Shown here piece after piece: positions 1-33,137 of a DNA stretch of 33,137 nt. The position numbers and the translations under genes are program-made. The stretch lies in contig JAIDPF010000052.1 in NCBI GenBank assembly GCA_029062895.1, positions 1 to 33,137 on the forward strand. Direction: 5' to 3'. How positions within the stretch are numbered: the first letter of the stretch is position 1; every line of letters starts with the position of its first letter. The DNA comes from Lachnospiraceae bacterium (GTDB taxonomy: Bacteria > Bacillota > Clostridia > Lachnospirales > Lachnospiraceae). A model generated the notes under the pieces. It had not been told where the DNA came from. It saw nothing but the letters and a program-made list of their open reading frames with translations, and searched no databases.

Positions 1-210
1 ACGCAGTATCTAAAGTATATGATGGTATTTTTTGATAAAGACTGTCGGCGATATTTCTCAATATGGGATAAAAATCTTGAGTTTTGATGGATTCTGAAAG
101 GCTGCTGTGGATCAAATTGCGGAACTCAAGGATTATTCTGCTTGAAAAGCATTTCCCGATATGTTACGCTTGCATTATAAAATAAGTGATTCAAGATAGG
201 GGATAAGAAA
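1..210. other. Window-edge stretch upstream of glf
   Basis: No gene can be identified here. Frame 1 is open from the window edge to a TGA at 85-87 (28 codons) and could be the tail of a truncated upstream gene, but it is too short to assign. The rest is AT-rich leader ending in an AGGGG ribosome binding site just before the TTG start of glf. A TATAAA-like -10 hexamer lies near 176, without a convincing -35. Confidence 0.35.
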
Positions 211-1329
211 TTGAACTACGATTATCTGGTGGTCGGTGCAGGGCTGTTTGGGGCGACATTTGCGCATGAGGCGGCAAAAGCCGGAAAAAAGGTACTGATC
301 ATAGACAAACGGGATCATGTGGGTGGAAACTGCTATACGAAGGAAATAGCAGGAATCCACGTACACTGGTATGGCGCACATATTTTGCATACTTCGAATA
401 AGCGGGTATGGGACTATGTGCAGCAGTTTGCGGAATTTAACCGATACACCAATTCTCCGATTGCAAGATATCAGGACGAGCTATACAATATGCCATTCAA
501 TATGAATACTTTCAGTAAGATGTGGGGGATTACCACACCTGAGGAAGCGAAGGCAAAGATTGCGGAACAGATCGTGGAGGCCGGCATTACGGAGCCAAGA
601 AATCTGGAAGAGCAGGCAATCAGTCTAGTAGGCAGGGACATCTATGAAAAGCTGGTAAAGGGATATACGGAAAAACAGTGGGGAAAGCGTGCCACAGAAC
701 TTCCGGCATTTATTATCAAGCGGCTTCCAGTCCGATTTGTATATGATAACAATTATTTTAATGATCTTTATCAGGGGATTCCGATTGGCGGATATACAAA
801 GATGGTGGAAAAGATGCTTGCTCTGAAAAATATAGAGATTCGCTTGGGAACAGATTATTTTGCTGAGAAAGAAAGTCTGGATATGTTGGCTGATAAGGTT
901 GTGTTTACAGGTATGATCGATCAGTATTTTGAGTATTGTTTTGGTGAGCTGGAGTATCGCAGCTTAAGATTTGAGATGGAAGTACTGGAGCAGGAAAATT
1001 ATCAGGGCAATGCGGTGGTTAATTATACGGAATATGAGGTGCCCCATACAAGAATTATTGAGCATAAGCACTTTGAACTGGGCTGTCAGAGTGGGAAGGT
1101 CAATCCTAGAACAGTAATTACCAGAGAGTATCCTGCTGTATGGAACAAGGGAGAGGAACCCTATTACCCGATGAATGATGAGAAAAATAATGCCGTTTAT
1201 ATGAAATATAAGGAACTTGCGGACAAACAGGATAAAGTGATCTTCGGCGGCAGGCTTGGCTTATATAAATATTTTGATATGCATCAGGTGATAGAAGAAG
1301 CATTGAATCTGGCGGAAGAATGTATTTGA
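211..1329 (+). CDS. glf: UDP-galactopyranose mutase
   Basis: A flavoenzyme that interconverts UDP-galactopyranose and UDP-galactofuranose in the cytoplasm, supplying galactofuranose for surface glycans. The 372-residue length is normal for the family. The N terminus carries a dinucleotide-binding GAGLFGATFA motif followed by the acidic end of strand 2 (IIDKRDHVGGN), and the central region has the family-typical YTEKQWGK stretch. The C terminus keeps FGGRLGLYKYFDMHQ, the second FAD-contacting region. The start is TTG, chosen because an AGGGG ribosome binding site sits about 10 nt upstream and the glycine-rich loop follows at once. It is followed by a short AT-rich hairpin and then an independent tRNA unit, so it is probably the last gene of its transcript. 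galE at 25.4 kb could supply its substrate. Confidence 0.93.
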   Translation: MNYDYLVVGAGLFGATFAHEAAKAGKKVLIIDKRDHVGGNCYTKEIAGIHVHWYGAHILHTSNKRVWDYVQQFAEFNRYTNSPIARYQDELYNMPFNMNTFSKMWGITTPEEAKAKIAEQIVEAGITEPRNLEEQAISLVGRDIYEKLVKGYTEKQWGKRATELPAFIIKRLPVRFVYDNNYFNDLYQGIPIGGYTKMVEKMLALKNIEIRLGTDYFAEKESLDMLADKVVFTGMIDQYFEYCFGELEYRSLRFEMEVLEQENYQGNAVVNYTEYEVPHTRIIEHKHFELGCQSGKVNPRTVITREYPAVWNKGEEPYYPMNDEKNNAVYMKYKELADKQDKVIFGGRLGLYKYFDMHQVIEEALNLAEECI

Positions 1330-1353
1330 AAATACCTTTGAATTAAATAGATA

Positions 1354-1371
1354 AAAAATGCTTGCATTTTT
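1354..1371 (+). terminator. Weak AT-rich hairpin after glf
   Basis: Arms AAAAATG and CATTTTT enclose a CTTG loop. The stem is only 7 bp and GC-poor, so termination may be inefficient. It overlaps the -35 element of the tRNA-Gln promoter. Confidence 0.35.
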
Positions 1372-1390
1372 AATAGTGATAGTTTATAAT
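1362..1390 (+). promoter_or_regulatory. Sigma-A-type promoter of tRNA-Gln
   Basis: TTGCAT (1362-1367), a 17-bp spacer and a perfect TATAAT (1385-1390). The tRNA begins 42 nt after the -10 box, a normal distance for a primary transcript with a processed 5' leader. Confidence 0.75.
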
Positions 1391-1431
1391 GGCTAATGCA
1401 GGCGTGTTACAGATATGTTTTGCGGTCATAT

Positions 1432-1503
1432 AGCGCTATCGCCAAATGGTAAGGCAACGGACTCTGACTCCGTCATTTCAAGGTTCGAATCCTTGTAGCG
1501 CTG
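1432..1503 (+). tRNA. tRNA-Gln (anticodon CUG)
   Basis: A full cloverleaf can be drawn. The 7-bp acceptor stem AGCGCTA/TAGCGCT is perfect. The D arm contains AATGGTAAGGC. The anticodon stem ACGGA/TCCGT holds the 7-base loop CTCTGAC, which puts CTG at positions 34-36, and the T arm CAAGG/CCTTG holds TTCGAAT. The discriminator is G and no CCA is encoded. Anticodon CUG reads CAG glutamine codons. It is a single-gene unit with its own promoter and terminator. Confidence 0.95.
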
Positions 1504-1505
1504 CT

Positions 1506-1535
1506 GGGACTTCGTTTTGAAGTCCCTTTTCTTTT
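1506..1535 (+). terminator. Rho-independent terminator after tRNA-Gln
   Basis: A perfect 8-bp stem GGGACTTC/GAAGTCCC with a 5-base loop is followed by TTTTCTTTT. It starts 3 nt after the tRNA. Confidence 0.9.
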
Positions 1536-1563
1536 AAGAAGAATATATTATGAGAGGATTATT

Positions 1564-2403
1564 ATGTTTCGTTTGGGAGAACTTCAGGAATTAGTAATCG
1601 CAAAAACAGTAGATTTCGGCATATATCTGGAAGAGGAAAACGGCGGACATCAGGAACGTGTTCTGCTCCCGAAGAAACAGGTGCCGGAAGAAATCCGGAT
1701 CGGAGATAAGATCACTGTGTTTTTGTATAAAGATTCCGCGGATCGCCTGATTGCAACGGTCCGTACACCTCGGTTGACGCTTCATGAAACTGCCATGCTG
1801 ACAGTATCGCAGGTGAATAAGATGGGAGCGTTTCTGGACTGGGGTCTTGAAAAGGATCTCTTCCTTCCTTTCAAGCAGCAGACCAAAAAGGTTCGGGAAC
1901 AAGAAGAGGTGCTGGCTGCGCTTTATATTGATAAAAGCGGCAGACTTTGCGCCACAATGAATGTATATCCATATTTGAGCGCGGAAAGCCCTTATCAGAC
2001 AGGGGACGACGTCAGCGGCATTATCTATGAATCCAGTGATAATTATGGTTTATTTGTGGCGGTCGATCAAAAGTATTCCGCAATCATTCCAAAAAATGAA
2101 TCCTATGGAGAACTGTCGATTGGCGACCATATTAAAGCGCGTGTTACGAAGGTGCGTGAGGATGGGAAGCTGAATCTGAGCGTCAGGGAAAAGGCATATC
2201 TGCAGATGAATCCTGACATGGATAAAATACTGGAACTGCTGGACAGCTATGGAGGCGTGCTGCCGTTTACTGAGAAGGCAGCCCCGGAGGTTATCAAACG
2301 GGAAACCGGCATGAGCAAGAATGAATTTAAACGCGCCGTGGGACATCTGTATAAGGAGCGGAAGATCCTAATAGAAAAGGATGGGCACATACGGCGGATA
2401 TAA
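1564..2403 (+). CDS. cvfB: CvfB-like S1-domain RNA-binding protein
   Basis: 279 residues, the usual size for the CvfB/YitL family: tandem S1-type RNA-binding folds followed by a C-terminal winged helix. Successive beta-barrel segments are visible at about residues 1-65 (VDFGIYLEE), 70-135 (KMGAFLDWGLEKDLFLP) and 145-210 (NYGLFVAVDQKYSAIIP, then LNLSVREK), with a winged-helix tail from about 225 (GMSKNEFKRAVGHLYKERKI). In staphylococci CvfB affects virulence gene expression; here the cytoplasmic RNA-binding role is inferred from family only. The ATG is preceded by GAGAGGA. No promoter is visible between the tRNA terminator and this gene, so expression may rely on read-through. Confidence 0.85.
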   Translation: MFRLGELQELVIAKTVDFGIYLEEENGGHQERVLLPKKQVPEEIRIGDKITVFLYKDSADRLIATVRTPRLTLHETAMLTVSQVNKMGAFLDWGLEKDLFLPFKQQTKKVREQEEVLAALYIDKSGRLCATMNVYPYLSAESPYQTGDDVSGIIYESSDNYGLFVAVDQKYSAIIPKNESYGELSIGDHIKARVTKVREDGKLNLSVREKAYLQMNPDMDKILELLDSYGGVLPFTEKAAPEVIKRETGMSKNEFKRAVGHLYKERKILIEKDGHIRRI

Positions 2404-2436
2404 ATTAAGAAAATCAAAAAAATAGTGAGGTTTGGC

Positions 2437-3363
2437 ATGACGGCAAAACGTTCTGGATGGATATTTTTTATAATGACATTGACGTATGTAGTATCTCCAT
2501 ATCTGCTTTTGATAGGAAATATCGGTGAAAGGATGACGCTATCGGATAATCTTTGGATGACCGAAGGAATTGTCGTGATACCGGGGCTTTTATTTGCCAT
2601 ATGCTCAAAGGAACGGTTAAGGGACACCATGGCATTTCATAAGATTCGGATTCCGACAATCTTTCTGGCAGTGCTGTATATTGTCTTATTAGGCCCGCTG
2701 GTTACATTGTGTAACGCGATTACCATGCTGTTTGTGGAAAATACGGCAACGGAAATATTGACGATCGTTTCAGCGATTTCTTTTGGCGGGATGTTTTTCT
2801 TTGTAGGGTTGTTGGCTCCTTTTTGCGAAGAGATCGTTTTCCGGGGAATCCTATACACCGGTTTTCGTAAAAATGGTACGCCGATGCAGGCAATCCTCTG
2901 GACCGCCATCCTGTTCGGGCTGTTTCATATGAACTTGAATCAGATGGTTTATGCTACGGTACTCGGCATAGCATTTGGATTGCTAAGGGAGGCAACCGGC
3001 AATATCTGGGCAGGGATCATCGGGCATATATCGATTAACAGTTATAGCGTAATTTTGTACTATCTGCAGAGCAACCTGTCTGCGGAGGATCTGGTCGGAG
3101 CGGAGAGTGTACTGACACAGGATGCGCTGCTGGTTACGATAGGAGTCTATCTGATCATTGCATTGATTGCAACTGCGTTAGCGGTCTGTGTACTATCTGC
3201 GATTGCCAAATTAGAAAATGGGGAGGATTATCTTCGTCAGGTATTTACAAAGAAAGAGGCAGGCAGAATATGGTCGATTCCTTTGTGGCTTGGGATCATG
3301 GTCTGTGTCGGAACGATCATATTGGAAATTATAATTTCTAAGGGAATGTTGCCGATATCCTGA
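2437..3363 (+). CDS. CPBP (CAAX/Abi-type) intramembrane metalloprotease
   Basis: A 308-residue polytopic membrane protein of the CPBP family. The family signature is complete: paired glutamates E131-E132 with R136 (EEIVFRG), a first histidine H164 (LFHMN) and a second histidine H197 (IIGHISINS), which together form the proposed metal site in the membrane. Family members range from prenyl-protein proteases to bacteriocin self-immunity proteins; the substrate here is unknown. The start is placed at ATG 2437 because GTGAGG lies 6 nt before it; the alternative in-frame GTG at 2425 lies inside that ribosome binding site and has none of its own. It follows the cvfB-like gene by 33 nt and probably shares its transcript. 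Confidence 0.85.
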   Translation: MTAKRSGWIFFIMTLTYVVSPYLLLIGNIGERMTLSDNLWMTEGIVVIPGLLFAICSKERLRDTMAFHKIRIPTIFLAVLYIVLLGPLVTLCNAITMLFVENTATEILTIVSAISFGGMFFFVGLLAPFCEEIVFRGILYTGFRKNGTPMQAILWTAILFGLFHMNLNQMVYATVLGIAFGLLREATGNIWAGIIGHISINSYSVILYYLQSNLSAEDLVGAESVLTQDALLVTIGVYLIIALIATALAVCVLSAIAKLENGEDYLRQVFTKKEAGRIWSIPLWLGIMVCVGTIILEIIISKGMLPIS

Positions 3364-3367
3364 CAAT

Positions 3368-3399
3368 AAAAAGAGCTGACGTGTATGTCGGCTCTTTTT
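3368..3399. terminator. Bidirectional terminator between CPBP gene and yjfB
   Basis: AAAAAGAGCTGAC pairs with GTCGGCTCTTTTT (one G-U) around a 6-base loop. The A-run and T-run on opposite sides let it terminate transcripts arriving from both convergent genes. Confidence 0.85.
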
Positions 3400-3443
3400 A
3401 AAAGTATCATATTTTTCAGTATGAAAAGAGTAGCTTTTAAGTA

Positions 3444-3635
3444 TTAAACACTCATGTCAAAATTTCCTCCGATATGAGGATTCACTGAAAGTTCCATCTG
3501 AGCGGCATTCAACATCTTCATAAGTCCGGCTCCTGCTGCTTCCTGATTATCCAATGCCTTGGAAAGTACGGCGGTTCCAATATCTGATAATGAGGCATTC
3601 TGTGCCAAGCTGGTTGACAATCTTGCAATATCCAT
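3444..3635 (-). CDS. yjfB: YjfB-family putative motility protein
   Basis: A 63-residue protein matching the small YjfB family: an N-terminal MDIARLSTSLAQ helix, a central alpha-helical stretch and the conserved end VNPHIGGNFDMSV, close to the family pattern SVxPHLGxxIDI. The function is not established; the family name comes from association with motility regulons. No signal peptide is visible. The ATG is preceded on the minus strand by AGAAAGG, and a near-consensus sigma-A promoter lies about 50 bp upstream. No flagellar gene lies nearby, so this is an isolated single-gene unit. Confidence 0.8.
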   Translation of the reverse strand: MDIARLSTSLAQNASLSDIGTAVLSKALDNQEAAGAGLMKMLNAAQMELSVNPHIGGNFDMSV

Positions 3636-3684
3636 TTTATTGTACCAACCTTTCTTTTAAGTTTCGAGAATATTTCTTAATATA

Positions 3685-3713
3685 ATTATCTGACAAAAAG
3701 GAGAAATTGTCAA
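3685..3713 (-). promoter_or_regulatory. Strong sigma-A promoter of yjfB
   Basis: Read on the minus strand: consensus TTGACA (3713-3708), a 17-bp spacer and GATAAT (3690-3685). I looked for a sigma-D flagellar promoter and saw none. Confidence 0.75.
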
Positions 3714-3764
3714 GTAAAGAAAAAATTTTGGTAAAAGATAACAAATTAACATAATTTTGATATA

Positions 3765-3792
3765 GTGACATAATTCGAACAAAATGTATAAT
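3765..3792 (+). promoter_or_regulatory. Candidate promoter of the PucR-type regulator
   Basis: GTGACA (3765-3770), a 16-bp spacer and TATAAT (3787-3792). The surroundings are very AT-rich, so chance matches are possible. Confidence 0.4.
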
Positions 3793-3959
3793 ATTTAACT
3801 ATAAATATATAGATTTTTTTGTATAAATGTATTAAAATGTAAAATATGTGAATTAAGATGTGCGAAATAAGGGGAATTTCTTTTTGGTTATTTTGCATAT
3901 CAGTGAATTAAGAAATCGGGAGAAGCCATAATGAAAGACGCTTCGGAATGGAGGAAAAG

Positions 3960-5051
3960 ATGATTTCAAATCAGATATTGCAGGGGACACTGGATGGTAT
4001 GATGAACATTGCCCATGTAGAACTCTGTGTGACAGATACGGAGGGGAAAAGCGTTGTATCTACCATGTCGGAAAAAAAGGATTTTGGGAATGCAGTAGTA
4101 GAATTTGTGAAATCACCGGCTGACAGCCAGGAGATCCAGAACTGTCAGTTTTTTAAGATCTTTGATGAGCAGCAGTTGGAATACATACTGATTGCGTCTG
4201 GTGTCAGTGAGAATGCCTATCTGGTTGGAAAGATGGCGGCATTTCAACTGCAAAGTCTTCTGGTGGCTTATAAAGAGCGTTTTAATAAAGACAATTTTAT
4301 CAAAAATCTTCTGTTGGACAATCTGCTTCTGGTAGATATTTATAGCAGAGCGAAAAAGCTGCATCTTCAGATTGATATGAAGAGAGTGGTCCTGATTGTG
4401 GAAACGGCTTCCGGCAAAGACAACAATACGCTGGAGTATGTGAAGGATTGTGTGGGCCTCAGTGGCAGCAAGGAGATCGTTACTGCTGTGGATGAGAATA
4501 ATGTGATCATCGTAAAGGAACTTCCCGATAAACAGGACAAGGCGGAGATCGAAAAGACAGCACAGCAGATCGTGGCGTATCTGAACAAAGAGGGCATTGA
4601 GGGAGTGCGCCTTGCGTATGGAACTACGGTGGGTGAGATCAAGGAAGTCAGTCGTTCTTATAAAGAAGCGAAATTGGCGCTGGATGTCGGGAAGATCTTC
4701 TTTTCTGACAAGGTGATCATTCCTTATAGCGAGCTTGGTATCGGACGATTGATCTATCAGCTTCCGATCCCGCTCTGTAAGATGTTCATCAAGGAGATTT
4801 TTGCCGGAAAGAGTCCGGATGAATTTGACGAGGAAACCTTGATGACGATCAATAAGTTTTTTGAAAACAGCTTAAACGTATCGGAAACGTCGAGGCAACT
4901 CTTTATCCATAGAAATACGCTGGTATATCGACTGGATAAACTGCAGAAGAGCACCAACCTTGATCTTAGGGTATTTGAGGATGCTATTACTTTCAGGATT
5001 GCGTTGATGGTAGTCAGATATATGAAATACATGGAAGATCAGGAGTTCTAG
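3960..5051 (+). CDS. PucR/CdaR-type transcriptional regulator
   Basis: 363 residues. The N-terminal ~120 residues look like a sensor domain (MISNQILQGTLDGM, LCVTDTEGKSV). The middle (about 125-260) resembles the GGDEF-like region of PucR/CdaR proteins, and the last ~65 residues form the PucR-type helix-turn-helix (FFENSLNVSETSRQLFIHRN, followed by TLVYRLDKLQ). CdaR relatives respond to sugar diacids, but the ligand here is unknown. The start is set at ATG 3960 because GGAGG lies 5 nt before it; the ATG at 3948 would put that site inside the gene. It ends 24 nt before ftsE with no promoter or terminator between, so regulator and division genes are probably cotranscribed. Confidence 0.82.
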   Translation: MISNQILQGTLDGMMNIAHVELCVTDTEGKSVVSTMSEKKDFGNAVVEFVKSPADSQEIQNCQFFKIFDEQQLEYILIASGVSENAYLVGKMAAFQLQSLLVAYKERFNKDNFIKNLLLDNLLLVDIYSRAKKLHLQIDMKRVVLIVETASGKDNNTLEYVKDCVGLSGSKEIVTAVDENNVIIVKELPDKQDKAEIEKTAQQIVAYLNKEGIEGVRLAYGTTVGEIKEVSRSYKEAKLALDVGKIFFSDKVIIPYSELGIGRLIYQLPIPLCKMFIKEIFAGKSPDEFDEETLMTINKFFENSLNVSETSRQLFIHRNTLVYRLDKLQKSTNLDLRVFEDAITFRIALMVVRYMKYMEDQEF

Positions 5052-5075
5052 GGGAAGAGATATTAGGAGGAACAG

Positions 5076-6191
5076 ATGGCGGATAAGAATTTATTAAATA
5101 ATACGGAAGATCTGCGCGCAGCGATCGCGGAGCTGCAGATGAGGATAGAGGCGCGTGACCGGCAGAAGGAAGAAAGCGAAAATCTCGAAAATTCATGGAT
5201 CCATAAAGAGGATAATGATGGGACGGAAACAGAAGAAGAGATTTATGACGACCAGTCTCAGGAATTGTACGAGGATGCGAGTGAAAGTTCGCTAACAGAA
5301 AGAAAAAAGCGTATCATCCGGGAAACGACAGGAGAGGATGTGGATCCGGAGTCGGAGTATAAGGACGTTATAGCGAGAGACCGTCGGAATGAGAAAGTAA
5401 AAGCCGATTCTCACTCTCCAAAAGAACAGCCGCCGCGTGAAACAAGGAACACACATGCCAATTCCGGCGGAAAAAGAAGAAGGAACAGGGCAGACGGAGA
5501 TGTGATCATTTCTTTAAAGAATGTCAGCAAGTCTTATGTTAAGGATGTTCCGGCCCTTTCCAATGTCAATATCCAGATTAGGAGAGGAGAGTTTGTGTTT
5601 ATCGTTGGCAGCAGTGGTTCCGGTAAATCTACGCTGATCAGGCTTTTGCTCCGGGAACTGAAACCGACGTCCGGCTCTATCATGGTCAACGGTTTGCAGG
5701 TGGATAAACTCAGGCGCGGCAAGATACCGAAGCTTCGCAGGAGTATGGGCGTTGTATTTCAGGATTTCAGGCTGTTGAAAGACAGAAATGTCTATGAAAA
5801 TGTTGCATTTGCGCAGCGTATTATACAGACGCCGCTTAGGGAGATGAAGCGTAATGTGCCTAATATGCTGGCAACGGTGGGACTGGCCGGTAAATATAAG
5901 GCCAATCCGGATGAACTATCCGGAGGAGAGCAGCAGCGCGTGGCAATCGCAAGAGCTCTTGTCAACAGACCGCCAATCCTCGTGGCAGATGAGCCGACCG
6001 GAAATCTGGATCCTAAGAATACGATGGAGATCATGCATCTGTTAGAGAAGATCAATGAGAGTGGTACTACGGTGATCGTGGTGACGCATGATGATAAGAT
6101 GGTGGACGAGATGAAAAAGCGTGTGATCACGATCCGCAAGGGTGTCGTGATCAGCGATGAGGAAAAGGGTGGATACAGCAATGAAGGTTAG
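5076..6191 (+). CDS. ftsE: FtsE cell-division ATPase with long N-terminal extension
   Basis: The ABC ATPase of the FtsEX complex, which sits under the membrane and controls peptidoglycan hydrolases. The ATPase occupies residues ~142-371 and is complete: Walker [10 protein letters not shown] (178-186), Q-loop Q229, signature LSGGEQQR (281-288), Walker B ILVADEP (301-307) and H-loop H338. The family is normally about 225-230 residues; this protein is 371 because ~140 residues precede the domain. That extension starts helical ([18 protein letters not shown]), becomes acidic and then basic (GGKRRRNR), and looks disordered. The start is supported by AGGAGG just upstream of ATG 5076 and no equally good internal site was seen, so the extension is probably translated. 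ftsX overlaps its end by 11 nt. Confidence 0.93.
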
Positions 6192-7077
6192 CACATTATT
6201 TTATGTAATTTATCAGGGATTTCGGAATACAATTAAAAATAAGTGGTTTACGCTTGCGTCGGTAGCAACCATTGCGGCCTGTCTGTTTTTGTTCGGTATC
6301 TTTTACGCGGTAATCGCCAATTTTCAGAATATTGTAAAAACCGCGGAGGAAGGGGTTTCTGTTACCGTATTTTTTGAAAAAGGGACGCCTGATGAGCGGA
6401 TTGCCCAGATCGGTGATATGATAAGGGCTCATACGGCAGTTGCAAGCGCCAATTTTATCTCTGCGTCGGAAGCATGGGAGGATTTTAAGGTAGAATATTT
6501 GGAGGGATACGCGGATGGATTTACGGAGAATCCGCTTGCCAATTCCATGAATTATGAGATTTATTTAAATGATGTATCGCGTCAGGCGGAATTAGTAGCT
6601 TATCTGGAGGGAATTGAAGGCGTCAGACGCGTCAATCGTTCGGAGGTGACTGCGAATACTTTAATGGGCGTGAATTCGCTGGTGGCCTATGTATCAATTG
6701 GTATGATCGCGATTTTGCTGGCAGTATCGATTTTCCTGATTTCTAATACGGTCATGATCGGTATTTCAGTCCGAAAGGATGAGATTGCGATTATGAAATA
6801 TATCGGCGCAACGGATTTCTTCGTGCGGTCTCCATTTGTGATCGAGGGTATTCTCATCGGCGCGTTGGGATCGCTGGTGCCTCTTGGCATTATCTATCTT
6901 TTGTATAATGAAATGTTGGTTTATATTATGGAGCATTTTTCGGTTCTGACCAAACTTTTGGCATTTGTGCCGGTGGGAGAGGTATTTCACTATCTGGTGC
7001 CGATCTCGCTGGGTGTGGGGATTGGGATCGGATTTATCGGAAGTTTTGTAACGGTTAAGAGACATATTAAAGTCTAG
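6181..7077 (+). CDS. ftsX: FtsX cell-division membrane protein
   Basis: The membrane partner of FtsE, 298 residues, near the family's normal size. It has a short cytoplasmic N terminus, TM1 at about 21-44, an extracellular domain (about 45-165) that in other firmicutes contacts a coiled-coil hydrolase, and three further TM segments (around [33 protein letters not shown] and [13 protein letters not shown]). The start at ATG 6181 fits the family N terminus [13 protein letters not shown], with GGTGG 8 nt upstream; the in-frame ATG at 6157 would only add residues inside ftsE. The 11-nt overlap with ftsE suggests translational coupling. The M23 gene begins 13 nt after the stop. Confidence 0.93.
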
Positions 7078-7090
7078 TGTGGAGGTACTT

Positions 7091-8311
7091 ATGAAGGTAA
7101 GGTACAGATTATGCATGGGACTTTGTCTGGCAGCGCTGATGATCTTAAATGTCAGTGCGGTCAGCAGGGCGGATAATGACGAATATATTGATGGACTGCG
7201 GGCGAGCATCAGTGAAAAGGAAGATGAATTGGATGGGCTGGAGAGTCAAAAAGCTGCGCTTCAAAGTGGGCGCAGTAATCTGCAGAGTATCGTAAACGGT
7301 CTGGAAGCTACCAAAAATGAGATGTCACAGTATGTTGCGGAGTTGGATGCTCAGGTGGCGGATATCCAGAACAATATTGATTCTCTGAATGAATTGATTG
7401 AAACCAAAGAAGCGGAAATAGCGCAGACGCAGGAGGAGCTGATTCAGGCGGAGCAGGTGGCGGCGGACCAATATGAGGCAATGAAAGCGCGTATTCAGTT
7501 TATGTATGAACAGGGTGATACGCTGTATCTGGAGATGCTTCTGAATTCGGATTCGTTTGCGGATATGCTGAATAAAGCGGATTATATCGAGCAGTTGTCT
7601 GCTTATGACAGAGGAAAACTGGAGGAATACCAGTTGGTGGTAGAATATACGGAACTCTGCAGGCAGGAATTGCTTTCGGAGCGGGAACTATTGGAGGAAG
7701 CAAAGGTAGTAGCACAGGAAGAGCAGAACAATCTGAATGCACTGATTGATGAAAAGGAGGTCCAGATCACTGCGTATGAGTCGGATATCGCGACCAAGGA
7801 GCAGGCGATTCGGGAATATGACGCGGAGATAGCGGAGCAGAATCAGATCATTGCTGCACTAGAAGCGCAGATTGCTGCGGATCAGGCGGCTTTGGCAGAG
7901 GCAACAAGACTAAAATATGACGGTGGTATCTTTATCTGGCCGGCACCCAGCTATACAAGAATATCCGACCCTTTTGGATGGCGTATGCATCCCACTTTAA
8001 GGGTGGAAAAATTTCATAACGGAATAGATATGGCGGCACCAGGAGGTTCTCCGATCTTAGCGGCATATGACGGCAGGGTGGTGGCTTCCGGTTATTCCTC
8101 CAGTATGGGCAATTATATCATGATCGATCACGGTGATAAATTATATACGATCTATATGCATGCTTCAGCATTGTATGTATCGACTGGGGATTATGTAGTG
8201 AGAGGACAGAAGATTGCCGCGGTAGGCACGACAGGGAGAAGTACAGGCAATCATCTGCATTTTGGGGTGCGTCTGAATGGTCAGTACGTGGATCCGAATA
8301 ATTATTTATGA
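7091..8311 (+). CDS. Secreted coiled-coil M23 peptidoglycan hydrolase (PcsB/CwlO/EnvC-like)
   Basis: 406 residues: a signal peptide (about 1-27, ending near VSRA), a long Glu/Gln-rich coiled coil (about 30-275) and a C-terminal LytM/M23 zinc endopeptidase. Metal and catalytic residues are present: H309 and D313 in HNGID, and H388/H390 in HLHFG. It probably cleaves peptide cross-links outside the membrane during division. Placement directly behind ftsEX matches the known partnership in which FtsX's outer domain activates a coiled-coil hydrolase (PcsB in streptococci, EnvC as adaptor in E. coli). The start at ATG 7091 has GGAGG 5 nt upstream; an in-frame GTG at 7079 is rejected. The partnership with this FtsEX is inferred from order and architecture. 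Confidence 0.92.
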   Translation: MKVRYRLCMGLCLAALMILNVSAVSRADNDEYIDGLRASISEKEDELDGLESQKAALQSGRSNLQSIVNGLEATKNEMSQYVAELDAQVADIQNNIDSLNELIETKEAEIAQTQEELIQAEQVAADQYEAMKARIQFMYEQGDTLYLEMLLNSDSFADMLNKADYIEQLSAYDRGKLEEYQLVVEYTELCRQELLSERELLEEAKVVAQEEQNNLNALIDEKEVQITAYESDIATKEQAIREYDAEIAEQNQIIAALEAQIAADQAALAEATRLKYDGGIFIWPAPSYTRISDPFGWRMHPTLRVEKFHNGIDMAAPGGSPILAAYDGRVVASGYSSSMGNYIMIDHGDKLYTIYMHASALYVSTGDYVVRGQKIAAVGTTGRSTGNHLHFGVRLNGQYVDPNNYL

Positions 8312-8332
8312 CACGATGTTTCTGAAGTGTTA

Positions 8333-8359
8333 GATTGAAAAATCAAAGATTTTTCAATC
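8333..8359 (+). terminator. Perfect 12-bp hairpin after the M23 gene
   Basis: GATTGAAAAATC pairs perfectly with GATTTTTCAATC around AAA. No U-run follows the stem; the T-run lies inside its right arm. It may end or slow ftsEX-M23 transcripts, or be the upstream part of the dispersed repeat that follows. Confidence 0.5.
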
Positions 8360-8417
8360 GCAAATTTGTACCTGCGGCCCAAATTTGCAGGTTACGGAAA
8401 GACATGGTTGTTGATAT
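8360..8417 (+). repeat. Dispersed hairpin-tailed repeat, copy 1
   Basis: GCAAATTTG (8360-8368) pairs with CAAATTTGC (8380-8388), and CCTGC/GCAGG (8371-8391) forms an alternative stem. From 8371 the 47 bases align without gaps to 31144-31190; 28 of the last 31 bases are identical, beginning GCAGGTTACGGAAAG. Both copies lie on the + strand just upstream of an envelope-protein gene. Confidence 0.6.
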
Positions 8418-8454
8418 ACAAATAGAATGAATTAGGAAAGGCGTGGGAAGGGAT

Positions 8455-9714
8455 ATGAATAAAAAAGACTACTGGATTGGACTGCTGTCGGGATTACTGA
8501 TTTCAGTGTTTATTGTCTGCTGTGTTTTGTGCGGCAGAATGTTTTTGGCGCCGGTTGATAAGTATGAACAGAGCAGCGCGCAGGCATCGGGCAGTTCAGG
8601 TGGAAGGGCGAGCAGTATTGGTCGGGTAAATTCTGATTCGGATGAATTTGATGATGAGGTTATTGAAAAAATCAATTTATTAAAATCCGCCATAGAGTAT
8701 TATTATGTGGAGGATCTGGATGAGGATGTTCTGGCTGACGGGCTTTACAGCGGTTTGATGGACAGCTTGGGAGATCCATATGCGGAGTATTATACTCCGG
8801 ATCAGTGGATTGCCATGCAGAATTCCACAGAGGGGATCTATTATGGTATCGGCGCTTATATGAAGAAGGACACAGTTACTGGATATCCGCAGATTACGGG
8901 CATCATTCGTGATACGCCGGCAGAAGAAGCGGGGATTTTAATTGATGATTATATTTACGAAGTAGATGGAACGGATGTATTTGATATGAATCTTTCGGAC
9001 GTGACTTCCATGATCAAGGGACCGGAAGGAACTACGGTAATGCTTACCATCATAAGACCATCTACGGGTGAGGAACTTGAGATGACCTTGGAACGCCGCA
9101 AGGTAGAGACGCCGACGGTAGAGTATAAAATGCTGGAAGGTAATATCGGATATATCAGTATTGCGGAATTTGATACTGTGACGGTTGACCAGTTCGCGGA
9201 AGCCCTTGCCACGGTAAAGGGTAACGGTATGGAAGGACTGATTCTGGATCTCAGGGGCAATCCAGGCGGAAGTTTGTCCGCAGTGGTTGAGATTGCGCGG
9301 ATGTTACTGCCGGAAGGTCTGATTGTATATACGGAAGATAAATATGGGGAAAGAAATGAATATAGCTGCGATGGGAAAAGATGTATCGACGTACCCATGA
9401 TCGTTCTGGTTAATGGGGGCAGCGCCAGTGCGTCGGAGATTCTTGCAGGGGCGATCAAGGATTATGGGATCGGGACGTTGCTTGGAACAACAACGTATGG
9501 CAAGGGTATTGTGCAGCGTTTGATCGCATTGGATGACGGGTCGGCGATCAAGCTGACAGTGAGTCATTATTATACGCCGCTGGGTAACGATATTCATAAG
9601 ATAGGCATTGTGCCGGATATTGAGTTGGAATTCGATGCTGATGCTTATAAGGAGGATGAAACGGATAATCAGTTGGAGCGCGCGATCGAACTACTGCAAC
9701 GGAAGATGCAGTAG
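8455..9714 (+). CDS. S41-family C-terminal processing protease (CtpA/CtpB-like)
   Basis: About 419 residues: an N-terminal membrane anchor (about 7-30, WIGLLSGLLISVFIVC), a linker with several Ser/Gly, a PDZ domain (about 125-215) and the S41 catalytic domain. S325 in GGSASASEI and K350 in TTYGKGIVQ are 25 residues apart, the spacing known for the Ser-Lys dyad of this family. It would cleave exported proteins at the outer face of the membrane; CtpB relatives act in sporulation signalling, but the substrate is unknown here. ATG 8455 is preferred, with GGGAAGGG just upstream; a GTG at 8443 preceded by AGGAAAGG is a real alternative. A 143-nt hairpin-rich gap separates it from the M23 gene. Confidence 0.9.
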   Translation: MNKKDYWIGLLSGLLISVFIVCCVLCGRMFLAPVDKYEQSSAQASGSSGGRASSIGRVNSDSDEFDDEVIEKINLLKSAIEYYYVEDLDEDVLADGLYSGLMDSLGDPYAEYYTPDQWIAMQNSTEGIYYGIGAYMKKDTVTGYPQITGIIRDTPAEEAGILIDDYIYEVDGTDVFDMNLSDVTSMIKGPEGTTVMLTIIRPSTGEELEMTLERRKVETPTVEYKMLEGNIGYISIAEFDTVTVDQFAEALATVKGNGMEGLILDLRGNPGGSLSAVVEIARMLLPEGLIVYTEDKYGERNEYSCDGKRCIDVPMIVLVNGGSASASEILAGAIKDYGIGTLLGTTTYGKGIVQRLIALDDGSAIKLTVSHYYTPLGNDIHKIGIVPDIELEFDADAYKEDETDNQLERAIELLQRKMQ

Positions 9715-9741
9715 AAATGTACTTAAAAAATAAGAAAATAC

Positions 9742-9770
9742 GTGACATTTTATAAGGTTAAGAGTATAAT
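9742..9770 (+). promoter_or_regulatory. Sigma-A promoter of leuS
   Basis: GTGACA (9742-9747), a 17-bp spacer and a perfect TATAAT (9765-9770). The leader to the leuS ATG would be only about 38 nt, too short for a T-box. Confidence 0.7.
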
Positions 9771-9814
9771 ATCCGCGTAAGGTAAGCATTACAATACGGA
9801 GGTCAGATGTTGCA

Positions 9815-12220
9815 ATGAAACATGATTTTAAGAAAATAGAGCCCAAGTGGCAGAAAAAATGGGAGGAAGCAGGGATTTTCCGTGCGCAGGATGGAGACAA
9901 GAGCCGTAAGAAATTTTACGGACTGATCGAGTTTCCGTATCCCAGTGGAGCGGGGATGCATGTAGGTCATATCAAAGCATATTCCAGTATGGAGGTGCTT
10001 GCAAGAAAGAGGCGGATGGAAGGATATAATGTATTGTTTCCCATTGGGTTTGACGCATTTGGACTTCCTACGGAGAATTATGCCATAAAAACGTCTACCC
10101 ATCCGAGGGTCATTACGGACCAGAATATTGCAAGATTTTCCGATCAGTTAAAGAAGGTTGGATTTTCTTTTGACTGGAGCCGTACCGTAGATACGACGGA
10201 TGAAGATTTTTATCACTGGACGCAATGGATCTTCTTAAAGATGTTTGATGCGGGACTGGTATTTCAGGATAAGGCGCTGGTTAATTATTGTCCGTCCTGT
10301 AAGGTGGTGCTTTCCAATGAAGACAGTCAGGGGGGTAAATGCGATATCTGCCATAGCGATGTTGTACAGCGTTCCAAGACGGTATGGTATCTGAGGATCA
10401 CAGAGTATGCGGACAAACTGTTAAGCGGTCTGGATACGGTAGATTATCCTGACAATATCAAGCAGCAACAGGTGAACTGGATCGGTAAATCCACAGGTGC
10501 ATTTGTGGATTTCAAGATTGCGGGCGCAGAGGATAAATTACAGATTTATACCACCAGACCGGATACGCTGTTTGGTGTTACGTTTATGGTCATTGCTCCG
10601 GAACATCCGTTGATTGATCAGAATGCCGCGAAGATCAAAAATATGGACGCTGTAGAGGCGTATCGTCAGGAATGCGTCAAGAAGACGGAATTTGAAAGAA
10701 CGCAGCTGGTGAAGGAAAAGACGGGTGTGAAGCTGGAAGGCATTGAGGCGGTCAATCCGGTTAACGGCGCGAATATTCCCATCTTTATTGCGGATTATGT
10801 TATGATGGGATATGGTACTGGTGCGATCATGGCTGTGCCGGCGCATGACCAGAGAGATTATGATTTTGCGAAGAAGTTTGGCATAGATATTATTGAGGTC
10901 ATCAAAGGCGGTGATATTGACAAGGAAGCCTATACTGGCGACGGCGAGATGATCAACTCTGAGTTCTTGAACGGATATACCAATAAGAAGGACTCTATTG
11001 CACGGATGATCAAGGAACTGACGGAAAAGGGCATTGGCAGCGCAGGTATCCAGTTCAAAATGAAGGACTGGGCATTTAACCGTCAGAGATACTGGGGTGA
11101 GCCGATCCCCATAGTACATTGTCCATCCTGTGGAATTGTTCCCGTACCTTATGAGGAACTGCCGCTCAGACTGCCTAAGATAGAGAACTTTGAGCCGGGT
11201 GAGGAAGGAGAATCACCGCTTGCGAAGATTGACTCCTTTGTCAATTGCAAGTGCCCTAAATGCGGTCAGGATGCAAAGCGCGAGACAGATACCATGCCGC
11301 AGTGGGCGGGATCTTCGTGGTATTTTATCCGTTACGTGGATCCGCATAACCATGATTGCTTTGCAGATCGTGAAAAGATTGATTACTGGATGCCGGTTGA
11401 CTGGTATAATGGCGGTATGGAGCATGTGACAAGGCATATGATCTATTCCCGCTTCTGGCATCATTTCTTATATGATATCGGAGAGGTGAATACGCCGGAG
11501 CCGTATGCAAAACGTTCCGCGCAGGGTCTGATTTTAGGCGCTGATGGTGAGAAAATGAGTAAATCCAGAGGAAACGTTATTGATCCGTTGGAAATCGTAG
11601 AAGAATACGGCGCAGATACCCTTCGTACTTATATTCTGTTTATGGGTGATTATGCCGCGGCATCCCCGTGGAATGACAGTTCCGTAAAGGGCTGCAAGCG
11701 TTTCCTGGAGCGTGTTGCCGTGATGGCGGATATGATCGATGACAGCGAACCTTCCGCGGAACTGGAAAGTAAGTTCCACAAGGCGATCAAGAAGGTGTCT
11801 TCTGACATTGAGGAGACAAAGTTCAATACGGCGATCGCTACGCTGATGGCGCTTGTCAATGATGTTTATCAGGCAGGAAAGCTGACCAAAGATGAGATGA
11901 TCATCTTTATCAAGCTGCTGAACCCCTTTGCTCCGCATCTTTGCGAAGAGATTTACGAGACGATGGGTAGAGAAGGATTTTTATCACAACAGGCATGGCC
12001 TGCATATGATGAAGAGAAGACAAAAGACGCGGTAATAGAGATCGGCGTTCAGGTCAATGGCAAACTTCGCGGTACTGTAAAGATTGCTGCAGAAGCAACA
12101 AAGGAAGAGGCGCTTCAGACTGCCAAGGAGGATGCGAAGGTTGCGGAATTCTTAAGTCAGGGTTCGGTCGTAAAGGAAATCTATGTACCGGGGAAGATTG
12201 TAAACTTTGTCGTAAAATAA
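9815..12220 (+). CDS. leuS: Leucyl-tRNA synthetase
   Basis: Class I aminoacyl-tRNA synthetase charging tRNA-Leu, 801 residues, typical of bacterial LeuRS. The HIGH-type motif is HVGH (49-52) and the KMSKS loop is 580-584 (GEKMSKSRGN). Between them are the CP1 editing domain (around TTRPDTLFGVTFMV and GTGAIMAVPAHDQRD) and zinc-ribbon cysteines (YCPSC, KCDIC). The anticodon-binding and C-terminal domains are intact. ATG 9815 is the family-consistent start, but GGAGGT lies 11-12 nt upstream and is better spaced for an out-of-frame ATG at 9807, which encodes only Met-Leu-Gln before a TGA overlapping the leuS ATG. The promoter is in the preceding gap; no T-box was found. Confidence 0.96.
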   Translation: MKHDFKKIEPKWQKKWEEAGIFRAQDGDKSRKKFYGLIEFPYPSGAGMHVGHIKAYSSMEVLARKRRMEGYNVLFPIGFDAFGLPTENYAIKTSTHPRVITDQNIARFSDQLKKVGFSFDWSRTVDTTDEDFYHWTQWIFLKMFDAGLVFQDKALVNYCPSCKVVLSNEDSQGGKCDICHSDVVQRSKTVWYLRITEYADKLLSGLDTVDYPDNIKQQQVNWIGKSTGAFVDFKIAGAEDKLQIYTTRPDTLFGVTFMVIAPEHPLIDQNAAKIKNMDAVEAYRQECVKKTEFERTQLVKEKTGVKLEGIEAVNPVNGANIPIFIADYVMMGYGTGAIMAVPAHDQRDYDFAKKFGIDIIEVIKGGDIDKEAYTGDGEMINSEFLNGYTNKKDSIARMIKELTEKGIGSAGIQFKMKDWAFNRQRYWGEPIPIVHCPSCGIVPVPYEELPLRLPKIENFEPGEEGESPLAKIDSFVNCKCPKCGQDAKRETDTMPQWAGSSWYFIRYVDPHNHDCFADREKIDYWMPVDWYNGGMEHVTRHMIYSRFWHHFLYDIGEVNTPEPYAKRSAQGLILGADGEKMSKSRGNVIDPLEIVEEYGADTLRTYILFMGDYAAASPWNDSSVKGCKRFLERVAVMADMIDDSEPSAELESKFHKAIKKVSSDIEETKFNTAIATLMALVNDVYQAGKLTKDEMIIFIKLLNPFAPHLCEEIYETMGREGFLSQQAWPAYDEEKTKDAVIEIGVQVNGKLRGTVKIAAEATKEEALQTAKEDAKVAEFLSQGSVVKEIYVPGKIVNFVVK

Positions 12221-12243
12221 AAGATGATATCTGGATGAACACA

Positions 12244-12282
12244 AGAGCTATAGTCAAAATGTCAGTGACGGACTATAGCTCT
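12244..12282 (+). terminator. Strong hairpin after leuS, no U-run
   Basis: AGAGCTATAGTC pairs perfectly with GACTATAGCTCT around a 15-base loop. The sequence after it (CTGTTGTGAAAGG) lacks a T-run, so it may protect the leuS mRNA 3' end rather than terminate in the classical way. Confidence 0.5.
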
Positions 12283-12310
12283 CTGTTGTGAAAGGGTAAT
12301 CAATCTCGGT

Positions 12311-12400
12311 TTACATAACTCTCTATCTGCGCATCTATGTCCCAAAAACATCATAAATGGAATTATTTTTGGGACATAGATGTACAGATATCTTGATTGG
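12311..12400. repeat. Long-hairpin element, copy A
   Basis: A 16-bp perfect stem (12333-12348 with 12366-12381) closes the 17-base loop CATCATAAATGGAATTA. It is extended by TATCTG/CAGATA (12324-12329 with 12385-12390) across a 3-nt internal loop. It begins with TTACATAACTC, the same outer sequence as copy B at 15103-15195, but lacks the matching right outer arm. The loop differs from copy B at two positions, and two stem positions differ in a compensated way. Confidence 0.75.
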
Positions 12401-12430
12401 TCAATTGTTCTGATATTGGAGAAAGAATGA

Positions 12431-13204
12431 ATGGAAATAATAGTTGACGGCTATAAAATCAGTTATAAGATTACAGGAGAAGGAGAAGAAACGGTAGTCA
12501 TTTTGCAGGGCTGGGGCACGGAGTTTTCGGTTTATGATTCGGTTGCAGCCTGTATCTGCAGTCAATATCGGGTCGTGCAGTTTGATCTTCCGGGATTTGG
12601 CGCAAGTGAGGAACCCAGGGAAGCATGGGATGTAGATGCGTATACTGACTTTTTCCTAAAACTGATGGATGCGTTGAAGATCAGGAAAGCCGTACTGCTT
12701 GGACATTCTTATGGCGGCAGGGTGATTATAAAGCTTGCTTCAAGGGAAGATCTTCCGTTGGAGATCAGCCGGATCGTTCTGGTGGACAGCGCAGGTATCC
12801 TGCCCAAAAGAACGTGGCGGCAGAAAATGAAGATCAGGCGTTATAAGGTGTTAAAAAAAATCGTTAATCTGAAACTGATCTATAAGATTTGCCCGGAACT
12901 GATCGACGAATGGAAAAACAGGCAGGGCTCCGAGGATTATCGGAATGCAACGCCTGTGATGCGCCAGTGCATGGTAAAGGCCGTCAACGAAGACCTTACA
13001 GAGCTGCTTCCCAAGATCAGACAGGAGACGCTTTTGATCTGGGGAGATATGGATACCGCAACGCCGATCGCGGATGCGAAGCTGATGGAAGAACGGATTC
13101 CGGATGCAGGGCTGGCGATCATTCCGGGAACGGGGCATTTCTGCTTTTTAGAGAAGCCGGGACAGTTCGCGGGGATTATGAGATCCTATTTTCATATCAG
13201 GTAA
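12431..13204 (+). CDS. Alpha/beta-fold hydrolase
   Basis: 257 residues with a complete alpha/beta-hydrolase core. The nucleophile elbow is GHSYGG (Ser93), the acid is probably D206 or D208 (WGDMDTATP) and the histidine is H236 (GTGHFCFLEKP). The N-terminal strand LQGWGTEF provides the oxyanion-hole region. No signal peptide is visible, so it should be cytoplasmic. The substrate cannot be told from sequence; the fold covers esterases, lipases and C-C bond hydrolases. The ATG at 12431 follows GGAGAAAG. It stands upstream of a MurF-like ligase and ddl, but ~290 bp of structured intergenic DNA lies between, so cotranscription is uncertain. Confidence 0.85.
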   Translation: MEIIVDGYKISYKITGEGEETVVILQGWGTEFSVYDSVAACICSQYRVVQFDLPGFGASEEPREAWDVDAYTDFFLKLMDALKIRKAVLLGHSYGGRVIIKLASREDLPLEISRIVLVDSAGILPKRTWRQKMKIRRYKVLKKIVNLKLIYKICPELIDEWKNRQGSEDYRNATPVMRQCMVKAVNEDLTELLPKIRQETLLIWGDMDTATPIADAKLMEERIPDAGLAIIPGTGHFCFLEKPGQFAGIMRSYFHIR

Positions 13205-13242
13205 GCATTATATGGCCAATTGCGAAACTACTGATTTTCTAT

Positions 13243-13293
13243 AACCAGTTACAACTGGTTATTAACCAGTTACAACTGGTTATTACCAGTTGT
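13243..13293. repeat. Tandem 18-bp palindromes at 21-bp period (operator-like)
   Basis: Two exact copies of AACCAGTTACAACTGGTT (13243-13260 and 13264-13281), each near-perfectly palindromic and each followed by ATT, then a third half-site ACCAGTTGT from 13285. The 21-bp period is about two helical turns, so dimers would bind on the same face, as in multi-operator arrays. No protein is known from the sequence to bind it. Confidence 0.6.
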
Positions 13294-13424
13294 GCAATGC
13301 AGACAATATCATACGCCGGGTGCTTGTGCGCTCGCCGGCACTTAGGTGCCGTATTTTGGCATCTTAGTGCCGTTGCAGAGCGCGCGCAGCGGAAGCGTGC
13401 CCGGCGATGATATGTCTGTGTTGC
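13294..13424. repeat. 131-nt rod-like inverted repeat
   Basis: Outer stem 13294-13305 pairs with 13413-13424 (12 bp, two G-U). It continues with TATCAT/ATGATA and CGCCGGG/CCCGGCG around single-base bulges, then GTGCGCTC/GAGCGCGC. The centre is an almost complete stem (GGCACTTAGGTGCC with GGCATCTTAGTGCC) closed by GTATTTT. The whole element folds into one long hairpin and is much more GC-rich than its flanks. It could be a small mobile repeat or a structured RNA leader. Confidence 0.65.
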
Positions 13425-13497
13425 GCAACGGAAGCATGTAAAACCATCGTTTTGCAAATACCTACATAAGTATTATATTTCAAGGAGGAACCAAGAT

Positions 13498-15078
13498 TTG
13501 CTTCAATTGGCAGAAGTAATCATAAGCGTTATACTGGCAATCCCTGTTTTTTATCTGGTGATGCGCTATAATCTCCATATGTTTCAGCTAAACGGCTATA
13601 AGAACAATGAGCAGAGGGCATGGATCAGAAAAAATATGCGGAAACAGCTGCTGCTTATTTTTTCGGGTTTGGCAGGTGTTTTCCTGATGATATTCCCGGC
13701 AGTCTGGCTGAGGATTGCTCTTTGCGTTTATTGGCTGGTCGTCATAAAGTATTATAGCTATTTAAAGAAAAGCAATGCGAAAAAAAAGCTGGTATTTACG
13801 AAAAGGGTGCAGAGGCTGATCATTACGGATCTGATATTAAACCTCTTGATGATTGCAGCAATCTTTTATTTTCTAGGATATCATTATCTGCCGGGAACCA
13901 TGGGGATTCTGATTCCATTGCAGGCGGTTCTTCTGATCCCTGTCAATGTAATCAACCGTCCGATAGAGAAGGCGGTCAATCGGTATTTTATCAATGACGC
14001 AAAGAAGAAACTGAAACAGGTATCCGGGCTTACGGTGATTGGTGTGACAGGCAGCTATGGAAAGACCAGTGTGAAATTTTATCTGCAAGCATTGCTGCAG
14101 GGACGTTTTCAGGTGCTTGTGACGCCTGAAAGTTACAATACGCCCATGGGGGTAGTTAAGACGATCCGGGAGTCGCTACAGCCAACGCATGAAATCTTTG
14201 TGTGTGAAATGGGTGCGAGATATGTGGGAGACATCAGGGAAATCTGTGAGATTGTTTATCCGGCGCATGGCGTGATCACTTCCATCGGACCACAGCATCT
14301 GGAGACATTTGGCGGGATGGAACAGATCGTTGATACGAAATTTGAACTGGCGGATGCGTTGCCGGAGGGAGGTTTCCTATTCCTGAATGGCGATAATGAG
14401 CGAATCGTGGAAAGAAGTAAGCGTTATCATAAGGCAGATCGAAAAATTGTATTCTACAGAAATCAGGCTGCCGGTGAAGGCTATCAGGCGGGAAATCTTC
14501 ATCTGTCGCAGCTGGGTACGGAATTTGATGTGACTGCGCCTGATGGAGAAACAGAGACCTTTCAGACCAGACTTGTGGGAGAGCATAATGTCATCAATAT
14601 CATCGGCGCGATCGCGGTGGCGCATACCCTTGGAATTCCTTTAAAAGAATTAAAGGTTCCGGTCAGACGTTTGCAGCCGATTCCGCATAGAATGCAGATG
14701 TTAGAACAGGGCAATGTGACAATCATTGATGATGCTTACAATTCTAATCCTGTCGGCTCCAAAGCGGCAGTAGAGACCCTTGCCATGTTTGACGGAATCA
14801 GGATATTGATTACGCCGGGAATGGTGGAACTGGGAAAGGAAGAAGACTCTTATAATTATAAATTCGGCACTTATGCGGCAAAGTGCTGTGACTATATCTT
14901 TCTGGTCGGGAGGGAACATGTACGCCCGATCCAAAAGGGCGCTTTGGAGAGCGGCTTTGATGAGAAGAGGTGCCTTATATATGACAATCTAAAGGACGCG
15001 CTTGCTTATGCATACGGCATTAAAGGAGAAGGACATAAATATATCTTATTGGAGAATGATCTGCCGGATAATTATTGA
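13498..15078 (+). CDS. Membrane-anchored MurF-like Mur ligase
   Basis: 526 residues. The first ~170 are hydrophobic, with about five membrane segments (first at ~5-25, a pair at ~50-90, a pair at ~105-155). The rest is a Mur-ligase central and C-terminal domain: ATP loop GSYGKT (185-190), GPQHLETFGGMEQIVDTK and the MurF-type DAYNSNP (412-418). MurF joins D-Ala-D-Ala to the UDP-MurNAc-tripeptide in the cytoplasm. The neighbouring ddl supports this branch, but the usual N-terminal UDP-MurNAc-binding domain is absent and membrane helices take its place, so the substrate may be lipid-linked or different. The start is TTG, 9 nt after AAGGAGG. I see no second murF here, so whether this is the housekeeping enzyme is open. 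Confidence 0.8.
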   Translation: MLQLAEVIISVILAIPVFYLVMRYNLHMFQLNGYKNNEQRAWIRKNMRKQLLLIFSGLAGVFLMIFPAVWLRIALCVYWLVVIKYYSYLKKSNAKKKLVFTKRVQRLIITDLILNLLMIAAIFYFLGYHYLPGTMGILIPLQAVLLIPVNVINRPIEKAVNRYFINDAKKKLKQVSGLTVIGVTGSYGKTSVKFYLQALLQGRFQVLVTPESYNTPMGVVKTIRESLQPTHEIFVCEMGARYVGDIREICEIVYPAHGVITSIGPQHLETFGGMEQIVDTKFELADALPEGGFLFLNGDNERIVERSKRYHKADRKIVFYRNQAAGEGYQAGNLHLSQLGTEFDVTAPDGETETFQTRLVGEHNVINIIGAIAVAHTLGIPLKELKVPVRRLQPIPHRMQMLEQGNVTIIDDAYNSNPVGSKAAVETLAMFDGIRILITPGMVELGKEEDSYNYKFGTYAAKCCDYIFLVGREHVRPIQKGALESGFDEKRCLIYDNLKDALAYAYGIKGEGHKYILLENDLPDNY

Positions 15079-15102
15079 TTTTGCGGAAGAGTTAAGTCCG
15101 GC

Positions 15103-15195
15103 TTACATAACTCTTTGTTTGAAAATAGATGTTCCAAAAACATCATAAATGAAATCATTTTTGGAACATCTATTTTCAAACTTTGAGTTATGTAA
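15103..15195. repeat. Long-hairpin element, copy B
   Basis: A nearly perfect 93-nt palindrome. Outer arms TTACATAACTC (15103-15113) and GAGTTATGTAA (15185-15195), a 4x4 internal loop, then a perfect 23-bp stem (15118-15140 with 15158-15180) closing the 17-base loop CATCATAAATGAAATCA. It fills the gap between the MurF-like gene and ddl. Related to copy A at 12311-12400. Confidence 0.8.
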
Positions 15196-15226
15196 CCCTC
15201 ATAGACAGAATTTGGAACGAAAAATA

Positions 15227-15244
15227 ATAAAACAATTGTTTTAT
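15227..15244. promoter_or_regulatory. 18-bp perfect palindrome upstream of ddl
   Basis: ATAAAACAATTGTTTTAT is perfectly self-complementary and overlaps a TATAAT (15242-15247) that may be the ddl -10 box. It could be an operator. The AT-rich setting makes chance palindromes more likely. Confidence 0.4.
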
Positions 15245-15300
15245 AATTACCTAATATTATTATGGATAATGAGGATTTTGCAGAAAGGTGGAAAAGGATC

Positions 15301-16482
15301 ATGAAGACAAGAGTAGCAGTCATGTTTGGCGGAAAGAGTGTGGAGCATGAGGTATCTATCATTTCCGGTATTCAGGCGATTTTAAACATGGATCAGGAAA
15401 AGTATGAGATTACACCGGTCTATATTGATAAAACGAATGAGATGTACATAGGAGAAGGAATTGGTAAGATCGAATCTTATCAGGATATCAAGAAGCTGCT
15501 GGCTGAGTCACAGAGAGTGATTCTGGTTAAGGAAGGCAGTGCCACCCGTCTGATGCCGTATCCGAAAAAACGTTTTGGCGGCAAAAAGCCGATAGAAATC
15601 GATGTCGTATTTCCGATCGTGCATGGAACCAATGTGGAGGACGGTACGCTTCAGGGCTATTTAAAGACCATTGGTATTCCCTTTGTCGGCTGTGATGTGA
15701 CCGCATCCGCTGTCGGTATGGATAAATACGTAACGAAGGTGATCCTGAAGGATCATGATGTGCCGGTGCTCGATTGTAAATGCTTTACAACTTCCGATTA
15801 TGCCGATGTGGATGCGATTGTAAAACAGACGGAGGAAAGCATTGGTTATCCCGCCATTGTGAAGCCGTTGAACTTAGGATCCAGCGTGGGAATCAGCGTG
15901 GCGAATGACCGCTTGGAACTGATTCATTCCATTGATGAGGCATTTACCTATGCGAGAAAAATACTAATAGAACATGCGATCAGCAATCTAAGAGAGATCA
16001 ATTGCTCCGTGCTTGGCGATGAAAATGACGCCACAGCCTCAGAATGTGAGGAACCGTTACATTCCAAGGAAATTCTGAGTTATGAGGATAAGTATCTGAG
16101 CAATTCCAAGAACGGCGCTTCCAAAGGGATGGCAGGAGTGTCCAGAAAGATTCCCGCGGAGTTATCTGCAGAGAAGAGGGAAGAAATCAGAGATATGGCT
16201 GTAAAGTCTTTTAAAGCGTTAGGATGCAACGGAGTAGCAAGGATTGATTTTATGATCGACGAAGAGACGGACCGTCTTTATTTTAATGAGATCAATACAA
16301 TTCCGGGTTCGCTGGCATTTTATCTTTGGGAGCCGGTGGGTGTCTCTTATAAAGAACTGCTGGACCGGATGATTCAGCTTGCCTTGAAGCGCAGGCGTGA
16401 GGAGGATGCGTTGACCTTTTCTTTTGATACGAATATCCTAAATCAGAATTCCCTATCAGGATTAAAAGGCGGAAAGCTGTGA
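15301..16482 (+). CDS. ddl: D-alanine--D-alanine ligase
   Basis: An ATP-grasp enzyme that joins two D-alanines for the peptidoglycan stem, 393 residues. It shows the N-terminal signature VAVMFGGKSVEHEVSIISG, the ATP-grasp strand PAIVKPLNLGSSVGIS and the metal/phosphate region INTIPGS with NEIN. The omega-loop contains YEDKYLS, with the Lys-Tyr pair typical of D-Ala-D-Ala rather than D-Ala-D-Lac ligases. It is somewhat longer than E. coli DdlB, with an acidic loop near residues 240-256. The start is ATG 15301, preceded by GGTGGAAAAGG; the in-frame ATG at 15262 would add residues not seen in the family. It sits after the MurF-like ligase, whose reaction would use its product. Confidence 0.94.
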   Translation: MKTRVAVMFGGKSVEHEVSIISGIQAILNMDQEKYEITPVYIDKTNEMYIGEGIGKIESYQDIKKLLAESQRVILVKEGSATRLMPYPKKRFGGKKPIEIDVVFPIVHGTNVEDGTLQGYLKTIGIPFVGCDVTASAVGMDKYVTKVILKDHDVPVLDCKCFTTSDYADVDAIVKQTEESIGYPAIVKPLNLGSSVGISVANDRLELIHSIDEAFTYARKILIEHAISNLREINCSVLGDENDATASECEEPLHSKEILSYEDKYLSNSKNGASKGMAGVSRKIPAELSAEKREEIRDMAVKSFKALGCNGVARIDFMIDEETDRLYFNEINTIPGSLAFYLWEPVGVSYKELLDRMIQLALKRRREEDALTFSFDTNILNQNSLSGLKGGKL

Positions 16483-16488
16483 TTTAAT

Positions 16489-17424
16489 ATGAAAGAACGA
16501 AAGATGAGAAATTCTTTTCTGCTACTCCTAACGGCGTTTGTCTGGGGTGTTGCATTTGTTGCCCAGAGTGCCGGAGGGGATGCGGTAGGACCATATACAT
16601 TTAATTGCGTGAGAATGATCTTAGGAGGTATTTCACTGCTTCCGGTAATTGCTATTATGGATCATGTGAAACCATCTGCGCGCAGGCCGGTGACAAGGGA
16701 GCAGAGGAAGGCACTTCTGCTGGGCGGTGTCAGCTGTGGTGCGATCCTTTTTGTTGCCAGCAGTTTTCAGCAGATGGGGATCTTTCTGGGTACGTCTGCC
16801 GGAAAAGCGGGATTTCTCACTGCCTGTTATATCCTGTTGGTTCCGATCATCGGTCTTTTCTTTCGTAAAAAATGCGGATGGAATATCTGGGCAGGAGTGG
16901 TACTGGCGGTTCTGGGGCTTTATCTTCTTTGCATGAACGGTCCTTTTTTACTACAGTTATCAGATGGACTGGTGCTGCTGTGCGCGTTGTGTTTTTCATT
17001 TCATATCATTGTGGTGGATCATTTCGCACCGAAAGTAGATGGCGTAAGAATGTCCTGTATCCAGTTTTTTACCTGCGGTATTTTAGGAATCTTGCCGACC
17101 GTCTTGATGGAAATGGGACATACGCAGGAAAGCGTAGGGCTTTGGTTGTCGGGATTTGCCGCGTGGGACGCATGGATCACGATCCTTTATGCGGCGATTC
17201 TTTCCTGTGGTGTGGCATATACCTTGCAGATCATAGGGCAGGAGGGGCTGCATCCGACAGTTGCTTCTCTCTTGATGAGTCTGGAATCCGTATTTTCCGT
17301 GATTGCGGGATGGGTCATCTTAAAGGAGGGTTTGAGTCCGCGGGAATTGTCAGGATGTATGATTATGTTTATAGCTATCAGTCTGGCACAAGTGGAGTTT
17401 GACAGAAAGTGGCAGGAGAAATAG
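16489..17424 (+). CDS. DMT-superfamily EamA transporter
   Basis: 311 residues with about ten membrane segments in two EamA repeats (about 5-150 and 155-305), the architecture of drug/metabolite transporters. The N terminus (LLLLTAFVWGVAFVAQS) and the closing segment (SLLMSLESVFSVIAGWVIL, then KEGLSPRELSGC) are typical. The substrate cannot be predicted. The ATG at 16489 lies 6 nt after the ddl stop, but no good ribosome binding site precedes it; ATG 16504 is an alternative. The tight spacing suggests cotranscription and possibly coupling with ddl. Confidence 0.88.
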   Translation: MKERKMRNSFLLLLTAFVWGVAFVAQSAGGDAVGPYTFNCVRMILGGISLLPVIAIMDHVKPSARRPVTREQRKALLLGGVSCGAILFVASSFQQMGIFLGTSAGKAGFLTACYILLVPIIGLFFRKKCGWNIWAGVVLAVLGLYLLCMNGPFLLQLSDGLVLLCALCFSFHIIVVDHFAPKVDGVRMSCIQFFTCGILGILPTVLMEMGHTQESVGLWLSGFAAWDAWITILYAAILSCGVAYTLQIIGQEGLHPTVASLLMSLESVFSVIAGWVILKEGLSPRELSGCMIMFIAISLAQVEFDRKWQEK

Positions 17425-17425
17425 C

Positions 17426-17455
17426 TTGCATCGTATGGGGATTATGAAGTAGAAT
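17426..17455 (+). promoter_or_regulatory. Candidate promoter of the GH25 gene
   Basis: TTGCAT (17426-17431), an 18-bp spacer and TAGAAT (17450-17455). It would give a leader of about 115 nt holding a short leader ORF. Confidence 0.35.
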
Positions 17456-17547
17456 ATAGATACATATCTGTAAGCCGGTTGTGAAGAACTATGAAAGCTG
17501 GAAGATTTTACAATGGATGTGTTAATACGCAGGAGGAATCATTGCTA

Positions 17548-17583
17548 ATGCGTAAGAAAAAGAGAGGAAGGTACATATTATGA
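17548..17583 (+). CDS. Possible 11-residue leader peptide upstream of the GH25 gene
   Basis: ATG 17548 opens a frame encoding MRKKKRGRYIL and ends in a TGA that overlaps the GH25 start codon (ATGA). AGGAGG at 17531-17536 lies 11 nt upstream. The peptide is strongly basic. It could couple translation to the lysozyme gene, or be a chance product of the purine-rich leader. Confidence 0.25.
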   Translation: MRKKKRGRYIL

Positions 17584-19394
17584 AGAAAGCTTTTAGATCG
17601 ACGCGATTTACTAGGATGCTGGCCTTGCTTCTGGTTATCGTGCTGATGTTCCCGATGTTTTCCTTAAAATCGGAAGCTGCTGTCAATGCAAGTCAGGCAG
17701 GAGCTGTCGGAATCGATGTATCGAAATATCAGGGTAATATTGACTGGAATGCGGTGCGGGCAAGCGGTGTAACGTTTGCATTTATCAAGGCGTACAGCTC
17801 TTACAGTGGAGTAGATCCTTATTTTGACAGAAATATCAGAGGAGCCAACGCTGTTGGAATTCGTACCGGTGTTTATGTGTATTCCTATGCAACTACGCCG
17901 GAGGCGGCAGCAGCGGAAGCGGCGGCGGTGATTACGTTGCTGCAGAATTATACGGTAAGCTTCCCGGTGGTGATCGATATCGAGGATTCCTGCCAAAAGC
18001 CGCTTTCTCCGGAAATGCTGGCAGCGATTGCCAATGTATTCTGTGCAACGGTAGAAAATGCAGGATATTATCCAATGGTATATTCCAATACAAACTGGTT
18101 TACGAACAAGATCGGTCCGGTTGGTTATGATAAATGGGTAGCACAGTATGCATCAGCATGTGCTTATGCACAGACTCCTGCGTTCTGGCAGTATACATCG
18201 AAGGGAAGTGTACCGGGAATCGCCGGTAATGTGGATATGAATTACCAGTATAAAGATTTTTCATTCCTGATACCTTATGGATTCTCACAGCGCGGGGATA
18301 ACGTTTATTTCTACAATAATTATCGCTGGCAGAGGGGCTGGATCGACTATAACGGCGCGAAGTATTTTTGCAATGAGCAGGGGCACAGGTTGACAGGCTG
18401 GCAGAATCTGGGAGGTCCTGTTTACTATTTTGGAGAAGACGGCGCGATGCGGACAGGATTTCAGCAGATCAATAATCATACCTATTATTTTGGGGATGAC
18501 GGCGTGACTCGTACCGGATTGGTTGCGGTTGGCGGAGAACAGTATCTCTTTGGTGCGGATGGTATCATGTTTACGGGATGGTGTCGTGCAGGAGAGGGAA
18601 TGACATTTTATTTCGCAGCGGACGGTCATATGCATCACGGCTGGTATGCGGAGGATGGTCAGACCTATTATTTTGATGAAAACGGTCTGATGACGATCGG
18701 CTTTAAGAAGATCGACGGCAATACTTATTTCTTCAATGCAGAAGGAAAGAGACAGTCAGGATGGGTTGCTCTGGAGGGCATGAAGTTTTACATGAGCCCG
18801 GAAGGCGTTATGCAGTATGGCTGGCTGACGCTGCCGGACGGCGTATATTATCTGAATCAGGAAAACGGCGTAATGCAGCTTGGCTGGATGACGCTGGATA
18901 AGAATACATACTGTTTTGATCCTGCGACAGGAAAGATGATGACGGGGCTGGTTACGGTAGGTGCAGAGCAGTTCTACTTTAATCCTGAGAACGGCGTCCG
19001 TATGACAGGAATGTTGCAGATCGGTGCTGACAGATATTATTTCAATCCAGAGACCGGTGCTATGCATCGTGGGTTGCTGACGAAGGATGGCAATACATGG
19101 TATTTTGATCCGGCTACCGGTAAGATGCAGGTAGGCTGGGTGAAGATCGGAGAGAGTCAGTTCTATTTTGATCCGGTGACGGGAGCTTTGTTTAAAGGTA
19201 TGTTAAATGATGGTGTCGGTACAAAATATTGTTCGCCTGAGGATGGACATCTGATGACAGGATTTGTTACGATAGATGGGCAGATGTATTACTTCGATCC
19301 TGCGACGGAATATATGCTTGCCAATACGATAATCGAAGCGGCAGGAGGCGTATTTGCGATCAATGAAGTGGGAATCGTAACGCAGGTGCAGTAA
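17580..19394 (+). CDS. Secreted GH25 lysozyme with about 17 choline-binding-type repeats
   Basis: 604 residues. A signal peptide (about 1-34, LALLLVIVLMFPMF then SEAA) precedes a GH25 muramidase domain (about 42-225) with GIDVSKYQGNIDW, FIKAYSS and the catalytic acidic cluster VVIDIED. From about residue 240 to the end come some 17 repeats of ~20 residues of the type YYFDPATGKMQVGW, the cell-wall/choline-binding repeat family, likely tethering the enzyme to wall or teichoic polymers. GH25 enzymes cut the MurNAc-GlcNAc bond. ATG 17580 has AGGAAGG 8-9 nt upstream. The gene ends in a strong terminator, so it is probably monocistronic. The DNA repeats follow from the protein repeats. Confidence 0.92.
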   Translation: MKKAFRSTRFTRMLALLLVIVLMFPMFSLKSEAAVNASQAGAVGIDVSKYQGNIDWNAVRASGVTFAFIKAYSSYSGVDPYFDRNIRGANAVGIRTGVYVYSYATTPEAAAAEAAAVITLLQNYTVSFPVVIDIEDSCQKPLSPEMLAAIANVFCATVENAGYYPMVYSNTNWFTNKIGPVGYDKWVAQYASACAYAQTPAFWQYTSKGSVPGIAGNVDMNYQYKDFSFLIPYGFSQRGDNVYFYNNYRWQRGWIDYNGAKYFCNEQGHRLTGWQNLGGPVYYFGEDGAMRTGFQQINNHTYYFGDDGVTRTGLVAVGGEQYLFGADGIMFTGWCRAGEGMTFYFAADGHMHHGWYAEDGQTYYFDENGLMTIGFKKIDGNTYFFNAEGKRQSGWVALEGMKFYMSPEGVMQYGWLTLPDGVYYLNQENGVMQLGWMTLDKNTYCFDPATGKMMTGLVTVGAEQFYFNPENGVRMTGMLQIGADRYYFNPETGAMHRGLLTKDGNTWYFDPATGKMQVGWVKIGESQFYFDPVTGALFKGMLNDGVGTKYCSPEDGHLMTGFVTIDGQMYYFDPATEYMLANTIIEAAGGVFAINEVGIVTQVQ

Positions 19395-19427
19395 AATCAA
19401 ATTAAATATGGTATTGTGGTAAAACGG

Positions 19428-19480
19428 AAATATGCGTTGCTGTCTGTGCTTAGGCAAATGACAGCGACGCATATTTTTTT
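19428..19480 (+). terminator. Strong terminator after the GH25 gene
   Basis: AAATATGCGTTGCTGTC pairs with GACAGCGACGCATATTT (one G-U) around a 15-base loop and runs into seven Ts. Confidence 0.9.
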
Positions 19481-19553
19481 AGTATGATATGTTGGTAGCT
19501 GGAAATACTGAAAGTAAGAGAATACGTCTTTATTTGGTAATTAGGAGGATTCT

Positions 19554-21032
19554 ATGGGTTTATCAGTGGTTCTGGAAGAAAACATCGCGGTATTGAAACA
19601 AAAACTTCCTATTGGTAGAAGTTTCGATATTGTGACAAGGGAAATGACGCTATGCGGAGTGGATGCGTACTGGGTCGGCATCAATGGTATGTGTAAGACA
19701 GATACTCTGCAGAAGCTGTTTGGCTATCTGCAAAACCCTGCATATCTGGCTATACAGTCGGAATTTTCCAGTAAAGAGGGAGAACTGCTTGAAAATATCC
19801 AAAGATTTGCGGCATCTAAGATTGGATACGTTCAAACGGAGCTGTGTGATGATTGGGATACCATATGTAAAAATATTGTCAGCGGACCGACGGCGCTTTT
19901 TTTAAATGGATGCGCTCAGGCGGTGATTTTGGATGTGCGTACTTATCCCACCAGAGGGATCGAAGAGCCGGATGTGGAGAAGGTGACAAGGGGATCCAGA
20001 GACGGATTTGTGGAAACGATGCTGTTTAACACAAACCTGATCAGACGACGGATCAGAAGCAATCATCTGACGTTTGAGATCATGAGCGTAGGGACGGATT
20101 CCAAGACAGATGTTGCGATTGCCTATGTCGGCGGCTTGGTAGAGAAGCAGCTTCTGGACAAAGTGAAGGAGACGATAGGTAATCTCAAAGTGTCTTCCCT
20201 CACAATGGGTACGAAAAGTCTTGAAGAACTTCTGTTAAGGAAGCACTGGTATCATCCGCTGCCGGTAGTTCAAGTGACGGAACGGCCAGATGTAGCCTGC
20301 AGTTATCTGATGGAGGGACACATGATCATCATTGTAGATAATACGCCATCTGTCATCATCCTGCCTACGACCATATTCCAGTTTACACAAAATGTGGAGG
20401 ATTATTATAAAAGCCCGCTGGTGGGCAATTATCTGAGGTGGATGCGGTTTGCCTGCGTATGGATAAGTCTTTTGCTTCTTCCGGTATTTATGTTGGTTGC
20501 AGGGTTTTATCCTGAGTTGGCAGATCAGATCAAGCTGATGGAGACAGAACCGTTGACGAGGGAACGGCTGTTTTTCTATGTACTCGCAGTGGATTTCGGT
20601 CTGGATCTGTTCCGGTATTCATCGGCTCATTCCACTAGCCGCTTTTCCGGCGCCATGTCCATCGTGGGTGGCTTGATCATCGGAGATATTGCGGTACAGC
20701 TGAACTGGGCGTCTGTGGAAGTAATATTTTATGCGGCGTTGACTTTGCTGGCTACGATGTCCCTGCCGAGTATCGAGTTCGGAGAAGGTTTACGGATTTA
20801 CAGACTCTTTTTGATCCTGACTACAGGATTTCTGGGACCTGTGGGTTTCTGGGGCGGGCTGGCGCTGGTCCTGCTGTCAACCGTGACGACGCCTACCTTT
20901 AGCCATAAGAGCTATCTGTGGCCGTTGGCGCCGTTTAACTGGAAAGCATTAAAAACGCTGCTCTGGAGATGTCCCACATTCAAGGCGCAGCCGAGCAATG
21001 TGTGGGACCGGACAGAGAAAAAACGCGCGTAG
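19554..21032 (+). CDS. spoVAF: SpoVAF-like GerA-family spore germination protein
   Basis: 492 residues of the GerA/SpoVAF family: a large hydrophilic N-terminal region (about 1-290), about five membrane segments, and a short C-terminal tail. Family patterns include SFDIVTREMTLCGVDAYWV near the N terminus, EEPDVEKVTRGSRDGFVET, then LIRRRIRSNHL, and the C-terminal PLAPFNWKALKTLLWR. In Bacillus, SpoVAF lies in the inner spore membrane and is linked to the SpoVA calcium-dipicolinate channel; here it stands alone without other spoVA genes. The start ATG has AGGAGG 5 nt upstream. It is convergent with the GH127 gene, only 15 bp away, without a visible terminator. The SpoVAF assignment over other GerA subunits rests on remembered family patterns. 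Confidence 0.82.
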   Translation: MGLSVVLEENIAVLKQKLPIGRSFDIVTREMTLCGVDAYWVGINGMCKTDTLQKLFGYLQNPAYLAIQSEFSSKEGELLENIQRFAASKIGYVQTELCDDWDTICKNIVSGPTALFLNGCAQAVILDVRTYPTRGIEEPDVEKVTRGSRDGFVETMLFNTNLIRRRIRSNHLTFEIMSVGTDSKTDVAIAYVGGLVEKQLLDKVKETIGNLKVSSLTMGTKSLEELLLRKHWYHPLPVVQVTERPDVACSYLMEGHMIIIVDNTPSVIILPTTIFQFTQNVEDYYKSPLVGNYLRWMRFACVWISLLLLPVFMLVAGFYPELADQIKLMETEPLTRERLFFYVLAVDFGLDLFRYSSAHSTSRFSGAMSIVGGLIIGDIAVQLNWASVEVIFYAALTLLATMSLPSIEFGEGLRIYRLFLILTTGFLGPVGFWGGLALVLLSTVTTPTFSHKSYLWPLAPFNWKALKTLLWRCPTFKAQPSNVWDRTEKKRA

Positions 21033-21047
21033 TCTGATTTAAAATAA

Positions 21048-22865
21048 TTATTTCTTACAAGTATAATAAACCGTATATGTTTCATCACATACATCATAAA
21101 GAGGTTTTAGTACAAAATTTTTTTGTTGGTTTCTTGTGACATAACAGCTCTGTTTCCATGGAAAAATTCCGTATGTATGTTCAGTTTGTGGGTAAAGAAA
21201 CGTGGTTGGATCATCATAATTTCCTGAAATACCACAGTCACATTCAGTAAGTCCCGCAAGTACAATAGGACCGTCTGTTACGGCAGCAAGTTCAGGCATA
21301 TCCGGTAAGGCTTCCATGGTAAGACCGCTTTGGAAAAACAAACTTACAATATCCTTTGTACAGTTTCGCTTTATATTTATATAACCGTCTGCAATAACAG
21401 CCTTTTCCGATTTCCCGTTAATACTTAAAACAATATTTCCCTTCACCCAGCACGGAACACGAAAAGATATCGTAAAGTCTGCCTCGTGAGAGCATTCAAT
21501 CTCAAATTTAAACGCCCATCTCGACATATTGCTTCCGCTATGCTCATCAAAAAATGTCTGATTACTGTACCCGCTCATTTCGGAGGTTTGCTTTATATTT
21601 ATATCAGCGTGTTCACAGCAGCAAGTAAGCTGAGAAGGAATATACTGACTTATCACAATACGGCGATTGTTTCTATCCTCAAAATAGATCAGCTTGTTAT
21701 AGAGTGTCTGCGCCTGAACCATTGTACCGTGACAGCACCAAAAATCATGCCGCTTGCTGCCCCATTTTTTCTTGCTTCCTGCTGATAAAGGCAGAAAATA
21801 TGTTGGCATACCCGATGTCGGATTTTGCTGGGTAAGAAAGCCGTTGTAAAGACACCTTTCAATATAATCTGCATATGATGTATCACCAGTCCATTTGTAC
21901 AGATAGGATGCCGTTCTTACCATGTTATAAACTGTGCAGAATTCCTGATTATTTATACCAAGAAACTGCCCTTGTTTAAATGGAGGTACCCAAAATTCTC
22001 CAGCGTTTTGACCACCTGTACAATATGTTCCCCTGTCTGTTACGGCGTTCTTCCAAAAAAGCTCGGTGTATTTGCGCCACTTTTCATCACCCGTCACCTC
22101 ATACATTTTCGCAGAACCGTGAGAAAGAGGAATACTTGCATTCGCGTGTTCATTTGTGAGAGCATCCTGTCCATTGACGAGTGCTCTGAATACACCGTTG
22201 TCCGAATACCGTTCTGCAAGCAGCATATACTTTTCATCTTTGGTGATACTATATAGTTCTGCCCATATTTCAAGCATACCGCCCTGTTCACCGCTGTAAA
22301 TTGCTCTTGGGTTTATTTCCAGCATTTTATCAGTCCAGCGGATATACCAATCACTCAGATGATCAACAATATCAAGCGCCTGCTTGTTGTCTGCATATTT
22401 GTAAGCATCAGTAAGTCCCATGATCGTCTTATGCATTACATATTGCGGCGACCATACATAGCGGTTTTCTGCAAGCTTCTGAAAATATTTTTCAGGTATT
22501 GAACTTATCCATTCACCGCCGTTAAGCTGCTGACACATAGCAAGTTCGGATATGATCTTATCAAGTTTAATCTTAATTTCCATATCTTTTTCTGATGCGT
22601 AATACGCAGCTGCAGCTGAAAGCCAATGTCCCAGAAAATGCCCTCTAAGCTGGCAGGTTGGAGCTTCCCAACCCCAATGAAGATTCACATTTTGGGGATC
22701 ATCAACTACCTGAAGCCCGGGTATGATAACTCCGGCTTCGAGATAGAAATTTTGAAGCAGACATTGATTATTAAGCTCCATAAGGTAATTTCTGTTGATA
22801 TTCATTCGTTCTTTGAAAAGACCTGGAAGTATAGTTACATTTTTTCTTTTGACATCTTTAAGCAT
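21048..22865 (-). CDS. GH127-family glycosidase (beta-L-arabinofuranosidase-like)
   Basis: 605 residues without a signal peptide, so probably cytoplasmic. It matches the GH127 family (former DUF1680): an N-terminal (alpha/alpha)6 barrel with GWEAPTCQLRGHFLGHWLSA and a C-terminal beta region. E308 and C310 (QEFCTVYN) and the pair C377-C378 (FWCCHG) correspond in order and approximate spacing to the zinc-binding Glu/Cys set of the known bifidobacterial enzyme, in which one of the paired cysteines is the nucleophile. The likely role is release of L-arabinofuranose from plant-derived oligosaccharides. It is a lone gene without transporter or regulator and has only a weak ribosome binding site (AGAGAG). 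Exact sugar specificity is uncertain. Confidence 0.88.
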   Translation of the reverse strand: MLKDVKRKNVTILPGLFKERMNINRNYLMELNNQCLLQNFYLEAGVIIPGLQVVDDPQNVNLHWGWEAPTCQLRGHFLGHWLSAAAAYYASEKDMEIKIKLDKIISELAMCQQLNGGEWISSIPEKYFQKLAENRYVWSPQYVMHKTIMGLTDAYKYADNKQALDIVDHLSDWYIRWTDKMLEINPRAIYSGEQGGMLEIWAELYSITKDEKYMLLAERYSDNGVFRALVNGQDALTNEHANASIPLSHGSAKMYEVTGDEKWRKYTELFWKNAVTDRGTYCTGGQNAGEFWVPPFKQGQFLGINNQEFCTVYNMVRTASYLYKWTGDTSYADYIERCLYNGFLTQQNPTSGMPTYFLPLSAGSKKKWGSKRHDFWCCHGTMVQAQTLYNKLIYFEDRNNRRIVISQYIPSQLTCCCEHADINIKQTSEMSGYSNQTFFDEHSGSNMSRWAFKFEIECSHEADFTISFRVPCWVKGNIVLSINGKSEKAVIADGYINIKRNCTKDIVSLFFQSGLTMEALPDMPELAAVTDGPIVLAGLTECDCGISGNYDDPTTFLYPQTEHTYGIFPWKQSCYVTRNQQKNFVLKPLYDVCDETYTVYYTCKK

Positions 22866-22907
22866 AATTAAAATTCTCTCTTGAATGGTAATAAATTGTA
22901 TATATCA

Positions 22908-22936
22908 AATATAACACATAGAGCGCGGAGTGTCAG
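22908..22936 (-). promoter_or_regulatory. Promoter of the GH127 gene
   Basis: Minus strand: CTGACA (22936-22931), a 17-bp spacer ending in TGT, then TATATT (22913-22908), giving an extended -10. Confidence 0.6.
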
Positions 22937-22971
22937 TAGACAAATAATATATTTTGTATTGGAGCATGATA

Positions 22972-22980
22972 TGATATAAT
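22972..22980 (+). promoter_or_regulatory. Extended -10 promoter of pepD
   Basis: TGATATAAT (22972-22980) is a consensus extended -10; the -35 region (around TTTTGT) is poor. The pepD ATG follows 46 nt downstream. Confidence 0.55.
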
Positions 22981-23026
22981 CAAAAATGGTAAGAATAAGA
23001 AAGAAGATATGTAGGAGAGATGAAGA

Positions 23027-24511
23027 ATGGCAATTTTAGAGAATCTGGAACCGAAAGAGGTATTTCATTATTTTGAGGAGATCTGCAATATTCCACATGG
23101 TTCGGGCAATACGGCAGAGATCAGCAATTATTTGGTGGAGTTTGCCAAAAAGAAGGGATTGGAGTATCAGCAGGACGAGCTTGGGAATGTGATCATGATC
23201 AAGGAGGCGACAGCAGGATATGAGGTGGCTCCCCCTATTATGATACAGGGGCATATGGATATGGTGGCTGTTTCCGACAGGGACTGTGATATTGATATGA
23301 GGACGGAAGGTCTGCGGCTCGCTGTTGACGGCGACCAGATCTATGCAAAGGGTACTTCCTTAGGTGCGGATGACGGTATTGCAGTTGCTTATGCGCTGGC
23401 GGTTCTTTCCTCTAATACGCTGAAGCATCCGAGGCTTGAAGTGGTGGTCACGGTGGAGGAAGAGGTTGGCATGGAAGGTGCAAGCGGGATCGATCTTTCG
23501 TTGTGCCGCGCAAAACGGCTGATCAATCTGGATTCCGAGGAAGAAGGATATCTTCTGGCGGGTTGTGCAGGCGGAGCAAGTTTTCTGATCGATTATCCAT
23601 TACAGTTTCAAGAATATGAAGGGATTTCCTGTCATCTGTCTATTTCAGGCTTGCAGGGCGGTCATTCCGGTTCGGAGATCCATAAAGGGACGGCCAATGC
23701 AAATCTGTTGATGGCGAGAGTGGTCCATGGTCTTATGAAGCTGGATGGAGTACATCTTTTAAGGATCGACGGCGGTAAGAAGGATAATGTCATTCCGAAT
23801 GCAGCATGTGCGGATATTCTAATTGAAAAGGCTTCCTATGGGAAGGTATCTCAGGAATTTTTGAAATGGCAGAAAATCATCCTTGGGGAATCCAAACTTC
23901 GGGATCCTGATGTGATCATGGAGTTTAAATCAGCGGATGGCGGACCGGCTCCGGCGGATTTTGCACAGGCAGAGACGGCTGCCCATAAAGCAGTAGAAGA
24001 TCGCTGCGCTAAAAAAATACTGTCTCTTATTCAGACCATGCCCAGAGGAGTATGCGAAATGAGCCCCGCTGTCAGTGGACTTGTGGAAACCTCTTTAAAT
24101 CTTGGCACGCTTACAATGGACGATCAGACGGCAAGTCTCGGATATGCCGTACGAAGTTCTGTGGCATCCAAGAAAGAAGAACTTTTGGAACGTATGATAT
24201 TGCTTTGTGACGCTTATCATGCTGCGTGGAATATTAAAGGCGTTTATCCTGGATGGGAATATCAGCCGCAGTCGCCACTTCGCGATGCGGTCTGCGGACT
24301 CTATCAGAAGATGTACGGAAAGGAAATGGTGGTGCAGGCGATCCATGCAGGATTGGAATGTGGATTTTTTGCAGAGAAGATAGAAGGTCTTGACTGTATT
24401 TCCATCGGACCGGATATGCGGGACGTCCATACGACGAAAGAGTGTCTCAGCATTTCTTCGACAGAACGGGTCTATCGTTTTCTGATCCGTTTACTGGAAG
24501 AATTGAAATAA
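23027..24511 (+). CDS. pepD: Aminoacyl-histidine dipeptidase (M20C, PepD)
   Basis: A cytoplasmic zinc dipeptidase releasing amino acids from X-His and other dipeptides, 494 residues, close to the family's ~485. Metal-site motifs are in order: IQGHMDMVAV (His and nearby Asp), TSLGADDGIAVA (bridging Asp) and VTVEEEVGMEGA (general base and metal Glu). A later ligand falls in LNLDSEEEG-like sequence (INLDSEEEGY), and the C-terminal histidine is in AIHAGLECG. The lid/dimerisation region is intact with GGHSGSEIH. The ATG follows an AGGAGAG site. It has its own extended -10 promoter and is divergent from the GH127 gene. Confidence 0.93.
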   Translation: MAILENLEPKEVFHYFEEICNIPHGSGNTAEISNYLVEFAKKKGLEYQQDELGNVIMIKEATAGYEVAPPIMIQGHMDMVAVSDRDCDIDMRTEGLRLAVDGDQIYAKGTSLGADDGIAVAYALAVLSSNTLKHPRLEVVVTVEEEVGMEGASGIDLSLCRAKRLINLDSEEEGYLLAGCAGGASFLIDYPLQFQEYEGISCHLSISGLQGGHSGSEIHKGTANANLLMARVVHGLMKLDGVHLLRIDGGKKDNVIPNAACADILIEKASYGKVSQEFLKWQKIILGESKLRDPDVIMEFKSADGGPAPADFAQAETAAHKAVEDRCAKKILSLIQTMPRGVCEMSPAVSGLVETSLNLGTLTMDDQTASLGYAVRSSVASKKEELLERMILLCDAYHAAWNIKGVYPGWEYQPQSPLRDAVCGLYQKMYGKEMVVQAIHAGLECGFFAEKIEGLDCISIGPDMRDVHTTKECLSISSTERVYRFLIRLLEELK

Positions 24512-24603
24512 TTCAGGCATTTGAAGCATTGAAATAATAAAGGCAAAAATAGATCCTTGCAAACAGCATTAATATACAGTAAATAGCATTGAGGGTGGCA
24601 TCT

Positions 24604-25362
24604 ATGACTCAAAATGAGATATTTAATATCAGTTCATTCACGCTTCATTTACTGGCTATGGGGCTAATGTTGTGCGACCATGCATGGGCAACACTTTTTC
24701 CAGCGGAAGAATGGCTGACGTGTATAGGGCGGATAGCGTATCCTATTTTCGCGTTTATGATTGTAGAAGGCTACACTCATACACATGATTTGCGCCGCTA
24801 TCTGTTGCGTATCCTTTTGTGGGCCTGTTTATCTGAAATACCATTTAACATTATGTATGGCGGCAGTGCATTTTATCCATATCACCAAAATGTACTCTGG
24901 ACGTTTTTAGAGAGTTTGCTGCTGATTATCTTGATTGAGAAATGCAGAACGCATTTCAAAAAAGGATTAGCAACGGTGGTAATTGCGGGTATTATCGTTT
25001 TGGGATTTATTCTTGGTTATGCAACCATGGTTGACTACTATGGTATTGGCATTTTAACTGTTTTGACATTTTATTTTTTCCGGGGACAAACTTGGAAAAT
25101 CCGGTTAATACAGTTTATATGCCTGTATATTTTGAATATAAAGCTGTTGGGAGGATATTACTATCCTTTCCAAATATTTGGACATGATATAGAACTTTAT
25201 CAGCAGGGATTTGCATTGATATCACTGATTCCTATTTGGTTATATCAGGGGCGTCAAGGGTTCCATAATAAGATATTTCAATATGCTTGTTATGCATTTT
25301 ACCCTGTTCATATCATTATACTGATTTTTATGCAATATTGGTTGTTCAAACCATTACAATGA
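24604..25362 (+). CDS. TraX-family membrane protein
   Basis: 252 residues with about eight membrane segments. The N-terminal pattern LHLLAMGLMLCDHAWATLFP, then IGRIAYPIFAFMIVEGY and THDLRRYLLRILLWACLSEI, matches the TraX family, named for a plasmid pilin-acetylating protein but common on chromosomes. The DH and R residues are conserved across this acyltransferase-like family. The substrate here is unknown and no conjugation gene is nearby. ATG 24604 is chosen because GAGGGTGG lies 5 nt upstream; the in-frame TTG at 24589 precedes that site. By eye the gene is AT-richer than leuS or ddl (about 38% GC in a sampled 60 bases), which could mean lateral origin. Confidence 0.78.
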   Translation: MTQNEIFNISSFTLHLLAMGLMLCDHAWATLFPAEEWLTCIGRIAYPIFAFMIVEGYTHTHDLRRYLLRILLWACLSEIPFNIMYGGSAFYPYHQNVLWTFLESLLLIILIEKCRTHFKKGLATVVIAGIIVLGFILGYATMVDYYGIGILTVLTFYFFRGQTWKIRLIQFICLYILNIKLLGGYYYPFQIFGHDIELYQQGFALISLIPIWLYQGRQGFHNKIFQYACYAFYPVHIIILIFMQYWLFKPLQ

Positions 25363-25393
25363 CAAAGAATTTAGAAGATGAGGAGTGAGAAAG

Positions 25394-26404
25394 ATGGCTA
25401 TTTTGGTAACAGGGGGAAGCGGCTTTATAGGAAGCCATACGGTAGTAGAATTATTAGAGTCCGGCAGGGAGGTTGTGGTGATCGATAATCTGAGCAATTC
25501 TTCTCCGGTGGCATTAAAACGGGTAGAGGAAATTACCGGAAAGCAGGTTGTCTTTTATCAGGCGGATATCAGGGACAGGGAAGCTCTGGAAGAAGTGTTC
25601 GCCAAGGAAAAGATAGAGAGCTGTATACATTTTGCTGGTTTAAAAGCGGTGGGAGAATCTGTAGAAAAGCCGTGGGAATATTATGATAATAATATCACAG
25701 GCACATTGACGCTGGTGGATGTCATGCGGAAGCATCATGTAAAGAATATCATCTTTTCCTCTTCCTCAACCGTATATGGTGATCCGGACAGCGTGCCGGT
25801 GACGGAAGAAAGTCCTTTGAAAAAATGTACGAATCCTTACGGATCTACAAAATTTATGTTAGAGCAGATCCTGACAGATATCCAGACGGCGGATCCTGAG
25901 TGGAATGTGGTGCTGCTACGTTATTTTAATCCGATCGGCGCACATAAGAGCGGCAGGATCGGAGAAAATCCTAATGGAATTCCCAATAATCTGATGCCCT
26001 ATATTACGCAGGTTGCTGTGGGAAAGAGAGAACGGCTTGGCGTATTTGGCGACGATTATGATACGCCGGATGGTACGGGAGTCAGGGATTATATCCATGT
26101 GGTGGATTTGGCAAGGGGACATGTAAAGGCATTAAAAAAGATCGAAGAGAAAGCTGGGCTGTGTATTTATAATCTGGGCACCGGTCAGGGCTACAGCGTG
26201 CTGGATGTGGTAAAGAACTTTGAAGAGGCTTCCGGCGTGAAGATTCCATATGAAATATTACCCAGAAGGGCAGGGGATATTGCTGCGAACTATGCGGATG
26301 CCTCCAAAGCACTCCGTGAGCTTGGGTGGAAGGCGGAGTATACACTCAAAGATATGTGTGCAGATAGTTGGAACTGGCAAAAAAATAATCCGGATGGTTA
26401 CTAA
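25394..26404 (+). CDS. galE: UDP-glucose 4-epimerase
   Basis: A short-chain dehydrogenase-family enzyme interconverting UDP-glucose and UDP-galactose in the cytoplasm. 336 residues, the normal length. The NAD-binding loop GGSGFIGSH is at the N terminus, followed by the acidic end of strand 2 (VVIDNLSNS). The catalytic set includes SSSSTVYG and Y149/K153 (NPYGSTK), and the sugar-nucleotide region RYFNPIGAH is present. ATG 25394 follows AGGAG by 8 nt; the in-frame GTG at 25385 is part of that site and is rejected. It provides UDP-galactose, the substrate of the glf product at the start of the window. It lies 31 nt after the TraX-family gene and may share its transcript. Confidence 0.95.
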
Positions 26405-26450
26405 TATGTATAAGATTAGAGGATCAAAAACCTTATGGATAAGTGTTGTC

Positions 26451-26611
26451 TGTCAAACGGCGCAAAAGAAGTTTGTGCAAGCGACTTTTGCGCCATGAAA
26501 ATGAGACTCAAAAATCGTGGAAGCCTTTGCTGAACACGATTTTCGCTTTAAGAGGCTCATTTTCATGTTTGGCGCAAGGAGTGCGCACAAATTCTTTTGT
26601 GCAGTTTGACA
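26451..26611. repeat. 161-nt near-palindromic element between galE and the HD gene
   Basis: Terminal inverted repeats TGTCAAAC/GTTTGACA enclose nested arms. 26460-26478 pair with 26585-26602 (18 bp, one bulge, one G-U), TTGCGCC pairs with GGCGCAA, ATGAAAATGAG with CTCATTTTCAT (11 bp) and AAAATCGTG with CACGATTTT, around a loop near 26520-26535. It can fold into one hairpin of roughly 55 pairs on either strand. No transposase and no clear target-site duplication were seen. The short ORF across it is not credible. Confidence 0.75.
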
Positions 26612-26679
26612 TTTTCAGTCGTCAGTTGTGTTATTGACATCTTAAACCTAAATATAGGGTATAGAAGCGAGGTTTTACA

Positions 26680-27465
26680 TTGAAGATAGATCGTGAAAAA
26701 GTGAAAAAGGTCTTTGCGGAATACGTGAGGCATTATGATGCGGAGGATCCTAAGATACGTCTCAAGATCCTTCATACATATAAGGTGAGTGAATTGTGTG
26801 AAGAAATTGCGTGTGATCTGTTTGGTTCGACGGAAATGACGGGAGCGTCTGCCCAGGAGGATATTGACCTTGCATGGCTGATTGGTATGCTTCATGATAT
26901 CGGGAGATTTGAACAGGTGCGGCGGTATCATACCCTGTTTGACGCGGAATCCGTTTCTCATGCCGCGCTTGGAATCGAGATCTTATTTAAAGAGGAGATG
27001 CTGACAAGATTTATTACGGCAAACCCCGAAGACCCGGACGTCGGAGTGATCCGTGCGGCGATTGCTTATCATAGCGATTACCGGATTCCGGGAGATCTGG
27101 ACGAACGGACAAGGATGTACTGTCAGATCCTGAGAGACGCGGATAAGCTCGATATTTTCCGGGTGAATTGTGAAACGCCTCTGGAGGATATCTATCATAT
27201 TTCAAAAGAGGAATTGACGCATGCGGAGGTGTCGGAAGAAGTGATGGAAAATTTCATGCAGCGTCAGGCGACTCCCAGAGAGATAAGAAAGACACCGGTG
27301 GATTATGTTGTGGGAATGATCTCCATGGCATTTGAGTTGGTTTATCCCATCAGCAGAAAGATCGCGGCGCGTCAGGGCTATCTGGACCATCTGCTTGATT
27401 TTCCGTCTGAAAATGAAAAAACAAGACAGCAGTTTGCAATGATGAAACAACATCTGACACTATAA
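26680..27465 (+). CDS. HD-domain hydrolase
   Basis: 261 residues. The HD-domain core is visible: an upstream His in ILHTYKV, then MLHDIGRFEQ (H72-D73), a further His pair in YHTLFDAESVSHAALG, and an Asp in ILRDADKLDIF. This is the metal-dependent phosphohydrolase layout; substrates range from nucleotides to second messengers and cannot be told here. There is no membrane segment or extra domain. The start is TTG, preceded by GAGG 7 nt upstream, and no better downstream start precedes the helix leading to the HD core. The 161-nt palindromic element ends about 70 bp upstream. Confidence 0.82.
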   Translation: MKIDREKVKKVFAEYVRHYDAEDPKIRLKILHTYKVSELCEEIACDLFGSTEMTGASAQEDIDLAWLIGMLHDIGRFEQVRRYHTLFDAESVSHAALGIEILFKEEMLTRFITANPEDPDVGVIRAAIAYHSDYRIPGDLDERTRMYCQILRDADKLDIFRVNCETPLEDIYHISKEELTHAEVSEEVMENFMQRQATPREIRKTPVDYVVGMISMAFELVYPISRKIAARQGYLDHLLDFPSENEKTRQQFAMMKQHLTL

Positions 27466-27532
27466 AATGTGGTTTTTAAAAAATAAAACACAAAATATAT
27501 GAAAAAGGGATACCATTTCTCTGAAAATTGTG

Positions 27533-27538
27533 TATAAT
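27533..27538 (+). promoter_or_regulatory. -10 element upstream of the PolC-like gene
   Basis: A perfect TATAAT with TGTG immediately upstream; no clear -35. Transcription would start near 27545, right at an in-frame ATG (27544), which argues for the later GTG 27580 as translation start. Confidence 0.5.
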
Positions 27539-27579
27539 AGAATATGTGTGGACAAGACACAGATTTGAGGAGAAGATTG

Positions 27580-28155
27580 GTGAGAAATCGAGGATATAAA
27601 TATATCATTAAACGCAGACAGGAAGGCTACTGGCTTTATTGCGTCAATGCGATATGGATCAATCAGATGTTAAAGGAACACGGTATACGTCCCAAGGATT
27701 TTAGACAGCTGACATGGCAGGATCTTGGGGAGGTACAGGATTCCGCATTTGGCAGAAGGCTGTTTTTGGAGATGAAGCCGAAGAATTTTTGGCAGATGGC
27801 AGATACACTTTCTCTCAAATATGTATCTTATGATTTGGAGAAGGGAAGCTGCTTTTATGAACAGGATTGGTTTTTAAGATATCCTTTGTTTGCACAGGAG
27901 GATGTGTATGAACTTCTGCGGGATAGTGGTTTTAGGCAGGAGGACGCGATACGCATCATGGAAGTAGTCCGCAGGGGACAATGCGGTACGGATCTGAAAT
28001 GGCGCGAGTTTATTGAACTTTATGATGTGCCGGAGGAAATGGTCGAGGCATTTTCCAGATGTATTTATCTTCCGCCCCGGGAGAAAGTGGTCAAGGATCT
28101 GCTGGATATTATTTCGCTGGCGATCCGGTGTAAAACCCGTGGGAAAATTGATTAA
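27580..28155 (+). CDS. Stand-alone protein resembling the fingers region of DNA polymerase PolC
   Basis: 191 residues with no signal peptide or membrane segment. From residue ~57 to ~175 it follows, in order, C-terminal polymerase segments of PolC-type DNA polymerase III as I remember them. FGRRLFLEM and KPKNFWQMADTLSLKYV (57-82) match the FGTKFVRQM and RPTTFSELVRISGLSHG region. QEDVYELLRDSGF with DAIRIMEVVRRG (106-133) matches TRDDIMVYLIYKGL with AFKIMESVRKGKG. W141 plus DVPEEMVEAFSRCIYLPP (149-166) matches W plus VPEWYIDSCKKIKYMFP. The following PolC PKAHA motif is lost (PPREK). There is no exonuclease, PHP or palm catalytic segment, so it cannot polymerise. Start GTG 27580 has AGGAG 7 nt upstream; TTG 27577 is possible. 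The relationship is a recognition from memory, not an alignment. Confidence 0.6.
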   Translation: MRNRGYKYIIKRRQEGYWLYCVNAIWINQMLKEHGIRPKDFRQLTWQDLGEVQDSAFGRRLFLEMKPKNFWQMADTLSLKYVSYDLEKGSCFYEQDWFLRYPLFAQEDVYELLRDSGFRQEDAIRIMEVVRRGQCGTDLKWREFIELYDVPEEMVEAFSRCIYLPPREKVVKDLLDIISLAIRCKTRGKID

Positions 28156-28207
28156 GCGCCGGCAGGTGGCGTGACCGTTGGAAAATGTTATATTACGAAA
28201 GACAATT

Positions 28208-28237
28208 TACCGCGTGGAAGGGAATTCTGACGCGGTA
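28208..28237. terminator. Hairpin between the PolC-like gene and degV
   Basis: TACCGCGT pairs perfectly with ACGCGGTA around a 14-base loop, followed on the + strand by ATTCGTACTTTT. It is a modest terminator candidate for the convergent pair. Confidence 0.5.
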
Positions 28238-28281
28238 TTCGTACTTTTAATGAAAAGATGGCAAAAGGGAATTGTGCTTGG

Positions 28282-29172
28282 TCACTTTGTCCAGTGCCGC
28301 CGGTCCTGGCCAAAGAAAAAGATGGCGATCGTTCCGGGACCTACGTGTGTACCGGTGCAAAGATCATAGTAACGTAGGATGATTTCTTTCACGGGACATT
28401 TGGCACGGATCATGTCCGCGACAAACTGCGCATCCTCCGGGGCGTCACAGTGAGCGATAGCAACATATTCTTCTGACGGATTGGTCAGTCTGGCAATGGT
28501 ATGATCGGCGAGCGCCTGTAAGGAACGCTGGCGGCTGCGGACTTTCTCGTGTACGACGATCTTGCCAAGATCATTGCCCTTCAGAATGGGTTTAATGGAA
28601 AGAAGGCTGCCGATGGCGGCTTCCGCCGCAGAGATACGACCTCCGCGTTTGAGATATTTCAGATCACCCACTGTAAAGATCTGGTTCATGTTCATCTTTT
28701 CCCGCTCAAAGTAGGCAAGAACTTCGTCAATAGAACAACCCTGTTCGCGCAGTTCTGCGATCCGGATTGCCCAGATGCCTTCTGCAAGGGAAGCGGATAA
28801 TGTATCAATGACGGCGACGCGCCGGTTCGGATATTTATCCTTCAGGTCATCGGCTGCGATCTTAGCGGCCTGGGCCGTGCCGGAGATGCCGCTGGAAATG
28901 CTGACGAATATAATGTCTTTACCATCCGCTAAAAACGGTTCAAAAGATTTGGCAAATTTGTCGGAATTGATCAGAGAAGTGGAAACGGCGGCGCCCTTTC
29001 TCATCTGGTCATAAAAATTTTTCCCTGTGGCGGCAAAATCTCTGGTTTCGTCGTAACAGAGAAAATCTTTTCCGTCGATACTGACGGTATAAGAGATAAT
29101 GTGTATATGATATCTGTCAGTCAGATCCTTTGTCAAATTGCTGGCGGAATCGGTAATAATTTCATACAACAT
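28282..29172 (-). CDS. DegV-family fatty-acid-binding protein
   Basis: 296 residues, a little longer than the family's usual ~280. The N terminus YEIITDSASNLTKDLTDRY and the motifs AAVSTSLINSDKF, ISSGISGTAQAA, VIDTLSASLAEG and the C-terminal HVGPGTIAIFFFG are all characteristic. DegV proteins bind a fatty acid in a buried pocket; in firmicutes FakB members deliver it to the kinase FakA. Whether this copy does so is an inference, and no fakA is in the window. The ATG is preceded on the minus strand by AAGGAG at 9 nt. It is convergent with the PolC-like gene. Confidence 0.9.
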   Translation of the reverse strand: MLYEIITDSASNLTKDLTDRYHIHIISYTVSIDGKDFLCYDETRDFAATGKNFYDQMRKGAAVSTSLINSDKFAKSFEPFLADGKDIIFVSISSGISGTAQAAKIAADDLKDKYPNRRVAVIDTLSASLAEGIWAIRIAELREQGCSIDEVLAYFEREKMNMNQIFTVGDLKYLKRGGRISAAEAAIGSLLSIKPILKGNDLGKIVVHEKVRSRQRSLQALADHTIARLTNPSEEYVAIAHCDAPEDAQFVADMIRAKCPVKEIILRYYDLCTGTHVGPGTIAIFFFGQDRRHWTK

Positions 29173-29240
29173 GGCTTACAACTCCTTGAAAAAGTAATAT
29201 AATATTTGATAAGTGCAGAATTGATGAAAGCATATCATAT

Positions 29241-29269
29241 TTGCACCATTGAAATAATTGTATTATAAT
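29241..29269 (+). promoter_or_regulatory. Sigma-A promoter of the MBOAT gene
   Basis: TTGCAC (29241-29246), a 17-bp spacer and a perfect TATAAT (29264-29269). The predicted start near 29277 gives a leader of about 130 nt that contains the palindrome at 29314-29334. Confidence 0.65.
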
Positions 29270-29313
29270 AACACATGATGTGGTTATCAAAACTACATGA
29301 TAAATATTTTATA

Positions 29314-29334
29314 ACATAGTATTGAATACTATGT
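29314..29334. promoter_or_regulatory. 21-bp perfect palindrome in the MBOAT leader (operator-like)
   Basis: Arms ACATAGTATT and AATACTATGT are exact reverse complements around a single G. The odd centre and 10-base arms look like a dimeric repressor site rather than a terminator: there is no GC-rich stem and no T-run. It lies about 40 bp past the predicted transcription start. Confidence 0.55.
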
Positions 29335-29405
29335 CAAGAGCAAATGAAGCCAAAAACAGAAATGATATATGTTTGATTTGCTAGTTACAGAAGGATACAA
29401 ATGAG

Positions 29406-30863
29406 ATGGTTTTTTCCAGTTTAGAGTTTATACTGTATTTTTTGCCGATATTTTTGGCTGTATATTATATCATTCCACAAAACAGAAGTTTTAGCATTCC
29501 GGTAAAAAATTTTGTTTTACTGGTAGGGAGCCTGTGCTTTTATGCGTTTGGCGAGCCGGTCTATGTTTTCCTGATGGCAGGTTCTGTTGTCGTCAATTAT
29601 CTGTTTGCGCAGGGGTTGGATTATCTGTATGGAAAGCCGGCTTATAAGAAATTAAGGAAGGCATTATTCGGGTTTTCGCTTGTCTTTGATTTGGGGATTT
29701 TGTTTTTCTTTAAATACTGCGGATTCTTTGCACTAAATATAAATATTCTTTTATATAAGGTATTCCATATCACGTGGATTACCCTGCCGGTCATTTCGGA
29801 AGAGTCGCTGCCTCTTCCCATTGGTATTAGTTTTTATACGTTTCAGATCCTTTCCTATGTGATTGACGTATACCGCCGCAGTTATCCTGCAGAGAAAAAT
29901 TTTCTGCGCCTTGGGGCATATATTACGATGTTCCCGCAGCTTGTAGCAGGACCGATCGTCAAATACACGGAAGTGAAGAAACGGTTGGCAGACCGCCGTA
30001 CGACTAGGGTTGGATTTGACCACGGATTGAAACTTTTTATTCTGGGGATGAGCTTCAAAGTTTTGATTGCCAATCAGATCGGTATCCTTTGGACGGACAT
30101 AGAGAGGATCGGTTATGAAAGTATCTCTACGCCGCTGGCCTGGATGGGAGCATGGGCCTATTCGTTTCAGATCTATTATGATTTTTTCGGATATTCCATT
30201 ATGGCGGTGGGGCTCGGAAAAATGCTGGGATTTTATCTGCCGGAGAATTTTCGGGATCCCTATGCCTCCAAAAGTGTGACAGAGCTTTGGCAGAGATGGC
30301 ATATCACACTGGGCAGATGGTTTCGGGAATATCTTTATTTTCCGTTAGGCGGCAGCCGGTGCAGCAGGATCCGCATGGTCAGGAATCTTTTGGTGGTCTG
30401 GGCGGTAACCGGTTTTTGGCATGGGGCTGACTGGAATTTTATCTTTTGGGGATTGGGCTGGTTTGTCTTTATTATGCTGGAGAAGCTGTTTATGAAAAAA
30501 TATCTGGATGCATCCAGAGTACTGGGCAGATTGTACATGCTGTTTCTCATCCCGGTATCGTGGATCGTATTTGCCATTACAAAGCCGGACAGGCTTGTGA
30601 TCTACCTGAACAGGATGTTCCCTTTTGTGAAGATGGATTATGTGCCCAATGTCAATCCGGAGGATTATCTTCGCTATGGGAAAACCTATGCGTTATTATT
30701 TGCGGTATCGATCCTTATCTGCGTGCCAAAGGTAAGGAAAAGCTTTGTAATGCTGATCCAGAGGAGCAGGTTTGGAACATTGGTGGCATATGTTCTTTTC
30801 CTGATGTGCCTGTATTGTCTGGCGCTTGGAATGGACAATCCGTTCCTGTATTATAAATTTTAA
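29406..30863 (+). CDS. MBOAT-family O-acyltransferase (AlgI/DltB-like)
   Basis: 485 residues and about ten to twelve membrane segments. It begins MVFSSLEFILYFLPIFLAVY, the typical AlgI-type N terminus. Family landmarks are LPIGISFYTFQILSYVIDVY, the region FREYLYFPLGGSR with WQRWHITLGRW just before it, and the catalytic histidine H339 in GFWHGADWNF. Such proteins pass acyl groups across the membrane to an extracellular acceptor, often with a periplasmic or extracellular SGNH partner. The gene two positions on encodes exactly such an enzyme, though a terminator lies between. The ATG at 29406 follows AGAAGGAT. The glycan acceptor is unknown. Confidence 0.92.
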   Translation: MVFSSLEFILYFLPIFLAVYYIIPQNRSFSIPVKNFVLLVGSLCFYAFGEPVYVFLMAGSVVVNYLFAQGLDYLYGKPAYKKLRKALFGFSLVFDLGILFFFKYCGFFALNINILLYKVFHITWITLPVISEESLPLPIGISFYTFQILSYVIDVYRRSYPAEKNFLRLGAYITMFPQLVAGPIVKYTEVKKRLADRRTTRVGFDHGLKLFILGMSFKVLIANQIGILWTDIERIGYESISTPLAWMGAWAYSFQIYYDFFGYSIMAVGLGKMLGFYLPENFRDPYASKSVTELWQRWHITLGRWFREYLYFPLGGSRCSRIRMVRNLLVVWAVTGFWHGADWNFIFWGLGWFVFIMLEKLFMKKYLDASRVLGRLYMLFLIPVSWIVFAITKPDRLVIYLNRMFPFVKMDYVPNVNPEDYLRYGKTYALLFAVSILICVPKVRKSFVMLIQRSRFGTLVAYVLFLMCLYCLALGMDNPFLYYKF

Positions 30864-30899
30864 TATAATCTATAAGCATATATTAAAGTTGGCATTATA

Positions 30900-30959
30900 G
30901 TGTGAAAAATATATCTAAGGCGGTAAAAAACACTGCCTAAGATATATTAAGTTTCACAC
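30900..30959. repeat. 60-nt inverted repeat after the MBOAT gene
   Basis: GTGTGAAA/TTTCACAC (8 bp) and TATATCTAAGGC/GCCTAAGATATA (11 of 12 paired) enclose a short A-rich loop. It has no U-run of its own and directly precedes the terminator at 30962. Confidence 0.6.
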
Positions 30960-30961
30960 CA

Positions 30962-31007
30962 AAAAACGCAAAGCGAACTTGTTCGCTTTTGATGCAGCGT
31001 TTTTCAT
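30962..31007 (+). terminator. Rho-independent terminator after the MBOAT gene
   Basis: Inner stem AAAGCGAAC/GTTCGCTTT (9 bp, TT loop) and outer stem AAAAACGC/GCGTTTTT separated by TGATGCA on one side. The outer arm ends in five Ts. Confidence 0.75.
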
Positions 31008-31017
31008 TCCTATTTGA

Positions 31018-31032
31018 GCCGCCTAAGGCGGC
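31018..31032. repeat. Short GC-rich palindrome
   Basis: GCCGCC-TAA-GGCGGC, a perfect 6-bp stem 11 bp after the terminator's T-run. Its CTAAGGCGG core also occurs in the inverted repeat at 30900-30959. Confidence 0.45.
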
Positions 31033-31143
31033 ATGAGGGATTGATTAATATGAAATAAGATTGAAAAATAAGTCTGCTCTGAAATGGGGATTAGTGTTTA
31101 AAATAGTTTTTTAAAGATGGAATTATTTTTTTCAAATAATGTG

Positions 31144-31190
31144 CCTGCGATATGGTTTCGCAGGTTACGGAAAGGCATGGTTATTGGTAT
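31144..31190 (+). repeat. Dispersed hairpin-tailed repeat, copy 2
   Basis: CCTGCG/CGCAGG (31144-31164) forms a hairpin, followed by GTTACGGAAAGGCATGG. It aligns without gaps to 8371-8417, with most differences in the hairpin loop. It covers the segment just before the probable start of the SGNH gene. Confidence 0.6.
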
Positions 31191-32250
31191 GAAGCGAAAA
31201 GGGAATGATGGAATTTCCCTTGGCATTTTGATTTTGCTCACGATATGCTTCCTGCAGGGATATGGCATATGGGTCTCCCATATGGGGTACAGTAACCTTA
31301 TGGTAAAGGGATATGGTGAGAAAGTAGCATTGGCAGTCTTAGCCATTCGGGATGGATTTGTTCCATGGAATGTGTTTTCCGGAGAATCATTGGAGACGGG
31401 CAGTCTATATTCAGGAGAAAATAGAATCAGCCATTCTTCGGATCTTGTGGCAGCAGGATATGCCGAAGATATGGAACATTGGGGCTTACAGGAGATCGTT
31501 GAACAGCAACGTATGGCAGGTGAACATCGCCTGACGGCGGAATATGTGACGGAACATCTGCTGTGTCATTCCCTATTGGAGGAGATGTTGGAATGTAATG
31601 ACATGGAGGGACTGTTAGGAGGGGGCGGTTCCACACCTTCTTCGGCTTTCATAACGGTAGATGATTCTTATTTTGCGGATGCGGTTTTTATTGGTGATTC
31701 CCGAATGCAGGGCGTATATGAATATGCCGGAATGGAGGAGGCAGATTTTCTTTCTAAGGTATCCATGACGATTTATAATATGATGGATACAAAAGTTACT
31801 ACAAACGGACACAATGAAACCATCAGGGAAGCGTTGACAGATCGCCAGTATGGAAAGATTTATATCATGGTAGGTATTAATGAGATGGGAACAGCCGACA
31901 CGGAGTATTTTATCCGGCACTATCAGGCTGTTTTGGAGGAAATCAGGACATTGCAGCCAGATGCGCTCATTGTAATTCAGGCAATTATGCATGTGACCGG
32001 TGAAAAGGATAGAGAGGATCCTATTTTTAACAATACCAATATCAATGAACGTAATGAGGCGTTAAAAGAACTCACCAATGGACAGGATATTTTTTACCTT
32101 GATGTCAATGAGGTCTATGATGATGAGAACGGCAATCTCAGACGGGATATGTCGGCGGATGACGTCCATCTTTTGGGTAATTGCTATGGGATTTGGCATA
32201 CATTTTTTCTGGAGCATGGTATTGTATATGAAAGCATTGGGGAAGAATAA
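31189..32250 (+). CDS. SGNH/GDSL-family hydrolase, extracellular, membrane-anchored
   Basis: 353 residues from ATG 31189. An N-terminal hydrophobic anchor (about 9-28, ISLGILILLTICFLQGYGIW) is followed by a ~130-residue linker and an SGNH domain. Catalytic blocks are in order: S171 in FIGDSRMQG, N231 in VGINEMG, and D324/H327 in DDVHLLG. With the upstream MBOAT protein it resembles the two-component systems that acetylate surface polysaccharides, in which the SGNH partner moves or removes acyl groups outside the cell. That pairing is inferred from proximity. An in-frame ATG at 31117 would run through the dispersed repeat and is not favoured; ATG 31177, with GGAAAGG only 1 nt upstream, is possible. 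The start is therefore uncertain. Confidence 0.83.
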   Translation: MKRKGNDGISLGILILLTICFLQGYGIWVSHMGYSNLMVKGYGEKVALAVLAIRDGFVPWNVFSGESLETGSLYSGENRISHSSDLVAAGYAEDMEHWGLQEIVEQQRMAGEHRLTAEYVTEHLLCHSLLEEMLECNDMEGLLGGGGSTPSSAFITVDDSYFADAVFIGDSRMQGVYEYAGMEEADFLSKVSMTIYNMMDTKVTTNGHNETIREALTDRQYGKIYIMVGINEMGTADTEYFIRHYQAVLEEIRTLQPDALIVIQAIMHVTGEKDREDPIFNNTNINERNEALKELTNGQDIFYLDVNEVYDDENGNLRRDMSADDVHLLGNCYGIWHTFFLEHGIVYESIGEE

Positions 32251-32268
32251 ATTTATACGGAGGTTGGA

Positions 32269-32868
32269 ATGGTGAAAAGATGTCGCGTTATATTACCATT
32301 GATGATATGCTCGCTGGCGATGTGTTCCTGTAATAATACGGAAGCGGAAAATCCGCCGATGACTGTGTCGCAGGAAATTGCTGCGGGGATTTCTGAAAAT
32401 ATTGTGCCGGCAGAGGCGATGGAATATTCGTTGTTATCCTATCCGGTTCCTGAGGGATTTGTGGCAGCCAGTGACAATACGGACATGCAGGCAATCTATG
32501 TCAGTGAGACACAGCAGGATTTTTCATATATCAGCTATATCAGACAGACGAATGATCATACGATGGACTATATGACTATGACAGCCGAGGATTATAAAAA
32601 CATGTTTGTTTTAAGTCTGGAAACGGAAATCGGTCTGGAGGGATGTACGCAGGAGGAAAAAGATGGCTGGCAGCAGGTAGGGTTGATCCTGACCTATGAG
32701 AAAGATGGAATTTCCTATAAGACGTGGCAGTATTATTATATTACGGATAAATTTATATTCAGCATAGCTTATGTTCAGGCAGGAGATGCCGCATGGGAAA
32801 ATGCGTTTTTGGAAGCCGCGGCACAGACGGTGCCTAAGAGTATCGTGGAGTCAGCGGCAGGAAACTGA
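32269..32868 (+). CDS. Putative lipoprotein of unknown function
   Basis: 199 residues. A short basic N terminus and hydrophobic segment (about 7-18) lead to two cysteines, C19 (LAMC) and C21 (MCSC). Neither is a perfect lipobox, because C19 has Met at -1 and C21 has Met at -3, but one is probably the lipidation site. The mature part is acidic and looks like a small alpha/beta domain with YISYIRQTND and KDGISYKTWQYYYITDKFIF, which I do not recognise as a named family. ATG 32269 follows GGAGG by 5 nt. It lies 18 nt after the SGNH gene, so the two are probably cotranscribed. Confidence 0.75.
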   Translation: MVKRCRVILPLMICSLAMCSCNNTEAENPPMTVSQEIAAGISENIVPAEAMEYSLLSYPVPEGFVAASDNTDMQAIYVSETQQDFSYISYIRQTNDHTMDYMTMTAEDYKNMFVLSLETEIGLEGCTQEEKDGWQQVGLILTYEKDGISYKTWQYYYITDKFIFSIAYVQAGDAAWENAFLEAAAQTVPKSIVESAAGN

Positions 32869-32891
32869 CAGTAGTAATTTATTCTAATGAG

Positions 32892-32900
32892 TGGTATAAT
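32892..32900 (+). promoter_or_regulatory. Extended -10 promoter facing the window end
   Basis: TGGTATAAT is a consensus extended -10; the -35 (TAGTAA) is poor. It would transcribe into the hairpins and tandem repeat that follow. Confidence 0.5.
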
Positions 32901-32917
32901 GTACACGAAAGCAATGA

Positions 32918-32983
32918 GCAGTGCGCGAATGAATGAAATCATCTGCCACCGGAAGCTTGCTTCCGGGCGGAATATGATTTCAT
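32918..32983. repeat. Hairpin-rich element before the tandem repeat
   Basis: ATGAAATCAT and ATGATTTCAT form a perfect 10-bp stem around an inner hairpin CCGGAAG/CTTCCGG. GCAGTGC (32918-32924) is complementary to GCACTGC inside each 77-bp unit (33040-33046 and 33117-33123), so the tandem repeat may be part of this structure. Confidence 0.55.
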
Positions 32984-33137
32984 GAGTGAGCATAGGGCGA
33001 AGCCCGTGAGCGAGATGGAGCAAAGCGGAAACGAGCTCGGCACTGCGGGTAAGAATACGCGAGTGAGCATAGGGCGAAGCCCGTGAGCGAGATGGAGCAA
33101 AGCGGAAACGAGCTCGGCACTGCGGGTAAGAATACGC
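32984..33137. repeat. 77-bp exact tandem duplication at the window end
   Basis: 32984-33060 and 33061-33137 are identical, beginning GAGTGAGCATAGGGCGAAGC and ending AAGAATACGC. The unit contains GGGCGAAGCCC and GAGC/GCTC hairpins. The second copy ends at the last base of the window, so the true copy number is not visible. Confidence 0.85.

Follow-up and report, generated by a model that had tools for sequence, protein, structure and literature searches.

Gene A, an open reading frame in a Lachnospiraceae genome, encodes a small protein that very probably descends from the DNA polymerase PolC and has lost catalysis. It is present in nearly all genomes of one genus, is under purifying selection, and lies behind a promoter with boxes resembling those of the regulator NrdR. 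We interpret it as a domesticated fragment of a dead PolC paralogue, expressed from an NrdR-type promoter, the product of which would make contact with the replisome; we give this explanation as a whole a probability of about 0.55. The window analyzed here, a stretch of 33,137 nucleotides, lies on contig 64 of a 3.07 Mb genome that is 98% complete, and it carries the following features.

27457..27472, plus strand: NrdR-like box 1, ACACTATAAAATGTGG, 10.4 bits, overlapping the HD-type gene upstream at its stop codon
27488..27503, plus strand: NrdR-like box 2, weak, ACACAAAATATATGAA, 2.3 bits, 31 bp from box 1
27511..27519, plus strand: conserved -35-region element TACCATTTY, 21 bp upstream of GTATAAT
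27532..27538, plus strand: -10 element GTATAAT, present in 31/33 family members
27567..27575, plus strand: Shine-Dalgarno-like GAGGAGAAG, a purine run in 33/33 members
27580..28155, plus strand: gene A, a 191-residue non-catalytic protein apparently derived from PolC fingers, with a GTG start and the TAA stop included
27580..27618, plus strand: N-terminal strand (M/V)RNRGYKYII..., aligned by MAFFT with TPAGYAVLPAG of family B at low identity
28066..28098, plus strand: YLPPREKVVKD, replacing the PolC nucleotide-binding YMFPKAHAAAY (family and structure-sequence alignments)
28282..29172, minus strand: degV (name from the initial annotation), convergent with gene A

Reading frame, conservation and selection

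The initial annotation credited gene A with its own ribosome binding site and -10 box, a position convergent with degV and an uninterrupted frame, and on these grounds held that it was not simply debris. All of this is borne out: both signals recur in the family as listed above, degV is a minus-strand reading frame, and the 191 codons of the window's open reading frame contain no internal stop. The frames of all 33 members (187–269 codons) are likewise free of internal stops. The start codon is GTG in 32 members and TTG in L020 alone, and R(N/D)RGY follows it directly. The leaders in L024, L026, L030 and L032 are longer and share a common end, TTAATACTTATAGCAGGAGATTATT, with at most one change. 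The isoelectric point is below 6 in 26/33 proteins and is 8.2 for the window protein (PolC fingers, 4.8–6.7), values that speak neither for nor against DNA binding. No second copy of the protein was found in its own genome at an E value of 1.

A search of the genus (35 genomes) recovered gene A from 33, including all 23 with at least 90% completeness and at most 5% contamination; the two genomes lacking a match are 88% and 72% complete. The residues invariant in the alignment of the 33 family proteins (A1) include R2, R4, G5, Y6, P67, F70, W71, D75, W97, E107, D108, E111, L147, Y148 and R167, and the VRRG-type helix motif is absent from 23 members. The dN/dS calculation proposed with the initial annotation gave 0.051 and 0.067 for the window gene against its two nearest species, a sign of purifying selection, and a median of 0.048 (range 0.013–0.180) over the 19 pairs with a dS between 0.02 and 1.2. 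For the same two species, the values for the adjoining degV (0.054 and 0.074) are close to those for gene A, and those for the HD-type gene (0.134 and 0.201) are higher. In the more distant half of the genus, gene A proteins are 36–47% identical, versus about 76–81% for galE. Gene A is almost certainly maintained for a selected function.

The genomic setting is also conserved. At no fewer than 23 of the 32 loci besides that of the window, a galE or HD-type gene precedes gene A on the same strand, and at no fewer than 12 degV is convergent with it downstream; these counts are lower bounds because most loci were covered by a flank of only 1.5 kb per side, and the neighbor names (degV, galE, HD, MBOAT, SGNH) were given by eye or come from the initial annotation. 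No polymerase gene was seen beside gene A among the loci examined, mostly within 1.5 kb flanks. A profile built from A1 matched 10 of 397 Lachnospiraceae genomes at 1e-6: three of the genus, five with members of a related group of PolC paralogues (family B, described below), and two more, of which one has a B-like fragment and the other a further PolC-like reading frame (826 aa). At 1e-8, the only matches among 392 genomes of the order were in the two that belong to the genus. These searches covered sampled genomes of the family and order and scored up to eight candidates per genome (up to four for family B). Among the genomes searched, gene A is confined to one genus, of which it is, by sequence comparison, a fixed chromosomal gene. 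The proposal of a conserved free-standing copy stands, with orthologues well beyond one strain (33/35 genus genomes), and is narrowed by the confinement to that genus among the genomes searched.

PolC ancestry and lost polymerase elements

Gene A had initially been described as an excised, degenerate segment of PolC fingers, on the basis of the order and spacing of its motifs. That order is present (FGRRLF..KPKNFWQM, then EDVYELLRDSGFRQEDAIRIMEVVRRG, then VPEEMVEAFSRCIYLPPRE), and profile comparison agrees with it. The NCBIfam model for PolC (TIGR01405) matches residues 115–179 of a 203-residue reading with an E value of 6.2e-4, a match that falls far short of a curated cut-off designed for whole PolC. 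The window protein alone found matches at an E value of 0.001 in 45 of 200 Lachnospiraceae genomes; reading frames of 1200 aa or longer, a size to be expected for PolC, accounted for the match in 38 of these 200 genomes, over approximately residues 34–171. In hhalign, A1 matched a set of 25 PolC fingers with an E value of 1.6e-6 (probability 90); a rerun with controls gave 1.8e-6 for PolC, 0.049 or worse for 24 other proteins of the window and 0.24 or worse for two reversed profiles. The likeness to canonical PolC is weak and limited to the fingers. Pfam searches with the gene A family returned nothing credible (Acetyltransf_11 in 9/33, DUF7218 and others once each, best E value 0.008), and a profile search of PDB sequences with the family did not recover PolC. 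The PDB matches that were obtained, to a designed TIM barrel (via short repeats) and to salivary proteins, were discarded as spurious.

A closer relationship links gene A to family B (L062, L063, L064 and L152), a set of stand-alone degenerate PolC paralogues of about 400–450 aa scattered over Lachnospiraceae genera. Its members have a palm start of the RGT/RGS type, a Cys4 segment (incomplete in L152) and FPRAH or a variant of it, and their version of the PolC catalytic motif PDIDLNFS is altered (judged by eye). Family B was found in 5 of 397 Lachnospiraceae genomes at E values below 1e-150, one copy containing an internal stop. A1 matched family B with an E value of 1.4e-14 (probability 98), and family B matched PolC with 8.3e-16. 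A maximum-likelihood tree of 34 fingers segments (IQ-TREE; 16 of the 33 gene A proteins, four of family B, six other PolC-like reading frames and eight PolC, the window genome's own PolC, L091, being left out) separated gene A and family B from PolC and the other PolC-like reading frames with a support of 100; we take this tree as support rather than proof, because it rests on few columns and has long branches. The genome also encodes a full-length PolC (an open frame of 1536 aa on contig 65). Direct excision from this host PolC is less likely, given that family B is far closer to gene A (1.4e-14 versus 1.6e-6), and gene A probably belongs with the distinct degenerate PolC paralogues. The idea of an excised segment therefore holds as to descent from PolC, but probably not as to a direct cut from the PolC of the host.

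The absence of a catalytic domain, also noted initially, is clear. In the alignment, gene A covers the last part of the PolC palm together with the fingers, and its N-terminal strand resembles, by eye, HPGGIIVVP, a strand of the PolC palm. The length of the protein leaves no room for the first two catalytic aspartates of the palm, the site of which we take to be the PDIDLNFS region of PolC. Around the third, LLKLDILGHDD of the PolC set is replaced by YCVNAIWIN (aligned by eye), and Pfam found no PHP domain in the 191 residues. The reported loss of the PKAHA motif extends to the whole family, FPKAHA being present in 0/33 members. The cryo-EM work on PolC assigns F1276 a part in positioning the incoming nucleotide; together with Y1274 and Y1284, this residue also shifts to accommodate an inhibitor (PMC12592400, excerpts). 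A single constant offset would place these residues in YMF and HAAAY of chain 9QPC, where gene A has YLP and VVKD. With these residues replaced, the gene A protein is no polymerase, nor is it expected to bind incoming nucleotides in the manner of PolC; a role as a nucleotide decoy or dNTP sensor is unlikely for the same reason.

Lachnospiraceae genomes also contain a diverse set of stand-alone PolC-like reading frames of about 330–830 aa with reduced or altered palms (L062–L068, L151, L152 and L155). L066 has a PHP domain, L155 apparently retains the first aspartate motif (by eye), and L151 (G010:C100) falls with the other PolC-like reading frames in the tree, not with family B. The broken family B copy (L153:5557-6789, genome G265) is interrupted by an in-frame stop. 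A divergent gene adjoins family B in L063 (4898-5875, minus strand), L064 (4824-5789, plus strand) and L153 (6945-7280, plus strand), with the common start ATILCLYE..KY.DE.H..; the L063 copy has only a sub-threshold Pfam match, to HTH_11, and this gene may be a regulator or partner of family B. Reading frames resembling ADP-ribosylglycohydrolases or macro domains (by eye) lie near PolC-like frames (L065:3725-4534, L155:9030-10007 and L153:9415-10425), and an AAA+-type ATPase frame (by eye; L151:4093-5391) is separated by 13 bp from the PolC-like frame that follows it at 5405-6802, the two sharing a strand in an operon-like arrangement. Reading frames matching family B also occur in 22 phage records, the 15 matches listed having 71–99% coverage and 21–26% identity.

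A promoter with NrdR-like boxes

The promoter of gene A is conserved beyond its -10 element. Its NrdR-type character, which the initial annotation did not mention, is the most informative pointer to function. In all, 28/33 members have TACCATTTT (allowing one mismatch) exactly 21 bp 5' of GTATAAT, and ACAAAATAT lies another 20–22 bp upstream of TACCATTTT in 24/33. No -10 element was seen within 200 bp of gene A in L024 and L026, in which the promoter evidently lies further up or has been replaced. The promoter block was scanned for in 11 genus genomes with up to three mismatches and a reversed control. With 0–1 mismatch, the promoter of gene A was the sole match in 10 genomes, and G003 had none; there was one further match with two mismatches (G020), and there were three with three mismatches (two in G008 and one in G033). 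The reversed block had one match each in G000 and G023.

The boxes were scored with a matrix of 32 boxes from upstream of nrdD (anaerobic ribonucleotide reductase) at 30 loci, seeded with a consensus written by hand from NrdR sites. A match of 12 of 14 positions was present at 27/30 nrdD loci, and leave-one-out scoring gave at least 12 bits in 29/29 nrdD upstream regions, the seed consensus choosing the same boxes. A 16-bp palindrome reaching 10 bits was found upstream of gene A in 25/33 members (14 bits in 18/33), as opposed to 0/51 upstream regions of the neighbors galE, degV, HD, MBOAT and SGNH (at least 8 bits in 3/51), regions that begin at tblastn matches rather than proven starts and draw on a few genomes twice. 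None of 29 PolC upstream regions reached 10 bits (one of 30 loci dropped), a weak control because PolC may sit inside an operon, and background windows did so in 24 of 1261 cases, a set that includes some gene A promoters. In 26/33 members, the score of the single best box was reached by at most three of 300 dinucleotide shuffles; the exceptions are L009, L013, L024, L026, L032, L033 and the window itself, where box 1 alone was matched by 5/300 shuffles and the pair of boxes by 0/300. The box of L011 and L012, CCACAAGATATTGTGG, is letter for letter an nrdD box, and no NrdR-like box was found within 200 bp of gene A in L024 and L026.

Measured from the -10 element, the boxes fall at recurrent offsets, box 1 and box 2 being 31–32 bp apart, and many members have a third box downstream of the -10 element. 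Among the 31 promoters that could be anchored on the TACCAT element, matches of at least 4 bits clustered at offsets of -54 (box 1, only 5/28), -23 (box 2, only 9/30), +54 (8/25) and +56 (10/25). A search of 15 whole genomes with the box pattern and one mismatch gave no enrichment over the reversed control, so the argument for NrdR rests on position and on the promoter-level controls. NrdR itself is encoded in the genome carrying the window (G000:C78, 200.4 bits against a cut-off of 124.65). According to excerpts of PMC12051234, NrdR sites are spaced at 31–32 bp with boxes 15–16 bp apart, Streptococcus pneumoniae has an nrd promoter with three boxes, and NrdR binds DNA and represses with ATP plus dATP and does not bind with ATP alone. 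Taken together, these sequence features make it likely that gene A is under NrdR control. As NrdR needs dATP for DNA binding, gene A should be expressed when dATP is low.

Possible role and comparison with known systems

Gene A would have arisen from a degenerate PolC paralogue of which the fingers and little else were retained, the catalytic and nucleotide-binding elements being lost. When dATP is plentiful, NrdR would bind and repress the promoter; in a dNTP shortage, gene A would be expressed together with ribonucleotide reductase. At the replisome, the protein might then work by touching other proteins: by mimicking the surface that the PolC fingers present, or by covering it, it could adjust PolC or the progress of the fork until the dNTP supply recovers. 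Conserved aromatic and acidic residues, together with the PolC ancestry and the loss of catalysis and nucleotide binding, lead us to suggest this contact with the replisome. A replication accessory factor, one of the roles originally proposed, is our best guess, and modulation of the replisome is put forward tentatively as its mechanism. More speculative still is a dNTP-sensing brake on replication, in which low dATP causes NrdR to free gene A and the reductase, and the fingers mimic binds to the PolC replisome, where it holds back or shields the forks until the dNTP pool is restored.

Several other explanations can be set against this domesticated, replisome-contacting fragment. Gene A might regulate dNTP synthesis by binding ribonucleotide reductase or NrdR, with PolC as no more than the source of a scaffold; the NrdR-type promoter would fit, as would the loss of the nucleotide-binding and catalytic motifs, with which polymerase-type surfaces may also have gone. 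We consider this unlikely, as the recognized neighbors (galE, HD-type, degV, MBOAT and SGNH) are not reductase genes, and we know of no such NrdR partner elsewhere, which also counts against it. Somewhat less likely again is a former mobile-element gene, now fixed, such as a defense or counter-defense decoy titrating phage or host polymerase factors. The patchiness of its nearest relatives, family B (5/397 genomes), and the integrase-like reading frames (by eye) near one family B copy (L063) are suggestive of such an origin, but gene A is at the same chromosomal site throughout most of the genus, had no match in phage and plasmid collections, and has an NrdR-type promoter. A chance likeness between an unrelated helical protein and PolC fingers might account for the weak match to canonical PolC, the lack of credible Pfam matches and the failure to retrieve PolC from the PDB; it is very improbable given the agreement of the direct PolC route with that through family B and the negative controls. 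A decaying PolC pseudogene, which the lost motifs and a divergence faster than that of galE might suggest, is refuted by purifying selection (dN/dS of about 0.05), frames without a stop in all 33 members and the conserved start, ribosome binding site and promoter.

The NrdR-type promoter leads to a testable hypothesis, that dNTP supply is tied to replication in bacteria with PolC and DnaE1, a polymerase set called experimentally uncharacterized in the part consulted of PMC3919608. A replication brake, if true, would couple the speed of bacterial forks to the supply of dNTPs by means of a cannibalized replicase. The PolC drug ibezapolstat spares Lachnospiraceae (PMC11963600, excerpt), which adds to the interest of PolC in this family. 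We found no report of a stand-alone non-catalytic piece of PolC in open-licence papers, nor of any dead C-family polymerase paralogue retained for another job. Two surveys of C-family polymerases leave out sequences like gene A by design, through their filters: according to excerpts, one removed fragments lacking an intact active site (PMC3919608) and the other discarded fragments of fewer than 200 residues (PMC12926913).

Gene A shares with PolC (structures 3F2B and 9QPC) the order and spacing of the fingers segments up to the nucleotide-binding motif, whereas PolC has about 1400–1500 aa with PHP, exonuclease and catalytic palm domains, and gene A has 191 aa with none of the three and stands alone in a genome where a full-length PolC is encoded as well. 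Its closest relatives, family B, have KPKxF..YPxFTRED segments in common with it, but also the RGT/RGS palm start, the Cys4 segment and, mostly, FPRAH, all lacking in gene A; they are patchily distributed, with best box scores of 5.2, 1.5 and -0.9 in three upstream regions, whereas gene A is nearly universal in its genus and has NrdR-type boxes. The promoter shares the palindromic 16-bp boxes of the NrdR regulon and may share its 31–32 bp repeat, but gene A does not encode a reductase, box 2 is weak and many members have a third box 3' of the -10 element. The inactivated Y-family polymerases ImuB and iPolY are, like gene A, dead paralogues retained for another job (PMC12926913, excerpt), but they belong to another polymerase family and work within multi-protein polymerase modules, whereas no polymerase gene was seen beside gene A at the loci examined. 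Dead polymerase paralogues are thus known in the Y family, and the lineage, size and regulation of gene A are, as far as tested, new.
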